64,000 nt of DNA from Natronorubrum aibiense (GTDB lineage Archaea; Halobacteriota; Halobacteria; Halobacteriales; Natrialbaceae). The translations under genes were made by a program, and so were the position numbers. The stretch covers positions 3,286,001 to 3,350,000 of the forward strand of contig NZ_CP045488.1 of the NCBI RefSeq assembly GCF_009392895.1. The letters run 5' to 3'. Numbering within the stretch: the first letter of the stretch is position 1; each line of letters opens with the position of its first letter. Below the pieces are notes generated by a model. The model saw nothing but the letters and a program-made list of their open reading frames with translations, was not told the DNA's origin and did no database searches. This document shows positions 1-64,000 of the stretch, one piece after another.

Positions 1-294
1 GTAGTCGATGCGCTCTTTTCCGGCGGGTGCGGTGACAGTGTCGCCGTGGCTCGCGACCGCGTTCGGCGGCTTCAAGAACAACAGCGGCCGATCCGGCACG
101 TCGGAGCCCATCTCGTCGGCGTGGTCGGCGTAGTTGCGCCCGATACAGACGATCTTCGACGGCTCACACGGCGCGAGCACGTCGATCTCGTCGGACTCGA
201 GGGCGTAGCTTTCGTTTCCGAAGTGGACGTGTCCGTTTTCGAACTCGCCGCGGCGGACGGCACCAGCCGGGTCGCGGAAGCGAACGTATTTCAT
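1..294 (-). CDS. Fumarylacetoacetate hydrolase family protein, N-terminal part (runs off the window)
   Basis: Read on the minus strand from ATG at 294, the frame stays open to base 1, giving 98 residues of the N-terminus. It begins MKYVRFRDP and contains IGRNYADHADEMG, the GRNY motif at the start of the FAH catalytic domain, followed by PLLFLKPPNA. FAH-family enzymes are metal-dependent hydrolases, isomerases or decarboxylases acting on 2-oxo/enol acids. The catalytic glutamates lie beyond the edge, so the substrate cannot be assigned. Small N-terminal domain plus GRNY start is typical of the bacterial/archaeal YcgM-like group. Confident on family, not on substrate. Confidence 0.88.
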   Translation of the reverse strand, partial: MKYVRFRDPAGAVRRGEFENGHVHFGNESYALESDEIDVLAPCEPSKIVCIGRNYADHADEMGSDVPDRPLLFLKPPNAVASHGDTVTAPAGKERIDY

Positions 295-515
295 GCGCCA
301 TTCGTCGTAGTGCGTGTTCAAAAGGATTGAGATGGCGGCGGCACTCGCAGTAACGTGGACTCGAGTCACCCCATCACAGGTCCGGACAGCGACTGGTCGA
401 CGGTGATATCTATCCGCCGTGATAGGTCACTGTGTGCGTCAGTAGCTGCCACAACGGCCGCAGAACGGAACGCTTTTTACTAGCCCCCCGCAATCGACTA
501 ATGCGTTCGAAGCCC

Positions 516-590
516 GCTCCGTTGGTGTAGTCCGGCCAATCATTTCGGCCTTTCGAGCCGATGACCTGGGTTCAAATCCCAGACGGAGCA
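516..590 (+). tRNA. tRNA-Glu (anticodon TTC)
   Basis: A 75-nt cloverleaf: acceptor strands GCTCCGT and ACGGAGC pair fully, the anticodon stem TCGGC/GCCGA encloses loop CTTTCGA with anticodon TTC, and the T arm reads TGGGTTCAAATCCCA. Discriminator base is A and CCA is not encoded. A TATA-like stretch (tttttacta, about 474-482) lies 35-40 nt upstream and a short T run follows, fitting an archaeal tRNA transcription unit. Confidence 0.93.
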
Positions 591-717
591 TTTTCCCATT
601 ATCAAACCTCAGAGAGGATGCTGTACTCTCGAAAGCGAATCGACATACCGAGAGCACGGGATTTCGTTCTCCAGTCGACCGTCCAGTGCCACGGCACCGT
701 TCTCACTCGGCAGTCGT

Positions 718-1422
718 TTACGCGTGATGATCCGACTCGAACCGGATCGCCCGTGCCGCCGTCGCTTTGAACGAGGCGGTGATTGGATCGCCGAGTTCGA
801 GTCCCAGCCGGCGTGCGCTAGTGTCGGTGACGAGTGCCGATAGCTCGCTGTCCGCGCCGAGCTCGATCGTGACGCGGGTGATCGCGTCACCGGACTCGAG
901 GTCGACCACAGGGCCGGTGAACTGGTTTCGGAGACTGGTGTCGTCCGCTCGAGGCGTTTCGTCCGGATCGGTCAGGACGACCGCATCCGAACGGACCGTA
1001 ATCTGAACCTCGTGGGCATCGTCGGGAACGAGCGCCAGAATCGTGCCGATTGCGGTCTCGACGGTCGCGAGTTCGCCCGTTCGATCCTGCACGGTGCCCG
1101 GAAAGACCGATTCCGTGACTCGAGCCACGCCATCGAGTTCGGCCTCGTGGCGGTCGAACTGCCGGCGTAACTCCCGGGCAGTCTGTGTGAGGACCGTTCC
1201 ACCGCCGCCGCTGCCGCCTCGTTTGCGTTCCGTAATCGGGCCGACGGCCGCTTCGATCTCGACGATTCTGTTTTGCAGGCGCGCATACGAGCGCCCGAGT
1301 TGGTCGGCGGCTTTGTGCATCGATCCGTACCGGTCGATCGCGTCGAGCATTTCGATATCGCGCCGCTCGATCGTGATATCGTCGACCGCGAGTTCCGTGC
1401 TGTATTCCTTTTCGATCGTCAT
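718..1422 (-). CDS. ModE-like molybdate/tungstate-responsive regulator (HTH + TOBE)
   Basis: 234 aa. Residues about 20-85 form a LysR/ModE-type winged helix (DRYGSMHKAADQLGRSYARL, then a Gly-rich wing KRGGSGGGG), and residues about 150-225 resemble a TOBE oxyanion-binding domain (SALVTDTSARRLGLELGDPI). ModE proteins bind molybdate or tungstate and repress uptake operons. The gene is the last of the minus-strand tup-like operon, starting 2 nt after the ATPase stop, so it is probably co-transcribed and may autoregulate the transporter. Ligand (W or Mo) is inferred from the operon only. Confidence 0.85.
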   Translation of the reverse strand: MTIEKEYSTELAVDDITIERRDIEMLDAIDRYGSMHKAADQLGRSYARLQNRIVEIEAAVGPITERKRGGSGGGGTVLTQTARELRRQFDRHEAELDGVARVTESVFPGTVQDRTGELATVETAIGTILALVPDDAHEVQITVRSDAVVLTDPDETPRADDTSLRNQFTGPVVDLESGDAITRVTIELGADSELSALVTDTSARRLGLELGDPITASFKATAARAIRFESDHHA

Positions 1423-1424
1423 AC

Positions 1425-2228
1425 TCAGTAGATCAGTTCTCCCTCGATAAATTTCCGGGCGCGGTCGTCGGACGGATTCTCGAACACTGTCTCGGTGCGG
1501 CCGACCTCGATGATGTTGGTGCCGAGCAACACGGCGACGCGGTCAGCGATGCGTTCTGCCTGGTGCATATCGTGGGTTGCGATGGCGACGCCGATGCCCC
1601 GATTCCGTGCCTCGAGCACGGCGTCTTCGATGACGGCCGTGTTTCGCGGATCGAGGTCCGACGTGGGTTCGTCGAGCAGGAGGACGTCGGGATCGTACGC
1701 GAGCGCGCGAGCGAACGCGACCCGCTGGGCCTCACCGCCGGAGAGCGACGAGGCGGCTTGGTCGGCCTTCTCGCGTAAGCCGACGGTCTCGAGGGCATCG
1801 ATCGCGTCGGCGGTGCCGTTCGTTCGGCCGACGAGACTGGCGAGTTCGTGGCGAAGCCGGTCGGGCCACGACTGGCGAACCCGTAATCCGTACTCGGCGT
1901 TCCGTCGCACGCTCGCGTCGAAGAGACTCGCGTCCTGAAAGACCATGCCGATCCGTCGTCGACACTCAAGGCGCTGCTGTTCGGACGCTTCCCAGACGTC
2001 GACGCCGTCGTGTTCGATCGTCCCACGGTCGGGGGCGTCGAAGAGTGCGAGCAGTCGCAATAGCGTCGATTTGCCGACACCCGACGGGCCGATAATTGCA
2101 ACAACTTCGCCGGCCGACACCGACAGCGAGAGTCCCTCGAGAACGGGCTCGTCGCCGTAGCTGTGATGGACGTCGAGTGCCTCGAGCGCCATCGACTGTT
2201 CTCGTACGTCAGTCGGTTTGAGCGTCAT
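1425..2228 (-). CDS. tupC: Tungstate/molybdate ABC transporter ATP-binding protein
   Basis: 267 aa. Walker [10 protein letters not shown] at about 47-55, signature LSGGEAQRV at about 162-170 and Walker B LLLDEP at about 183-188 are intact. It energises anion import with the neighbouring permease and binding protein. The start at 2228 overlaps the permease stop in an ATGA arrangement, which supports the longer start; an alternative ATG lies at 2192. The operon order binding protein-permease-ATPase-ModE and the TupA-like binding protein point to tungstate rather than sulfate; the ATPase alone does not show specificity. Confidence 0.86.
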
Positions 2229-2935
2229 CGGTAGCCTCCGTCGTCGCTTCCCAGTCGAACCACGATCGCGTTGACGAGCAAGACGAGGACGACGAGGATC
2301 GCACCGAGGATCATCGCCGTCCTGTATCGGCCCTGACGGGCCTCGAGTTGGATCGCAGTCGTAATCGTTCGCGTCTTCGACGTGCCGTCCGAACCGGCGA
2401 TGTTGCCGCCGACGATGAGGACGGAGCCGACTTCGCTGATCGCTCGGCCGAAGCCAGCGAGCACCGCCGTTGCGATGCCGTAGCGCGCCTCTTTGATCGT
2501 GACGAGCGCCACGTCGAGGCGCGTCCCACCCATCGCGTAGGCTGCATCGCGGACGGTCTGTTCGACGCCACTCACTGCCGCGAGGCTGACGCCGGTGATG
2601 ACCGGAAACGCGAGAATGAACTGTGACATGATCATCGCTTCGGGCGTGAATACGAGATCGAGCGATCCGAGTGGCCCCTGGTTGGACACTGCGAACAGCA
2701 CGACAAGGCCGACCACGACGCTCGGAAAGCCCATCCCAGTGTTGATAATCGACGTGAGCAGGCGTTTGCCCCGAAACTCCGCAAATCCGACGAGGAGTGC
2801 AACGGGGAGGCTACAGATCGTGCTCAGCGAGACGGCGACGAGACTCACGTACAACGAGACGCGGATGATGCTCCGGATGTAGGTCCACTCGAAGGGGAAC
2901 TCGAGCAGGAACGGAATGCTGGATTCGAACGGCAT
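2225..2935 (-). CDS. tupB: Tungstate/molybdate ABC transporter permease
   Basis: 236 aa, with hydrophobic segments consistent with 5-6 membrane helices. The ABC-permease coupling motif is visible around residues 125-165 ([20 protein letters not shown] followed by a conserved Gly and [13 protein letters not shown]). It forms the channel of the tup-like transporter in the cytoplasmic membrane. It lies 18 nt after the binding-protein stop and overlaps the ATPase start. Family length and motif match TupB/WtpB-type permeases. Confidence 0.86.
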
Positions 2936-2953
2936 GTTATCGGCTCGGAGTCG

Positions 2954-3883
2954 TCACTGATCTCCTCCATCCCAGCCCTCGGGAACGTACTGCTGGAAGT
3001 TCGGGGCTTCCGAGAGCGCTTCCGGGAAGAACAGCTGTTCGCCATCGACGGTGTAGTTCTTGATGATATCCTGACCGTCAGGTCCTGTGATGTACCCGAT
3101 GTACGCCATCGCGAGGTCATAGTTGACGTGGTCGTGAACTGCCGGATTGACGGCGACGATACCGTACGGGTTCATCAGACTCTCCGGACCGCCTTCGACG
3201 GGACCCTGGACGTGAATCTCGAGGTCGGTATTCCCCTGCATCGAGAGGTACGTCCCGCGGTCGGACAACGTGTAGGCCCCGAGTTCGTTGGCTCGGTTGA
3301 GCGCATCGCCCATCCCGCCGCCGATGTCTGTATACCACTCACCGAGTGTGTCGGAATCGCGTCCCGCGTCGTCCCAGAGTGCCTGTTCTTTCGTGTGCGT
3401 CCCCGAGTTGTCGCCGCGAGAGATGAACGTCGATTCCGATTCCGCGATGGCATTCAGTGCCTCATTCACGTCCTCGCTGCCCGCGATCGATGCCGGATCG
3501 TCCGGGCTGCCGACGATAACGAAGTCGTTGAACATGAGGTCGCGCCGATTGACGCCGTAGCTGTCCTCGATGAACTCGTCCTCGAGCGATCGGGCGTGGA
3601 CCATCACGACGTCGGAGTCACCATCGCGTGCAGTCTTGAGGGCGGCACCGGTCCCCTGTGCGACAGCGTCGACGGTGACGCCGTACCGGTCTTCGAAGGG
3701 GGCGTTGAGTTCGTTGAGCAGCCCAGTGTCTTCGGTGCTCGTCGTCGTCGTGAGCGTCAGCGTTTCGCCGCTGATTTCGGGGCCGTCACCGTCGCTATCG
3801 CTGTCATCGCCCAGACAGCCAGCGAGCCCAGCCGCTGCGCCACTCCCCATCGCCGCGATAAACGCCCGTCGTTGTATCGGCAT
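2954..3883 (-). CDS. tupA: Tungstate-binding lipoprotein, Tat-exported (TupA-like)
   Basis: 309 aa from ATG at 3883. The N-terminus MPIQRRAF is a twin-arginine signal and LAGC is a lipobox, so the mature protein is probably a lipid-anchored extracellular receptor. Residues after a short acidic linker read [14 protein letters not shown] and, later, [15 protein letters not shown]; these are the oxyanion-contact motifs typical of TupA. A GTG start at 3892 is possible, but a TATA-like box at about 3909-3917 would place the transcript start near 3886, favouring 3883. First gene of the uptake operon. Confidence 0.88.
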
Positions 3884-3907
3884 AGATACCACGTCTGATG
3901 CCGGACA

Positions 3908-3918
3908 GATATATTTTT
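3908..3918 (-). promoter_or_regulatory. TATA box of the tup-like operon
   Basis: On the minus strand the sequence reads AAAAATATATCT, about 27 nt before the expected transcript start of the binding-protein gene. Just upstream is a short imperfect dyad (GGGA ... TCCC near 3927-3945) that could bind the ModE-like regulator, but it is too short to assert. Confidence 0.5.
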
Positions 3919-4179
3919 GGGTCGATGGGAAACCATATCCCGTTACATCAATTTAGTATGAGAACCAACTTCGTCCGTACATCTGTCTGTTTTTGCACTG
4001 GCGGCTCGTCTACTGTAACTAGATCAAGTTACTACGTTTCCAGAACGGGTACCGGTGAGCGCGAGTGATTGCCGCTACTCCCTCAGTAGACAGCAGCTCG
4101 TGCAGCTGTCGATCGATCGGATACGAGCCGCCAGTCGGAGGGATTACGACGAGAAAAACGGCGTTCCGCTCTCGGCGTG

Positions 4180-4497
4180 TCAGTGATCGATCCCCGGTCG
4201 CTGAAAGGTCGTCTCGTCGGTCGTCGGCTCCTCGAGTGCCGACTCGATCTCGGGTGCCGCCAGCACGTCGTTTCGATCGGGTTCGTCGGGTCGTCTGAAG
4301 TAGTACGTGTCCGCACAGCCAGCGACCAGCTCGGTAAGCGGTTGCTCCTCGTCGTGGACGACCGACACGAGGTCGCCCGTGACCGCGATCAGGACGGCAT
4401 CGGATGGCTTGTACAGGGCCGTTCGCAGCTCGTCGACGGTACAGTCGTCCGGCAATTGAACGTGCACACCGTCGACGGTCGCCCATCGTGTCTCCAT
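4180..4497 (-). CDS. Conserved hypothetical haloarchaeal protein, 105 aa
   Basis: An acidic 105-residue protein starting METRWATVDGVHVQL, with two Cys-poor halves and a sequence AVTGDLVSVVHDEEQPL in the middle; it contains no signal peptide, membrane segment or motif I recognise. Codon use is like its neighbours and the reading frame is favoured by GC3 over the overlapping antisense frames. It lies convergent or parallel to small genes and is probably monocistronic. Function unknown. Confidence 0.6.
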   Translation of the reverse strand: METRWATVDGVHVQLPDDCTVDELRTALYKPSDAVLIAVTGDLVSVVHDEEQPLTELVAGCADTYYFRRPDEPDRNDVLAAPEIESALEEPTTDETTFQRPGIDH

Positions 4498-4543
4498 ACC
4501 CCACCGTTTGGAGGGGACACGCTATACGGTTGGGCTCGCAGCT

Positions 4544-4666
4544 TCAGGCCGCGTCCTCGAGATCGGCGGCGATCCGTCGTCCGCAGTTGAGACACTGGTA
4601 GCCGCCGTCGACGTGCTCGTAGAGCCGTTCCCCACAGTGCTGGCATCGCCAGAGGGGGTGTCTCAT
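4544..4666 (-). CDS. Small zinc-ribbon protein, 40 aa
   Basis: A 40-codon frame starting ATG at 4666 encodes [15 protein letters not shown]... followed by [18 protein letters not shown]. Two CxxC pairs (CQHC and CLNC) 13 residues apart make a single zinc ribbon, a common type of very small haloarchaeal protein. It lies between the 105-aa hypothetical and the divergent DUF309 gene. Function unknown; it could bind nucleic acid or a protein partner. Confidence 0.72.
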
Positions 4667-4764
4667 CGGTGTCGGCTACGGGTGGGAGGGAGAAGAAGGA
4701 CGTGGCTGGCAGACTCACTATCGGTCGCCGACGGAGTTACCCGCCTGGTCGGCCAACATCGACC

Positions 4765-5256
4765 ATGGACGAGCACACGCGAGATCCATCCGTCTCGCCA
4801 CCGCCGGGAACCAGCTCACCGACAGGCTGGCTCGAGGACGTCGACCGCTGGGAGCACGCGACGCTTCGGAAAGCGGTGGTTCACGGCGTCCGGCTCTACA
4901 ACGCCGGGGCGTTTCACGAATCCCACGACTGTTTCGAGGCGGAGTGGTACAACTACGGGCACGGGACCACCGAAAGCGCCTTCGCACACGGAATGGTGCA
5001 AGTCGCGGCTGGCGCGTACAAACGCATCGATTTCGGGAACGACGACGGCCTGCGGAGCCTCTTCGAGACGGCGCTCCAGTACCTCCACGGCGTTCCGCGA
5101 GATTATTACGGGGTCGATGTCCTCGAGGTCAGAACGACGCTGACGAACGCCATTGCGGAGCCGAGCCTGATCGACGATTGGCAGATCCCCCTCGACGGTG
5201 AGCGACCGACAGCACGTTCGGTCGATTTCGAGTACGCCGAGACGCTCGAGGACTGA
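4765..5256 (+). CDS. DUF309 domain-containing protein
   Basis: 163 aa from ATG at 4765. The central part ([20 protein letters not shown], then [20 protein letters not shown]) matches the DUF309 helical family, whose conserved feature is the HExHDxxE-like stretch in a two- to four-helix bundle, possibly binding metal. The family is found in cyanobacteria, bacilli and haloarchaea; no activity is established. The frame extends upstream to 4669, but the extra 32 residues are basic and unlike a haloarchaeal protein, so the inner ATG is preferred. Confidence 0.82.
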
Positions 5257-5397
5257 TAGATCGGGCTCAGTCGAGACGCCACCGGTTGACTCGGTGGCCG
5301 ACAGAACCGTGGTAGTGGGTAACAGACACACGGGTCCGACTGTCGCCGTTCGTGAGAGACCGAATCGCCTTTGGGCGCAGAGCCCAACTAGTAGATA

Positions 5398-6195
5398 ATG
5401 AGAGTTGCACAGCTCGGGTCGGGAACGCCGGAACTCGCCGTCGTTGCAGGGATTCATGGCGATGAACCCTGTGGCGTCCGGGCCGTCGAGCGACTGCTCG
5501 ACGAACGCCCGACCGTCGAACGGCCCGTCAAGCTCGTCGTCGCCAACGAGGCGGCCCTCGAGCGCCGCGTGCGGTTCGTCGACGAGGATCTGAATCGGAC
5601 GTTCCCCGGCCATCCGGAGGCAGCGACCCACGAAGGACAGCTTGCACATCGACTCGTCGAAGAACTCGAGGGCTGTCTCACTTTCTCAATGCACTCGACG
5701 CAGAGTCACGCCGATCCGTTCGCGATCGTCAACGGAATCAGCGACACCGCACGAGAGTTGGTGCCACAGCTGCCGGTGGCGGCGATGGTCGAGACGAGCA
5801 ACTTCGCGGAGGGGCGGCTCTTCTCGAAGATCGACACGATCGAAGTCGAGTGCGGGCTGCAAGGATCGGAGACGGCCGCCCAGAACGCGGATCGGCTCAC
5901 ACGGGCGTTCCTGACGGCCGTCGGCGCGTTGCCCGGCGATACCGTGGCCCGCGATCTGCCGGTTTACCAGCTCACCGACGTCATCAGCAAAGCACAGGCC
6001 GACACCTACGAGGTCTTCGTCGATAACTTCACTCGAGTCGACCCCGGTGACCCGTTTGCCGCCGCCGACGGCGACATGCAGGTCGCAGACGAGCCGTTTT
6101 ATCCCGTGCTCATGTCGCCCAACGGCTACCGCAACGTCTTCGGCTACGCCGCTGACAAACTCGACGTCTTGACGACGACGCCGGCCGCGGACTAA
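5398..6195 (+). CDS. Succinylglutamate desuccinylase/aspartoacylase family hydrolase
   Basis: 265 aa. The zinc site of the M14-like AstE/ASPA family is visible: His20 and Glu23 in GIHGDEP, DLNRTFPG at 64-71 with the substrate-binding Asn-Arg, and His99 in FSMHSTQSH. Such enzymes remove acyl groups from N-acyl amino acids. The substrate is not deducible from sequence or neighbours. Transcribed alone, with the start ATG directly after a short non-coding stretch. Confidence 0.84.
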   Translation: MRVAQLGSGTPELAVVAGIHGDEPCGVRAVERLLDERPTVERPVKLVVANEAALERRVRFVDEDLNRTFPGHPEAATHEGQLAHRLVEELEGCLTFSMHSTQSHADPFAIVNGISDTARELVPQLPVAAMVETSNFAEGRLFSKIDTIEVECGLQGSETAAQNADRLTRAFLTAVGALPGDTVARDLPVYQLTDVISKAQADTYEVFVDNFTRVDPGDPFAAADGDMQVADEPFYPVLMSPNGYRNVFGYAADKLDVLTTTPAAD

Positions 6196-6294
6196 CCGTC
6201 GTTGCTACAGCCGCCCGTTCATCGTTCGCCGGAGATCCGTACAAATTTCCCCGCAGCGGGTGCTTTGATACGCGCTCGTCCCCTTCCGCTGGGT

Positions 6295-6783
6295 ATGAGT
6301 ACACCGCTTCCCGTCGCCATGCTCGCGGAGCTGTTCCCGAACGGGATCAGTCACTACGCGATCGGTGGCCTGTTCGTCGGACTCGGCGTCGCCGTCATCT
6401 ACCTCGGAACCGGGATCACGGCCGGCGCGAGCACGTTTCTCGAGTCGACGCTGTCGTACGGCTCGACTCTCTCGCGGTTCCAGCAGTATCGCCCTTCGCG
6501 TGACTGGCGAGTCGTGTTCACGCTGGGAATCGCCGCCGGTGCAGCCGTCTACGCAGTTACCGTTCAGGATGGGATCTGGACGACAGATGTCCAGCCCTGG
6601 CGGCTGCTGGGTGGTGGCATCCTCGTCGGTATCGGGACCCGTGTCGGGAAAGGCTGTACCTCGGGTCACGGCGTCTGTGGCGTCGGCTCGGCCTCGAGTA
6701 CGTCCTTCGTCGGCGTGGTGACGTTCCTCCTGATCGCGATCGGAACGGCACAGCTGGTGCAGGCTGCGGGGGTGAGCCCATGA
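6295..6783 (+). CDS. YeeE/YedE family membrane protein, first half (sulfur-compound transporter)
   Basis: 162 aa, about four hydrophobic segments. It carries GKGCTSGHGVCG, the Cys-containing motif of YeeE/YedE (TsuA-like) proteins that import thiosulfate or related sulfur species. In haloarchaea and many bacteria the protein is split into two subunits, as here: the next gene starts 4 nt inside this one (ATGA overlap) and carries the second Cys motif. The start at 6295 is chosen because residues before it are not membrane-like. Confidence 0.85.
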   Translation: MSTPLPVAMLAELFPNGISHYAIGGLFVGLGVAVIYLGTGITAGASTFLESTLSYGSTLSRFQQYRPSRDWRVVFTLGIAAGAAVYAVTVQDGIWTTDVQPWRLLGGGILVGIGTRVGKGCTSGHGVCGVGSASSTSFVGVVTFLLIAIGTAQLVQAAGVSP

Positions 6784-7244
6784 GCGCCGACCACGAGCGA
6801 CATCCGTTGTTCATGCCCCTGATCTTCGTCGGCGGGCTGATCTTCGGGTTCGGGCTCGGCTTCAGTCATATGGCTCGACCCGAGGTCGTATTGAGCTTCC
6901 TCCAGTTCGAGGACTTCGGCCTGCTGTTCGTCATGTTCGGGGCGGCGATCGTCACCGGACTCGCGGTCTTCGGCAGCACGGCGCTCCGCACGACAGCGCC
7001 ACTGACGGGAGATACCTACCGCCGTCGGTTGAAAACCCTCGACAAGAACGTCGTCATCGGTGGCGGCATCTTCGGCGTCGGCTGGGGCCTGTCGGGAATC
7101 TGTCCCGGCGCGGCCTACGCCAGCCTCGGCATCGGTAACTACGCCATCCTCTGGGGAATCGCGGGGATGTTCATCGGCGCGTACGTTCAGGGCTTCTGGC
7201 GCTCGACCCGCGCCGAGCAGCGATCCCCGACGACCGCGGACTGA
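6780..7244 (+). CDS. YeeE/YedE family membrane protein, second half (DUF6691-type)
   Basis: 154 aa with four hydrophobic segments and the conserved WGLSGICPGAAYA Cys motif. Together with the overlapping upstream gene it rebuilds a full YeeE/YedE sulfur transporter. Translational coupling (overlap at 6780-6783) suggests a 1:1 complex. In other prokaryotes such pairs sit beside sulfurtransferases or beta-lactamase-like persulfide dioxygenases; none is seen here, so the exact sulfur substrate is open. Confidence 0.85.
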   Translation: MSADHERHPLFMPLIFVGGLIFGFGLGFSHMARPEVVLSFLQFEDFGLLFVMFGAAIVTGLAVFGSTALRTTAPLTGDTYRRRLKTLDKNVVIGGGIFGVGWGLSGICPGAAYASLGIGNYAILWGIAGMFIGAYVQGFWRSTRAEQRSPTTAD

Positions 7245-7360
7245 CCGACTCACTATTGCGCGCTGTCGCGCCACCGTCGGGCGCTGTTGTCCATCGGCCG
7301 GACGAACTCGAGAGTGTGACCACCGACAGTCACTCAGGTCGTCGGCCCGTGGAGTCGGCT

Positions 7361-8683
7361 ATGGGCGCTCCGACACGCCGACACGTTCTGGCCGCGGCCG
7401 GCTGCTCGCTCTCGCTCGCCGGCTGTCTGCTGGAAACCGGGTCGGAGGTGACGGAACTCGTCACCCCCGAAACGACGCCCGACGACGACTGGACCGAGCC
7501 CGAGTGGCGACCGGCCGAGGGCGTGCCGTCCACCGCCGACGTGACCACGACGACCGTCGTTTCTGACCTCGAGATCCCCTGGGATCTTACGTTCGCCGGG
7601 GGCGACGCCTTCCTCACCGAACGCGACGGTGGCGTCCGTCGGTTCGACGCGACCGAACTGGCGACGGCGGCCGATCTGGTGCCTGCCGACGGCGAGACAG
7701 TACTCGCCGCAGCCGATCTCCCGGAGCAGGCAGCACCCGGCGAGGGTGGCATTCTCGGTATCGGCGTCCATCCGTCGTATCCCGGCCCGTCCGAACTGTT
7801 CGTCTACTACACGGTCGACGACGGTGAGATTGAAAACCGACTCGTCAGTTACGACCTCGAGTCGGAGACGCTCGAGTCCGTCCTCGAGGGGATTCCCGGT
7901 GCGACGACGCACAACGGCGGGCGAGTCACGATCGGTCCCGAGGACGACCTCTGGGTGACGACGGGCGATGCCGAAGACCCCACGCTAACACAGGACCCCA
8001 GTTCCCGTGCGGGCGCGGTGCTCCGACTGACGCCCGACGGCGAGCCAGCGCCCGAGAACCCCGACTGGGGACCCGACGGCGACCGGCGGATCTACACGCT
8101 CGGTCATCGCAACCCACAGGGCATCGCCTTCACGCCGCAGGGAACGCCGATCGTGGCCGAGCACGGCCCGTCGGCTCGAGACGAGGTGTCGCTCCTCCGA
8201 CCGGGCGGTAACTACGGCTGGGATCTCGTCCGCGGCGGTCCCGATGACCCCGATTACGGCAGCTACGACGAGTACGACGACGCCACGCCGCCGGTGGTCA
8301 ACACCGGGCCCGAGACGACCTGGGCACCCTCCGGGATCGCCTTCTACGATGGCGATGCGATCGCTCCGTGGGAAAACCACATCCTCGTCTGTGGACTCGG
8401 TTCGAACGCGCTGTATGCTCTGAAACTCGTCCCAGACGGAGCGACGCTCGAGGATGGGGACGGCGTTCGCTACGACGCCGCGTGGCTCGACAATAGACTC
8501 ACCGCGACGGCGTACACCCTGTTCGAGGGCGAGTTCGGTCGACTCCGCCACGTCGAACCCGGTCCGGACGGCTCGCTGTACCTGCTCACGTCGAACCGGG
8601 ACGGGCGTGCAAGTGCTGGCTTCCCGACGGACGAGGACGACCGCCTGATTCGTCTCGAGCCTGCATCGTCCTCAGCCGCGTAG
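7361..8683 (+). CDS. PQQ-dependent sugar dehydrogenase-like lipoprotein (glucose/sorbosone dehydrogenase fold)
   Basis: 440 aa from ATG at 7361. The N-terminus MGAPTRRHVLAAAGC has a Tat motif and LAGC is a lipobox. The body shows the soluble GDH beta-propeller landmarks: LEIPWDLTFAGGD, GEGGILGIGVHPSYP, TTHNGGRVTIGPEDDLWVT, GHRNPQGIAFTPQG, EHGPSARDEVSLLRPGGNYGW and APSGIAFYDGD. These enzymes oxidise aldoses at the cell surface, with PQQ or without it in some archaeal members. Haloarchaea often lack PQQ synthesis, so the cofactor is uncertain. Confidence 0.88.
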   Translation: MGAPTRRHVLAAAGCSLSLAGCLLETGSEVTELVTPETTPDDDWTEPEWRPAEGVPSTADVTTTTVVSDLEIPWDLTFAGGDAFLTERDGGVRRFDATELATAADLVPADGETVLAAADLPEQAAPGEGGILGIGVHPSYPGPSELFVYYTVDDGEIENRLVSYDLESETLESVLEGIPGATTHNGGRVTIGPEDDLWVTTGDAEDPTLTQDPSSRAGAVLRLTPDGEPAPENPDWGPDGDRRIYTLGHRNPQGIAFTPQGTPIVAEHGPSARDEVSLLRPGGNYGWDLVRGGPDDPDYGSYDEYDDATPPVVNTGPETTWAPSGIAFYDGDAIAPWENHILVCGLGSNALYALKLVPDGATLEDGDGVRYDAAWLDNRLTATAYTLFEGEFGRLRHVEPGPDGSLYLLTSNRDGRASAGFPTDEDDRLIRLEPASSSAA

Positions 8684-8769
8684 CGAGTCGAGCGAATTCG
8701 GTCCGATCGATCGCGTCGGGATGTGCAAATGACGCAAGGCCTATCCCCTTTCATCGACACAGACTGGAT

Positions 8770-9114
8770 ATGGACTTCCCACCGAACCAAGGTCTCGATC
8801 AGGACGAAGTCGACGAGCAAGTCGAACAGGTCATCGCCGACAACGACGTCGTCCTCTTCATGAAGGGGACCGAGTTGATGCCCCAGTGTGGGTACTCCCG
8901 AAAGGCGCTCGGCCTCATCAGCCAGTACCGAGACGACTTCGAAACCGTCGACGTCCTCGAGAGCCTCGACGAGTATCGGAGCGCACTCGCAGACCACAGC
9001 GGCTGGGAGACGATTCCACAGACGTTCGTCGACGGCGAGTTCGTCGGCGGCTCGGACATCCTCGAGGAACTCGACGAACGCGGCGAACTCGACGAGACGC
9101 TCGACGCGGCGTAA
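8770..9114 (+). CDS. Monothiol glutaredoxin-related protein (Grx4 type)
   Basis: 114 aa. The active-site motif is CGYS (the usual Grx4 motif is CGFS), preceded by VVLFMKGTELMPQ and followed by the TIPQTFVDGEFVGGSDIL cis-proline and GG segments that bind glutathione in the family. Grx4-type proteins carry or transfer [2Fe-2S] clusters. Haloarchaea use gamma-glutamylcysteine rather than glutathione, so the thiol partner here likely differs. Monocistronic. Confidence 0.9.
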   Translation: MDFPPNQGLDQDEVDEQVEQVIADNDVVLFMKGTELMPQCGYSRKALGLISQYRDDFETVDVLESLDEYRSALADHSGWETIPQTFVDGEFVGGSDILEELDERGELDETLDAA

Positions 9115-9235
9115 GCCGAACACATAATCCGGACGATATTCATCCGGGCCCAAGCGACACGTATTCAATAGCAGGTCATATAAGTCCCGCGCTCGTACTA
9201 GGAACCCAGCGACTGTCGCCGCACACCTTCCCACT

Positions 9236-9817
9236 ATGTCAACAGAGGAATCCAGACACGTATATCGGCTGCACTCGACCCTCGAACTGCCCCTCGAAGA
9301 CCTTCGCACGCACATCGACGAGGCGACGTTTCCGGACGGCGTCACCGACGTAGAGATAACGCGGCGCAATAACACGCTCATCCTCAAAGCGGTTGCCGAG
9401 GACGAATCGGTCAGCAAATATACACCGACCGCACAGCTCAAAGCCAGCATCACAGAAAACCGGGTCTACGAGGAAGACCCCGACGAACGTCGTAACTCGT
9501 TCCGCTGGGATGAAGAAGAAGAGGAGGAGATCGAATCTGAACTCGTCGAGTTCGCGGCATTCAAAGGCGACCGCGAAACCGTGCTCCAGAACTCGCTGCT
9601 TCAGTACCAGATGTTCCTCGTGCTCTGTGGTATCGCCGAAGCCGCAGAGAAAGGAACGCTGACCGCGATCTCGGAACGCGACGGCGACCTCGAGGCGACC
9701 CGAATCGTCGAAGGTGAGCCGCGCCCGGCCGACATCGAAGTCGTCGAAGGGCCGCGAGACCACAACTCCGGACAGGGCGGTGTCAACTGGCGGGACAACA
9801 AGTTCATCAGCGACTAA
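9236..9817 (+). CDS. Conserved haloarchaeal protein (DUF7110-like)
   Basis: 193 aa, starting MSTEESRHVYRLHSTLELPL. It has a mixed alpha/beta N-terminal part and a run of acidic residues (WDEEEEEEIESELVEFAAF) at about 90-110, then a hydrophobic helix LQYQMFLVLCGIAEAAEKG. I recognise it as a protein found widely in haloarchaea but with no known function. A TATA-like element (catataagt, about 9177) precedes it. The long antisense frame opposite is a GC shadow. Confidence 0.75.
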   Translation: MSTEESRHVYRLHSTLELPLEDLRTHIDEATFPDGVTDVEITRRNNTLILKAVAEDESVSKYTPTAQLKASITENRVYEEDPDERRNSFRWDEEEEEEIESELVEFAAFKGDRETVLQNSLLQYQMFLVLCGIAEAAEKGTLTAISERDGDLEATRIVEGEPRPADIEVVEGPRDHNSGQGGVNWRDNKFISD

Positions 9818-10268
9818 CACCGTCGGGACACGATCGACGAACAAACTGACGGCCTTCTTCGGAACTCGAACGCACAGCCGAGCGGCTGGCTCGTTCAACT
9901 CCCCAAACGGACCGTCCCGGCGGGATCGGACAGCGACTGGCACGAGTATCGGCGTCGACCATCGACTCGAGTCGATGGCACGACGAGGTGTTGGTCACGG
10001 CGGTCGGGATCGCGGGGCGGTCAGGGGGCTGATCGGCTGTCCGTCATCCGACCAGCTGTTAGTACACAGACACTAGTAATAAAATATTTGGTTCAATTAT
10101 TAAATACTGCAGCATCGTGTCACACGGAACCCAAAACGACTGCCACTAACTCCGTGTGTCGCGAACTGTCATCGGGCCGGGTCACCAGCGAGTGCGCCTC
10201 CCGATGTTACGACGACTGTCGAACTATCGAACGACAATATCATATACCCTCGTCAATAGTCACTACCT
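9818..10268. other. 451-bp intergenic region
   Basis: No gene is supported here. It holds an AT-rich island at about 10075-10110 (taataaaatatttgg and aattattaaatact), an 8-bp inverted repeat CACACGGA/TCCGTGTG at about 10120-10163, and a TATA-like box (atcatatacc, about 10238-10247) that would start a leaderless transcript at the HMG-CoA synthase ATG. Confidence 0.6.
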
Positions 10269-11606
10269 ATGACAGCAGTCGGTATCGACGCCATCGAGAT
10301 CTGGACCGGGAATCTCAAACTCGACTTGCCGGGGACGTTCGCGCCCGAGAAGGGCGAAGACCCCGAAAAGTACACGAAAGGGCTCGGTCTCAACGCGAGT
10401 TCGTTTCCCGACAGCTACGAGGACATCGTCACGATGGGCGCAAACGCTGCCCACCGACTGATGGAGCGCAAAGGGCTCGAGCCCGATGATATCGGCCGCA
10501 TCGACGTCGCGACCGAGAGCGCCTTCGACAACTCGAAGCCGGTTTCGACGTACGTCGCTGGCTGCCTGGAACAGGTCTACGACGGCGATTTCCACCACGC
10601 GAACAAAGGTGAGCGGAAGTTCGCCTGTATCGCGGGGACCCAGAGTCTCGACGACGCCTGTAACTGGATTCGCGCCGGCCGAAATCGTGGCCGTGGCGCG
10701 CTCGTGATCGCGACCGACACGGCGCTGTACGCCCGCGGTGACGCCGGCGAGGCGACTCAGGGTGCCGGTGCCGTCGCGATGTATATCTCCGAGAACCCGA
10801 GTCTCGTCGAACTCTCGACCGAGCAGGGCTACGGCTCGGCTGACGAAACCGACTTCCTCAAACCCAACCAGCAGTTCCCGTCCGTCGACGGCAAACGCTC
10901 CGTCCAAGTGTATCTCGCCCGCATGCGCGAGGCCCTCGAGGACTACGAGAGCGTCGCCGGCGACACCCACCCCGACCAGTTCGCCTACGTCCCGTTCCAC
11001 ACCCCGTTCCCGGGAATGGTCCGCAAGGCGGGCCTGCTAGTCTACCGGCACATGATCCGTGACACGCCGATCGAAGAGGAGCTCGCGGACGAAATCGGCC
11101 GCCAGCCGCGCGCCGAAGCGTTCGACGACGAGGAAGCGTTCCGCGACGCGCTCAAGGAGTATACGGACAAGCTCAAGCGCACCGACACGTATCAAGACTG
11201 GTACGGCAAGACGATCGATCCGACGCTGACGATCTCGCGTGAGGTCGGCAACTGGTACACCGGCTCCGTCCACGTCGCCCGCGTGAGCGCGCTGAAACAC
11301 GGCCTCGATAACGACCTCGACCTCGCCGGCAGCCAGCTGCTGGTCGGCTCCTACGGCTCCGGCGCGCAGGCAGAAGGTCACGCGGAGACGATTCAGGACG
11401 GCTGGAAAGAGGAAATCGAGGCGCTCAACCTCGAGGAACAGCTCGAGGCCCGGTACGATCTCAGCTGGGATGACTACGAGGAGATCCACGACGTCCACAA
11501 CCACGACATGGACGTCGACGTCGAGGAGTTCACGACACCGGAAGCCGAGTTCGTCTTCGACGGCTGGGGCCGCATGGGCGAGCGGAAGTACCGGTACGTC
11601 GAATAG
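10269..11606 (+). CDS. hmgB: Hydroxymethylglutaryl-CoA synthase
   Basis: 445 aa. Catalyses acetoacetyl-CoA + acetyl-CoA to HMG-CoA, the first committed step of the archaeal mevalonate route to isoprenoid membrane lipids. The nucleophile is Cys120 in KFACIAGTQS; the general base Glu lies in VATESAFDNSKP. Downstream, RGALVIATDTALY and LVGSYGSGAQAEG match the thiolase-fold second half. Length and motifs match haloarchaeal HMGS. The gene stands alone and its TATA box predicts a leaderless mRNA. Confidence 0.95.
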   Translation: MTAVGIDAIEIWTGNLKLDLPGTFAPEKGEDPEKYTKGLGLNASSFPDSYEDIVTMGANAAHRLMERKGLEPDDIGRIDVATESAFDNSKPVSTYVAGCLEQVYDGDFHHANKGERKFACIAGTQSLDDACNWIRAGRNRGRGALVIATDTALYARGDAGEATQGAGAVAMYISENPSLVELSTEQGYGSADETDFLKPNQQFPSVDGKRSVQVYLARMREALEDYESVAGDTHPDQFAYVPFHTPFPGMVRKAGLLVYRHMIRDTPIEEELADEIGRQPRAEAFDDEEAFRDALKEYTDKLKRTDTYQDWYGKTIDPTLTISREVGNWYTGSVHVARVSALKHGLDNDLDLAGSQLLVGSYGSGAQAEGHAETIQDGWKEEIEALNLEEQLEARYDLSWDDYEEIHDVHNHDMDVDVEEFTTPEAEFVFDGWGRMGERKYRYVE

Positions 11607-11785
11607 CGGTTTTCTCAACGTGAATTTTTGACGGCGCGTAACTGGGACGTCGAGTAGCGTCGCCGACACGCACGCGATTCGAGAGATGAACCACTCAGAC
11701 ACGGGTACTGGCTCGAATCGAGGCGAAACCGATTACCTCCTCGAGTGGCTAACTCGAGCAACGCGTCTTCGAGACACGATCACGT

Positions 11786-12571
11786 ATGGATCCACTCACC
11801 TTCCTCGGCGTCGACGTTCTGTTGTTTCTCGTGATTGGCCTGCTCGCCGGCGCACACTGTATCGGCATGTGTGGGCCGCTCGTGACCGTCTACGCGGGAC
11901 AGATGGACGGCGGTAACGGCGGACGGGGCCATCTCACGACCTACGAAGTCCGCCAGCACGCGCTGTTCAATATCGGCCGGACGGCGAGTTACACCCTGCT
12001 CGGGGCACTGTTCGGCGCGCTCGGAAGCGTAGTGTTCCTGACGACGGCCCAACTCTCGCCGATCGTCGACCTCGCCCGCGGCGGCGTCGGACTCGTTATC
12101 GGCGGCTTCGTCATCGCCACCGGCGTCTACTACCTGCTGGGTCGGGCGACCGGCGGGATCAACGTGCCCGGCCTCGAGCGAGTCGTCGGCTGGCTGACGG
12201 CGCGGGTCCACCGGCTCGCGAACGGGCCCGGTATCGTCGGATTGGGGGCACTGCACGGGCTGTTACCCTGCCCGATTCTCTACCCGGCGTTTCTCTATGC
12301 GTTCGCGACCGGCTCGCCAGCAGGCGGCGCACTCGCGCTGGCGGCACTCGGTATCGGGACGATTCCCGCCGTCTTCGCCTACGGGACCATCATCGACAGC
12401 GTCGACGTCGTTCACCGCCAGCGCGTCCACCGACTGCTCGGCGTCGCGTTCGTCGTCCTCGGCTACATCCTGTTCGCCCACGGACTGATGAGCCTCGGCA
12501 TCCACGTTCCACATCCACAGCTCCCGTTCTACGACGGGCTCGAGACGGCAGGCGCACACAGCACCCACTAA
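11786..12571 (+). CDS. SafE/CcoS-like membrane protein (sulfite exporter TauE/SafE or DsbD-like fold)
   Basis: 261 aa, about six or seven hydrophobic segments. The N-terminal motif GLLAGAHCIGMCGPLV is the hallmark of COG2836-type membrane proteins (UreH/SafE-like), whose two Cys are thought to bind metal. It ends 24 nt before a CcoI/FixI-type copper P-ATPase gene, and the same pair occurs in bacterial cbb3 oxidase assembly clusters. Role in copper handling for respiratory oxidase assembly is inferred from that pairing. Confidence 0.82.
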   Translation: MDPLTFLGVDVLLFLVIGLLAGAHCIGMCGPLVTVYAGQMDGGNGGRGHLTTYEVRQHALFNIGRTASYTLLGALFGALGSVVFLTTAQLSPIVDLARGGVGLVIGGFVIATGVYYLLGRATGGINVPGLERVVGWLTARVHRLANGPGIVGLGALHGLLPCPILYPAFLYAFATGSPAGGALALAALGIGTIPAVFAYGTIIDSVDVVHRQRVHRLLGVAFVVLGYILFAHGLMSLGIHVPHPQLPFYDGLETAGAHSTH

Positions 12572-12595
12572 TCACGTTCGTTCCACCTACTCACG

Positions 12596-15106
12596 ATGAC
12601 AGACGATCAGTACGAAACCGGTTGTACGCTCTGTGACCTCCCTGTCGAGGGCAGCGGCATCACCCACGATGGCGACGCCTTCTGCTGTGTCGGCTGTCGA
12701 GACGTCTACGAGACGCTCGGCGATCTCGAGGACCTCGAGGTCGACGCCGAAGCCGTCCGTCGCACGCGGGCGGCCGACGACACGGACGACACGCGGGAAG
12801 TCCCTGACGATCACGAGGCGACGTTCCTCGAGGTCGACGGGATGCACTGTGCGACCTGCGAAGCGTTCATCGAGTCGGTTTCGTGTGAGACCGACGGCGT
12901 CAGCAACGCGAGTGCGAGCTACGTGACCGACACAGTCCGGATCGACCACGATCCGGAGACGGTCACGCAGGAAGACTTACAGGAGACGATCAGCGGCCTC
13001 GGCTACAGCGCCTACGACCGCGAGGACGCGTTCAGCCGACGGCAAGCCGACAACTGGGCGATGGGCCGGGTCGTCGTCGGCGCGCTCATGGGCATGATGG
13101 TGATGTTGCAGTACATCGTCCTCATCTACCCCATCTACTTCGGCGGACTCTTTTACGACGAGCGAACGACGGAGTTCCTCGAGGCAACCCTCGCGAGCGA
13201 GCTCGCGACGCCGTTTTACCTCGTTATCGCCGCGCTCACGACCATCGTGTTGGCCGTGACCGGAAAGCCGATCCTGCAGGGAGCGTACGTCAGCGCGCGG
13301 ACCAGATCGCCGAACATGGATCTGCTCGTCGCGATCGCGGCCGTCAGTGCGTACCTCTACAGTACGCTGTCGGTCATCGTCGGCGGCGACCACATCTATT
13401 ACGACGTCACCGTCGCCATCATCGTCATCGTCTCCGTTGGAAACTACTACGAGACGACGATCAAACAGCAGGCGACCGAGCGTCTCTCGGATCTCACCTC
13501 GATCCAGGTCGACGAGGCGCGGCGCGTTCGCGACGACGGCGGCCACGACGACGTCGCCGTGGGTGACCTCGAGGCCGGCGACCACGTGCTGGTGCGGGCC
13601 GGCGAGCGAATTCCCGTCGACGGCGACGTCGTCGACGGCGAAGCCGCGGTCGACGAGGCGGTCATCACCGGCGAGTCGCTGCCGGTCGGCAAGACTCCCG
13701 GTGACGCGGTCGTCGGCGGCTCGATGGTCGCCGACGGGGCGGTCACCGTCCGCGTCGGCGACGACGCGACGAGCAGCCTCGACCGCATCACCGAACTCGT
13801 CTGGGACCTCCAGAGTGGCACCCACGGCATCCAGAAACTCGCGGACAAATTGGCGACGATCTTCGTCCCGGTCGTCCTCGTCCTCGCCATCGTCGCGACG
13901 GCGGTGTACATCGCCTTGGGCGACGGGGTGGCCGATGCGTTGCTCATCGGCCTGACAGTGTTGATCGTCTCCTGTCCGTGCGCACTCGGGCTGGCGACGC
14001 CGCTTGCGGTCGCAGCCGGGATTCGAGATGCCCTAGAGCGATCGATCGTCGTCTTCGACGACAGCGTCTTCGAGCGCATCCGCACCGCGGACACCGTCGT
14101 CTTCGACAAGACCGGGACGCTGACGACCGGCGAGATGGCCGTCGTCGAGGCCGATTGCGACGACGACCTCACGGAGCAGGCGGCGCTGCTCGAGGCCCAG
14201 TCAGCCCACCCAATCGGGCAGGCAATCGCTGCCTTGCGCCCGGCGACGGACGGTGGCTCGGACGTCCTCGAGGAGACGGCGGACGACGATTCGGAGACAG
14301 CGACGGACGACGAGAAGCCGGGTGCGAAAGACGCCGAAGCCGACTCGGATCCGATGGCCGAGAGCGACCGCGTGACGGCGTTCGAGACCCACCGAACCGG
14401 TGTCAGCGGTGTCGTCGACGGCGAGGAGGTCGTCGTCGGCCATCCGGATCTCTTCGCCGACCGTGGCTGGACGGTCCCCGAACCGATCGCCGAGCAGATC
14501 GACGACGGTCGACAGACGGGGCAGGTCCCGGTCGCTGTCGGCCGTAACGGGCGTGCGGAAGGCGTCATCGTCGTCGGCGACGAACTCCGTGACGAGTGGG
14601 ACGACACCCTGACGGCGATTGCGGAGACCGACACCGAAATCGTCGTCCTCACGGGTGACGACGCGAAAGCCGCCGGTCGTTTCCGCGAGCATCCGGCGAT
14701 CGATCAGGTGTTCGCGGGCGTCCCGCCCGAAGGCAAAGCCGAGACCGTCGACCGGCTCAAAGAGCGCGGCCAGACGGTCATGATCGGCGACGGCACCAAC
14801 GACGCCCCGGCGCTCGCCGCCGCCGATCTCGGGATCGCCCTCGGCGGCGGGACCGCGATGGCCGCCGACGCGGCCGACGTCGCCCTCGTCGACGACAACC
14901 TCGAGTCGGTCGAAACCGTCTTCGACCTCGCTCGAGCGACCGACCGTCGGGTCAAAGGCAACATCGGCTGGGCGTTCTGTTACAACGCGGTCGCGATTCC
15001 GCTCGCCGTGACGGGACTGCTCAACCCGCTGTTTGCCGCGCTCGCGATGGGCGCGAGCAGCCTGCTGGTCGTCACCAACTCGTCGCGACCGTTGCTCGAG
15101 GAGTGA
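12596..15106 (+). CDS. Copper-translocating P1B-type ATPase, CcoI/FixI-like
   Basis: 836 aa. Residues about 9-40 form a Cys-rich metal site (CTLCDLP ... CCVGCRDVY) as in CcoI/FixI; residues about 80-145 are an HMA domain with GMHCATC. Membrane part: CPC motif SCPCALGLATP at about 459. Phosphorylation site DKTGTLT at about 503 and hinge GDGTNDAPALA at about 730. A Ser/Asp/Glu-rich stretch of about 45 residues interrupts the nucleotide domain near 560-600. The pump moves Cu(I) across the membrane, probably for oxidase metallation. It lies just behind the SafE-like gene, likely one operon. Confidence 0.92.
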   Translation: MTDDQYETGCTLCDLPVEGSGITHDGDAFCCVGCRDVYETLGDLEDLEVDAEAVRRTRAADDTDDTREVPDDHEATFLEVDGMHCATCEAFIESVSCETDGVSNASASYVTDTVRIDHDPETVTQEDLQETISGLGYSAYDREDAFSRRQADNWAMGRVVVGALMGMMVMLQYIVLIYPIYFGGLFYDERTTEFLEATLASELATPFYLVIAALTTIVLAVTGKPILQGAYVSARTRSPNMDLLVAIAAVSAYLYSTLSVIVGGDHIYYDVTVAIIVIVSVGNYYETTIKQQATERLSDLTSIQVDEARRVRDDGGHDDVAVGDLEAGDHVLVRAGERIPVDGDVVDGEAAVDEAVITGESLPVGKTPGDAVVGGSMVADGAVTVRVGDDATSSLDRITELVWDLQSGTHGIQKLADKLATIFVPVVLVLAIVATAVYIALGDGVADALLIGLTVLIVSCPCALGLATPLAVAAGIRDALERSIVVFDDSVFERIRTADTVVFDKTGTLTTGEMAVVEADCDDDLTEQAALLEAQSAHPIGQAIAALRPATDGGSDVLEETADDDSETATDDEKPGAKDAEADSDPMAESDRVTAFETHRTGVSGVVDGEEVVVGHPDLFADRGWTVPEPIAEQIDDGRQTGQVPVAVGRNGRAEGVIVVGDELRDEWDDTLTAIAETDTEIVVLTGDDAKAAGRFREHPAIDQVFAGVPPEGKAETVDRLKERGQTVMIGDGTNDAPALAAADLGIALGGGTAMAADAADVALVDDNLESVETVFDLARATDRRVKGNIGWAFCYNAVAIPLAVTGLLNPLFAALAMGASSLLVVTNSSRPLLEE

Positions 15107-15206
15107 ACTCGACTGGTGGCTCGAGTGGACTCCCACGGGATGGCGTCGACCGGCCCCGTGAAACTGGTCAGTGGACTCATGAGTTAGCGCCTCGATAGTG
15201 ACCGCT

Positions 15207-16490
15207 ATGACCGATCGGTCCGAGTCGTCCGAGCCGTCGGAGCCGTCGGGGTGGTTCTCCGAGGGACGGGCGTTGACCGCACTCGCGCTGGTGAGCGTCG
15301 CGCTCGCGTCGTTCATTATCCTGCCGTATCTTCAGTACGTGCTGCTCGGCGTCGTGCTCGCGTACGTCCTGACGCCGGTCCAGCGACGCCTCGAGCAGGT
15401 CGTCGGCTCGATGATGGCGGCGCTCGTTCTCGTCGTCGTCGCCGTGCTCGCAATTCTCCTCCCGATCGCGTACGTGCTCGCGATCGCACTCAGGCAGGCG
15501 CTCGGCCTCGTGAACGCGGTTCAGGACGGCTCGTTGGACGCGAACGACGTCGAGCGCCACCTCGCGGAGTCGGGCGTCGCCGTCGATCTGGGAGAGATGT
15601 ACGGCACGTATCGGGAGCCGATCGCAACTGGCTTACAGGGGCTCGCGACCAGCGGGATCGAGTTCGTCAGCGGGCTTCCGGGGATTCTTATCGGAATTAC
15701 GGTGACGCTGTTCGTCCTCTTTGCGCTGTTGCGAGACGGCGAGCGACTCGTCGCGTGGAGTCAGACGGTCATGCCGATCGACGACGACCTCCAGCGGGAG
15801 TTGCGGTCAGAACTGGACCAGCTCATGTGGGCCTCTGTGGTCGGAAACGTCGGCGTCGCGGCTATTCAGGCAGTGTTGCTCGGCGTCGGGCTGGCGATCC
15901 TCGGCGTCCCGGCCGTCGTCTTGCTTACCGTCGGGACGTTCGTCTTCACCTTGCTCCCGCTGATCGGCGCATTCGGGATTTGGGTGCCGGTCGTGGTCTA
16001 TTTGGTCGTTGTCGGCGAGTTCGGCGCCGCCGTGGCGCTCGTCGTCTACGGCTCGCTGATAAGCGCCTCGGACACCTACCTGCGGCCCGCGCTCATCGGC
16101 CGGACCAGCGCGTTCAACTCCGCCATCGTCGTCCTCGGCATCTTCGGCGGCCTCGTCGTCTTCGGCGCGGTCGGACTGTTCATCGGGCCCGTCGTCCTCG
16201 GCGGCGCGAAAGTCACGCTCGACGTGGTCGCTCGAGAACGAGCCCGAAGCCGAGGAGCAGTACCAGACGACGGCGACGACTCGGCCGACGAGGCCGTCGA
16301 TACCGACGAAACGACTGGCGTTCGAAATGACGCGGACGCGGCGACGGACGACTCGGACGAGCAGCCCGACGATCGAGCAGCGGAGACGGATCCCTCGAGT
16401 AGCGGCGATCCGGCGGAGACGGAACGCGATCGACGGTCACCGACGAACGCCGAGCAGGCGACCGATTCCGACGCCGATCAACCGTCGTAA
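15207..16490 (+). CDS. AI-2E/PerM family transporter
   Basis: 427 aa. Hydrophobic helices pair at the N-terminus and cluster at about 150-345; LTPVQRRLEQ and the segment ALLRDGERLVAW fit the AI-2E (UPF0118) family. Members include autoinducer exporters and Na+/H+ antiporters, so the substrate is unknown. The C-terminal 80 residues are a disordered acidic tail (runs of Asp/Glu/Thr), a haloarchaeal trait. A GTG start 9 nt upstream is possible. Confidence 0.85.
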   Translation: MTDRSESSEPSEPSGWFSEGRALTALALVSVALASFIILPYLQYVLLGVVLAYVLTPVQRRLEQVVGSMMAALVLVVVAVLAILLPIAYVLAIALRQALGLVNAVQDGSLDANDVERHLAESGVAVDLGEMYGTYREPIATGLQGLATSGIEFVSGLPGILIGITVTLFVLFALLRDGERLVAWSQTVMPIDDDLQRELRSELDQLMWASVVGNVGVAAIQAVLLGVGLAILGVPAVVLLTVGTFVFTLLPLIGAFGIWVPVVVYLVVVGEFGAAVALVVYGSLISASDTYLRPALIGRTSAFNSAIVVLGIFGGLVVFGAVGLFIGPVVLGGAKVTLDVVARERARSRGAVPDDGDDSADEAVDTDETTGVRNDADAATDDSDEQPDDRAAETDPSSSGDPAETERDRRSPTNAEQATDSDADQPS

Positions 16491-16646
16491 CCGCGGGAGG
16501 CGGTCGTCGAGCCGACACGACCGCAGCCGAAGGGGTGCGTTCATTACCCCGTGACCGCTACGCACACGTATCATGTCTCGGCCCGACACGGACGGGCGAT
16601 GCGGACGGGGACTCGTCGGTCGAAGTCGGCCGGGACAGTACTAGCT

Positions 16647-17984
16647 ATGCACGGATCAGACGCTATAGGGAGTCCATACGCTCCACACACGGACGAGGAA
16701 CGTTCGAAAATGCTCGAGGCCGTCGGCGCGGAGACGACCGAGGACCTGTTCGACATCCCGTCGGCGGTCCAGTTCGACGGGGAGTTCGGCATCGACGCCC
16801 GATCGGAACGGGAGACGAGACGACTGGTACGCTCGATTCTGGGGCGCAACGACACGTTGACGGAACTGCTGGGTCGTGGCCACTACGGCTACTACATTCC
16901 GTCGCTGGTCGACCACCTCGCGGATCGATCGGAGTTTTTGACCTCCTACACGCAGTACCAGCCGGAAGTCTCGCAGGGCTTCCTGCAGGTGCTGTTCGAG
17001 TACCAGTCGCTGCTGGTCGAACTGACCGGCCTCGAGATCGCGAACTGCTCGATGTACGACGCGGCGACGGCGCTGGGCGAAGCGGCCACCCTCGCCGAGC
17101 GCGTTCGCGGAACGAGCGGCCACCGCGTGCTCGTTCCCGACATCCTGCTCGAGGGGCGGCGCTCGACGCTCGAGAACTACGTTGCTGGCACGGATCTCGT
17201 CGTCGAGGAGTACCCCACTGCCGCCGGCACCGTCGACCTCGACGCGCTCGAGGAGACGGTCGATGACGACGTCGTCATGCTCTACGCCGAGAACCCGACG
17301 GTTCGCGGGACGATCGAGGAGGGCCTCGAGGCGATCGGTGACCTCGCGACGGCACACGAGGCGCTGTACGTGCTGGGCTCGGATCCGATCGCCCTCTCCT
17401 TGCTGCAGCGACCCGCCGATGTCGGTGCCGACGTCGTTGTCGGCGACGCGAGCGTGCTCGGTCTGCCGACCAGCTACGGGATGGGACTCGGCCTGTTCGC
17501 GACACGCGAGGACTACCTCCGGCAGGTTCCCGGCCGACTGGTCGGGGCGAGCGAAGACGCGACCGACCGACGGGCGTACACGCTCACGCTCCAGACCCGC
17601 GAACAGCACATCCGCCGGGAACGAGCGACGAGTAACATCTGTACGAATCAGGCGTGGGTCGCGCTCCGAACCGCGATTCACGCTGCTTCGCTCGGTCCAC
17701 ACGGCATGGTCAATCTCGCGAAACGCGGCGTCACTCGCGCCGAATCCCTCGCACAGCGACTCGACGACCTCGTCGGCGTCACCGCACCGATCGACGATGG
17801 CCGACACCTCCGCGAGTTCGTCGCCCACGTCGACCAGCCCGCAGCCCCGATCGCTTCCGATCTCGAGAAACGCGGGTTCGCGGTTCACGTCGTCGGCGAT
17901 CACCAGCTACAGGTCTGTGTCTCCGGCGTCTCGGACGCGAAGATCGATCAGTTCGTCGCCGCGTTCAGGGAGGTGGCACGATGA
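16647..17984 (+). CDS. gcvPA: Glycine dehydrogenase (decarboxylating) subunit 1
   Basis: 445 aa. N-terminal part of the P-protein of the glycine cleavage system; it contains [32 protein letters not shown] and [16 protein letters not shown], all typical of GcvPA. With GcvPB it decarboxylates glycine and passes the aminomethyl group to the H protein. The ATG at 16647 is chosen because residues encoded upstream are not family-like. The stop overlaps the gcvPB start (ATGA, 17981-17984). gcvT and gcvH are not in the window. Confidence 0.95.
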
Positions 17985-19465
17985 CGGACGACGGACGCGA
18001 CGAATCCGCGGATGCCGGACAGGTTCGATACGATCAGGCCCGCTACGTCGAGAACGGCCAGTACGAGCCGCTGCTCGCCGAGAAGGATCTCACGCGCGTC
18101 GAGATCGGCGACGATGACGACTCGCCGCTGCCCGACGACCTCACGCGCGACAGCCTCGAGTTGCCCGAACTCTCCGAACCCGAGCTGGCTCGCCACTACA
18201 CGCGCCTCTCGCAGATGATCTACGGGATCGACAGCGGCCCCTACCCGCTTGGCTCGTGTACGATGAAGTACAACCCCAAGTTCACCGAGGACGTGGCCGC
18301 GCTGCCGAGCGCGGCCGTCCACCCGGATCGCTCGGAACGCTCGACGCAGGGAACCCTCGAGCTCATGTACCGCCTGCAGGACTATCTGGGCCGAATCGGC
18401 GGGATGGACGCCGTCACGCTCCAGCCGCCGGCGGGCGCGGCCGGCGAGTTCGTCGGCATCCGCGTCGCCGCGGCCTACCACGAACACAACGGCGAAGGCC
18501 ACCGCGACGAGGTCATCATCCCCGAGAGCGCCCACGGGACGAACTTCGCGACCGCCGCACTGGGTGGGTACGACGTCGTCTCCCTGCCCAGCGACGACGA
18601 GGGACGGGTCGACCTCGAGGCACTCGAGGCCGCTCTCTCCGAGAACACGGCCGCGTTGATGCTGACGAATCCGAACACGCTCGGGTTGTTCGAACGCGAC
18701 ATCACGGAGATCGCCGAGATGGTCCACGACGTCGGCGGCTTGCTCTACTACGACGGGGCGAACCTCAATGCCCTGCTCGGACGCGCCCGACCGGGCGACA
18801 TGGGCTTCGACGTGATGCACTACAACGTCCACAAGACGTTCGCGACGCCCCACGGCGGCGGCGGCCCCGGTGCCGGGCCGGTCGGCGTCGTCTCCGAACT
18901 CGCACCGTTCCTGCCGTCGCCGCGGGTGCGCGAAAGCGAGGGTGGTGCGAGCGAGCCGACCTACGAACTGTTCGACCCCGACCACACCATCGGCAAGGTG
19001 CATGGCTTCCAGGGCAACTGGCTCGTCCTCGTCAAAACCTTCGCCTACATCGCACGACTCGGTGACGCGGGACTGGCCGACGCCAGCGCGAAAGCCGTCC
19101 TGAACGCGAACTACCTCGCGAGCCAGATCGAGTACGACGTTCCCTACGAGCCGTTCCACCACGAGTTCGTCGCCAGCGCCGGCGAGCAAGACGCCGCGGA
19201 CGTCGCCAAACGCATGCTCGATTTCGGCGTCCACCCGCCGACGACCAAGTGGCCCGAAATCGTCCCCGAGGCACTGATGACTGAGCCAACGGAAGTCGAA
19301 AGCAAGGCCACGCTCGACCGCCTCGCCGCCGCGTTCAACGCCGTCGCCGACGAGGACGACGACACGCTCGAGACGGCCCCCGACCGAACGACGGCCCGCC
19401 GGATCGACCAGACCAGCGCCGCCCGCTCCCCGCGGCTGTCCTGGCACGCCCTCGAGGACGAGTAA
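17981..19465 (+). CDS. gcvPB: Glycine dehydrogenase (decarboxylating) subunit 2
   Basis: 494 aa, PLP-binding half of the split P-protein. The Schiff-base Lys is in [16 protein letters not shown] at about residue 285; [20 protein letters not shown] and [13 protein letters not shown] are also family marks. Start at 17981 overlaps the gcvPA stop, indicating coupled translation of an alpha2beta2 enzyme. C-terminal residues form a disordered Arg/Asp tail. The long antisense frame is a shadow. Confidence 0.95.
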
Positions 19466-19478
19466 CGGCTGTCGGCGA

Positions 19479-21221
19479 TCACTCTACCGGCGTCGTGAGC
19501 CCGTCTTCTAAGTGCTCGAGCAACGCAGGGTGGAGCGACCCGTTCGAGCCGAGCAGCGCCCGTCGCTCGTCCGTCTCGAGTTCGAACTCGAACGGCGCGC
19601 CCGACTCGTCGGTGATCGTCGCGCCGGCGGCGCGGGCGATCACGAGGCCGGCGGCAATGTCCCACGGATGGGTGTCGTGTTCCCAGGTGGCGTCGGCGCT
19701 GCCGCTGGCGAGATAACAGAGGTTGAGCGCGGCCGAGCCGAGCCGTCGGACGCCTCTCGACTCCTGGTAGAAATGCGAGAGGAACAGTCCGTCGGGGTCG
19801 TAGCCGGAGATGAGCATGCTCTCGTCGAGTCGGTCGCGGTCGGTCGTCTGGATTCGGTCACCGTCACGCCAGGCACCCTTGCCCGCGATCGCGGTGAACA
19901 GTTCGTCGGTCTCGGGGACGTAGACGACGCCCATCACCGGCTCGTCGTCTTCGACCAGCGCGACGGAGATCGAGTAGTTGGGATTGCCGTGAGCGAAGTT
20001 GCCGGTGCCGTCGAGCGGGTCGATCACCCAGAGGTACGCCGCGTTCTCGCCGGTCTGACGGATACTCTCCTCCGAGAAGATCGCGTGGTCGGGAAACTCG
20101 TTGCCGATGGCGGTCGTGATGATCCGGTCGGCCTGATGGTCGGCCTCGGTGACGATGTCGGATTTGTCGCTTTTGACAGCGATCGACTCGACCTGTCCGT
20201 GGAGCTCTCGTAGCGGCTCGCCGGCGGCTCTGGCGGCCTCCGTGGCGACCGTCAGCGCACGCTCGACGATATCCTGCCCGTTGTCGGCCGGTGACGCACC
20301 CGGACGTGCGGTCGACTCGAGGCGTTTTTCGGACGGCACCGTCGCGTCCCGGATCGTCCAGCCGAGTTTTTTCGTGATCGCGGTGAAGAAGTGGTCGTCG
20401 TAGCTGGTTCGGACGACGTGAGCGCGCTTGTCGGCCCCCGTGATCGTGATCTCGTCGCCCTCGCTGACGATCGTGTGGGCGCGCCCACCGTCGACCAGCA
20501 GGCTCGCTTGTCCCTGCGTGACGATTCGGAGTTCCGTCTCGGGGGAGACGACGATCGGTCTGACACCCAAGGTGTGCGTGTGCAGCGGGACGATCTGGAG
20601 GGTGTGGTTGTTCACTGGGTAGTGTACCGGGCCGTTGGCCGACAGCGAGATGCCCGTCGAACCGGTCGGCGTCGACACCGCGAGTCCCGTGCCCTCGAAC
20701 TCGCCGATGTACTCGTTGTCCGCGTAGACGTCGAGTCGCGTCACCTTCCGGTCGATCGGGTTCTCCGGGGGCACCTGCTGGACCATGACGTCGTTGATCC
20801 CGGTCGCGTCCACGCCGGGCGCAGCGACGTGGACTTGCTGGCGGCTGTCGACGGCGGCCCGCCCGCGAAGTACCTCGTCGAGAGCCACCTCGAGGTCTTC
20901 GGGCTCGACGCGGGCGAGAAAGGCAAGTGTGCCCGTGTTGACGCCCAACTGGGGAATGTCTCGCGGAGCGAACGTCTTGACCCCCTCGAGGAAGGTGCCG
21001 TCGCCGCCGAGGGTGATCCCGAGCGTCGCCCGGTTCTCGTCGTAGACGCCCCCGATATCGTCGCCGACGTCGACGGTCGACAGTCCGAGGTCGCGCTCGT
21101 CAGCCCAGTCGGCAAGCGTCTCGAGGGGACCCTCGCTGTCGGGGCTGACGATCGCGATGAGTTCGTCCGTCGTTGCCAGCCTGCGCCCTTGCATACGTGA
21201 TCCCACGTCCCTGTCGACCAT
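19479..21221 (-). CDS. NAD kinase / inositol-monophosphatase-family phosphatase fusion
   Basis: 580 aa. Residues about 20-290 are an NAD kinase: GGDGTFLEG at 72-80, VNTGTLAFLA and STPTGSTGISLSANGP. Residues about 315-575 are an IMPase/FBPase-fold phosphatase: VTEADHQAD at 358-365, EE at 384-385, DPLDGTGNFAHGN from 401 and HPWDIAAG at 518-525 form the three metal sites. Both halves look active. NADK makes NADP+; the phosphatase may act on NADP+, fructose bisphosphate or inositol phosphate. A bifunctional NAD kinase/NADP phosphatase is known in Methanocaldococcus, which I recall has the opposite domain order. Convergent with gcvPB. Confidence 0.9.
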   Translation of the reverse strand: MVDRDVGSRMQGRRLATTDELIAIVSPDSEGPLETLADWADERDLGLSTVDVGDDIGGVYDENRATLGITLGGDGTFLEGVKTFAPRDIPQLGVNTGTLAFLARVEPEDLEVALDEVLRGRAAVDSRQQVHVAAPGVDATGINDVMVQQVPPENPIDRKVTRLDVYADNEYIGEFEGTGLAVSTPTGSTGISLSANGPVHYPVNNHTLQIVPLHTHTLGVRPIVVSPETELRIVTQGQASLLVDGGRAHTIVSEGDEITITGADKRAHVVRTSYDDHFFTAITKKLGWTIRDATVPSEKRLESTARPGASPADNGQDIVERALTVATEAARAAGEPLRELHGQVESIAVKSDKSDIVTEADHQADRIITTAIGNEFPDHAIFSEESIRQTGENAAYLWVIDPLDGTGNFAHGNPNYSISVALVEDDEPVMGVVYVPETDELFTAIAGKGAWRDGDRIQTTDRDRLDESMLISGYDPDGLFLSHFYQESRGVRRLGSAALNLCYLASGSADATWEHDTHPWDIAAGLVIARAAGATITDESGAPFEFELETDERRALLGSNGSLHPALLEHLEDGLTTPVE

Positions 21222-21337
21222 AAGTAGTGAGAACGAGGCGCTGGGGACCGACGCAGCGCGGTCGCGAGCGACGTCGGTCGCTGTCGGCCGTGTGGAATCG
21301 GGGTAACACTTGTGGGTCAGAGCGGCGATGACTGCGT

Positions 21338-21778
21338 ATGGCAGTTATCGACATCGCTCGCGAAACGGTGGTCACCGTCGAGCCGGACGCGACGCTCTCG
21401 GACGTGGTGCAGACGATGCAAACGCAACGGGTCGGCAGCGTGCTCGTCGCGTCGGCGGACGACCCGCTCGGCCTCGTCTCCGATCGCGACCTCGCGTTCG
21501 AAGTGCTCGACGAGGGCGGAGCGACGGGTGAGACGCCGGTCGGCGACATCATCGATGACGACCTCGTAACGGTGCCCGCGGACGCGGGCGTCTACGACCT
21601 CGTCGATCTCATGTCCACCAAAGGCGTCCGTCGACTCCCCGTCGTCGACGACGGCGACCTCGTCGGCATCGTCTCGCTGTCCGACGTCGTCGTCCTGCTG
21701 GGCATGGAACTACAACACGTCGCGAACACGATTCGAGCGGTTTCGCCGGCGTACGAACAGCGTCTCTCGAGGCAGTGA
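21338..21778 (+). CDS. CBS-domain protein (two CBS motifs)
   Basis: 146 aa with a tandem CBS pair at about 8-62 and 70-125 (DVVQTMQTQRVGSVLV; DLMSTKGVRRLPVVDDGDLVGIVSL). Stand-alone CBS pairs bind adenine nucleotides or SAM and act as energy or ligand sensors for partner proteins. It has no catalytic domain and no obvious operon partner here. Confidence 0.88.
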   Translation: MAVIDIARETVVTVEPDATLSDVVQTMQTQRVGSVLVASADDPLGLVSDRDLAFEVLDEGGATGETPVGDIIDDDLVTVPADAGVYDLVDLMSTKGVRRLPVVDDGDLVGIVSLSDVVVLLGMELQHVANTIRAVSPAYEQRLSRQ

Positions 21779-21861
21779 TAAATATCACTGTCGAGGGCTC
21801 GAGGCAGCCGGAGCTACGGGTTCGGACCGTCCCTCGCGAAACCGAGAGAACTGACGGGTCG

Positions 21862-22029
21862 TTACGCGCTCGAGTCGACGGCCGTGCCGTTGTCGCTGAT
21901 GCGGACGAAGCCGTAGTCACACTCCGGACAGTGCCACTTGACTTTCTCGCCGAGGTGCACCGTCGTGCTTGCGGCGCGGTAGAACGTCCGGTCGGCGTCG
22001 CAGTCGGGACAGTAGTGCTCGAGTTCCAT
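21862..22029 (-). CDS. Small zinc-ribbon protein (MELEHYCPDC type)
   Basis: 55 aa from ATG at 22029 (an ATG at 22035 adds MA). It reads MELEHYCPDC ... KVKWHCPECDYGFVRISDNG, two CPxC pairs forming a zinc ribbon. This compact family recurs in haloarchaea; function unknown. Upstream residues in the open frame are not family-like, so the short form is chosen. Divergent from the cobalamin adenosyltransferase gene. Confidence 0.78.
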   Translation of the reverse strand: MELEHYCPDCDADRTFYRAASTTVHLGEKVKWHCPECDYGFVRISDNGTAVDSSA

Positions 22030-22199
22030 AGCCATGCGCGGGAGTTGCGCACGGGGCCTGTTGAAGATACTGATTCCGGCATCTGTTGTCGTCCCGTCGG
22101 TGTTCGCCGGTGGGTTGGACGTGTCGAGGCAGCACTCGAACGTCGCGTCACACAACTCGCCTGACAGAAGTTAAGTACTCACCCGCCCTCGATTCACGT

Positions 22200-22733
22200 A
22201 TGTCGATCTACACAGGTCGCGGCGACGAGGGGAAGACCGATCTCCGAGATATGACCCGAGTCTCGAAATCGAGCGCCCGCATCGAAGCCTACGGGACCGT
22301 CGACGAACTCAACGCCCTCATCGGCACGATTCGGCCGACCGACCACGACGATATTAACGAGCGACTGCGGACGATCCAGAACCAACTGCACGTCGTGCTG
22401 GCGGATTTCGCCAACCCGGACCCCGACGAAGACGATCCCGTCGTCCGCGCCGAGCACGTCGAGACTATCGAGGACTGGATCGACGAGTACGACGAGGAAC
22501 TCGAGCCGCTGACCTCGTTTATCCTGCCGACCGGCAGCGAACACGGCTCGAAACTCCACCACGCGCGTACGGTCTGTCGACGTTCCGAACGGCGGGCGGT
22601 CGCACTCGCCAACGAGGAGCCGATCAACGAACAGGCCGTCCAGTACCTGAACCGCCTCTCCGACGGCCTGTTCACCCTCGCTCGTGTCGTGAACAAACGC
22701 GACGGGGAGCGCGAAGAACAGCCGCAGTACTGA
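22200..22733 (+). CDS. Cob(I)yrinic acid a,c-diamide adenosyltransferase (PduO/CobA2 type)
   Basis: 177 aa. The ATP-binding N-terminus SIYTGRGDEGKTDLRD and the RSSARIEAYG/VDELNALIG segment mark the PduO-type ATP:cob(I)alamin adenosyltransferase; the C-terminal RRSERRAVALAN and YLNRLSDGLFTLAR complete it. It makes adenosylcobalamin, needed by methylmalonyl-CoA mutase and ribonucleotide reductase. TATA-like ttaagtact (about 22171-22179) predicts a leaderless start. BluB, another cobalamin gene, is elsewhere in the window. Confidence 0.92.
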   Translation: MSIYTGRGDEGKTDLRDMTRVSKSSARIEAYGTVDELNALIGTIRPTDHDDINERLRTIQNQLHVVLADFANPDPDEDDPVVRAEHVETIEDWIDEYDEELEPLTSFILPTGSEHGSKLHHARTVCRRSERRAVALANEEPINEQAVQYLNRLSDGLFTLARVVNKRDGEREEQPQY

Positions 22734-22845
22734 CCCCGTCGCACGTGGTCGGCCTCAAGCCGGCCGCCGGTCGGTCGCAATCGATGATAGCGGTTCGACA
22801 CCGCGCCGAGATTTGCTGTGTGCTTTGGACCGTGAATAATATACG

Positions 22846-22859
22846 TTAGACGCGTCTAA
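22846..22859. promoter_or_regulatory. Perfect 14-bp palindrome overlapping the promoter of the GDT1-family gene
   Basis: TTAGACGCGTCTAA is its own reverse complement. It follows directly after a TATA-like element (gaataatatac, 22833-22843) and lies about 56 nt before the ATG at 22915, near or over the transcript start. The form (TTAGnC..GnCTAA) resembles operators of DtxR/MntR/SirR-type metalloregulators; that link is an inference from shape and from the downstream metal transporter. Confidence 0.6.
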
Positions 22860-22914
22860 ATCGGTGTGTGGATCGCACCGTTGACGACCGACCGTGCGCC
22901 CGTTCCCGAAACGG

Positions 22915-23610
22915 ATGACCGGCTGGCTCGAGATCCTGATCGTTTCGTTTGTCCTCCAGCTGTCGGTGTTGCCCGGCGAGAAGGTTCAGTTCATTATCGC
23001 GGGGCTTGCGACCCGGTACAATCCGTGGATCGTGGTCGCCGCCGCCGGGAGCGCCTTCGCCGGATGGACGGCACTCGAGATCCTCTTCGGTGCGGCGCTC
23101 AGGAGTGTCCTCGATCCCGTCTCCCTCAACGTGATCACTGCCGCGTTGTTCTTGCTCTTTGCCGTGGTCCTGCTTCGGTCGGCACCCGAGGCGGACGAGT
23201 CGGCTACCACGACCGACGGTGGCGTCGCAGCACCCGGTACGTTCGACCTCTCGCTTTTCGGATACGAGATCCCGCCGTATCTGCGCGGCTTCGTTCCGAT
23301 CTTCGTTCTCATGGCCGTCGGCGAGTTCGGCGATAAGACCCAACTCGTCACCATCGGCCTCGCAGCCCAGTACGGCGCTCACCCCGCCATCTGGGCGGGC
23401 GAGATGCTCGCGATCATCCCCGTCAGTGCTGCGAACGCCCTCTTCTTCCACCGGTTTTCTCACCGGTTCGACGCCAGAACGGCCCACTTCGCAGGCGCAG
23501 CGCTCTTTCTCTTTTTCGGTCTCGACACCGTCCTCCAGATCGGTACGGGCATCTCACTCTGGGACACGGTCGTCGAGACCATCACCTCGACGATACTCGC
23601 GCTGCTCTAA
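22915..23610 (+). CDS. GDT1/TMEM165 (UPF0016) family cation transporter
   Basis: 231 aa with six hydrophobic helices in two repeats. The family motif ExGD(K/R)(T/S) is intact in the second repeat (VGEFGDKTQLVTI) and degenerate in the first (LPGEKVQFII), which is unusual. Relatives export Mn2+ or exchange Ca2+ or Mn2+ for H+. A GTG start at 22894 is possible but the ATG at 22915 begins just before the first helix. A perfect palindrome at its promoter suggests metal control. Confidence 0.82.
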   Translation: MTGWLEILIVSFVLQLSVLPGEKVQFIIAGLATRYNPWIVVAAAGSAFAGWTALEILFGAALRSVLDPVSLNVITAALFLLFAVVLLRSAPEADESATTTDGGVAAPGTFDLSLFGYEIPPYLRGFVPIFVLMAVGEFGDKTQLVTIGLAAQYGAHPAIWAGEMLAIIPVSAANALFFHRFSHRFDARTAHFAGAALFLFFGLDTVLQIGTGISLWDTVVETITSTILALL

Positions 23611-23677
23611 GTTCGAACGATACTGTCGGCTGCGAAAGGGCTATATTCGCTGGTCGCCTCCAGAGTGTCTGAGAGTT

Positions 23678-23917
23678 ATGAATAAACACTTCCGCGATAG
23701 TCTGTACTACCTCACCCGTGCCGGCGAACACGCGACACTCGGCGTCCGCGAAACTCTCGAGCCATACCTGACTGCGCTTCGAACCCGGCTGGGCCGGGAG
23801 CCAACCCCCGAACCTGATCGCCTCGAGGGCGTTCGAACGGGATTCGGGCGACTCGAGCAAACCGCCGAACGACGTGTGCGCAGCGTTGGGCGCGCGCTCG
23901 AGCGTCGCGTTCGGTGA
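23678..23917 (+). CDS. Small haloarchaeal protein (DUF7553-like)
   Basis: 79 aa, starting MNKHFRDSLYYLTRAGEHA and ending in an Arg/Glu-rich amphipathic helix. Its shape (about 80 aa, N-terminal RDSLYYL(T)RAGEHA) is that of a recurring haloarchaeal DUF7553 family whose role is unknown. It lies between the GDT1 gene and tRNA-Val. The long overlapping frame starting at 23159 is a shadow that joins it only by chance. Confidence 0.72.
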   Translation: MNKHFRDSLYYLTRAGEHATLGVRETLEPYLTALRTRLGREPTPEPDRLEGVRTGFGRLEQTAERRVRSVGRALERRVR

Positions 23918-23989
23918 CAGAGTCAGCCGGGGCTGTCGACGACTGATGAAAGGAAGTCTTAAGTCGAACGCCCGGGAAGCATTTCGTGC

Positions 23990-24064
23990 GGGTTGGTGAT
24001 CTAGTCCGGTTATGATACCTCCTTCACACGGAGGAAGTCGGCAGTTCAAATCTGCCCCAACCCA
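23990..24064 (+). tRNA. tRNA-Val (anticodon CAC)
   Basis: 75-nt cloverleaf with acceptor GGGTTGG/CCAACCC, anticodon stem CCTCC/GGAGG around TTCACAC (anticodon CAC), and T arm GGCAGTTCAAATCTGCC. Discriminator A at 24064; CCA not encoded. The region just downstream contains partial inverted and direct copies of its 3' end. Confidence 0.93.
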
Positions 24065-24120
24065 TTTTTGACGATACAATGACGACAAGCGTAGCGAGGA
24101 GTCCGTGTCGTCAAAAATGG
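24062..24120. repeat. 13-bp perfect inverted repeat starting in the 3' end of tRNA-Val
   Basis: CCATTTTTGACGA at 24062-24074 pairs with TCGTCAAAAATGG at 24108-24120. Allowing one missing G the match extends further into the tRNA acceptor stem (CCAACCC versus ATGG-TTGG). So an inverted copy of the tRNA 3' end and its flank lies 33 nt downstream. Confidence 0.75.
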
Positions 24121-24161
24121 TTGGCAGTTTGTATCAGACGAGTCGCGGCAGCGTAGTCGTT

Positions 24162-24255
24162 CGAAAGACGCTTCGCGTCTTTCGTGATGACGAGAGAGCT
24201 TCGCTCTCTCGAACCACGAGCACGTCTCGGCGTGGTTCAAATCTGGCCCACCCCT
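24162..24255. repeat. Three stacked hairpins ending in a partial direct copy of the tRNA-Val 3' end
   Basis: Hairpins: CGAAAGACGC/GCGTCTTTCG with TTC loop (24162-24184); CGAGAGAGC/GCTCTCTCG with TTC loop (24191-24211); GAACCACG/CGTGGTTC (24211-24238). Then 24235-24255 matches the tRNA T-arm/acceptor 3' strand (24044-24064) at 18 of 21 positions, starting with an exact 11-mer GTTCAAATCTG. Looks like a degraded attachment site or tRNA fragment. Confidence 0.65.
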
Positions 24256-24386
24256 ATTCAAGGCAAACTCCAGTATAGTCGCAGCCGACAGTCCTGCGGT
24301 GATTGATAGTGTGCCATCAGCGGTTTCTCGAGCCTCACTGAGCCGACTGAACGGATGCCGGCTTCATCCGAGATACCCGATGTCGG
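24256..24386. other. Gene-free tail of the tRNA-Val/MFS spacer
   Basis: With 24065-24255 this makes 322 bp without a gene between tRNA-Val and the MFS stop. I see no promoter or reading frame in this last part. Confidence 0.5.
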
Positions 24387-26117
24387 TTAGTCCTCTGTGG
24401 CCGTTTCAGACGCCTCACGTGTCGCATCCTGTGACGATTCGGGGTGGTCGGTTCCGTCGTCGGCGTCCGGTATCTGCCGTGGTAAGAACGTCGATGCAAT
24501 AAGCAGGAGTAACACGAACAGGACGAGAAGCAGCAGCGTTGCCCGTTGCGCGTCGAACATCGCCGCCTCGAAGATGCCCTCGAGCAACTGTCGTTGTGCC
24601 GGAGTGAGTTGGTTCAGGAACTGTTGCTGTGTGGCGTCGGTCGCTGTCTCTGCTGCATCCTCGAGCGCGATCACCAGATCGTTTCGTTGCGCCGTTGAAA
24701 CGGTCACGTGTTCCGCTCGGAGTACGCCATCGACGACACTCCCATAGAATCGGCCGAGAAAATACGAGCCGATCACTGCAGTCCCCAGGGAGAACCCGAT
24801 CGAATAACTTACGTTCAGGACGCCGGATGCCTCGGCGGAGTACGCGGTCGGAACGGCCGACATCGTCATATTGGTAATCTGTGCCAGTATGAGGCCGACG
24901 CCGGCCCCATACAGCGCCACCGGGAGCGCCATCCTGACGATCGTCTGATCGGGGCCCGTCTGCTCGTACAACAGCACCAGCGCGACGCCCATACACACGA
25001 TACCGATCTGGATAAGCGTCTTTGGCGAGACGTACTTTCGCCAATTGGGTGTAACCGTCGAAAAAAGGATCGATGCGAGAGAATACGGTAACAGCGCGAC
25101 CCCAGTTTCAAAGGCGGTGTATCCGAGTACTGCCTGGAGATAGACCGGGAAGATAAAAAAGAAGCCAGCCGAGATGATCGAGCGCATGTTGTATGTGAGA
25201 ACACCGGCCAAAAACGGGCGGTTCGTCAAGACGTGCAACGGAACGAGCGGCGACTTCCCAGCCCGTTCCAGTCGACGTTCGTACTGAACGAACGCGGCGA
25301 ACCCGAGCAGTCCGACCCCGAGAAACCAGATCGCCGGCGACGTCCCGAACGGATTGAATTGCATCTCGCCGACGACGAACGGCCGGCGTTCGATTAACCA
25401 CCCGTACTTCCCGCTCAGAAGGAACCCAGTGACGAGCGACGTCGCACCGACGATGGACAGCACTGTCCCGCCTTTATCCAGCGAACGGCGCGTTTCTGAC
25501 AGCGGGTTCGGACTGACGTACTGCGCGAAGAAGAGCACGACTCCCACACCGACGAGTTGCAACGTAAACCCCCACCGCCAACTCGCATACGTGGTTAGTG
25601 CGCCACCGATAATCGGTCCAATAGTCGATCCAACTCCGCTCACGCCAGCTAGCAGTCCGAACGCCTTCGCTCGGTCATCGTCCTCGTAACTGATTATCAG
25701 TACGGTGAACGTCAGGGGAAAGATCACGGCGGCCGCGGAACCCTGGATGAGCGACCAGCCGAGATAGAGGATCGTCGTATTCCAACTCAGCGACGCCACC
25801 AGCGTCCCACCGGCATAGACGAGCAGTGCGACTGCCAGTACACGCCGAATACTATGCCGAGACGGCAGCGTACCAGCCGGGAGAACCAGCGCAGCTGTCA
25901 CCAGCGAGTACAGTGCAACCGCCCCTTGAATCACGGTGACCGTGGTGTCGAACTCGTCCACCATCGTGGGAATCGCCACGTTCATCAGGGATGCATTGAG
26001 GACCACGATGAACGTCGTCAGACTCATGGCGATGGCCGGGGCCCAGTACTGCACGCCCGCCCTGAGGTCCGTAGAGAGACGAGTACTCCCGTTGGAAGTA
26101 GACTCATCTGTGGGCAT
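24387..26117 (-). CDS. MFS transporter, DHA2-like (14-TM drug/solute efflux type)
   Basis: 576 aa with about 14 hydrophobic segments. The first helices read LTTFIVVLNASLMNVAIPTMVDEF, a DHA2-family mark, and motif A-like and motif C-like segments follow (SGVGSTIGPIIGGAL). Probably a proton-driven efflux pump; substrate unknown. ATG at 26117 is preferred over an upstream frame start. Base composition is less GC-rich than the flanks, and it lies next to the tRNA-Val scar, so acquisition by transfer is possible. Confidence 0.88.
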   Translation of the reverse strand: MPTDESTSNGSTRLSTDLRAGVQYWAPAIAMSLTTFIVVLNASLMNVAIPTMVDEFDTTVTVIQGAVALYSLVTAALVLPAGTLPSRHSIRRVLAVALLVYAGGTLVASLSWNTTILYLGWSLIQGSAAAVIFPLTFTVLIISYEDDDRAKAFGLLAGVSGVGSTIGPIIGGALTTYASWRWGFTLQLVGVGVVLFFAQYVSPNPLSETRRSLDKGGTVLSIVGATSLVTGFLLSGKYGWLIERRPFVVGEMQFNPFGTSPAIWFLGVGLLGFAAFVQYERRLERAGKSPLVPLHVLTNRPFLAGVLTYNMRSIISAGFFFIFPVYLQAVLGYTAFETGVALLPYSLASILFSTVTPNWRKYVSPKTLIQIGIVCMGVALVLLYEQTGPDQTIVRMALPVALYGAGVGLILAQITNMTMSAVPTAYSAEASGVLNVSYSIGFSLGTAVIGSYFLGRFYGSVVDGVLRAEHVTVSTAQRNDLVIALEDAAETATDATQQQFLNQLTPAQRQLLEGIFEAAMFDAQRATLLLLVLFVLLLLIASTFLPRQIPDADDGTDHPESSQDATREASETATED

Positions 26118-26279
26118 ACAGTGGTCTAACGCGTTTGATCCCCAAATAGCAGTCACCAGCGTCGAAGCGAACATTCGAGGGGAAAATCGACCGCCGCTTT
26201 GCTCTCAACGTTCGATTCACCTCCCGTTTGTACGCTCGAGGTGACTGTCTTCCAATCGTATCCGAGAGTATTCAGTCTC

Positions 26280-26289
26280 TTGGTACCAA
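26280..26289. promoter_or_regulatory. 10-bp palindrome before the universal stress protein gene
   Basis: TTGGTACCAA is a perfect palindrome ending 9 nt before the ATG, with a half-site TACCAA directly after it. It would cover the likely transcript start and could be an operator. No regulator gene is adjacent. Confidence 0.4.
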
Positions 26290-26298
26290 ATACCAATT

Positions 26299-27195
26299 AT
26301 GGCGACGGCATCGGAAGAACGGCCGGTACTGGTTGCGATCGCGAACCCCGAGCACGCCGAGCAGTTGGCGCGGACGGCCGGTGACCTCGCTCGAGCGACC
26401 GACGGTGTCGTACAGATCGTCTCGGTCGTAGTCAAGTCCCACGAGTCGCCATTTTCGGTGTATACCGACGATGCGATCCTCGAGCAGTACTCGGGCGACG
26501 CACAGGAAACGCTGGATCGAGCAACCAGCGTCGCGCCGGATGACGTGACGGTCACCGGCGAGTTGGTGGTCGGCAACTCGGTGTCCGATGGCCTGCTGAC
26601 AGCGATCGAAAGAACCGACGCGCGGGCGCTCGTAATCGGCTGGGAACAGCGTCGCGGGCGGACCAACGCGGTGCTCGGGACGACCGTGGATCGGCTGCTC
26701 GAGCGAGCGCCCTGTGATCTCTACGTCGAACGGATCGGGAGCGAGGCGAACGGCGTCGATTCGGTCCTGCTGCCGGTCGCTGGCGGCCCGCACGTTCGTC
26801 CGGCAGCCACTATCGCGAAGGCGATCGCGGCTCGTAACGACGCCACGGTGACCATCGTCTCGGTTATCGGCGCCGACGTCGATAGTGACGTCGCACAGGA
26901 GTCGACCGTCGACGCACAGTTAGCCCTTGAGGAGACGCCGGGGCCGAGCGTCGACGTGGAGGTACGGCTTCACGACGTCGACGATATCGTCGGAGCGCTC
27001 GTCGACGAAGCGGCCACCCACGACGTGCTGGTGTTCGGTGCGACACGACAAGGGGCGTTACATCGCCGGCTCGTCGGGTCGATCCCACGGACCGTCGTCC
27101 ACCGGACCGATCGGACGGTGATCCTCGCCCGTGCTGGCGACGCCGTCGGGGGACCGATCTACCGACAGCTTCGACGACTCGTGAAGGTTCCATGA
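26299..27195 (+). CDS. Universal stress protein, tandem UspA domains
   Basis: 298 aa: two Usp domains at about 8-150 and 155-290. The second ends FGATRQGALHRRLVGSIPRTVVHRTD, resembling the ATP-binding G-2x-G-9x-G(S/T) motif; the first has a degenerate version (WEQRRGRTNAVLGTTVDRLLERAPC). Haloarchaea encode many Usp proteins; this one may bind ATP in one domain. Preceded by the palindrome TTGGTACCAA. Confidence 0.87.
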   Translation: MATASEERPVLVAIANPEHAEQLARTAGDLARATDGVVQIVSVVVKSHESPFSVYTDDAILEQYSGDAQETLDRATSVAPDDVTVTGELVVGNSVSDGLLTAIERTDARALVIGWEQRRGRTNAVLGTTVDRLLERAPCDLYVERIGSEANGVDSVLLPVAGGPHVRPAATIAKAIAARNDATVTIVSVIGADVDSDVAQESTVDAQLALEETPGPSVDVEVRLHDVDDIVGALVDEAATHDVLVFGATRQGALHRRLVGSIPRTVVHRTDRTVILARAGDAVGGPIYRQLRRLVKVP

Positions 27196-27231
27196 CGGTG
27201 CGTCCCGAAGCGGACACGCTCGAGTCGAGCA

Positions 27232-27317
27232 CTATAGTAGCCACTGAAAGTCAATGCACACCGCATCGCACGACGGCTGTATGATGCGTGTGTAAATCGT
27301 TTCAGTTGTTACTATAG
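27232..27317. mobile_element. 86-bp MITE-like element with 18-bp terminal inverted repeats
   Basis: Left end CTATAGTAGCCACTGAAA (27232-27249) and the reverse complement of the right end (27300-27317) agree at 16 of 18 bases. The interior is also nearly palindromic (CACACCGCATC against GATGCGTGTG with one gap), so the whole element could fold into one hairpin. No coding capacity. No clear target duplication; only a possible CTA/TAG overlap at the tips. It lies between the usp gene and a small zinc protein. Confidence 0.75.
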
Positions 27318-27366
27318 ATTCGATGCCGGACAAACGCTTAAGCACGGATTCGTCGAATACTATGGT

Positions 27367-27507
27367 ATGCCATACCACCTTCGCTGTGACAGCTGTGAGT
27401 TGGATCGGGAGTGTCCTGACTGGCCAACGGCAAACCGAGACGCAAGCGCACACGAAGCAGCCCATCCCGACCACTGGGTGAGCATCTACGACGTGCAGGA
27501 AGCCTGA
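27367..27507 (+). CDS. Small Cys-rich protein, 46 aa
   Basis: The frame MPYHLRCDSCELDRECPDW... ends YDVQEA. CDSC and C16 with nearby His residues (AHEAAHPDHW) suggest a small zinc-binding fold. Another frame starts at the nearby ATG 27363 but gives an uncharacteristic sequence. The AT-rich cgcttaagc upstream (about 27336) may be its TATA box. Function unknown. Confidence 0.62.
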   Translation: MPYHLRCDSCELDRECPDWPTANRDASAHEAAHPDHWVSIYDVQEA

Positions 27508-27571
27508 CGGCCGAGTCACCTTGCATCTCGTTTCCATAGACTCTTGTTCGCCTGACACACAGTTCACGAGG

Positions 27572-28021
27572 ATGCAGTACTACGAAGACATCGAGATCGG
27601 AGACACCGAGGAGTTCGGCGAGTATCAGGTCACGGAAGACGAAATCGTCGAGTTCGCCGAGCAGTACGATCCGCAGCCGTTTCACGTCGACGAGGCGGCG
27701 GCCGACGATTCGGCGTTTGGCGAACTCGTCGCGTCGGGGTGGCACACCGCGTCGATCTGTATGCGATTGCTCGTCGACGGCATCCTCGGTGAGCAGGCTG
27801 GAATGGGTGCACGTGGAGTCGACGACCTCCGCTGGAAACGGCCCGTCACGCCGGGCGATAGGCTCACCGTTCGGACAGAGGTCGTCGACAAGCGCGTCTC
27901 GGAGAGCGATCCCAAACGCGGGTACGTCGACACCCGTCTCGAGGGGCGCAATCAGGACGGCGAGGTCGTCATCAGGTGGCTCGCACACGGGATGGTCGAA
28001 CGCCGGAACCCAGACGAATAA
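27572..28021 (+). CDS. MaoC-family (R)-hydratase, single hot-dog domain
   Basis: 149 aa. Hydratase 2 motif is recognisable: FAEQYDPQPFHVDEAAADDSAFGELVASGWHTA, containing the catalytic Asp and His. Such enzymes hydrate trans-2-enoyl-CoA in fatty acid oxidation or PHA supply, or act on related acyl thioesters. Start ATG at 27572 is the first before the family N-terminus YYEDIEIGD. A second MaoC-like gene, thiolase and acyl-CoA dehydrogenase lie within 6 kb. Confidence 0.88.
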   Translation: MQYYEDIEIGDTEEFGEYQVTEDEIVEFAEQYDPQPFHVDEAAADDSAFGELVASGWHTASICMRLLVDGILGEQAGMGARGVDDLRWKRPVTPGDRLTVRTEVVDKRVSESDPKRGYVDTRLEGRNQDGEVVIRWLAHGMVERRNPDE

Positions 28022-28058
28022 GCGACGCGTCACCGACTCGAGCACAGTACCCTTACGC

Positions 28059-28463
28059 TCACACCGTTGGCTCGACGTCGAGTGCGACGGCGAGAATCGC
28101 GGTCTGAACTGTCCGCAGGTCCGTCTCCTGAATGGTCGCGGCAGCCCGGAACCGCTCCCGAAGGCCCGTGACGCGCTGTGGTGTCGTGGCGAGGTGGACG
28201 AGTTCGAACGCGTCGGGGTCGACGCGCTCGGTCGCCTCGAAATCGGCGCGATCGTACAGGGTGGCGAACGATTCGAGTACGTCTGTGGCGAATGCATCCG
28301 TCGCCTCGGCACCCGGATCGCCAGCGGGCACCGACTCCGACGTGTCGTCGAAGTACGTCTCGAGGTCGACGACGCCGGCCTCCTCGTAGAGCGCGTCGGC
28401 GAGCGCGTCGACGACCGGTTCCGAGGCGTACACGCCGAATAGTTTGTAGTCGTCGCCAGTCAT
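28059..28463 (-). CDS. Conserved haloarchaeal hypothetical protein, 134 aa
   Basis: Starts MTGDDYKLFGVYASEPVVDALADAL; acidic and helical with no motif I recognise. A strong TATA box (TTTTTTATACG on the minus strand, about 28485-28495) sits about 27 nt before the ATG, so the mRNA is probably leaderless; this settles the start at 28463 rather than the longer open frame. Confidence 0.72.
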   Translation of the reverse strand: MTGDDYKLFGVYASEPVVDALADALYEEAGVVDLETYFDDTSESVPAGDPGAEATDAFATDVLESFATLYDRADFEATERVDPDAFELVHLATTPQRVTGLRERFRAAATIQETDLRTVQTAILAVALDVEPTV

Positions 28464-28484
28464 AGCCGACGGTTCGAGCGCGAC

Positions 28485-28495
28485 GTATAAAAAAG
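28485..28495 (-). promoter_or_regulatory. TATA box for the 134-aa hypothetical gene
   Basis: Minus-strand TTTTTTATACG is centred about 27 nt before the ATG at 28463, the normal distance to a leaderless transcript start in haloarchaea. Confidence 0.55.
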
Positions 28496-28533
28496 GACGA
28501 GCAGCAGTTACGCACACGGTGGCGTCTCGGCCG

Positions 28534-29211
28534 CTATCCCGATCGAAACCGTCGCCGGAGTTCCGCGAGTACCTGCGGGTCCAGATCCAGCGTCTCGAGC
28601 AGCGCCGCTCGCCGTTCGGGCGTTCCGTGGCCGGCGACAAACCCGTTGAGCCGTGCGATGACCGTGGAGTCGACGAATGTCTCGCCGTACTGCGCCGCGA
28701 GTTCGTCGCCGACGACCGGCGTCGAGCGGAGTTCGTACTTCTGGTGGTAGTCTTCGGCGAGAAAAAACTGATCGAGTCGCTCGATCATGGTTTCGACCGA
28801 CCGGCCGGCTCGCTCCTCGAGGGCGGTTCGTTGGCGCGTGGCGGCCTCGTGCTGGCGCTCGGTGTGGGTGAGGACGACACCGCGATACTGTCGCTTGTGT
28901 GCCGGCGATCCCCAGTCGTGGATCGCCCAGCAGACCTCGAGCAACTCGTCGTAGCTCACCACGGTTGGATCGTACACGACCTGCACGACTTCGGTGTGAT
29001 CGCCGAGGGAGTGGTAGGTCGGTGCCGAGGTCATCCCACCGGCGTAACCGACGCGCGTTCGAACGACGCCGTCCATCGCGCCGAATCGGGCGTCAGGCCC
29101 CCAGAAACAGCCCAGCCCGAACGTCGCCGTCGCCGTGTCAGTAGGCGGCGAGTCGTCCCACTCACGGTCGCGGCGTGACGGTGCTGTCGCATCCGATTCC
29201 GTCCTGTCCAT
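28534..29211 (-). CDS. msrA: Peptide-methionine (S)-S-oxide reductase
   Basis: 225 aa. Active-site motif GCFWG (GLGCFWGPDARF) followed by VVRTRVGYAGG, HTEVVQVVYDP and YDELLEVCWAIHD, all MsrA marks. Repairs oxidised methionine using thioredoxin-type donors. The N-terminal 30 residues are a variable polar extension; no export signal. Confidence 0.93.
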   Translation of the reverse strand: MDRTESDATAPSRRDREWDDSPPTDTATATFGLGCFWGPDARFGAMDGVVRTRVGYAGGMTSAPTYHSLGDHTEVVQVVYDPTVVSYDELLEVCWAIHDWGSPAHKRQYRGVVLTHTERQHEAATRQRTALEERAGRSVETMIERLDQFFLAEDYHQKYELRSTPVVGDELAAQYGETFVDSTVIARLNGFVAGHGTPERRAALLETLDLDPQVLAELRRRFRSG

Positions 29212-29384
29212 ACTGACTCGAGGCGGGTCGCAGAGATGTGTGCGTCGCTCGAACGATAGTCCACCCGACCCGCCCGGTACAGCAGGCGAGAACGCAGCGC
29301 TCGAGTTGGACTGGGCGCCGCTGCGCCACCGGTCGGTCGCGTCGCTGGTCTACGTCTCGAACGCGGAGGACCGATCGTGGACTG

Positions 29385-29528
29385 TCAAAACTCGTAGTGA
29401 GCGATCTCCGTCGATCGGCAGGTTCGACACTCCTCGAGTTCGGTGTCGAACTTCTCACCACAGTTCCGACATTCGTACAACTCCCCGCCGCTACCGACGA
29501 GGAGTCGGAGTCGACTCACGACGCTCAT
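29385..29528 (-). CDS. Small rubrerythrin/zinc-ribbon-like protein, 47 aa
   Basis: MSVVSRLRLLVGSGGELYECRNCGEKF ... CRTCRSTEIAHYEF: two CxxC pairs (CRNC, CRTC) make a zinc ribbon behind a short basic/hydrophobic N-terminus. Similar small proteins are common in haloarchaea. Function unknown. ATG at 29528 chosen as the residues before it are not family-like. Confidence 0.72.
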   Translation of the reverse strand: MSVVSRLRLLVGSGGELYECRNCGEKFDTELEECRTCRSTEIAHYEF

Positions 29529-29714
29529 GCTAGCCGTTCGTTCAGCCGAGAGCAGTATTAATCGACGTGCCTGCATTGTACACGATAGCCCCGATACGGT
29601 GAGTGTGCTGGAGAGATGGGTTCGGCTCTCGAATGTAGACGTGCGCACAGCCGGGTTGCGACACACGTCAGTTGGACGCGACTGCCCGTACGGCCTCGGG
29701 GGCTGAGGGCCAGA

Positions 29715-30743
29715 TCAGCCGTCAGTCGAGAACGTCGCCGTTGCCGTCCCGTTCAGTAAGGGCTCGCCGTGCTGGTTCGTCGTCTCGAGAGCCAACTCGA
29801 CGATGCCGTCGCCGGGTTGGCTGTCGACGACCTCGCCGGTCGCGACGATCGTATCGCCGGGGAAGACCCGCGACTGGAAGCGGACGCGAAACGACGACAC
29901 CGACTCGAGGCCGACCCAGTCGGTGACGACCCGTGAGGTGACGCCGGCCGTAAACATCCCCTGCCCGAAGACGCGGTCGTTGCCGGCCGCGCGGGCGTAG
30001 GATTCGTCGTAGTGGATCGGGTTGAAGTCGCCGCTCGCGCCGGCGTATTCGACGAACTGTCGGCGCGAAAGGTCGTCGACGACGACCGTCGGTCCGGTGT
30101 CGCCGACGGCGATATTGTCGATGGACGTGACGGTTGAGCCACTCTCGGCTCCCGGTCCGGATTCGGCCGTGGCCGTCTGGGGTTTCGGTTCTGGTTCGAA
30201 ATCGGGATCGCTCGAGTCGTCAGATCTGTCGCCTTCTGCGTCGTCCTGGATGGCCCCCTCCGTTTCGATGACGGTCGCCCGTTCCGTGAGAACGAGGTCG
30301 TCGGCGTCGTCCCGGTAGGCCGTCTCGTAGACGGCGAAGGTCATCGTTCCGGCCCGGCCGCCGTCGCGCTGATAGACATCAGAAAGGGTGGTCGTCCCCG
30401 TCAGGACGTCGCCGACCTGCAACGGCCGTTCGTACTCGTAGGCCTGCTCGCCGTGGAGGACGTATTCGGGTTCGAAGCCGAGGTCGAAGCCGTGACCATC
30501 GACGCCATCGGCCCGATACCGCGGAAACGTGCTGACTCGTGCATACGTCAGCGGGACCGGAATCCGGTCGTAGCCGAGCTCGAGTGCGACGGCCGCGTCC
30601 CGAAACACCGGGTTCGGGTCCGTGATCGCCCGCGCGAACTCCTCGACTTTACCCCGCTCGATCCGAAAGTCCTCGACGGTGACCCGCGAGTCACCGACCA
30701 TTGCCCCGAGGTCGGCCATCGACTTAGTGGGCACGTAGCTCAC
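29715..30743 (-). CDS. Double hot-dog MaoC-like dehydratase
   Basis: 342 aa. The N-terminal half (FARAITDPNPVFRDAAVALELG, VPLTYARVSTFPRY) is an FAS1-type N-terminal MaoC-like domain; the C-terminal half has the catalytic hydratase motif YAGASGDFNPIHYDESYARAAG. A disordered acidic linker of about 40 residues joins them. Likely hydrates enoyl-CoA, in keeping with the thiolase and acyl-CoA dehydrogenase next door. An ATG at 30719 is an alternative start. Confidence 0.87.
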   Translation of the reverse strand: MSYVPTKSMADLGAMVGDSRVTVEDFRIERGKVEEFARAITDPNPVFRDAAVALELGYDRIPVPLTYARVSTFPRYRADGVDGHGFDLGFEPEYVLHGEQAYEYERPLQVGDVLTGTTTLSDVYQRDGGRAGTMTFAVYETAYRDDADDLVLTERATVIETEGAIQDDAEGDRSDDSSDPDFEPEPKPQTATAESGPGAESGSTVTSIDNIAVGDTGPTVVVDDLSRRQFVEYAGASGDFNPIHYDESYARAAGNDRVFGQGMFTAGVTSRVVTDWVGLESVSSFRVRFQSRVFPGDTIVATGEVVDSQPGDGIVELALETTNQHGEPLLNGTATATFSTDG

Positions 30744-31010
30744 CTTGATAGCTCGGTCGCTGCGGTGGGTCGTTCGAGCGGGCCCTCGATCGTGGGCGAC
30801 GTGACGCCGTAGTCCGGTTTCGATCCATATTCGAAGTCGTTAGGTAACAAATCCCATAAACGTACGCCTCGAGCGCCGACCGACCGTCGGGATAACCGAA
30901 TTCGAGCGTCCCAAACCACTGTCGCGGACACGCTCCGGATCGAACTCGACCTCGAGACACAGTCCGAGCGGAACGTCTATGGGGAGCGCTGAGATAGTAC
31001 CATGAGAACT

Positions 31011-32234
31011 ATGAACAATGCAGTCATCGTCGACGCGGTGCGGACCCCATTCGGCAAGCGAGGCGGCTCGTTCCGGGACACACATCCGCAGGATCTGGCA
31101 GCGAAACCGCTCGAGGCGCTCGCCAAGCGAAACGGGTTCGAGCCCGAAACGGTCGAGGACGTTATCTACGGCTGTGTCACGCCGATCGACGAGCAGGGGC
31201 TCAACATCGGCCGGCTCGCACCGATGGTCGCCGGCTGGGGCGACGTCGTCCCCGGCGTCCAGCTCAATCGGATGTGTGGCTCCGGCCAGCAGGCGGTCAA
31301 CTTCGCCGCGACAAATATCATGGCCGGCCAACACGACGTGTTGATCGCCGGCGGCGTCGAGCACATGACTCGCGTCCCGTTGGGTTCGGACGGCGCTGAC
31401 GGTGTCTCCGGCGGTGGTGCCGTCACGGACACCTACTTCGAGCACTTCGACGAACTGACCCACCAGGGCGAAGGGGCCGAACGGATCGCGGAGAACTACG
31501 GCTTCACGCGCGAGGAACTGGACGAACTCGCCGTCGACTCCCAGCGCCGCTGGGGTGAGGCCTGGGAAGACGGTCGATACGACGATCAGGTCGTGCCCGT
31601 CGAGACCGAACTCGAGGTGGAGAGTGAGTCGCGAAGCGACTCGGAGAATCGAACGGGAAGCGAAGCGACCCGTGAGACAATCACCGTCGAGCGGGACGAA
31701 CACCCGCGGCCAGAGACCGACCTCGAGACGCTGTCGAAGCTACCGCTGTCCTTCCGCGAGGAAGGTGACGGCGTTCACCATCCGGGGAACTCCTCGGGGA
31801 TCGTCGACGGCGCTTCGGCGCTGCTGGTCACGAGCGAGGCGGCCGCCGAGGAACACGGCTGGGAGCCGATGGCCCGCATCACCCAGACCGAGGTCGTCGG
31901 CGTCGATCCCGTCACGATGCTTACCGGCCCGATTCCGGCAACCGAGGGGGTCCTCGAGAAGGCCGATATGACGATCGGGGACATCGACCTCTTCGAAGTC
32001 AACGAGGCGTTCGCGTCAGTCGTCGCCGCCTGGCTCGAGGAAACCGGCGCGTCGTGGGAGGACGTCAACGTCAACGGCGGCGCGATCGCTCACGGCCACC
32101 CGCTCGGGGCAACCGGCGCAGCGTTGCTGACGAAGCTCGTGCACGAACTCGAGCGAACGGGCCAGGACACCGCGCTCTCGACGATGTGTATCGGCTTTGG
32201 ACAGGGGATCGCGACGATCGTCGAACGCGTTTAG
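31011..32234 (+). CDS. Thiolase family acetyl-CoA C-acyltransferase
   Basis: 407 aa. The acyl-accepting Cys is in LNRMCGSGQQAVN; NEAFAS, GGAIAHGHPLGATG and the final CIGFGQG supply the catalytic His and second Cys. Acts in beta-oxidation or PHA synthesis. Around residues 203-225 it has an extra polar stretch (ESRSDSENRTGSEATRET) encoded by a hairpin-rich piece of DNA not expected in thiolases. ATG at 31011 preferred; 31002 also possible. Confidence 0.93.
   Translation: MNNAVIVDAVRTPFGKRGGSFRDTHPQDLAAKPLEALAKRNGFEPETVEDVIYGCVTPIDEQGLNIGRLAPMVAGWGDVVPGVQLNRMCGSGQQAVNFAATNIMAGQHDVLIAGGVEHMTRVPLGSDGADGVSGGGAVTDTYFEHFDELTHQGEGAERIAENYGFTREELDELAVDSQRRWGEAWEDGRYDDQVVPVETELEVESESRSDSENRTGSEATRETITVERDEHPRPETDLETLSKLPLSFREEGDGVHHPGNSSGIVDGASALLVTSEAAAEEHGWEPMARITQTEVVGVDPVTMLTGPIPATEGVLEKADMTIGDIDLFEVNEAFASVVAAWLEETGASWEDVNVNGGAIAHGHPLGATGAALLTKLVHELERTGQDTALSTMCIGFGQGIATIVERV
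31626..31642. repeat. Palindrome with GAA loop inside the thiolase gene
   Basis: GAGTCGC-GAA-GCGACTC is a perfect 7-bp hairpin; a weaker one (ACGGG/CCCGT around AAGCGAAGCGA) follows at 31653-31673. The core GCGAAGC is the complement of the TTC-loop hairpin cores after tRNA-Val. It encodes the unusual Ser/Arg/Glu insert. Confidence 0.55.
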
Positions 32235-32261
32235 ACCGCGACTCGAGCGGTCGACTTGACG

Positions 32262-33512
32262 TTACTCGTCGAGGGCGTCGATGCGCAGGTCCTCGTCGAA
32301 CTGGAGGGCGTGTTCGATCTCTTCGTCGGCGATGTCGTCGAACGCCCAGCGAGCGATCGAGCGACGGTGGACCTCGTCGGCACCATCGACGATCCGGAAC
32401 GCGCGGACGTCCTCGTAGAAGTGGGCGATCGGGAGGTCTTTCCCGATGCCGTTGCCGCCACAACACTGGAGCGCGAGGTCGATCGCCTCGTTGGTGACGT
32501 TCGCGGTGAACACCTTCGACATCGCGACCTCGATGCGGGCGTCGCTGCGGTCGAGTTCGCGCGCGGCGTGGCGGACCATCGTCCGGGCGGCGTGTAGCTG
32601 CGTTTCGGCGTCGGCGATCCGGTGGCGAAGCGCCTGTTTCTCGTCTAAGGTCGTTCCGAACGCCTCGCGCTCGCTGAGATACGCCTTCGCGATGTTGAGC
32701 GAGCGCTCGGCCATCCCGGAGTAGCGCATACAGTGGGTGAGTCGACCGCCGCCCAGTCGCATCTGGGCGACCTGAAAGCCCTGCCCTTCCTCGCCGATCG
32801 TGTTCTCGACCGGCACGCGAACGTTGTCGAACTTCATCTCGGCGTGGCCACCCTCGCGTTCGGTGATGTCGTGGCCGCCAAGATGGGGAATGTTGCGGAC
32901 GACTTCGACGCCATCCGCATCGGCGGGGACGAGGATGATCGACGTTCCCTCGTAGGGGTGGGCGTCCAGATCGGTTCGGGCCATCACGAGATAGAAGTCC
33001 GCCTCGAGCCCGTCGGTCGTCCACCACTTGTGGGCGTTGACGACCCACTCGTCGCCGTCTTTGACGGCGGTGCTCTGGAGCATCTTCGGGTCCGACCCGC
33101 CGCCCTGTTTGGGCTCGGTCATCGCAAAGGCCGAGGAGATCTCACCCTGAACGAGCGGCCGCAGCCACTCTTCTTTCTGGTCTTCTGTCCCAACCATCTC
33201 CAAGGTGTGCATGTTCCCTTCCTGCGGGGCGTTCGCGCGGATCGCGTGTGCGCCGATCAGCGAGCGCCCGACCTGTTCGAACGAGGGGAGCATGTCGCTG
33301 AAATCTAACCCCTGGCCGCCGTACTCCTCGGGGACCTGTGGCGCGAACAGGTCCCGCGCTTTGGCCTGTTCCCAGAGGTCCTCGAGTTCGGCCTGGGTAA
33401 TCGGTTCGCCAGTTGCGAGCGCCTCGCGTTCGCGCGGGAGGACGACATCGTCCATAAAGTCCTCGACGCGCCCTGCGACCGCCTTCGCTTTCTCGGAGTC
33501 GTGATACTCCAT
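32262..33512 (-). CDS. Acyl-CoA dehydrogenase
   Basis: 416 aa. FAD-dependent: VPEEYGGQGLDFSDM, FAMTEPKQGGGSDPKML, WVVNAHKWWTTDG and the C-terminal LQCCGGNGIGKDLPIAHFYEDVRAFRIVDG are ACAD signatures. Oxidises acyl-CoA to enoyl-CoA; electrons go to ETF. Convergent with the thiolase. The C-terminal ending in RIVDGADEVHRR resembles the long ACAD10/11-like group. Start ATG at 33512 (MEYHDSEKAK). Confidence 0.93.
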   Translation of the reverse strand: MEYHDSEKAKAVAGRVEDFMDDVVLPREREALATGEPITQAELEDLWEQAKARDLFAPQVPEEYGGQGLDFSDMLPSFEQVGRSLIGAHAIRANAPQEGNMHTLEMVGTEDQKEEWLRPLVQGEISSAFAMTEPKQGGGSDPKMLQSTAVKDGDEWVVNAHKWWTTDGLEADFYLVMARTDLDAHPYEGTSIILVPADADGVEVVRNIPHLGGHDITEREGGHAEMKFDNVRVPVENTIGEEGQGFQVAQMRLGGGRLTHCMRYSGMAERSLNIAKAYLSEREAFGTTLDEKQALRHRIADAETQLHAARTMVRHAARELDRSDARIEVAMSKVFTANVTNEAIDLALQCCGGNGIGKDLPIAHFYEDVRAFRIVDGADEVHRRSIARWAFDDIADEEIEHALQFDEDLRIDALDE

Positions 33513-34073
33513 ACCGAGGGATACAGATACACCATTGTAAATGTATAACAAACCGGTCAGATGCGACGGCGAGAACGAGATCGTGACCAGTCACGAACGC
33601 AGCAGGTCCTGATCGTCAGTGACAGGGGGAACACCGCTCGAGACGATCAGGACTGGAAACCTGGGCGGGGGCGGGAGCCCGCCCCGGCGTGAGAGACATG
33701 AGCTAACTCGAAGCGGGGGCGAGTCCACGTTCGAGCGATCCGGGCACGAACGCACGCAATCGGCTGGTCAGCGCGTCGTGGTCTGTTGGAGCGTGTACCC
33801 GGCGGGGGTGTTCATCCCCGCATCTCCCACATTGCGTGTGCCACCCATTGTTATGCAGGCACTTGGCTGATAGTAGCGGGGCCAAACCGTCGACAGGCAC
33901 CGGATAACGCGGAGACAGTCTCGGACTGGAACTCAGTTGGGAGTCCCTTCGAATCGCTAAGCAGTAGCTACGCCGACCGATCGAGGATGGGACACTGCTC
34001 GAGTGATGCGCTCGTGCAGTGGCTTGCTTGCGACGACCGCAAAACAATACCGGTGGAGCCTGTGGCTCGGCGC
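33513..34073. other. 561-bp intergenic region with three inverted repeats
   Basis: No gene is supported. It holds an 11-bp perfect inverted repeat (GTCCTGATCGT at 33606-33616 and ACGATCAGGAC at 33643-33653), a GC hairpin GGGGCGGG/CCCGCCCC (33668-33685), and GCGGGG/CCCCGC (33802-33821). An 83-codon frame at 33619-33870 with a basic Gly-rich product could be a relic but is not identifiable. Confidence 0.5.
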
Positions 34074-35090
34074 ATGTACGCGGATAATTTTGAGACACCA
34101 CTTCGAATTGGTATCGTCGGACTCGGCTACATCGGAACGACTGTCGGCGGGCAATTTCATCGGCATCCGGACGCGACGGTCCACGCGCTCTGTGATCTCG
34201 AGGCGGACCGACTCGCCGAGAGCGGACGCGAGTTCGACGTCCCGGCCGACAGACGCTACACCGACTATACGGCGATGCTCGAGGGAAACGGCGTCGATGC
34301 CGTCCTCGTCGGCACGCCGCACACGCTCCACTACGAACAGGTCCGCACGGCACTCCAACGCGGCTGTCACGTCTACTGTGACAAGCCCCTCGCGACAGAT
34401 CTCGAGCACGCACGCGATCTGACGGAACGGGCCGAGCGGAGCCAACAGACCCTGATGGTCGGCTACCAGCGTCACCTCCAGACGGCGTTTCGAACCGCCC
34501 GAGAGCGGTTTACCGACCGGCAACCGAATTGGCTCACGGCCTCGATCACACAGGATTGGATCGACGACTCGAGGGATACGTGGCGGCTCAATCCGGCGCT
34601 TTCCGGCGGCGGCTTTCTCTACGATACGGGCAGTCACGTACTCGACGGCGTGCTCTGGACGACCGGCCTCGAGCCGGCGTCCGTGGCGGCGAGTATGGAC
34701 TTTCACGACGACGAAAAGCAGGTCGATCTCCGAGCCCATCTCGACGTCCGATTCGCAGGCGGTACGACCGGGACGTTCTCGTTTCACGGAGACGCGCCGT
34801 CGGTTCGCGAACACATCCACTGCTGGGACGACGACGGAGCTATTTACCTCGAGGGTCGCCAGTGGGGACCCCGCGACGTCCGCGAAATCGATGCCGACGC
34901 CAACGAGTACGATCCCTACATCGACTTCCGAACCGAGCAGTCCCGCGCCGACGCGTTCATAGAGAGCGTCCGGACGGGCAACGAGCCACCGGCGACGGCC
35001 CGAGACGCGCTCCGGGTGACGGCGCTGACGGAAGCGGCCTACGAGGCGGCCCGAACCGGCGACCGAGTCCCGGTGGTGCTCGAGGAGTAA
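34074..35090 (+). CDS. Gfo/Idh/MocA family oxidoreductase
   Basis: 338 aa. N-terminal Rossmann fold with RIGIVGLGYIGTTVGGQ, then VLVGTPHTLHYEQ and HVYCDKPLATDLEHA, the EKP-type catalytic Lys segment (here DKP). The C-terminal alpha/beta domain contains GGGFLYDTGSHVLDGVLW with the conserved Asp/His. Substrate is a sugar, inositol or related compound; not deducible. Start ATG at 34074; the frame extends upstream without family match. Confidence 0.9.
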   Translation: MYADNFETPLRIGIVGLGYIGTTVGGQFHRHPDATVHALCDLEADRLAESGREFDVPADRRYTDYTAMLEGNGVDAVLVGTPHTLHYEQVRTALQRGCHVYCDKPLATDLEHARDLTERAERSQQTLMVGYQRHLQTAFRTARERFTDRQPNWLTASITQDWIDDSRDTWRLNPALSGGGFLYDTGSHVLDGVLWTTGLEPASVAASMDFHDDEKQVDLRAHLDVRFAGGTTGTFSFHGDAPSVREHIHCWDDDGAIYLEGRQWGPRDVREIDADANEYDPYIDFRTEQSRADAFIESVRTGNEPPATARDALRVTALTEAAYEAARTGDRVPVVLEE

Positions 35091-35358
35091 CGCCGACGCG
35101 GACAGCACCGATCGAAAGGCCACGTTCTAGACCGTTTGTCGACCGCTAACCCGAGTACCCCTTCGCGAGATGAGCCCGAGCAGTCATGCGTTTATGCGGT
35201 GTTTACTTCGGTTTGTCCCGCCGACAACGAGTGCGAGCGAGCCCCCTCGTTGCGTTTCCCTCGAGGTCCGGTCGAAACTGGGGTAAGACCTGCATAGACA
35301 ACTATTGCTTTCGGTTACAAGCCGGATAACTACAACCGGTCACGGCTACCCGTCGAGT

Positions 35359-35574
35359 ATGATCACCTGCAGTAACTGCGAGACGCCCCAATTCCTGCAG
35401 ATTACCCAGAGCCGCGTCTACTTCGAAGACGGGGAGATGATCAACGAGATCTCCGAAACCTACGAGTGTACGCTCTGTGAGGGGAACGGCCGATACATCT
35501 ACGACGAAGACCGGGACAAAGAGACCGTCACCGGCGACGTCGAACTCACGACCGAACGGCCGAAGTTCGCCTGA
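35359..35574 (+). CDS. Zinc-ribbon protein, 71 aa
   Basis: MITCSNCETPQFLQ ... YECTLCEGNGRYIYD: two CxxC pairs (CSNC, CTLC) frame a beta-rich middle. Resembles small haloarchaeal DUF-type zinc proteins and the Cys repeats of DnaJ-like folds. Function unknown. It directly borders the gas vesicle locus but on the opposite strand to gvpM, converging with it. Confidence 0.75.
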   Translation: MITCSNCETPQFLQITQSRVYFEDGEMINEISETYECTLCEGNGRYIYDEDRDKETVTGDVELTTERPKFA

Positions 35575-35622
35575 GTCTCGCTTCGCCGAAACCTCCGAAT
35601 CGCCTCGAGCGGCCGCTGATCG

Positions 35623-35949
35623 TCACGAACTGTCGGGTTCGTCTCGAGTCTCACGTGACTGCTCGAGGGCGACCTGTTCGTGGTCGCGTTTGGTCCGATC
35701 GTCGTCCCTCCGCCGATCGCGCTGATGCTGGCGTCGGGTGACCGCCGACCGCCGGCGTTCGACATCCCATTCTTCGAAAAGGCCGTACTCGTTCATCGTT
35801 TCCATGCCCGCGATGGCCGCCGTGAGCTTGATTCCGACCAGCGGAATCTCCGCGACCGAGACGATCACGTCCGCACGGAGGATCGCCCCGTCTCTGAGCA
35901 GGACGTCGAGGACGTCGACGAGCGCCTCGTCGTCTTTTCTCGGTCTCAT
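35623..35949 (-). CDS. gvpM: Gas vesicle protein GvpM
   Basis: 108 aa. A GvpA-related domain at about 8-58 (LVDVLDVLLRDGAILRADVIVSVAEIPLVGIKLTAAIAGMETM) with a polar, Arg/Glu-rich tail. GvpM is a minor component required for vesicle nucleation. It overlaps gvpL (GvpL stop 35946) by 4 nt and ends the minus-strand operon. Distinguished from GvpJ by its position and shorter tail. Confidence 0.9.
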   Translation of the reverse strand: MRPRKDDEALVDVLDVLLRDGAILRADVIVSVAEIPLVGIKLTAAIAGMETMNEYGLFEEWDVERRRSAVTRRQHQRDRRRDDDRTKRDHEQVALEQSRETRDEPDSS

Positions 35950-36854
35950 TGCTGGTTGGGATCCAAATCCGCTGGCTCGTCGTCGCCGCCCAGTTCCGGC
36001 GCGAACGTGTAGGGTGGCCACGGGCCGGTAAACCTGATCTCGAGGCCGTCGGTCGCTGCGACATCGTCGAGAATCGAGCCGATCGCCGTCTCGTCGTCTT
36101 CGTGGGCGAGTATAGTGAGCCGACAGAGCGTTTCGCCGTCGCGTCCGTCGCCGGCGGCCTCGGTCACGTCGTCTGCCAGCGACGCCGTCGGCGAGCGCTC
36201 GAGGGTGTGGACCTCCCGCGCCTGCTCGTCGAGTCGCGTCTTGAGGTCGGTCGTCATCGACTCGCGACGGCCCGCCCGAAGCTCCGTGAGCCGCTTGTCG
36301 AACTGCTTCTCGAGCAGGTACGCCGTCCCCTCGCCCGCGTCGTCGATCTTCGACTCGAGGGCCTGCAGTTGCTCGTCGCGGTCGACCAGTTCGGCGTCGC
36401 TGATCGGGTCGATCTCGACGACTTCGACCCGATACTCCCAGTGGTTCGCAAGCCCCGATAGTGCTCGCTCGAGGGTGTCCGCCTCCTCGCGAAGCCACTC
36501 GCGCACGCCCTCGTCGTCTCCGCGGAGGATCGTGTCGAACTGGAACGGGATCGGGGTGCCGAAGGCCTCGCCGGCCTCGTCGACGACCGTCTGGTGGCGA
36601 ACGAGCCAGCGTCGAACCTGCGTGAGATCAGCCGAGTCGTAGATGCCATCGCAGGCGTGGACGACCGCGCCGATGCCGTCCTCGACGACGACTGAGACCG
36701 GTTCGCCGTCGACGCCGGTCGTCTCGAGCGAGTCGCCCGCGTCGGCCCGAACGAGACAGTAGAGGTACCGACCGTCGTCGATCTCGGGGACCCCGTCGCC
36801 AGCCGTCTCGGCATCGTCGACGCCCTCGAGGCGGTCCGCTCGATCGGAGCTCAC
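35946..36854 (-). CDS. gvpL: Gas vesicle protein GvpL (GvpF/L family)
   Basis: 302 aa; start GTG at 36854 overlapping the gvpK stop. N-terminal GvpL/F domain ([13 protein letters not shown]), a coiled-coil region at about 140-200 ([18 protein letters not shown]...) and C-terminal [14 protein letters not shown], the PxPPYxF signature. GvpL binds many other accessory Gvps and initiates assembly. An acidic 25-residue N-terminal extension precedes the domain. Confidence 0.92.
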
Positions 36855-37195
36855 TGCTCGTCACCTCCGAACACGGAGTAGCCGGGTGCGGGCGCGATCT
36901 CGGGCTCGCCGTGGAGCTGTTCGATCACGTCGTTGACCAGCCCATTCAGGTCGTCGCGGAGGTCGTCGACGCTGTCTTCGATCTCCTCGTCGCGTTTGAG
37001 CTGTTCGATCTCGGCTTCGATCGTCGCGAGCTGGCGGCCGAGTCGCTCGATTTCCTCGTCCGAGAGATCACCCGACTCCATGCGGCGGACGGCTTCGCGC
37101 TCCAAGGCATCGATCAGGATCTCGATGACAGTGACGACGAGGCTCACCAGTCCTTGCCGTGCGTCCTCACCGTCGCCGACGTCGATCTGGGTCAT
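36851..37195 (-). CDS. gvpK: Gas vesicle protein GvpK
   Basis: 114 aa with the helical GvpK core ([40 protein letters not shown]) and a following coiled coil ending at [17 protein letters not shown]. GvpK is an essential minor assembly protein. Overlaps gvpJ (stop 37192) and gvpL by 4 nt each, so translation is coupled. Confidence 0.92.
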
Positions 37196-37767
37196 TCGTT
37201 CTCACCCGACGTCTCCGTCGGTTCCTCGTCGTCAGTTTCCGTGTCGTCGCCACCGTCGCTCGAGTCAGCCTCCCCGTCACCGTCAGAATCGTCGCTGAGC
37301 AGATCGAACCCGCCGCTCGTCGGCTGGTCCGGGTCCGGCCGCGCGCCGATACGTTCGGTTCCCCGGCCGGCGTGGTCGTCCTCGGTGTCGAGCACGCCGT
37401 CGCCGGAATCGTCCTCGTCAGCACTCGAGTCGTCCGCCCGCGTCTCGTCCGCGTATCGTTCGTCGGGCGTTACGTTGACACCGCGCGTCGGATCGATCGG
37501 CGGTTTGGGCCGCTCCATCTCGGCGAGTTCGGGGTCGTCGACCGCGGCAGCGACGCGGCGCATGTCGGTCCCCTCGGGGAACTCGAGGCCGTACTTCGCC
37601 GCCGTCTCGAAGGAGGCGATGGCGGCCCGGACCTGCACGCCGAGCAACTGCGTGTCGCCGATCGAGACGGCGATGTCCGCGTTGATGACGATACCCTTGT
37701 CCAGGAGCATCTCGACGACCTCGGCGAGGTCGGTCTTCTGGCGACTCGGCTGGAAGTCATCGACCAT
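37192..37767 (-). CDS. gvpJ: Gas vesicle protein GvpJ with long acidic tail
   Basis: 191 aa from ATG at 37767. GvpA-like core at about 8-60 ([48 protein letters not shown]). The remaining 100 residues are Asp/Ser/Glu-rich and probably disordered, making the protein much longer than the roughly 110-aa GvpJ of Halobacterium. A Shine-Dalgarno GGAGGTG six nt before the ATG decides this start over a GTG at 37776. It follows the 303-aa gene after an 89-nt gap. Confidence 0.9.
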
Positions 37768-37856
37768 GCTGCTCACCTCCGGGTCGAGTCGTCGGGGCCG
37801 GCCGTTCGAAGGCGGTACTCGGCAGCTCGCGTCGTCTCCGGATCAGTGTGGGTGGG

Positions 37857-38768
37857 TCAGTCATGTTCGGACCTCCGTCTTTCTCGTTCGAGTTCGAATC
37901 GGCGGCCGTAGATCCGTTTTCGGCTTGGTGCCGTCGAGAGTTTGACCTCCTGTGGGACGGTCGAGTAGCGAGCGCCGCTCCCGAGGTCGCGGCGGTCGGT
38001 CGGGATCGTTGACGCCGCCGTTGGGTTCCGCGAGTTCGTGCTGGTGTCCTGCCGACGCATCTTCTCGCGGTTTTGTTCGTAGAGTCGTTCGAACTTTTCG
38101 TGGGTCTCGAGCAGCGCCCATCGGAAGGCGTCGATTCCCTTCATCGCCTGCTGCTGGATGGCGACCTGGTACGCTTCCGGGTCGTCCTCGACGTCGATAT
38201 CGCCGAGGGCCTCCTTCGCCGCGGTCATCGAATCCATGTCCGTCTCGATGAGATCGTCGTCGTCATCGCCGAGGAGTTGCCCGCCATCGTCGTCGGCGAC
38301 GTCCGACACCGCGTCTTCGACCACGCCGGCGTCGTCGCCGTCCTCGAGGTCGTCGATCGCGTCGTCCAGTTCGCGTTTCTCCTGCCAGATGTCGGTCAGA
38401 TCCGTGGCTTGCCAGGCGTTCAGCAGGTTGATCGCGTCGACCAGCTCCGTGACGTCGACGAGTTCGCTGACGCCGTCGTCCTCGTTCGCTAGCACGTCCG
38501 GGATCTCGCCGAGCTCGATCGCATCGAGGAGTTCGTCTCCGTCGACCGCCGCCGGCAACTCGCGCAGATCCATCGCCTCGAGTAGTTCACCGACTTCGAT
38601 TGCCACCTGCGCGAGGGTGTCGACGTCGCCGATCGCCGTCTCGACGGTTTCGTCGTCGAGTGCGTCGAGCGTCTCCGCGTCGCCGAGCGTCGATTCGAGC
38701 CGCTGGAGGCTCTCCGTGGCGTCCTCGAGCAGTGTTTCGAAACCCTCGTCTGTGTCGTCGAGACTCAT
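37857..38768 (-). CDS. Unrecognised gas vesicle locus protein, 303 aa, in the gvpI position
   Basis: Sits between gvpH and gvpJ, where gvpI is normally found, and overlaps the gvpH stop by 4 nt with its own GGAGGT site. Residues 1-205 are very acidic and helical, with three related motifs: GELLEAMDLRELPAA (60-74), DELLDAIELGEIPDV (78-92) and TELVDAINLLNA (107-118). Residues 196-240 look like an amphipathic helix (AYQVAIQQQAMKGIDAF, then Glu/Arg-rich). The last 63 residues are basic. GvpI of other species is a small basic protein, so the tail may correspond to it, but I cannot show homology. No function assigned. Confidence 0.85.
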   Translation of the reverse strand: MSLDDTDEGFETLLEDATESLQRLESTLGDAETLDALDDETVETAIGDVDTLAQVAIEVGELLEAMDLRELPAAVDGDELLDAIELGEIPDVLANEDDGVSELVDVTELVDAINLLNAWQATDLTDIWQEKRELDDAIDDLEDGDDAGVVEDAVSDVADDDGGQLLGDDDDDLIETDMDSMTAAKEALGDIDVEDDPEAYQVAIQQQAMKGIDAFRWALLETHEKFERLYEQNREKMRRQDTSTNSRNPTAASTIPTDRRDLGSGARYSTVPQEVKLSTAPSRKRIYGRRFELERERRRSEHD

Positions 38769-39334
38769 TCGTCGACCTCCTGCTCGTCGATCCCGGCCTC
38801 CGTCGGTTCCGGCCTGATCCGGACGGTGAGCACGCCGTTCGTGATCACCGCGTCGGCCGTCCGGTCGCGCCAGGGAACCTCGAAACGGCCGAGTTCGCGA
38901 TCGGAGACGGCAACGACGAGCGTGTCGTCGTCACCGAAGCCGACGGTGACGTCGTCCGGATCGGCACCAGCCACGTCGGCGATCACGAGCAGTTCGTCCT
39001 CGAACTCCCGCGTCGTCAGGTGGTGGTCGCTCGAGGGTGTCGAGCCGGCCGTGGCCGATCGGCTGCGTCGCGTTCGTGGCCGATCCCGACCGCCTCGCTC
39101 CTGTCCTCGATCGTCCCCCGCACTGGGGGTCCGGTCTCGTCCAAACCGCGGCCCATCGTCGGTCGAGATCCCAGTCCGAATCGACACGTCGTAATCGAAT
39201 CGCGTTCGGTCGCTGCGCCGGCCCGACGACGAGTCCTCGAGCCACTGCAACGCCGTGAACAGATTCGACAGCCAGTGGTGCTCGTCGGCCGATTCGTCCG
39301 AATCGTCGTCCCGTTCGGTGTCGTCTCGTGGCAT
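38765..39334 (-). CDS. gvpH: Gas vesicle protein GvpH (Hsp20-like)
   Basis: 189 aa from ATG at 39334, which has a GGAGGT site and overlaps the gvpG stop by one nt. N-terminal helix HHWLSNLFTALQWLE, a disordered Arg/Ser/Asp-rich middle, then an alpha-crystallin-like domain with LLVIADVAGADPDDVTVGFGDDDTLVVAV and GVLTVRIRP. GvpH acts as a chaperone-like accessory protein. The antisense and upstream-extended frames are shadows. Confidence 0.87.
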   Translation of the reverse strand: MPRDDTERDDDSDESADEHHWLSNLFTALQWLEDSSSGRRSDRTRFDYDVSIRTGISTDDGPRFGRDRTPSAGDDRGQERGGRDRPRTRRSRSATAGSTPSSDHHLTTREFEDELLVIADVAGADPDDVTVGFGDDDTLVVAVSDRELGRFEVPWRDRTADAVITNGVLTVRIRPEPTEAGIDEQEVDE

Positions 39335-39588
39335 TACGATTTTACCTCCACGCGGCCGCTCGTGAGCCGTTCGTGGACGTCGCGGGCGATCTCGAGTTCC
39401 TCCTCGAGTTCGGCTTTCCGTTCCTGATACTCCGTCTCGGAGCGTTCCCCGAGTTCGTACAGCAGCTGGTTTTCCTTGAGCTCGTCCTCGAGCGCGTCGA
39501 CGTCGTAGATCTCGCTGAGCGCCATCGTGTGCAGCGTGTCCACGATGCCGACGAACGGCCGGAACAGGAGGTCGTCGAGGATGAACAT
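39334..39588 (-). CDS. gvpG: Gas vesicle protein GvpG
   Basis: 84 aa, starting MFILDDLLFRPFVGIVDTLHTMAL, then a long charged helix (ELKENQLLYELGERSETEYQ, then Glu/Lys-rich). Length and N-terminal motif are typical of GvpG, a minor assembly factor that binds GvpF and GvpL. It follows gvpF by 2 nt. Confidence 0.92.
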   Translation of the reverse strand: MFILDDLLFRPFVGIVDTLHTMALSEIYDVDALEDELKENQLLYELGERSETEYQERKAELEEELEIARDVHERLTSGRVEVKS

Positions 39589-39590
39589 GG

Positions 39591-40214
39591 TTAGCGTTGC
39601 GCGCCGATCGTGACGTCGACGAAACTGTACGGTGCGAACGGCCCCGTATACCGAACGATGAGGTCGTCGTACTCGTCCTCGAGTCGGGCGATCGCCTCGT
39701 CGAAGCGCTCGCGGTCGTCGCGCTCGACGAGATAGGATCGATTGAGCACGAGGCGATCGCTGAACAGGTCGTTCGGGACCGACTGGGCGGCGATCGGCTC
39801 GAGTTCGTCAGCAACGGCGTCCTCGATTGCCTCGCTGTCGACGTCGGCACCCTCTTCGCGGACGATCTTGACACCGAGTTCGATCCGTCCCTCGATATCG
39901 TTCAACGCACGCCGGAACGCCGGTCTGGCGCCGCGAAGGACGTTTTTCAACTCGCGATCGCTCTCGAAGGCCATTCCGAACTGCATCGGAACGATCGTCC
40001 GGCCACCGTCACGGTCCATGACTTCGCGGAGGACCTCGTCGTGGCGTGTGGCATCCTCGTCGGTCTCCTCGGGATCGGTGGTATCGATGTTGGAGACGAC
40101 AGCGCTGAGACGACGGTGTGAAACGGTGTAGACGTGGTCTTCGCCAGCGACGGCGTCCGTCTCGAACTCGACCGGGTCGTCAGCCATGATGCCGTAGACG
40201 TATCGGTTCGTCAT
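39591..40214 (-). CDS. gvpF: Gas vesicle protein GvpF
   Basis: 207 aa from ATG at 40214 (another ATG at 40232). N-terminal YVYGIMADDP, central TIVPMQFGMAFESDRELKNVL and C-terminal GPFAPYSFVDVTI are the GvpF/L signatures. GvpF binds GvpA and is needed early in assembly. First gene of the leftward operon, 369 bp from the divergent gvpA; gvpD and gvpE, which precede gvpF in Halobacterium, are absent here. Confidence 0.92.
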   Translation of the reverse strand: MTNRYVYGIMADDPVEFETDAVAGEDHVYTVSHRRLSAVVSNIDTTDPEETDEDATRHDEVLREVMDRDGGRTIVPMQFGMAFESDRELKNVLRGARPAFRRALNDIEGRIELGVKIVREEGADVDSEAIEDAVADELEPIAAQSVPNDLFSDRLVLNRSYLVERDDRERFDEAIARLEDEYDDLIVRYTGPFAPYSFVDVTIGAQR

Positions 40215-40582
40215 CGGCCGACCACCCCGCATCTATTCGTCCGTCTACGGAGAGACGACCACGACGCTACTCGTGCCCGCTGGTGCGGGCTCGGTTCAGG
40301 TTCGTCCGCGACGGCCGGTGAGATCGATCGAACGGATATCATGGGAGCTGTCTCAGTTTCTCGAGGGGTGATCCAGACAGAGACTGACTCGATGGCATCA
40401 CCCGCGGGTACTCGAGGGTCCTTATCACGAACGGTATTCCATCCCGACGGGTTATCGTGGTGCTTGCAGTCGCAGCCTCCGGTGACCCCGCATCTCGAGT
40501 TGGCTGCGCAACGGGTTCTGCCGGGTCGGCTTGCAGACGCAGTGCAAGCCGTGTTACGAGTCCCGGATGAACCCCAGACCGT
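40215..40582. other. 368-bp divergent promoter region between gvpF and gvpA
   Basis: Contains a near-identical repeat GCTTGCAG(T/A)CGCAG at 40462-40475 and 40529-40542 and an inverted repeat at 40528-40550, directly before a weak TATA-like gttacga (40553-40559) of gvpA. The gvpF side has only a weak AT stretch near 40235. No reading frame is supported. Confidence 0.6.
40528..40550. promoter_or_regulatory. Inverted repeat before gvpA, candidate activator or repressor site
   Basis: GGCTTGCA-N7-TGCAAGCC, perfect 8-bp arms, ending about 2 nt before the TATA-like element and about 32 nt before the gvpA ATG. A partial copy of its left arm plus spacer lies 67 bp upstream. In Halobacterium the GvpE activator binds just upstream of the BRE, but the sequence differs and gvpE is absent. 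Confidence 0.5.
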
Positions 40583-40867
40583 ATGGCCCAACCACAACGA
40601 AGACCCGACTCCTCGAGTCTCGCGGAGGTACTGGACCGCATCCTCGACAAGGGCGTCGTCATCGACGTCTGGGCTCGCGTCTCGGTCGTCGGGATCGAGT
40701 TGCTGACCATCGAGGCCCGCGTCGTCGTCGCCTCCGTCGACACCTTCCTGCACTACGCGGAGGAGATCGCAAAAATTGAGCAAGCCACCGCAGAGGGCGA
40801 CCTCGAAGAGCTCGAGGAACTCGAGGTCGAACCACGTCCGGAATCGTCGCCACAGTCCGCCGAATAG
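40583..40867 (+). CDS. gvpA: Major gas vesicle shell protein GvpA
   Basis: 94 aa. The conserved ribbed-shell core is intact: [49 protein letters not shown]. It builds the gas-filled wall. Two differences from the usual 76-80-aa protein: a QRR insert near the N-terminus ([12 protein letters not shown]) and a Glu/Pro-rich C-terminal tail of about 25 residues. gvpN follows with no gap; gvpC is absent. Confidence 0.96.
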
Positions 40868-41905
40868 ATGGGCGACGATTCTTCGCGCAAGCGAAAGGTC
40901 AGGGGACGAAAGATCAGACGCGACCGCTCGACGAAAGAAGGACGGCGAGCCAAGAAAGAACTCGCCCGAAAAGCGTCGAAGGCGGCCTCGAAAAACGGCG
41001 ACAGCCCGCTCTCGGATCCGGCAGCCGTCGCTCCCGAGCCGTTCGTCGAGACGGACGCTGTCACCGCGCTTCGCGATCGGATCACGGGCTGGCTCGAGGC
41101 GGATCAGCCGGTCCACCTGATCGGCCCGACGGGCTGTGGGAAGACGGCGCTTGCGCTGTCGGCCGCCGTAACGCGCGGTCGCCCCGTCGTCTGGCTCAAC
41201 GGTGACGAGGCCGTCGACACGGCCGCGCTCGTCGGCGACCACGCCGGCGGCGAACGGTACAAAGAAGACGACCGGTTTGTCAGCGGCGTGAGCAAACAGA
41301 CGGAAATCGTCCGCGAACGCTGGGTCGACAACCCACTCTCGGTGGCCGTCCGGGAGGGGGCGACGCTCGTCTACAACGAGTTCTCGCGGAGCGATCCAGC
41401 GGCTCACAACGTCCTGCTCTCGGTCTTCGAGGAAGGCGTACTCGAGCGACCGGGCAAGCGCGGCGAAGACCGCACGATCGACGTCCACCCCGAGTTCCGA
41501 GCAATCTTGACCTCGAACGACGTCGAGTACGCGGGCGTCCACGAGCAACAGGATGCGCTCCTCGATCGGTTCGTCGGCGTTCACGTTGACTACTACGACG
41601 CGGAAACCGAGCGCGAAATCGTCCGCGCCCACGTCGACCTCGAGGACGAGGCCGTCGAGACGATCGTCAACACGATGCGAACGCTTCGGGACGACCTCGA
41701 CCTCGTCGTCGGCACACGGGCGGCGATCACGGCCGCGAAGGGGCTCGCGGTCTTCGACGCCAAACGCAACGGCAAGAGCGAGACCGGCGAGTTCGACGAC
41801 GAACTGTTGACGGACGTCTTTATGGACGTCCTCGTTCCGAAGATTGCCGGCGACGGTCCGGACGACGTCTCGACGCTCCGGTCACGGATCGCCGAGTCGG
41901 TGTAA
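40868..41905 (+). CDS. gvpN: Gas vesicle protein GvpN, AAA+ ATPase
   Basis: 345 aa. MoxR-like AAA+ domain with Walker A GPTGCGKTALALS at about 84, Walker B-like ATLVYNEFSRSD and sensor ILTSNDVEYAG. GvpN helps enlarge vesicles. The first 40 residues are strongly basic (RKRKVRGRKIRRDRST... KASKAASKNG), an extension that looks disordered and nucleic-acid-like. Its ATG directly follows the gvpA stop. Confidence 0.93.
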   Translation: MGDDSSRKRKVRGRKIRRDRSTKEGRRAKKELARKASKAASKNGDSPLSDPAAVAPEPFVETDAVTALRDRITGWLEADQPVHLIGPTGCGKTALALSAAVTRGRPVVWLNGDEAVDTAALVGDHAGGERYKEDDRFVSGVSKQTEIVRERWVDNPLSVAVREGATLVYNEFSRSDPAAHNVLLSVFEEGVLERPGKRGEDRTIDVHPEFRAILTSNDVEYAGVHEQQDALLDRFVGVHVDYYDAETEREIVRAHVDLEDEAVETIVNTMRTLRDDLDLVVGTRAAITAAKGLAVFDAKRNGKSETGEFDDELLTDVFMDVLVPKIAGDGPDDVSTLRSRIAESV

Positions 41906-41926
41906 CTCGGCGGTCAGTCGGGACGG

Positions 41927-41953
41927 GTCACGGTCTCGCCACGTGACCGTGAC
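41927..41953. repeat. Inverted repeat in the gvpN-gvpO spacer
   Basis: GTCACGGT (41927-41934) pairs with ACCGTGAC (41946-41953) around an 11-nt loop, in the only sizeable gap (131 bp) of the rightward operon. It could be a processing or attenuation hairpin; no T run follows. Confidence 0.4.
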
Positions 41954-42036
41954 GTCCCCTGCCGGGCGAATCGACACCCGCACGAATCAGATACCACGTT
42001 CACACGCGAAACCGACAACCAGTTCAGTACGACGCA

Positions 42037-42594
42037 ATGGCCGACGCCGATACACAATCGACGACGCAGTGTAAAGCGCTCACCGACGACGGCGAGCGCT
42101 GTTCGCGGCCAGCCCAGGACGACGGGTTCTGTTACCAACACGACGAGAGTGATCCAACCGTGAGTGATAGTCAGACGCAACCAGCCGACGACGAGCAGGA
42201 GCAACGCACGCAGGACGCCGACGAGACGGCAGAAAGCGAGCCCAAGAGTCGGGACCTCGGCGTCGACATGACCGCCGAGGAGAAGACCGACCCCGAATCG
42301 GTCGACGCCGACGTCGAGACCGACCACGACGAAATTGCCGGCGTTCTCGCCGTCCGCCGGACGGTCAAATCGACGGCAGGCGAACTCATCGGCCGGGAGT
42401 TCGACGCCGTCAGCGAGATCGCGCCGACTGATGACGGCTGGCGTGCAGTCGTCGAAGTCGTCGAACGCCGAGCCGTCCCCGACACGCAGGATATCATCGG
42501 CCGCTACGAGATCGAACTCGACGACGGCGCGACCGTCCACGGCTATCGGCGACTGGATCGCTACCGCCGCGGCGACACGGGCGCATTCGAGTAA
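42037..42594 (+). CDS. gvpO: Gas vesicle protein GvpO with N-terminal zinc-finger-like module
   Basis: 185 aa. Residues about 100-180 are GvpO (LAVRRTVKSTAGELIGREFDAVSEI, VVERRAVPDTQDIIGRYEIELDD, GYRRLDRYRRG), a gas vesicle factor. Residues 12-35 hold C12, C22, C32 and H35 (CKALTDDGERCSRPA...GFCYQH), the CxnCxnCxxH pattern of a small zinc-binding module also seen in phage and haloarchaeal proteins. An acidic linker joins them. The start ATG at 42037 gives the complete module. Last gene of the rightward operon. Confidence 0.9.
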   Translation: MADADTQSTTQCKALTDDGERCSRPAQDDGFCYQHDESDPTVSDSQTQPADDEQEQRTQDADETAESEPKSRDLGVDMTAEEKTDPESVDADVETDHDEIAGVLAVRRTVKSTAGELIGREFDAVSEIAPTDDGWRAVVEVVERRAVPDTQDIIGRYEIELDDGATVHGYRRLDRYRRGDTGAFE

Positions 42595-42772
42595 CGCCGC
42601 CCCCAGTCGCGGGTCAGCCACGGCCGCTCGAGTCGCAACACCGTGGGTCACTGCGTCCACGCGACTCTCCCCACGCGCCACGCCACTCGCGCGATCGACA
42701 ATGCTTGCCACTGTCGCGTCACCGTACCGCAACCGCGAAGGGGAGCGCGCCCGTCGGATCGGTCGACAAACC

Positions 42773-43099
42773 GTGCCCACCCCACCAGTCCGCGGCGTCG
42801 ATGTCGATCCCGAAACTCGGTGTGCCCACTACCACACCGAGCGCGACGTCGTCGCGTTCACATTCGCGTGCTGCGGCGAGTATTTTCCGTGCTATCGATG
42901 TCACGAGACCGTCACTGACCACGACGCGGTGCCGTGGCCGCGCGAACGCTTCGACGAGCCGTCGGTGCTGTGTGGCGTCTGTGGGTCCGAATTCACCGTT
43001 CCCGACTACCTCGAGGCCGACTATCGCTGTCCGTCGTGTGACGCGCCGTTCAACCCCGGCTGTCGCGCGCACGCCGATCGCTACTTCGAGACCGAGTAA
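42773..43099 (+). CDS. CHY zinc-finger protein
   Basis: 108 aa from GTG at 42773. CAHYHTERDVVAFTFACCGEYFPCYRCH, then CGVCGSEF and CPSCDAPFNPGC are the CHY zinc-finger pattern. The family includes eukaryotic RCHY1 homologues and metal-binding proteins; haloarchaeal role unknown. An ATG at 42701 would add 24 residues that look atypical. It follows gvpO by 178 nt on the same strand. Confidence 0.88.
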   Translation: MPTPPVRGVDVDPETRCAHYHTERDVVAFTFACCGEYFPCYRCHETVTDHDAVPWPRERFDEPSVLCGVCGSEFTVPDYLEADYRCPSCDAPFNPGCRAHADRYFETE

Positions 43100-43125
43100 A
43101 GCGTCGTTCAAAACCGAAGGCGGCG

Positions 43126-44496
43126 TCAGTCGTCTGCCAGCATCGTCACCGTCCCGCTCGAGTCGTCCTCGAGTGCCTGTTCGTCCACGCCGAGAGCCGC
43201 CACAACCTCGGGTGCGAGCGCGTTGCGCATCGATCGGCCGTCTCGGGTGCGGACGACGAGGCCATCGTCTGCGAGCGCGCGTAGGTGGTGTGAGACGGTA
43301 CTCGGATCGCGCTCGAGTTCGTCGGCGAGTCGACCGTTGGGTGCCGACTCGAGGGCAGCGAGCGCCTCGAGAACTTCGCGTTTCGCGGGTTCCGCGAGGG
43401 CGGCGTGGAGTGCGGTGTCGGCGCTGTCGTCACCGCCCGACGGTGCGTCCGCGGCGTCGGCCTCGAGATAGTACCGACGCTTGCCGTTCAGTTTGGCCGA
43501 GGTCACCAATCCTTCGTCCTCGAGGACGCGGACGTGGTGGCGGACCGTCGAGAGGGCGACGCCGCTGTCGTCGCTCACCTGCGAGAGATAACAGCCGGGA
43601 TCGGCCGCGATCGTTTCGTAGATTGCTTGACGGCGGTCGTTCTCGAGGGGATCGGAGTCGTCGTACCGGCTGTACTTGAAGATAGGGACGAGTTCCCACG
43701 GAAGCAGCGAGCCTATGCGTCGAAGCCAGCGGGGGCCTCTCGACTGTCCGAGCCAGTTGGCGAGGAGTCCGCTCAGGCCGGCTACACCACCCGCAGCGCC
43801 AGCCGATCCCGCCGACGCGCCAGCACCGGCACCAGCGCCAGCGCCCGTCGCTGCGGCTCCGGACGCGGTGATCGCACCCAGCAAGCCAACGAGGACGGCA
43901 TCCGTTGCCGGTGACGTTCCACTCGCCGGCAGTCCGTGTGCGCCACCGTCAGCCGCTCCCGTCTTGGATGCGTTTGCCCCGTCGCTCCCCTCGCTCGTCG
44001 AGACGCCCGCCGAGGCCTCGAGTCCAGCACCCGGCTCACCGATCCGAATCGACGTTTCGAAATCTCCCTCGAGGCCGCCAGCAGTCGCGTTGGTCGTCTC
44101 TTCGGCCGTATCAGCCGTGTCGTTGACCGTCGCAGTCGTTCCGTCGACCGTCTCGCCGAGCATGTCGGGCGTCTCGGCAGTCACGCCGTCGAGTCCGACG
44201 GTGGGCTCGTCCGTCGTCGTCTCGAGGTCGTCGGTCGTCCCATCGACCGTCTCGTTGAGCGTCTCGGTCGTGTCGTTCGTCGTCTCGAGGCTATCGGTAG
44301 TCGCGTTGGTCGTCTCTTCGATCGTGTCCGTCGTCCCGTTGACGGCCTCCTCGAGCGAGTCGGCGTCCGTCTCGGGCGTCGACGACTCATTGACTGGCGT
44401 CGCCGCTGTCGCGACGCCGGCCGTTCCGGCACCGACGAGCACGAGGGTGAGCAGACACGCGAGCAGCCGACCTGCGGTCGACGAGCGAGTGGTCAT
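43126..44496 (-). CDS. Membrane-anchored protein with extracellular Thr/Asn-rich region and two winged-helix domains
   Basis: 456 aa. Residues 1-32 are a signal peptide ([17 protein letters not shown]). Residues 33-195 are Thr/Asp/Glu-rich with repeated [16 protein letters not shown]-type units and eight NxS/T sequons (N36, 53, 64, 74, 81, 125, 136, 175). A hydrophobic Ala/Gly-rich segment (about 198-248) spans the membrane. The cytoplasmic part has two winged helices: about 285-345 ([28 protein letters not shown]) and about 360-435 ([25 protein letters not shown]). It looks like a one-component membrane regulator. Signal and target unknown; convergent with the CHY gene. Confidence 0.85.
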
Positions 44497-44636
44497 ACTG
44501 TTCGGATCCCCTTCTGCGGTCGAGCGTAATACGTGTTTCTCGTTTCGTGACAGTCAAGCAAGTGGAACGGTTTCGAGGACGCTCGAGTGCGGTCGATCCA
44601 GCAAGCTATTTCCGCACTCGAGGGTGGGTTCCCCAT

Positions 44637-47354
44637 ATGGATCCGGCGCTTGGCCCGCCCGACGCGATGGCCGAGAAGCGCGACGAGTTGACGCCGATGA
44701 TGGCGCAGTATCACGACCTCTGTGCGCGCTACGACGATGCCATCGTGCTCTTTCAGGTGGGGGACTTCTACGAGACGTTCTGCGGGGCCGCCGAGCGGAC
44801 GGCACGGCTGCTCGAGATTGCCCTGACCAGCCGCGAGGATAGCACCGGCGAGTATCCGATGGCCGGGATTCCGATCGACAACGCCGAGTCGTACATCGAG
44901 ACGCTGCTCGAGGCGGGGTATCGGGTCGCCGTCGCGGATCAAGTCGAAGAGCCCGGCGAGTCGCCGGGAGTCGTCGAGCGCGCCGTCACGCGCGTCGTCA
45001 CGCCCGGGACGCTGACCGAGGACGAACTGCTCGCGAGCGACGACAACAACTTCGTCGCGGCGCTGGCCCGCGGAAGCGGCGACGACGCGGCCGGCGACGC
45101 ACTCGCACTCGCCCTGCTCGACGTCTCGACGGGCGACTTTGTAGCGACGAGTTCGGACTCGAGCGACGCCATCGCCGACGAAATCAGCCGCTTCGAGCCG
45201 GCGGAGGCCGTCGTCGGCCCGGACGCACCCGATGATGTCTTCGACCAGCACTGTATGGTGACGCCGTTCGACGCGGCTGCATTCGACCACGAGCGCGCGA
45301 GAGCCATCCTCTCGCGATACGTTCGCAACCCCGACGCCTTGCTCGCGAGCGACGCCGAGATTCGTGCCTGTGGGGCACTGCTCGCCTACGCGGAGTACGT
45401 CCGCGGCGGCGACCACGAGGGCGAGCGAGAGACGCCGTGTGACGACGAGGAAACCGAGGCCGACGGCGAGACAACCGCCGACAAAGACAGCCGTCGACTC
45501 GAGTACATCACCCACCTCACCCGCTACGACCCGCGCGAGTACCTCCTGCTCGACGCCGTTGCACTGCGCAGCCTCGAACTGTTCGAACCGCGCGCCGTCG
45601 ACGGCACCGAGGACGCGACACTCGTCGGCGTGCTGGACGAGACGGCGTGTGCGCTCGGCGGCCGGAAACTCAGAGATTGGCTTCGCCGGCCGCTGCTCGA
45701 GCCCCGTCAGATCGAGGCGCGACTGAACGCCGTCGAGGAGTTGACCGCAGCGGTCCAGCGTCGGGAGACGCTCCACGAACTGCTCCGGAACGTCTACGAC
45801 CTCGAGCGACTGATCGGCCGGATCTCCCGCGAGCGAGCGAACGCGAGGGATCTACGCTCGCTGCGGGAGACGCTGGCCGTCGTGCCCGACATCCGAGAGC
45901 AGCTCGTCGACGCCGATTGTGAGCGACTGCGGGAACTGCACGCGAACCTCGACCCGCTCGTCGACGTGCGTGAGCTGATCGACGACGCCATCGTCACCGA
46001 GCCACCGATCGAGATCACCGAGGGCGACATCATCGCCGAGGGGTACGACGACGACTTAGACGAGTTGCGCGGGATCGCCCGCGAGGGCAAACAGTGGATC
46101 GACGACTTAGAAGACGGCGAGCGCGAGCGAACCGGCATCGACTCGCTGAAAGTCGGATACAACTCGGTCCACGGCTACTACATCGAGGTGACGAACCCGA
46201 ACCTCAACGCCGTCCCCGAGAACTACGAGCGCCGACAGACGCTGAAAAACTCAGAGCGGTTCGTCACGCCGGAACTCAAAGACCGCGAAGACCAGATCGT
46301 CGGGGCCGAAGAGCGGGCCGACGACCGCGAGTACGAACTCTTCTGTGACGTCCGCCGAACGATCGCCGACGACGTCGAACGCGTGCAGGGGCTCGCCGAG
46401 GCGATCGCGACGCTCGACGCGCTCGTCTCGCTCGCGACCGTCGCTGCACAGTACGACTACTGTCGCCCCGAAATCCTCGCACACGACGAGCAAGACGGCC
46501 TCGAGATCGACATCGAGGGCGGCCGTCACCCCGTCGTCGAGCGCACTCAGAAGTCGTTCGTCCCCAACGACGCCCACTTGACCGACGACCAGCGACTGGC
46601 GGTGATCACGGGGCCAAACATGTCTGGAAAATCGACATACATGCGACAGGTCGCACAGATCGTTCTGCTGGCGCAGGTCGGGAGCTTCGTCCCTGCGCGG
46701 GCCGCCAGACTCACGCCGGTCAATCGAATCTTTACCCGCATCGGGGCCAGCGACGACATCGCGGGCGGGCGCTCGACGTTCATGGTCGAGATGGACGAAC
46801 TCGCGACCATCCTGCGCGAAGCCGACGAGCGATCGCTCGTGTTGCTCGACGAGGTGGGCCGCGGGACGTCGACCGCGGACGGTCTCGCCATTGCGCAGGC
46901 AATCACCGAGCACATCCACGATGCGGTCGGTTCGACGACACTGTTTGCAACCCACCACCATCCCCTGACCGAACTGACCGAGGATCTCGAGGCCGCGTTC
47001 ACGCTTCACTTCGAGGTCGAGCAAGTGGACGGCGAGGTCGTCTTCCACCACGAGATCGCGCCCGGCGCGGCGACGGGGTCCTACGGCGTCGAGGTCGCGA
47101 CCGCGGCCGGCGTCCCCGAGACAGTAGTCGAGCGCTCGCGGGAACTCGTCGCCGAAAGCGCCGACGGCGCGGCCCCCGCCACCGACGGCTCTGCCGCTGG
47201 CGCTGCCTCGAGCGCGCCGACACAGGCGACGGCCGACGGCGGCGCGGTCCCGCCGGACCTCGCCGCCGAACTCCGAAATCTCGAGGTCGCCCACCTTACC
47301 CCGGTCGAGGCGCTGACGGAACTCGATCGGCTCCAGCGACTGCTCGAGGAGTGA
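44637..47354 (+). CDS. mutS: DNA mismatch repair protein MutS
   Basis: 905 aa. N-terminal mismatch-binding domain with VGDFYETF (the Phe-x-Glu pair); connector, core and clamp domains; ATPase with GPNMSGKST at about 659, and FATHHHPLT. The C-terminus has an Ala/Ser-rich linker and the short HTH-like [23 protein letters not shown]. Recognises mispairs. ATG at 44637 starts the MutS family region; the frame runs further upstream. MutL is not adjacent, while NucS is about 620 bp away on the other strand. Confidence 0.95.
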
Positions 47355-47482
47355 GGCGACCGGCCAGCTGAGGCCGGTTCCGGGATCGACCCGACTGGAA
47401 GCTTCTTTTCCGCTCGCGTGGGACGGATCACTGCTCCAACGTCGACGATGACGACGAGTCGGCGCTGGGAGGTGACTGGACC

Positions 47483-47938
47483 ATGTCCGAGCTAACGCTT
47501 ACGAGCACGGCATTCGACGACGGCGAACGGATTCCCGATCGATACGGCTACACAGAGACGAACGTCAATCCGCCCCTCGAGGTCGACGGCGTCCCCGACG
47601 AGGCCGAGTCCCTAGCGCTGATCGTGGACGACCCCGATGCGGTCGACCCCGCAGGCAAAGTGTGGGATCACTGGGTCGTCTGGAACATCCCGCCGGATCG
47701 ACAGACGATTCCCGAAAACTGGCACCCCGACGACGCCGACGAGGGGGCGAACGACTACGGCAGTCCCGGTTACGGCGGCCCGAATCCGCCGGATCGCGAA
47801 CATACCTACGAGTTCACCCTGTATGCGCTGGAGACGACACTCGATCTCGAGGCCGAAACCGACGCCGACGCGCTCCGGTCAGCCATCGAGGGCCACGTCC
47901 TCGCGGAGACACAGCTCACGGGGACGTATCCAGCCTGA
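47483..47938 (+). CDS. YbhB/YbcL family PEBP-like protein
   Basis: 151 aa. Shows the PEBP signature VDDPDAVDPAGKVWDHWVVWNIP and NDYGSPGYGGPNPPDREHTYEF. PEBP proteins bind phosphates or phosphatidyl groups; function in archaea is unknown. A purine-rich GGGAGGTG precedes the ATG by about 10 nt. Confidence 0.92.
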   Translation: MSELTLTSTAFDDGERIPDRYGYTETNVNPPLEVDGVPDEAESLALIVDDPDAVDPAGKVWDHWVVWNIPPDRQTIPENWHPDDADEGANDYGSPGYGGPNPPDREHTYEFTLYALETTLDLEAETDADALRSAIEGHVLAETQLTGTYPA

Positions 47939-47971
47939 GACAGCAGTCACGTCACCGCAGCCGGCGCCGGC

Positions 47972-48745
47972 CTATTCGCTCGTCGGCTCGAGAGCGATGA
48001 ACTCGAGGCCGTGGTCGGCTAGCAGCCGGTCTGCACGGTCGGTCACGGAGGGGGCGACCAGAATCCCGCGGACGTCGGCGTCGGCGTGCAGGTCGCGCTC
48101 CAAGGCGTCGACGTACCGCCGGAGTTGACCCACCGCGTCCGGGCCGACCCGGCGGCGTTTGAGTTCGACGACGACCGTTCGACCGGCCGCGTCCTCGCCG
48201 TAGATGTCGACGGCACCGGCGGCCGTCTCGCGCTCGGTCGCAAGCGGGCGAAAGCCCGTCTCGAGCAGCGTCGGCTCCTCGAGAATCCGCTGCCGGAGGT
48301 CCTCCTCGGTACCCGACAGCGCGAGTTCGGTCTCGTCGGTGCCCGAAAACGCCGAGACCTGCAGCACGTCCTGAAAGCGAACGCGCAGGCGCTCGTCGGG
48401 CGTCGATCGAACGCTCTCTATGACGAGCGTTTCCGCACCGTCTCCGTCGGCGTCGTCGCCATCGTGATTGCAGAATACGTCGTGGACACAGCCCGGTGGC
48501 TGCCAGTTGACCGGCTGTTGGCCCTCGTCGGTGTGGACCAGCGCCGCCCCGTCGGGTTTGAGCATGACGTGGCGATCGCCCGCCTCGAGGACGCTCGAGG
48601 CGCGGCCCTCGTAGTCGACGGTACAGCGGCCGAAAACGGTCACGAGTGCCTCGCGCTCGATCCCGTCGGCGATGGCATCGCAGGCCGCCTCGAGTGCGGG
48701 CCGCTCGAGGGTTTCCGTTCGTTGACCGTACTCAGAGTCCGTCAC
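47972..48745 (-). CDS. nucS: Endonuclease NucS (EndoMS)
   Basis: 257 aa. N-terminal DNA-binding half (GRASSVLEAGDRHVMLKPDGAAL, PVNWQPPG) and C-terminal RecB-like nuclease with VDIYGEDAAGRTVVVELKRRRVG and QLRRYVDAL, holding the catalytic Asp and Glu-x-Lys. NucS/EndoMS cuts both strands at mismatches or trims flaps. A long acidic insert with two Cys/His (CVHDVFCNHDGDD) near 87-100 is seen. It converges with the PEBP gene. Confidence 0.92.
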   Translation of the reverse strand: MTDSEYGQRTETLERPALEAACDAIADGIEREALVTVFGRCTVDYEGRASSVLEAGDRHVMLKPDGAALVHTDEGQQPVNWQPPGCVHDVFCNHDGDDADGDGAETLVIESVRSTPDERLRVRFQDVLQVSAFSGTDETELALSGTEEDLRQRILEEPTLLETGFRPLATERETAAGAVDIYGEDAAGRTVVVELKRRRVGPDAVGQLRRYVDALERDLHADADVRGILVAPSVTDRADRLLADHGLEFIALEPTSE

Positions 48746-48883
48746 TGAACCGTGCTAGCGGCGGCGCGAATAAAAGGTGCCCGCTGTCGGGTGAATCCCG
48801 CGGCAGTTCGGCAGTTGTTGCGTGAGTTGCAGCGAGCGCAACGCAGAAAGTATATTGGCCTCCGCCCGTGCGTTTCAGAGACA

Positions 48884-49462
48884 ATGTCGAAGCTTCCGAC
48901 CCGCCGTGGATTTCTCGCGCTTACTGGCTCCGGTGCAGCCGCGTCGCTCGCCGGTTGTTCGCAACTCGGATTGACAGATCAATCGAACGGCGAGGCAGGC
49001 GATGCAGTCACGCTCGCAGTGGCACCGGACGAAGAAGCACTGGCGAGTCTCGAGGAAGAGATCCGGGCTGAGATCGACAACGGCACGCTCAGCGAGCAGG
49101 AGGCACAAGCAGAGTTTCAGGAGCGGCAAGTCGAACTGATGAACGAAACGATGACCACCTTCGAAGAATCGGCCGCTGACAGCGATGTCACGGTCGAAGA
49201 ATCGACGCCGGAGTACGGACTCGCCCGTGCGACGGGCTCCGACGAGGCGATCATGTCGTTGCTCCGAAACGGCGAGGTCAGCGGCATCTACCCCGGTGAA
49301 CAGTACGACCAGTTCATCGAGCAACAACGACAGCGAGAACAACAGCGTGAACAGCAACAGGAGTTGATCGAACAACAGCAGCAAGCCCAAGAGGAGGGCA
49401 ACGAGACGGTCGACGACGACTCCGGAACCGACGCTGACGCTGGAAACGAGACTGACGAATAA
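48884..49462 (+). CDS. Tat-exported lipoprotein with Gln-rich coiled-coil tail
   Basis: 192 aa from ATG at 48884. MSKLPTRRGFLALTG is a Tat signal and LAGC a lipobox. After a helical domain (EEIRAEIDNGTLSEQEAQAEF), residues about 140-175 are Gln/Glu/Arg-rich (QQRQREQQREQQQELIEQQQ), likely a surface coiled coil, followed by an acidic end. TATA-like agtatattgg lies 30 nt upstream. Function unknown. Confidence 0.8.
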   Translation: MSKLPTRRGFLALTGSGAAASLAGCSQLGLTDQSNGEAGDAVTLAVAPDEEALASLEEEIRAEIDNGTLSEQEAQAEFQERQVELMNETMTTFEESAADSDVTVEESTPEYGLARATGSDEAIMSLLRNGEVSGIYPGEQYDQFIEQQRQREQQREQQQELIEQQQQAQEEGNETVDDDSGTDADAGNETDE

Positions 49463-49501
49463 CGCGACCATCGGGCGGGACAGCCGCGCGCCCGTCGGCG
49501 G

Positions 49502-49987
49502 CTACTCCTCGAGCGAGAACGGACTCTCGCGTTCGGTCCAGTCCCAGCCCGGAAGCCGCTCCTGAAAGCCGGCGGCCAGTGCGGCCTCGCAGTCGTCGAC
49601 GCCGGCGTTTTCCGAGTCGTCACCGTGAACGTTCACGTCCGCGTAGTGAAACGTGGCCTCGCCGAGCGTCCGCAGGGGCTGGGTGCCGGCGATCGTCGCG
49701 GCCAGTTCCCGACCGAGAATTTCGTCGACGACGAATCCGGGGTAATCGCCATCAACGTCGATCTCTCGGAGGATCGCGACCATCGCAGCGATGTTGACCG
49801 CCAGATCGCCGTCGGTGAAGACGACGTCGACCTCCTCGAGATACTGGGCTTCGGTGACGTGATCGACGTCCGTCTCGAATCGGTCGCCGAGGTCATCGCG
49901 GACGTCGTTGATGATCGGAACGACGGCCTCGGCCCGGTCTACGATCCAGTCTCGCTCCGCCACGACACGTTCCGGTGTCAGGTTCAT
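49502..49987 (-). CDS. Conserved haloarchaeal hypothetical protein, 161 aa
   Basis: Acidic soluble protein starting MNLTPERVVAERDWIVDRAE, with EVDVVFTDGDLAVNIAAMVAILREIDVDGDYPGFVV in the centre. A TATA-like AGTATAAAAGCC on the minus strand (about 50026-50036) supports a short 5' leader. No family I can name. Confidence 0.75.
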   Translation of the reverse strand: MNLTPERVVAERDWIVDRAEAVVPIINDVRDDLGDRFETDVDHVTEAQYLEEVDVVFTDGDLAVNIAAMVAILREIDVDGDYPGFVVDEILGRELAATIAGTQPLRTLGEATFHYADVNVHGDDSENAGVDDCEAALAAGFQERLPGWDWTERESPFSLEE

Positions 49988-50320
49988 GCGTCTTCTTCGT
50001 GGCGAATCATCCTGATCTTTGCGAAGGCTTTTATACTACGCGAAGAGTAGCGTCGAATAAGCGGGTTCTCCCTGGAATCTTCCCGCACGAACCAGGATAA
50101 CCGACCTGGGAGCGTGTTCGTACCACGGTATAACGCGATGATCCGGGATACTGGACTATATGACCACCGTTGACTCACGACGACAGCGTCGGTCACTGAC
50201 ATCGAAATCAGTAGACGGCAATCGTTGCTGGGCTGGTCTCGAGTCGCAGTTCCCAATCGTCTCTACCCAACTGAACACCTGCTCCCGGCGGCGAGTTCAC
50301 GCAAGCCACAATCGGCGATT
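49988..50320. other. 333-bp divergent intergenic region
   Basis: Carries the TATA box of the 161-aa gene (about 50026-50036, minus strand) and AT-rich ggtataac/ggactatatg (about 50127-50163) that could serve aCPSF1 with a longer leader. No reading frame is supported. Confidence 0.5.
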
Positions 50321-52258
50321 ATGAGTACTGTAGAGCAGCAACTCGACGATTTGAAAGCAGAGATCACGAGCGAGTTACCGAACGATATCTCGGTCTCCTC
50401 GGTGAAATACGAAGGCCCTGAACTGGTGGTCTACACGCGCGATCCGAAGAAGTTCGCCCAGCAGGGCGACCTCGTTCGGAAACTCGCGAGCAAACTTCGA
50501 AAACGGATCACCGTCCGTCCCGATCCAAGTGTTCTCTCGCGGCCAAACGAGGCTCGCGAGGAGATTATGGGTGTCATCCCCGAAGAGGCGGGCGTCACGG
50601 ATCTCGATTTCCACGCCGACACCGGCGAGGTCGTCATCGAGGCCGAAAAGCCCGGCATGGTCATCGGCCGCCACGGCTCGACGCTCCGTGATATTACCAA
50701 AAACGTCGGCTGGACGCCCGAAGTCGTCCGTACGCCACCGATCGAGTCCTCGACGGTCTCGAACGTCCGGAGTTTCCTCAAACAAGAACGCGACGAGCGA
50801 CGGGATATTTTGGAGAAAGTCGGCCGACAGATCCACCGCGAGGAGATGTCCGACGACGAGTACGTTCGTATCACGACGCTTGGCTGCTGTCGTGAGGTCG
50901 GTCGTGCGTCGTTTATCCTTTCGACACCCGAAACGCGGATTCTCATCGACTGCGGTGACAAACCCGGCGCGGAAGGAGAAGTTCCGTATCTCCATGCCCC
51001 CGAGGCCCTCGGCGCAGGCCCCCAGACGATCGACGCCGTCGTCCTCACGCACGCTCACCTCGACCACTCCGCGCTTATCCCGCTGCTGTTTAAATATGGC
51101 TACGACGGTCCGATCTACTGTACCGAACCCACACGGGACCTGATGGGCCTGCTCACGCTCGACTATCTGGACGTCGCAGCCAAGGAAGGCCGCGCACCAC
51201 CGTACGAGAGCGAACAAGTTCGCGAAGCGATCAAACATACCATCCCGCTCGAGTACGGCGACGTCACGGACATCGCCCCCGACGTCAAACTCACCTTCCA
51301 CAACGCGGGCCACATTCTCGGCTCGGCCGTCTCGCACTTCCACATCGGCGACGGCCTCTACAACGTCGCGTTCTCCGGTGACATTCACTACGACGACACG
51401 CGCCTGTTCAACGGTGCCGTCAACGACTTCCCCCGCGTCGAAACGCTCGTCCTCGAGTCGACCTACGGTGGTCGCAACGACTACCAGACCGACCAGCAAG
51501 ATTCCGAGGAGAAACTCAAGGAAGTCATCAACGAGACCTACGACAAAGGCGGCAAGGTCGTGATCCCGGCGTTCGCCGTCGGTCGATCACAGGAGATCAT
51601 GCTCGTCATCGAGGAGGCGATGCGCAGCGGCGACATTCCGTCGATGCCGGTCCATCTCGACGGGATGATCTGGGAGGCGACAGCGATCCACACGACCTAC
51701 CCCGAGTACCTGCGTGACGACCTCCGGGACCGGATCTTCCACGACGACGAGAACCCGTTCCTCGCCGAGGAGTTCAACCATATCGACGCCGGTGAGGAAG
51801 AACGCCAAGATGTCGCCGACGGCGACTCCTGTATCATCCTCTCGACTTCCGGGATGGTCACCGGCGGGCCGATCATGTCCTGGCTCGGCCACATCGGCCC
51901 CGACCCGGACTCGACGCTCGTCTTCGTCGGCTACCAGGCACAGGGGACCCTCGGTCGCCGCATCCAGAACGGCTGGGACGAGATCCCGACCAGCGAAGTC
52001 GGTGCCATGGGTAACAACGGCGGCGGCCGCGGCACCCTCTCGCTGAACATGGACGTCGAAACCGTCGACGGCTTCTCCGGCCACGCCGACCGCGCCGGCC
52101 TCGAGAACTTCGTCAAGACGATGAACCCACGCCCCGAGAAGGTGCTCTGTGTCCACGGCGACGAACGCTCCACGCAGGACCTCTCCTCAGCGCTGTACCA
52201 CGACTACAACATGCGGACGTTTGCGCCGAAGAACCTAGAGACGTTCCGCTTCCTCTAA
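50321..52258 (+). CDS. aCPSF1/FttA, beta-CASP ribonuclease (transcription termination factor)
   Basis: 645 aa. N-terminal KH-type domains (about 1-150, with GMVIGRHGSTLRDI), then a metallo-beta-lactamase fold with VLTHAHLDHSALIP, and the beta-CASP part (LESTYGGRNDYQ, VDGFSGHADRAGL, VLCVHGD). It cleaves nascent RNA 3' ends and terminates transcription in archaea. ATG at 50321 is chosen because the KH domain begins at its start; the frame runs 96 nt further upstream. Confidence 0.95.
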   Translation: MSTVEQQLDDLKAEITSELPNDISVSSVKYEGPELVVYTRDPKKFAQQGDLVRKLASKLRKRITVRPDPSVLSRPNEAREEIMGVIPEEAGVTDLDFHADTGEVVIEAEKPGMVIGRHGSTLRDITKNVGWTPEVVRTPPIESSTVSNVRSFLKQERDERRDILEKVGRQIHREEMSDDEYVRITTLGCCREVGRASFILSTPETRILIDCGDKPGAEGEVPYLHAPEALGAGPQTIDAVVLTHAHLDHSALIPLLFKYGYDGPIYCTEPTRDLMGLLTLDYLDVAAKEGRAPPYESEQVREAIKHTIPLEYGDVTDIAPDVKLTFHNAGHILGSAVSHFHIGDGLYNVAFSGDIHYDDTRLFNGAVNDFPRVETLVLESTYGGRNDYQTDQQDSEEKLKEVINETYDKGGKVVIPAFAVGRSQEIMLVIEEAMRSGDIPSMPVHLDGMIWEATAIHTTYPEYLRDDLRDRIFHDDENPFLAEEFNHIDAGEEERQDVADGDSCIILSTSGMVTGGPIMSWLGHIGPDPDSTLVFVGYQAQGTLGRRIQNGWDEIPTSEVGAMGNNGGGRGTLSLNMDVETVDGFSGHADRAGLENFVKTMNPRPEKVLCVHGDERSTQDLSSALYHDYNMRTFAPKNLETFRFL

Positions 52259-52276
52259 CGCTGCGGAGGCGACCGA

Positions 52277-52945
52277 TCACTCGTTTCCGGCAGACTCCGT
52301 CGACTCCCAGCGGCCCTCGTGGACGAGCGCGTCGACGTCTATGCGCTCGCGCCACCCTTCCTGCTGGAGCACGGGCTCCTCGGGGAAGCCGTCCTCGGGG
52401 TAGCCCAGACAGAGGTACGCAACCGGCTTGACGTGTGGCGGAATGTCGAGTACCTCCTGCACTTCGTACGGGTAGAGCACACTCACCCAGCCGACGCCGA
52501 CGCCTTCCGCGCGAGCGGCCAGCCAGAGGTTTTGCACCGCCAGACACGTCGAGTAGACGTCGGTCCGCTTCATCGAACTCCGACCGAGAACGTGGGGTGC
52601 CCCACGGGTCGGATCGCAGGTCACACAGATGTTGATCGGCGACTCGCGGATCCCCTCGAGTTTCAGCGCCGCGAACTCGGATTTCGTGGGCTCTTTGTAG
52701 CCCTCTCTGGCGGCCGCGATAGCGCGGTCGGCGATCTCGGCGATCTCAGCTTTCGTTTCGTCGTCTCGAACGACGACGAGGTCCCAGGGCTGTGAGAAGC
52801 CAACGCTCGGCGCGTGGTGGGCCGCCCCGATAAGGCGCTCGAGGACGTCCTCGGGGATCGGCTCGGTTCGAAACCGGCGAATGTCTCGGCGGGCGAAGAT
52901 GGTCTTGTAGACCGCCTCCCGTTCTGCATCCGTAAATGAAACCAT
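52277..52945 (-). CDS. bluB: 5,6-dimethylbenzimidazole synthase
   Basis: 222 aa. Nitroreductase-fold FMN enzyme: RRDIRRFRTEPIPEDVL, HHAPSVGFSQPWDLVVV, and SVLYPYEVQEVLDIPPHVKPVAYLCLGYP are BluB marks. It makes the lower ligand of cobalamin from FMN. TATA-like CTTTATACAATC (about 52969-52977, minus strand) puts the transcript start at the ATG. Cobalamin adenosyltransferase is at 22.2 kb. Confidence 0.92.
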   Translation of the reverse strand: MVSFTDAEREAVYKTIFARRDIRRFRTEPIPEDVLERLIGAAHHAPSVGFSQPWDLVVVRDDETKAEIAEIADRAIAAAREGYKEPTKSEFAALKLEGIRESPINICVTCDPTRGAPHVLGRSSMKRTDVYSTCLAVQNLWLAARAEGVGVGWVSVLYPYEVQEVLDIPPHVKPVAYLCLGYPEDGFPEEPVLQQEGWRERIDVDALVHEGRWESTESAGNE

Positions 52946-53020
52946 CATTTCGGCAGATAAATCATGATTGTATAAAGCCAGTGATCGGCGGCGCGCGGCG
53001 ACACACGACCCAGGATCGAA

Positions 53021-53833
53021 TCACTCGACCGCGTCGGCTGGATCGACGACCTCGCCTGTTTCGGGATAGACGCCGATCTGTTCGCAGAGATCACCCAGCG
53101 GGCAGGCGTCGGGATCCTCGAGGCAAGCAGGGCTGTGGGCCGTGCAGTACTCGCGGCCGAACTGGATCGTCGCCGTGTGATCGAAGCCGCATTTGGCCGC
53201 GGGAACGGCGCGCTCGAGGACGGTGCGGACGCCCTCGTGATCGGCGTCCGGTGGAGCGATACCCATGCGTCGGTAGATACGGTGAACGTGCGTGTCGACG
53301 GGGAAGACGCCGTCGCGACCGCCCGCAAAGAGCAGGACACAGTCGGCGGTCTTGGGGCCGACACCACGAACCTCGAGGAGCGTGTCACGAACCGTCGACG
53401 GCGCTTCGTCCTTGACGAACGTATCGAACGCGGCGGCGGAGCCGAACTCCTCGAGGACCCACGCCGCGGTGTCGATGATCGTCTCGGACTTCTGGTTGTA
53501 CAGGCCAGCGGCGCTGATCGTTTCGGCAAGGATCGACTGCTCGGCGCTTGCAAGCGATTCGACGAGGTCGATGTCGTCGCCGCCGTATTTGCTGATCAGC
53601 GCGTCGTGGGCCGGTTGGCTGGCCTTGTCGCTGGTGTTCTGACTCAGAATCGTCCGGACGAGACAGACGAACGCATCCTGGCTACCGCCGGTCTGGTCCC
53701 AGAATATTGATTCATCGTCGTCGATCGTGACGGCGTTCTGTCCGTCGTCGATATTGTGTTCGGGAAAGCCACGATCGCCATAGCGATGGGCGAGGCGATT
53801 CACGACGGTTTCTGCGCGAGGGTCTGTGGCCAT
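53021..53833 (-). CDS. nth: Endonuclease III (DNA glycosylase/AP lyase)
   Basis: 270 aa. HhH motif LLEVRGVGPKTADCVLLF with the catalytic Lys, then VDTHVHRIYRRMG with the catalytic Asp. The C-terminal Fe-S site reads C-x6-C-x6-C-x5-C (CTAHSPACLEDPDACPLGDLC, split as CTAHSPAC and CPLGDLC), with four more residues than the usual C-x6-C-x2-C-x5-C. Removes oxidised pyrimidines. ATG at 53833. An acidic stretch lies between residues 20 and 50. Confidence 0.93.
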   Translation of the reverse strand: MATDPRAETVVNRLAHRYGDRGFPEHNIDDGQNAVTIDDDESIFWDQTGGSQDAFVCLVRTILSQNTSDKASQPAHDALISKYGGDDIDLVESLASAEQSILAETISAAGLYNQKSETIIDTAAWVLEEFGSAAAFDTFVKDEAPSTVRDTLLEVRGVGPKTADCVLLFAGGRDGVFPVDTHVHRIYRRMGIAPPDADHEGVRTVLERAVPAAKCGFDHTATIQFGREYCTAHSPACLEDPDACPLGDLCEQIGVYPETGEVVDPADAVE

Positions 53834-53929
53834 CAGTACAGAGTCCTGGATCGGTCGAACTAACAGTTGTGATCGACTGGCCGACAGGATCACCACGTTC
53901 TTTCGCCCTCGAGTCACATGTAGGAGACG

Positions 53930-54634
53930 ATGGCGAAGCGATCCGTAAAAGACATCGATCCAACCGACGCCGAACACCGCGAAGTCGGTGCGGGCCTGCT
54001 CGAGGAACAGATGGGGCCGAGTTCGTCGCTGGCACACCTCTACCGCGGTGAAGTCCACCGGATGCAGGTCTGGCGGGAACGGCTCGATCAGACGACGAAC
54101 TGGGCAGTAATCGTCATGAGTGCAATTCTCACGTGGGCGTTCTCGAGTCAGAACAACCCCCACTACATCATCTTGCTGGGCACGACGGCACTCGTCGCGT
54201 TCCTGTTCATTGAGGCCCACCGCTATCGTGGCTACGACATCTGGCGAGGGCGAGTCCGTATGCTCCAGCGAAACGTCTTCGCGTACGGCCTCGACGCCTC
54301 CGGCGGACTCGAGGACCCGGACTGGCGTAGCAAGCTCGGCCAGGACTACCGCAGACCGGTCATCAAGATCTCCCTCGAGGAGTCGATCGCACACCGACTG
54401 CGACGGATCTACCTGTTTCTGTTTACAGTCATGCTCGGGGCCTGGAGCATCCACGTCGTTATGTTTGCGTCCCGTCCGTGGCCGGACAGTGCAGCAGTCG
54501 GCCCGCTGCCAGGGCTACTGGTGACTGGCATCGTTGTGGCGCTTTATTTCGTCGCCGTCGGTATTGCGTTCCGACCACGCACGTGGCAGGCAGAAGACGA
54601 ACTCCACGAACAGGCCGTCGGCAGTTATCGGTGA
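53930..54634 (+). CDS. DUF2270 membrane protein
   Basis: 234 aa with four likely membrane helices: WAVIVMSAILTWAF, IILLGTTALVAFLFI, LFLFTVMLGAWSIHVVMF and LLVTGIVVALYFVAVG. The loop HRYRGYDIWRGRVRMLQRNV is typical of DUF2270. Function unknown. TATA-free start; divergent from nth. Confidence 0.85.
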   Translation: MAKRSVKDIDPTDAEHREVGAGLLEEQMGPSSSLAHLYRGEVHRMQVWRERLDQTTNWAVIVMSAILTWAFSSQNNPHYIILLGTTALVAFLFIEAHRYRGYDIWRGRVRMLQRNVFAYGLDASGGLEDPDWRSKLGQDYRRPVIKISLEESIAHRLRRIYLFLFTVMLGAWSIHVVMFASRPWPDSAAVGPLPGLLVTGIVVALYFVAVGIAFRPRTWQAEDELHEQAVGSYR

Positions 54635-54675
54635 CGACTGTGCTCGCATCGCCGAACGACCGACCGATACCCTAC

Positions 54676-55089
54676 TCACTCCACGGTGATCGTCACCGTC
54701 GCCTCGGCCCCGTCGGCTAGGGTGGCGACGAGGTCGCGGTCGAACCCATCGGCCGCGAAGAGGGCGTCGTTCATGATCGTCCGATCGTCGACGTACTCGC
54801 TCGTTCGGCCAACGAGGCTCCGCTCGTTCGTCAACTCGAGGTCGGGATCGCCTCGCCCCGTCACCGAGTCGGCGTGGCCGCCGGCTTCGATCGTGACCGT
54901 GATCGTCGCCTCGACGTCTTGGCAGGCTTCGATGAACTCGGGATCGAAGTCGGCGGGTGCACGATCGGCGTCGATCGCGAGAATGCAGTCCCCGGCGGGC
55001 GTCAGAAAGTCGTCGGTCGTGACCTCGAACGTACTCGCGTGCTCGGCGGAAACATTCTCGTGGCCACGAGCGTGGATGATCTCGTCCAT
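54676..55089 (-). CDS. DUF371 domain-containing protein
   Basis: 137 aa, MDEIIHARGHENVSAEHASTFEVTTDDFLTPAGDCILAID: the HARGHxNVxxxHxxTxExT opening marks DUF371, a small archaeal/eukaryotic beta-rich family of unknown function. Long antisense frame is a shadow. Confidence 0.9.
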   Translation of the reverse strand: MDEIIHARGHENVSAEHASTFEVTTDDFLTPAGDCILAIDADRAPADFDPEFIEACQDVEATITVTIEAGGHADSVTGRGDPDLELTNERSLVGRTSEYVDDRTIMNDALFAADGFDRDLVATLADGAEATVTITVE

Positions 55090-55183
55090 GTTCGAGGGTT
55101 CGGTGCCGGGCGGAAAACGGACTCGAATTCAGTCATCGGGAACTGTGCCGGCGGGCGCAGATCGAAGCGCGCCGACTCGACCC

Positions 55184-56527
55184 TTAGACGAGGCTCGCGC
55201 CGTCGAACTCGCCGCGGCTGTACTCGATGTCCATCAGCTCGAGGATCGTCGGCGTGATGTCGAACAGGTCAGCGTCGTCGATCGTCGCGTCGGCGTCATC
55301 GATGTACAGCGACGTGTTGTCGAAGCTGTGCATCCCGTTTCGCGGCCCGGTGGTGAAGATGTCCGAATCGGCTTTGAATCCGGATTTGAGGTCGAAGCCC
55401 TTGCTCGGGATCGCGACCAGATCCGGCGCGATGTCGTCGTGATCGCCGCGGAACGCCGTTTCCTTCTCGACAACGCGCTCGACGACTTTGTTGCCGTTCG
55501 GCCCTTCCAGCGCCTCGAGGTCGGCTTTGAGCTGATCGCGAACCTCGTCGTACTCCTCCTCGGGGACCGAGCCGCGCGGTTCGCGACCCTCGAGGTTGAT
55601 GTAGAACCGACCTGGGATGAACGAGTACGCTGTGGTGTCGTCGGCGATGTCGCCGAGTTCTTCGGGCTCGTCGGTCGCAAACGAGAGCCAGCCCTCCTCT
55701 CGGAGCCACTCGTTGAAGTGGACCTCGTAATCGAGGCTGGTGAAGCCGTGGTCGGAAGCGACGATCATGGTGACGTCGTCCGGCAACGCCTCGCGCAGGC
55801 GGCCGATGTAGTCGTCGATCTTCTGGTAGAACTCGAGGAACTCGTCTTTGTACTCGCCGTCGCGCTCGTAGTCCTTGAACAGGAAGTGGTTGACCCGGTC
55901 GGTCGTCATGAAGACGCCGAAAAACAGGTCCCAGTCGTCTTCCTCGATGTAGTGTTTGAACGCCTCGAAACGGGCGTCGACCGTCGCGTGGGCGTCCTCG
56001 ATGAACTCGGTTTTATCTTCTTGATGGCCGAGTTTCGGATTGACATCGATCCGATAGTCCAGCGTCTCGAGGTAGTCACGGACGTCGTCCGGATACGCTG
56101 CCTTGTCCAGTCCGGGAGAGAGAAAGCCCGAGACCATCCGCTGGACGTTTCGCTGTGGTGGGAACGTAACTGGCACATTCATCACGGTCGCCTTTCGGCC
56201 TTCCTCTTGGACGCGGTCCCAGACGCGGTTGGCCTGGACCTCACGGCCCATCGGGACGTAGGTATCGTAGGTGCCGACCTCGCGGTCCTGAAAGCCGTAC
56301 ACGCCCGTTTCACCGGGATTCATTCCAGTGGTCAGCGACGGCCAGCAGGCGCTCGATTCCGGCGGTACGATGCTCGAAATTTCGCTTGCTGTCCCGTCGT
56401 CGGCGAGCGCAGCGAAGTTCGGAAACAGTTCTTCGTTCTCCGAGAGGAGACTGTACGGCACGCCGTCGACCCCGATAAATGCGACTCTGGGGGCTCCGTC
56501 ACCCCGCAATCGATCGAACAGACCCAT
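55184..56527 (-). CDS. Alkaline phosphatase superfamily protein (phosphodiesterase/nucleotide pyrophosphatase type)
   Basis: 447 aa from ATG at 56527. N-terminal RVAFIGVDGVPYSLL with metal ligand Asp; the nucleophile region ESSACWPSLTTGMNPGETGVYGF is the type I PDE TTG-P form; MIVASDHGFTSLDYEVHFNEWL supplies the DHG metal ligands. Cleaves phosphodiester or transfers phosphate; substrate unknown. The C-terminal ITPTILELMDIE is common in the group. Confidence 0.9.
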   Translation of the reverse strand: MGLFDRLRGDGAPRVAFIGVDGVPYSLLSENEELFPNFAALADDGTASEISSIVPPESSACWPSLTTGMNPGETGVYGFQDREVGTYDTYVPMGREVQANRVWDRVQEEGRKATVMNVPVTFPPQRNVQRMVSGFLSPGLDKAAYPDDVRDYLETLDYRIDVNPKLGHQEDKTEFIEDAHATVDARFEAFKHYIEEDDWDLFFGVFMTTDRVNHFLFKDYERDGEYKDEFLEFYQKIDDYIGRLREALPDDVTMIVASDHGFTSLDYEVHFNEWLREEGWLSFATDEPEELGDIADDTTAYSFIPGRFYINLEGREPRGSVPEEEYDEVRDQLKADLEALEGPNGNKVVERVVEKETAFRGDHDDIAPDLVAIPSKGFDLKSGFKADSDIFTTGPRNGMHSFDNTSLYIDDADATIDDADLFDITPTILELMDIEYSRGEFDGASLV

Positions 56528-56670
56528 GGACGGACGTAGTTCGACCGCATACAAGAAGGTTCGTTTCGAGACAGTCTCTTGAGAAGGTCGGTATCGCTCC
56601 AGCCGACGACTGACCAAGCTGACGACCCACTCGTTTCAACCCGCGTCCGATCGGCGTTACACGTTCCGAG

Positions 56671-56802
56671 CTACGTTTCGGACTCGTCTCGCTCGATCGA
56701 CTCGAAGTTCGTGGGGACGACCGTCAGGTGAGCCATGCCGACACCGGAGTCGTCGGCGTCGTCAGCTCGGGACGTTCGTGGGGACGGGTTGGTTGCTGCC
56801 AT
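56671..56802 (-). CDS. Small hypothetical protein, 43 aa
   Basis: MAATNPSPRTSRADDADDSG... then GMAHLTVVPTNFESIERDESET. A TATA-like AATTTTATCC (minus strand, about 56830-56839) sits about 30 nt before the ATG, supporting expression. The MAHLTVVPTNFESIE stretch may be conserved in haloarchaea; no function. Confidence 0.55.
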   Translation of the reverse strand: MAATNPSPRTSRADDADDSGVGMAHLTVVPTNFESIERDESET

Positions 56803-57211
56803 AACGAGTGGATTTACTCCGTCTACCCGGATAAAATTACCCATGCTCATAATGCATGAGCGAATCGGCAGCGTATAACTCCGATGAATCGGGTGGTGGC
56901 AGCGACGACAGAAGTCCGACCGACTCACACACCGTCCGCAACCGTCAGGAGTGCTGTGGACGCGTTCGCATCAACTCGAGCGCTGCTCTGGCCCAGCGGT
57001 TTTCCGTGGCAGTTGTGTGCACGGCCGATCAAAAAGTATTTTCGTAATCGAGTGTCACGTTCAAAATGACGGTCACTGGATAACAAAGATCCGCGAACCG
57101 AGTACACACCACCGGTATTCGGTATGCAGCGGTCGATCGGCCATTGGCTGCTCGACTTTGCTGAACAAATAGTTGGCAAGTCTTAAATAGTCTGGTGACA
57201 TTTACGAAACT
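56803..57211. other. 409-bp intergenic region
   Basis: Contains the TATA box of the 43-aa gene on the left and, on the right, a TATA-like tcttaaatag (57180-57189) that should start the PadR transcript near its ATG. A short open frame at 56856-57047 has no supporting feature. Confidence 0.5.
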
Positions 57212-57571
57212 ATGTCAGAGGCACAATCAATCAGCGGCGAACAGAGTATTGCACGCGAACTTACCGCATTTCAGAACAATATTCTCGTCATCCTCGCCAA
57301 GGAGCCGATGTACGGACTGGCGATCAAACGGGAACTCGAGGACTACTACGGGACGGAAGTAAACCACGGGCGACTCTACCCCAACCTCGACGAACTCGTC
57401 GACCTCGGCCTCGTGGAGAAAAGCGAACTCGACAAGCGAACCAACCAGTACTCGCTGACCGACGACGGCTACGAAGCCGTCCTCGATGGCATTCAGTGGA
57501 CGCTCTCGAAGGTCGTTACGGGCGACGACCGCGCCGACGAAATCGGCGAGATCGTCGAGAACAGCTACTAA
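57212..57571 (+). CDS. PadR-family transcriptional regulator
   Basis: 119 aa. Winged-helix core with NNILVILAKEPMYGLAIKRELEDYYGTEVNHGRLYPNLDEL and LVDLGLVEKSELDKRTNQYSLTDDG is PadR-like. TATA 57180-57189. Function unclear; the family includes haloarchaeal regulators of metabolism. Confidence 0.88.
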   Translation: MSEAQSISGEQSIARELTAFQNNILVILAKEPMYGLAIKRELEDYYGTEVNHGRLYPNLDELVDLGLVEKSELDKRTNQYSLTDDGYEAVLDGIQWTLSKVVTGDDRADEIGEIVENSY

Positions 57572-57595
57572 CAACTCCACCAGACCCGTTTTTCG

Positions 57596-58216
57596 TTACC
57601 GGACCTGATAGTCAGGGATCGGTTCTCCGGCCGTTTCGTACACGAGCGTGATCGAGTCGTCGATGACCTCGTGTTGATCCGCTGACGGCCAACTATTTCT
57701 GACGAAGTACTCCGTTCGAAACTCTGAGAGTTCCGGACCAGTCAGCTCTTCGATCCGTTTCGCGTAGTGGTTGCCGACGAAATCGGCGAGCGCCGTGGCG
57801 TTGTCGCCGTGGACGTCGCCGTGGGCCTCCCGTACGTGTTCGACGAGTTCCCGGTTGTGGGCGTCGACCACGTCCCAGTCATCGGGATCACCGGTTCCCT
57901 CGAGCGGGATTTCGACCGCACGTGATATGTCCTCGATACGGTCGGTTCTGATGACCCCCTCGTCGTCGTCGTGCCACGCTTCGGGGTGGAGCACGAGCAC
58001 GTCATCACCGTCGTCGTCGCGAACACGGGCGGTGAACTCGTAGTCCTCGAGGAGGTCGTCCCGTCGCTGTGCGTGTGCCTGTGCTTCGTCGTCGTCGGGT
58101 GTCATCCGCTCGAGCCGGGTGAGACGTTCAGCCTCGTCGACGACGTCGACAGGAAGCTCGTGGCTACTGTCGGCTACGTCGTCGGTCGCCGCGTGAGATT
58201 CGTTCGAATCGGTCAT
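57596..58216 (-). CDS. Conserved haloarchaeal protein next to rnhA
   Basis: 206 aa from ATG at 58216. Acidic, with RDDLLEDYEFTARVRDDDGDDVLVLHPEAWHDDD and a C-terminal FRTEYFVRNSWPS. Encoded 62 nt after the rnhA stop, same strand; this pairing with rnhA is one I recall from other haloarchaea (DUF7108). Function unknown. Confidence 0.75.
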   Translation of the reverse strand: MTDSNESHAATDDVADSSHELPVDVVDEAERLTRLERMTPDDDEAQAHAQRRDDLLEDYEFTARVRDDDGDDVLVLHPEAWHDDDEGVIRTDRIEDISRAVEIPLEGTGDPDDWDVVDAHNRELVEHVREAHGDVHGDNATALADFVGNHYAKRIEELTGPELSEFRTEYFVRNSWPSADQHEVIDDSITLVYETAGEPIPDYQVR

Positions 58217-58278
58217 ACCGAGCCGTACGCACTCGAGGGCTTTTCGCTTGCTGGTCTTGGCTCGAGAGCGGGGGTCCC

Positions 58279-58872
58279 TTAGCCCTGATCCAGCGCTTCG
58301 TTCGCGAGGCGGTCCGCACGGTCGTTGACTTCGCGTGGCACGTGCTCGAGTGTCCACTCGTCGAACGCAGAAAGCAGTTCGTGGGCGGTAACACGGTGTT
58401 CGCGCAGTTCGGGGTTGTTCGTGTCGTACTCCCCGCGGACCTGTTTGACGATCAACTCGGAGTCGCCGCGGATATGAACCTCGTCGTAGCCGTAGTCGCG
58501 GGCAGTCTCGAGTGCCGAGATCAGTGCTTCGTACTCGGCTTGATTGTTCGTCGCTGTGCCGATCCGTTCGCCGCCTTCGGCGACGATGCCGTTGCCGGTG
58601 ACGATCACCCAGCCGGTGGCTGCGGGACCCGGGTTGCCGCGACACGCACCGTCAAAATAGACGTGCGCGCGGCCGCCGTCTTCGCGCAACAGCGCCTCGA
58701 TGTCCTGTGGGTTCCCGCCCTGGATGACGATCTTGTCGTCGTAGGCGACCGCCGTCGCGCCACCGCGGCTGGCACGCCAGCGTTCGTGGTCCGTGTTTCC
58801 CGATTCGACGGCTACATCTGCATCCTCGAGTCGTTCACGAGCGGCCTCGACGTCGCACTCGATAACCGGCAT
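58279..58872 (-). CDS. rnhA: Ribonuclease HI
   Basis: 197 aa. N-terminal about 70 residues (CDVEAARERLEDADVAVES) are a haloarchaeal extension; RNase H core has YFDGACRGNPGPAATGWVI, NNQAEYEALISALE and RGDSELIVKQV, with catalytic Asp, Glu and Asp in place; ADRLANEAL closes it. Removes RNA from RNA-DNA hybrids. Start ATG at 58872. Confidence 0.93.
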   Translation of the reverse strand: MPVIECDVEAARERLEDADVAVESGNTDHERWRASRGGATAVAYDDKIVIQGGNPQDIEALLREDGGRAHVYFDGACRGNPGPAATGWVIVTGNGIVAEGGERIGTATNNQAEYEALISALETARDYGYDEVHIRGDSELIVKQVRGEYDTNNPELREHRVTAHELLSAFDEWTLEHVPREVNDRADRLANEALDQG

Positions 58873-59000
58873 TCGTGGCTGTTGTCGGCCAGAATCGGAT
58901 AAAGTCTTTCCGGTTCCAATTCGTAAACCTCGCTCGTAAAGCGCTGTATGCGCCGATTTCGGCGAATTAACGTCAACGGAGGGAAACCCGTACCAAGGAT

Positions 59001-59008
59001 TTATATAT
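59001..59008 (+). promoter_or_regulatory. TATA box of the TFB gene
   Basis: TTATATAT lies about 28-30 nt before the ATG at 59035, with a purine-rich BRE-like accaagga just upstream. A second A/T stretch (actataaaag, 59021-59030) sits at the expected start site. Confidence 0.6.
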
Positions 59009-59034
59009 CTTCGTGATACTACTATAAAAGTGCG

Positions 59035-59997
59035 ATGACACGGTCCACCCGCCAGCGGGAGCGAATGCGTGAGACGGACGAGACCGAGGATCAGGAAGGG
59101 GTTCGTGCGTGCCCCGAGTGTGAATCGGACAATCTCGTAAAAGACTCCGACCGGGGTGAGCTCATCTGTGAAGATTGTGGGCTCGTCGTGGAAGAGGAGA
59201 AAATCGATCCCGGTCCTGAGTGGCGGGCGTTCAACCACCAGGAACGGCAAGAAAAGTCCCGCGTCGGCGCGCCGACGACTCAGACGATGCACGACAAGGG
59301 GCTGACGACGACGATCGACTGGAAGGACAAAGACGCCTACGGCCGCTCTATTTCCTCGAAAAAGCGCAGTCAGATGCATCGACTGCGCAAGTGGCAAGAA
59401 CGCATCCGAACGAAAGACGCCGGCGAGCGCAATCTCCAGTTCGCGCTCAGCGAAATCGACCGGATGGCCTCGGCACTCGGTGTCCCACGCTCGGTACGGG
59501 AGGTCGCCTCGGTCATCTATCGACGCGCGCTCAAAGAAGACCTCATCCGCGGTCGATCGATCGAAGGCGTCGCGACATCCGCACTGTACGCCGCCTGTCG
59601 CAAGGAAGGCATCCCGCGCAGTCTCGAGGAAATCTCGGAAGTCTCCCGCGTCGAACGCAAAGAGATCGGGCGGACGTATCGGTACATCTCGCAAGAACTC
59701 GGTCTCGAGATGCGCCCCGTCGACCCGAAAAAGTACGTTCCTCGCTTCTGTTCCGAACTCGAACTCTCCGAAGAGGTCCAGACCAAAGCCAACGAAATCA
59801 TCGAGAAGACGGCCGAAGAAGGACTGCTCTCGGGCAAGTCACCCACCGGCTACGCCGCCGCCGCGATCTACGCTGCCTCGTTGCTCTGTAACGAGAAAAA
59901 GACCCAGCGCGAGGTCGCCGACGTCGCCCAGGTGACCGAAGTGACGATCCGCAACCGGTATCAGGAACAGATCGAAGCGATGGGAATTCACGGCTAG
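59035..59997 (+). CDS. tfb: Transcription initiation factor IIB (TFB)
   Basis: 320 aa. N-terminal zinc ribbon CPEC ... CEDCGLVV at about 26-50; B-reader/linker [21 protein letters not shown]; two cyclin folds at about 120-210 and 215-310 ([29 protein letters not shown]). Recruits RNA polymerase to TATA promoters. Haloarchaea have several TFB genes; which one cannot be told. Confidence 0.96.
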
Positions 59998-60069
59998 GTC
60001 GTCCGCTCACCAGCTTCGCTTTTTTGCATCGCGCTACATCGAACCGAGCGACTGCAGCCGTGCGTGTGT

Positions 60070-60726
60070 CTACTCCTCTTTGCCGACGCTGATGACCTGC
60101 AACAGCGAGTAGATCGGCACGCCCTCGAGTTCCTCGAGGCCCTGTTTGTCCGCGAGAACGACACACGCGAGGGGCTCGCCGCCTTCGGCGCGGATGGCCT
60201 CGATCGTTTCGCGCATCGTGGTGCCGCTGGTGATCGTGTCGTCGACGATGTAGCACTCACGGTCGCGAATCCCGGCGAAATTCCGGCTGAACGTGCCGCC
60301 GAGCTCTTCGATGTCGCCCTCTTCCCACTGGTGTTTCGCGGGCGTGTACGTCCCGAGATCGGTCTCGAGTTCGCGCGCGACGAGGGTCGCGATGGGGCCG
60401 CCGGCTTTCTCGATGCCGATCGTGAGATCGACGTCCTTGCCGTGTTTGGCGAGCAAGTCGGCCATTGCCTCCGCGATCGCGCCCATTCGTTTGCTGTCTC
60501 GACCGACGGCAGACCAGTCGACGTGGATGTCCTGTGGGCCGCTCGGAGGGGTTGTACCACCGTTCTGGCCCGAGGCATCTGTTGGCTGTGCCGTCGCGCC
60601 ACTGCGTTCGACGAGCCAGCTCGCCGTCTCCCGTGAGACGTTCAGTTCGTCCGCAATCTCGCCTTTGGAGAGCCCGCGTGCGGCGAGCTCCGCTGCGCTC
60701 TCGATCAGGTCGTCGACGTTTTTCAT
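60070..60726 (-). CDS. gfcR: Transcriptional regulator GfcR (PRTase-fold)
   Basis: 218 aa. N-terminal helix-turn-helix (ELAARGLSKGEIADELNVSRETASWLVER) fused to an orotate phosphoribosyltransferase-like domain with CYIVDDTITSGTTMRETIEA PRPP loop. In Haloferax GfcR controls sugar catabolism genes. Such proteins are often misannotated as PyrE2. TATA AACTATAAAAG on the minus strand (60750-60757) gives a leaderless start. Confidence 0.92.
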   Translation of the reverse strand: MKNVDDLIESAAELAARGLSKGEIADELNVSRETASWLVERSGATAQPTDASGQNGGTTPPSGPQDIHVDWSAVGRDSKRMGAIAEAMADLLAKHGKDVDLTIGIEKAGGPIATLVARELETDLGTYTPAKHQWEEGDIEELGGTFSRNFAGIRDRECYIVDDTITSGTTMRETIEAIRAEGGEPLACVVLADKQGLEELEGVPIYSLLQVISVGKEE

Positions 60727-60749
60727 ATATGTGTGAATTCGATCGCTGC

Positions 60750-60757
60750 TTTTATAG
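60750..60757 (-). promoter_or_regulatory. TATA box of gfcR
   Basis: Minus-strand CTATAAAA is about 25-30 nt before the ATG at 60726, consistent with a leaderless transcript. Confidence 0.55.
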
Positions 60758-61022
60758 TCGTGTCGTCGTCGGCGAATCGTTCGTCCACTGTCACGCTCGA
60801 GCGGATGTTCGTCGGATTCGAACGGCCGGTCGGCGTTCTCGAGTCAGCGCCCGTATCGGCGGCAGGTAGGGACACACCCGCGAGAACCAGTCCGGGCCGC
60901 ACCAGACGAAGATATTTAACGTAGTTTGTAGTTAATTCGTCACTCGTGTCGGATTAGTGTCGTCGGAGACGCCCCCGCGAGCACTGAAAACGATTATCCC
61001 TCTGCCCCTGCCTGTAGGTGAC

Positions 61023-62288
61023 ATGGAACGGTACGATCTTATCTACCAACTGTACGACGAGTACGATACGAAGACGCTACAGGAGTATCAGGCGTTCGTC
61101 GACGTTTTTCCGGCGATCGACTCCCGCGTCGCCCTCGAGCACTGGCAGGGCGTCAACGACGACCTTGAGGAGCGCAAAGACGAGATCCGCTCGGCGTTTG
61201 CGGCCGGCGAGACGTTCGCGGAGATCGCTTCGCGGGCCGACCGTGATCAGGCCTTTACCGCGCTCGATCTCGAGGCCAAGTACGGCCGCGCGGTGAACGT
61301 CCTCGTGTTGGACGTCGACGAGACGCTGCGGTCGGCTGGCGGGACCGACAACGAGATCCCGCGCGATACGCTGCACGTGCTGACGGAGTTTCACGAAGCC
61401 GGCGTGCCGATCGTCATCTGCACGGGCCAGACCTTAGAGAACGTCAAGGGCTTTGCGATCCAGGGGCTTGGAAGCGAGATCGTCCACTCAGGCGACCTCT
61501 CGATCGTCTACGAGGCCGGGACAGGCGTGTTCACGCCCGGCCACGGCGCGCAGACGAAACAGCTGCTCTACGAGGACTTAGATGAAGAGATCCGGAACGT
61601 CTTCGACGACGTGCGTTCGCGGGTGCTGCCCGAAGCCACCGAGGACCTCCGTCGCGGCTGTCACCTGCAGGGCAACGAGTTCAACATCACGATGAAGCCA
61701 AACTACGAGACCGGCTCGGCGAACGCCCGCGAGATCATCGACACGGCGCTGGTCTACCTGATCGACCTGCTCGCCGACGCCGTCGGGGACACAGTCGAGA
61801 ACGGCGACGGCGAATCGTCGCTCGACGACGAGACGATCACCGACTGGACCCGGGCCTTCTACGCCGCGCAGGACCCCGAGATCAGGGCGGTCCTCGAGGG
61901 AGAAGGGGCCTATCCCGACCTCGACTCCGATTCGGTCCCTGACGTCCTCACGGATGTCTTAGCGCGTATCGACGTCGCCTACTACGAGGCCGACGCGGCC
62001 GAGATCGGCAGCCTCGAGTTGAACAAGGTCGTCGGCGTCGAGCGAGCGCTCGACGTGTTAGGCGTCGACGATCCGTTCTCGCTCGTGATGGGCGACTCCA
62101 AAAGCGACTTGCGCGTGATGAAGTGGGTCGACGAGAACGACGCGGGGATCGCGGCCGCGCCCGAACACGCCTCGCAGGACACCTTAGAGCACGTCCTCGA
62201 GACGGACGAACTCGTCTTCGACCGCGGGAAAAGCGTGGATATCCTCCGAACAGTGTACGCACTGAACCGACTGGCGCGACTGGATTGA
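61023..62288 (+). CDS. HAD-family hydrolase, large haloarchaeal type
   Basis: 421 aa from ATG at 61023. HAD motif I is LVLDVDETLRSAGG (DxDET), motif II around VPIVICTGQT, motif IV GDSKSDLRVMKW. An N-terminal helical part (MERYDLIYQLYDEYDTK) of about 90 residues precedes it. Mg-dependent phosphatase of unknown substrate. Divergent from gfcR. Confidence 0.83.
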   Translation: MERYDLIYQLYDEYDTKTLQEYQAFVDVFPAIDSRVALEHWQGVNDDLEERKDEIRSAFAAGETFAEIASRADRDQAFTALDLEAKYGRAVNVLVLDVDETLRSAGGTDNEIPRDTLHVLTEFHEAGVPIVICTGQTLENVKGFAIQGLGSEIVHSGDLSIVYEAGTGVFTPGHGAQTKQLLYEDLDEEIRNVFDDVRSRVLPEATEDLRRGCHLQGNEFNITMKPNYETGSANAREIIDTALVYLIDLLADAVGDTVENGDGESSLDDETITDWTRAFYAAQDPEIRAVLEGEGAYPDLDSDSVPDVLTDVLARIDVAYYEADAAEIGSLELNKVVGVERALDVLGVDDPFSLVMGDSKSDLRVMKWVDENDAGIAAAPEHASQDTLEHVLETDELVFDRGKSVDILRTVYALNRLARLD

Positions 62289-62377
62289 GACGGATACTGC
62301 GTTCGACGCCACCGGTGGCGTGGTGTCCCATCCGTCGCGATTCGATCGAACAGTTCGCCAGCCCGTGGGGTCGGCGA

Positions 62378-63529
62378 TTACTGAAGCAGGGACCGCGTCC
62401 GAACGCTTTCGGTCAGCACCAGCGTCCGGCCCTCGTCGCTGACCGAGTAGTCACTGATCGTTCCCCATCGGTCGCCGACGTTGCGGTTCGAATCGACGTG
62501 CTCGCGAAGTGCGTCCGGATCCGCATCGTCCTCGTTTTCGTAGAGGAACGCCTCCTGAAGATCGGTCGTCTCGCCGTCGAATTCGTAGGCAGTCGCCGTT
62601 CCCGTGAGACCAGTCTCCCAGTCGTCGAGTGAGTCTTCGATTCGCGCTTCGAGGTCCTCGCGTCGTGCATCCGAGATCGATCCGAGATCACCGTACTGCT
62701 CCTCGAGTCGAGCGTCGACGGTTCGGGAAGTGTGGATCTCTCCCTCTGCGAAGTGGCCGGTATCGAATTGCGCCAAAAGCGCCTCGCCATCGTCCGTCTC
62801 GGTCCAGGTTCCATCACCGCTCGACTGGACGTCGATAACCGCCTCGACGACCGCGACGGGATCGAGGTAGCTGTCGGCGCTGGCCTCGATGACGTACTCG
62901 TCACTGACAGCGAACGCCTGCTCGTCGATTTTGTACAGGTCGAAGCCTTCGTGCTCGCCCTCGCTCGAGAGGTCCGTGGCGTCCGAATACCGGTCGTCGG
63001 CCCAGTTCTCGAGGTTCGTTTCGACGCTGTCGGGTTCGAACGAGCCGGACAGCGTTCCGACGTCGACCGACGCCAGTCCTGTCTCGTCGATCGTCTGGCT
63101 GCTGTACGTCGTTTCGGAGGTGTAGGAGTACTCGTACTCCCAGTCGACGCGCTGGGTGAGCTGCCAGTCGAGGTCGGTTTCGGGGACGCCGACCTTGCTC
63201 CGCAGTTCCGACCCCTGCTCGAGCGGCCAGTAGACGACTAACTGCTCTTCGTTGTCGAAGACTGCTTGCGGAACGACGGCGTCGAACGACTGCCCCGTCC
63301 GGTCGTGGTCCTCGAGCGTGGCGTTCGGGTACTCGTCGGTCAGATCAGCTTCCTGAAACAACTGTTCGAACGACAAGTCGGCGAGCCAGTTGTCCGTAGC
63401 CACTCCGCTTTCGCCGCCGCCGACGATCGGTAAACTGCTCGTACAGCCGGCGAGCCCCGCTGATCCGACCGCGAGAATCCCTGCACTGCCGTTCCGAACG
63501 AAGGTTCGTCTGGAAATATTGTCAACCAT
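62378..63529 (-). CDS. Tat-exported lipoprotein of unknown function
   Basis: 383 aa. MVDNISRRTFVRNGSAG is a Tat signal and LAGC a lipobox. The mature part is acidic, beta-rich and contains repeated YEYSYTSET-type stretches; no domain I recognise. ATG at 63529 is set by the signal; the frame runs 135 nt further upstream with an unlike sequence. Probably surface-anchored. Confidence 0.82.
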   Translation of the reverse strand: MVDNISRRTFVRNGSAGILAVGSAGLAGCTSSLPIVGGGESGVATDNWLADLSFEQLFQEADLTDEYPNATLEDHDRTGQSFDAVVPQAVFDNEEQLVVYWPLEQGSELRSKVGVPETDLDWQLTQRVDWEYEYSYTSETTYSSQTIDETGLASVDVGTLSGSFEPDSVETNLENWADDRYSDATDLSSEGEHEGFDLYKIDEQAFAVSDEYVIEASADSYLDPVAVVEAVIDVQSSGDGTWTETDDGEALLAQFDTGHFAEGEIHTSRTVDARLEEQYGDLGSISDARREDLEARIEDSLDDWETGLTGTATAYEFDGETTDLQEAFLYENEDDADPDALREHVDSNRNVGDRWGTISDYSVSDEGRTLVLTESVRTRSLLQ

Positions 63530-63692
63530 CGAACCAGTCGAAAAAGTGTTGGAAAATAATATATTTGGTTTTCGTGTATGTTTTCGAGACCGATGTGTAG
63601 GGCGGCTACGCTGTCGACAGCACCGTCTCGAGCACCGGCGACGCGTCTCCGGAACCGAAGTCACTATTCGTCCATCACTCGTATCAACACGT

Positions 63693-64000
63693 GTGAGCGA
63701 CTACGACGCCGTCGTCTACGATCTCGATGGAACGCTCGTCGATCTCGACGTCGACTGGGATGCCGTCGCCGAGGACGTCCGCGCGGTGTACGAAAGTGCG
63801 GGCATCGAACTGCCGAGCACGGAGCTGTGGGACTTACTCGAGGCCGCAGACGACGTGGGAGTAGCTGCAGCGGTCGAGGCAGCGATCGCCGCCCACGAAC
63901 GCGAGGGCGCGACGACCGCGCCGCGGCTGGCACACGCGGACGAACTGCTCGAGCGATCGGTACCGGTCGGCGTCTGCTCGCTGAACTGCGAGGCGGCCTG
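63693..64000 (+). CDS. HAD-superfamily phosphatase, N-terminal part (runs off the window)
   Basis: GTG start at 63693; the first 102 residues read SDYDAVVYDLDGTLVDLDVDW, with motif I DLDGTL, then a helical cap region. Phosphoglycolate-phosphatase-like, substrate unknown. The remaining HAD motifs lie outside the window. Confidence 0.85.
   Translation, partial: MSDYDAVVYDLDGTLVDLDVDWDAVAEDVRAVYESAGIELPSTELWDLLEAADDVGVAAAVEAAIAAHEREGATTAPRLAHADELLERSVPVGVCSLNCEAA

Follow-up and report, generated by a model that had tools for sequence, protein, structure and literature searches.

GvpI has been characterized in Halobacterium salinarum, where it forms a heterodimer with GvpH and binds GvpL and GvpF (PMC7688916) as well as GvpC (PMC9501494). 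Deletion of gvpI from the Halobacterium p-vac cluster in Hfx. volcanii leads to extremely long vesicles (PMC7688916), and the published idea is that the basic GvpI bridges acidic Gvp proteins. A GvpI with an N-terminal extension was noted in 2012 in two genomes, as Nmag_0338 of Natrialba magadii, whose cluster lacks gvpC, gvpD, and gvpE, and as Htur_2370 of Haloterrigena turkmenica (PMC3403918). It describes no repeat and no distribution beyond these genomes, and it does not connect the extension with the lack of gvpC; our literature search found no further paper taking up N-terminally extended GvpI. The protein analyzed here is of the same type, as judged from the description given in that paper. 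The long form was therefore already known in 2012; what is new is the repeat that it carries, its distribution, and the mutual exclusion of its N-terminal arm and gvpC.

A long gvpI gene in the gas vesicle cluster of Natronorubrum aibiense

The window, a stretch of 64,000 nucleotides of the Natronorubrum aibiense genome, contains a gas vesicle cluster in which gvpF-G-H-I-J-K-L-M run on the minus strand (40232 to 35623) and gvpA-N-O on the plus strand (40583 to 42594) (Table 1). The long gvpI occupies the usual gvpI slot of the F-M operon, between gvpH and gvpJ, with an 80-nt gap to gvpJ; the same slot and the same 4-nt overlap with gvpH are found in Halobacterium and in Natronorubrum bangense. 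An earlier note on this DNA had described a genuine gene, overlapping gvpH by 4 nt within the gvpF-M operon, and the open reading frame, its neighbors, its coding signal, its selection, and its conservation all bear this out. Indeed, GC content at codon positions 1/2/3 is 73/37/81%, dN/dS over the whole gene is 0.20-0.33 against six orthologues, and gvpI is kept in 110 of the 125 genomes of the family. The nearest orthologues, at 85-88% identity, are those of N. bangense and N. sulfidifaciens, whose genomes were counted as belonging to the same genus. The chromosome of N. bangense and a plasmid of this species carry gvp clusters that look alike (L196, L197). The acidic body and basic tail noted earlier are also real: the whole protein has a pI of 4.05 and a net charge of -58, and its tail (residues 241-303) a pI of 10.7 and a net charge of +5.

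Table 1. Gas vesicle genes in the window and the parts of the long GvpI
Feature	Coordinates	Strand	Basis
gvpO, halophile type	42037..42594	+	PF05800, NF045806
gvpN	40868..41905	+	TIGR02640
gvpA	40583..40867	+	NF046092; gvpN directly after, no space for gvpC
gvpF	39591..40232	-	PF06386
gvpG	39334..39588	-	PF05120, NF045779
gvpH	38765..39334	-	homology; divergent, C-terminal half weakly Hsp20-like; 4-nt overlap with gvpI
gvpI, long form, 303 aa	37857..38768	-	ORF 38768->37857, ATG start; homology
Acidic N-terminal arm, residues 1-195	38184..38768	-	alignment, charge; absent from short GvpI
Seven nonapeptide units, residues 57-130	38379..38600	-	self-similarity
GvpI domain, residues 196-303	37857..38183	-	hhalign; helix, then NPTAASTIP, STVP, STAP, RIYGRRF tail
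gvpJ	37192..37776	-	NF046090
gvpK	36851..37195	-	PF05121
gvpL	35946..36854	-	NF045778
gvpM	35623..35949	-	third GvpA-family match of the genome; homology to gvpM of related clusters and Halobacterium

The C-terminal third of the protein matches Halobacterium GvpI

The earlier note had taken the gene to replace gvpI and its product to be either a new minor vesicle protein or GvpI with a large N-terminal addition. Pairwise blastp matched the long protein to c-vac GvpI (113 aa) with an E of 3e-11 (36% identity over 90 residues) and to p-vac GvpI (144 aa) with an E of 6e-9 (32% identity over 104 residues). The homology spans residues ~199-292 and takes in nearly all of the Halobacterium protein. 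In addition, hhalign of 15 short against ~60 long GvpI sequences gave a probability of 99.3 and an E of 4.6e-20 over 91 columns, and both forms share a signature consisting of a helix followed by NPxAxSTxP...STVP...(R/I)YGxR. This is also the most constrained region of the protein, with a dN/dS of 0.07-0.15 compared with mostly 0.2-0.6 in regions of the arm, and the tail retains 55% mean pairwise identity across families. Thus, the long protein and H. salinarum GvpI share their operon slot, the 4-nt gvpH overlap, and a homologous C-terminal stretch of ~100 residues with NPxAxSTxP, STVP, and YGxR; they differ in that the Halobacterium protein is strongly basic, lacks the 195-residue acidic repeat arm, and belongs to a form found only together with gvpC.

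Could an unrelated new vesicle protein have taken over the gvpI slot? No model in Pfam, NCBIfam, PHROGs, or PADLOC is significant for the long protein, and the N. bangense orthologue is annotated as a hypothetical protein. However, the Halobacterium GvpI proteins likewise have no match in these curated libraries, so their silence on the 303-aa protein carries no weight; indeed, most GvpI members are called hypothetical because no Pfam or NCBIfam model matches GvpI. The protein also departs from the size and charge of short-form GvpI (~11-16 kDa, pI about 10.8), but these are traits of the characterized short form, and since most orthologues are long and acidic, the mismatch does not exclude membership. 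Since the C-terminal region is significantly homologous to GvpI at both the sequence and the profile level, we regard the takeover by an unrelated protein as already refuted and give it next to no credence. Judged by its sequence, the product of the gene is an orthologue of gvpI and not a replacement for it. Of the two options in the earlier note, it is GvpI behind a large N-terminal region that holds, with the C-terminal third corresponding to GvpI and an arm of ~195 residues in front of it; the new minor vesicle protein falls away. The note had named a full-length GvpI match or the absence of the gene from related operons as outcomes that would count against it. A GvpI match was found, but it is confined to the C-terminal third, and the gene, far from being absent, is nearly universal in related operons. 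Halobacterium GvpI contains nothing that corresponds to residues 1-195.

The N-terminal arm carries a nonapeptide repeat

The arm makes up over 60% of the long GvpI without a counterpart in any characterized GvpI, and function can therefore not be transferred wholesale. It is extremely acidic, with a net charge of about -65 (residues 1 to ~195-200). The three motifs previously reported at 60-74, 78-92, and 107-118 exist but are not separate; they are parts of a single nine-residue repeat at ~57-130 with the consensus V/I-D-L-x-E-L-P/W-E/D-A. Its seven units start at residues 57 (IEVGELLEA), 66 (MDLRELPAA), 75 (VDGDELLDA), 84 (IELGEIPDV), 104 (VDVTELVDA), 113 (INLLNAWQA), and 122 (TDLTDIWQE), with one 11-residue break. 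Self-similarity at lag 9 has a z of 4.1 in the N. aibiense protein and reaches a mean z of 5.95 across 59 homologues, and a harmonic appears at lag 18. An AlphaFold2 model built with seven sequences consists of helices predicted with low confidence (mean pLDDT 44.5), and we claim no fold. PDB entry 9e5c, which matched with a whole-sequence E of 1.6e-8, was rejected, as each single stretch gave an E of at least 0.33 and the match arises only through its own tandem repetition.

In the simplest view, the arm provides in cis an acidic surface that is mostly helical or flexible. Haloarchaeal proteins are typically acidic, and the arm might be a mere appendage for salt adaptation, solubility, or charge neutralization, masking the basic tail without any vesicle-specific role; its gain or loss would then have been neutral. 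Its extreme acidity and its faster evolution relative to the GvpI domain fit such an appendage. A regular nonapeptide repeat, however, has been maintained across families in the 59 proteins compared, purifying selection acts on its core (dN/dS 0.22-0.53), and the arm is retained in most GvpI-bearing genomes while being strictly missing where gvpC is present. We therefore consider a mere appendage unlikely, although it deserves serious consideration.

Long GvpI predominates among Halobacteria

Among 391 Halobacteria genomes, 161 contain gvpK, and all but one of these (160/161) match the GvpI profile. The sole exception is G278, in whose fragmentary cluster none of the genes from gvpF to gvpJ was detected; this appears as a decayed gvpC-type cluster with a shortened gvpC beside gvpK-L-M on a 6.9-kb contig (L204, G278:C30). 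Short basic GvpI occurs in 15 of the 160 GvpI-bearing genomes: 13 that have the short form only, with ORFs of 113-160 residues, plus G013 and G061, the latter with a long GvpI in one cluster and a short GvpI in another. The long form is found in about 146 genomes, G061 included; ~60 of its clusters were inspected closely, whereas the remaining long-form calls are based on match coverage. Haloarchaeal gas vesicle work, including ultrasound and display tools, rests on Halobacterium GvpI, which is the rare form among the genomes sampled.

In Halocatena marina and in G376 the long gvpI is not part of the F-M operon but is located beyond gvpO (L059:7569-8678, L205:4964-5701). Compact mini-clusters composed of a gvpJ-like gene, one unknown gene, gvpK, gvpL, and a J/M-like gene are found on plasmids in Natrinema zhouii and Natronococcus occultus (L206:8983-11543, L207:8968-11535); F, G, H, I, A, N, and O are not nearby, and TetR-type regulators flank the mini-clusters.

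The arm and gvpC exclude each other at cluster level

Over the gvpK-positive genomes, a GvpC profile gave strong matches in exactly the 13 short-only genomes and G278. A weaker match in G061 sits in its second cluster, the one with the short GvpI, and the few other weak matches, as far as their positions allowed a comparison, lie outside gvp clusters. Reading of the G013 locus revealed a divergent gvpC between gvpA and gvpN together with a short GvpI. Because the whole-genome GvpC search missed this gene and is thus not fully sensitive, we measured the gap between gvpA and gvpN/O. In all 58 long-form clusters measured it does not exceed 172 nt (median 22), too little for a gvpC gene, compared with 938-1709 nt, occupied by gvpC, in 13/13 short-form clusters. 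The gvpA gene of the window runs to 40867, and gvpN begins directly after it at 40868. None of the 13 short-form genomes encodes the arm at another locus. Hence, arm and gvpC exclude each other strictly at cluster level, even within G061.

Trees of GvpF, G, J, K, L (and A) place the short-form clusters in a single clade with UFBoot 100, and G013 joins them with a support of 0.999. The association between arm and gvpC accordingly amounts to one evolutionary event, and the exclusion may be a single coincidence. Rooting gave conflicting polarity when Spartinivicinus, Streptomyces, and Nostoc clusters or the divergent Natrinema/Natronococcus mini-clusters served as outgroups. The short form may be a truncation of the majority long form, which makes it uncertain whether the arm is an addition.

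These data raise the question of whether the arm stands in functionally for GvpC, with the repeat lying on the vesicle wall or holding assembly partners, so that one chain would combine what gvpC-type clusters make as two mutually binding proteins. The exclusion holds without exception at cluster level, also inside G061, arm and GvpC are both acidic and repetitive, and in Halobacterium GvpI binds GvpC in split-GFP assays (rf 10-20; PMC9501494). On the other hand, the arm has no detectable similarity to GvpC: hhalign against haloarchaeal GvpC, with its repeats and zinc finger, gave a probability of 2%, and GvpC repeats are longer (32-40 aa; PMC9501494). We therefore rejected the arm as a diverged GvpC. 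GvpC is encoded between gvpA and gvpN rather than between gvpH and gvpJ, it coats the wall while the F-M products are minor (PMC4390858), the association is a single event, and orphan paralogues outside gvp clusters retain the arm (see below). A GvpC stand-in is in our judgment improbable. It is similarly doubtful that haloarchaea have two vesicle designs, a common one in which a long GvpI combines assembly control with part of the role of GvpC in shape or strength, and another, that of the model species, in which an armless basic GvpI works with GvpC, which binds it in trans. The arm may nevertheless perform in cis some task that falls to GvpC in trans, and the exclusion offers a direct handle on the role of the arm and on how vesicles could be shaped or strengthened without GvpC.

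Several species with gvpC-less clusters have been described as vesicle-negative (PMC4390858). Table 1 of a 2022 review (PMC9501494) lists gvpC for Natrialba magadii, Halopiger, and similar species, an assignment at odds with the papers of 2012 and 2015 as well as the present survey. In two divergent Natrialbaceae GvpC proteins (L203:16055-17077, L224:12184-13434), the C-terminal zinc finger known from Halobacterium GvpC is missing, and the chain ends instead in a SAP-like segment, which in L224 reads YAKLKKAANGIGYDGNLNAATKDELVEFI.

Proposed role of long GvpI

We consider it very probable that the gene in the window is a gvpI orthologue of a long form, whose C-terminal GvpI domain acts in the accessory complex that limits or shapes elongation and carries a tethered acidic repeat arm. 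The C-terminal ~105 residues would be the GvpI domain proper, comprising a short helix and a basic, S/T-x-P-rich tail that ends in YGxRF. By homology, this domain would bind GvpH and, within the accessory (nucleation) complex, attach to GvpL/GvpF; it would also limit or shape vesicle elongation. The arm, tethered to it, may supply in cis an acidic partner surface that gvpC-type clusters would supply differently. Long GvpI would thus most likely serve as an assembly and length regulator alongside GvpH and GvpL. The bridging idea is not applicable unchanged to it, because the homologous helix has a median charge of +9 in short but -4 in long GvpI, and the median whole-protein pI is 10.6 in short compared with about 4 in long GvpI; for most GvpI proteins, the notion of a very basic bridge needs revision.

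GvpI relatives outside gas vesicle clusters

The same genome encodes a full-length orphan GvpI paralogue of 259 aa (G000:C1:1799845-1800615, extending to about 1800624; L034:4346-5125, plus strand). No gvp genes lie within about 4 kb of it, and an ORF judged by eye to be transposase-like (TnpB type) is located just upstream. A second match of the orphan type is present in at least 33 family genomes. Orphans such as this one and that on plasmid 1 of Halalkalicoccus jeotgali are homologous to long GvpI over the full length, arm included (hhalign E 4.6e-66, 264 columns), but they lack gvp neighbors, and their acidic part is shorter and their tail more basic. ORFs shared among the neighborhoods of the orphans look like lineage synteny or shadow frames and give no functional hint. 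The GvpI family is thus either wider than gas vesicles or has been copied out of gvp clusters.

A third, distant GvpI relative of 305 aa in the same genome, around C1:2212533-2213450, has a repeat segment and two RxSTMxP-like motifs but no YGxR. It is paired with a 307-aa acidic protein that contains a glycine-zipper segment (L219:4034-4951 and 5003-5926, minus strand). A similar zipper (11/28 identical) occurs in a Halocatena salina gene located between gvpH and gvpI (L057:4441-4857).
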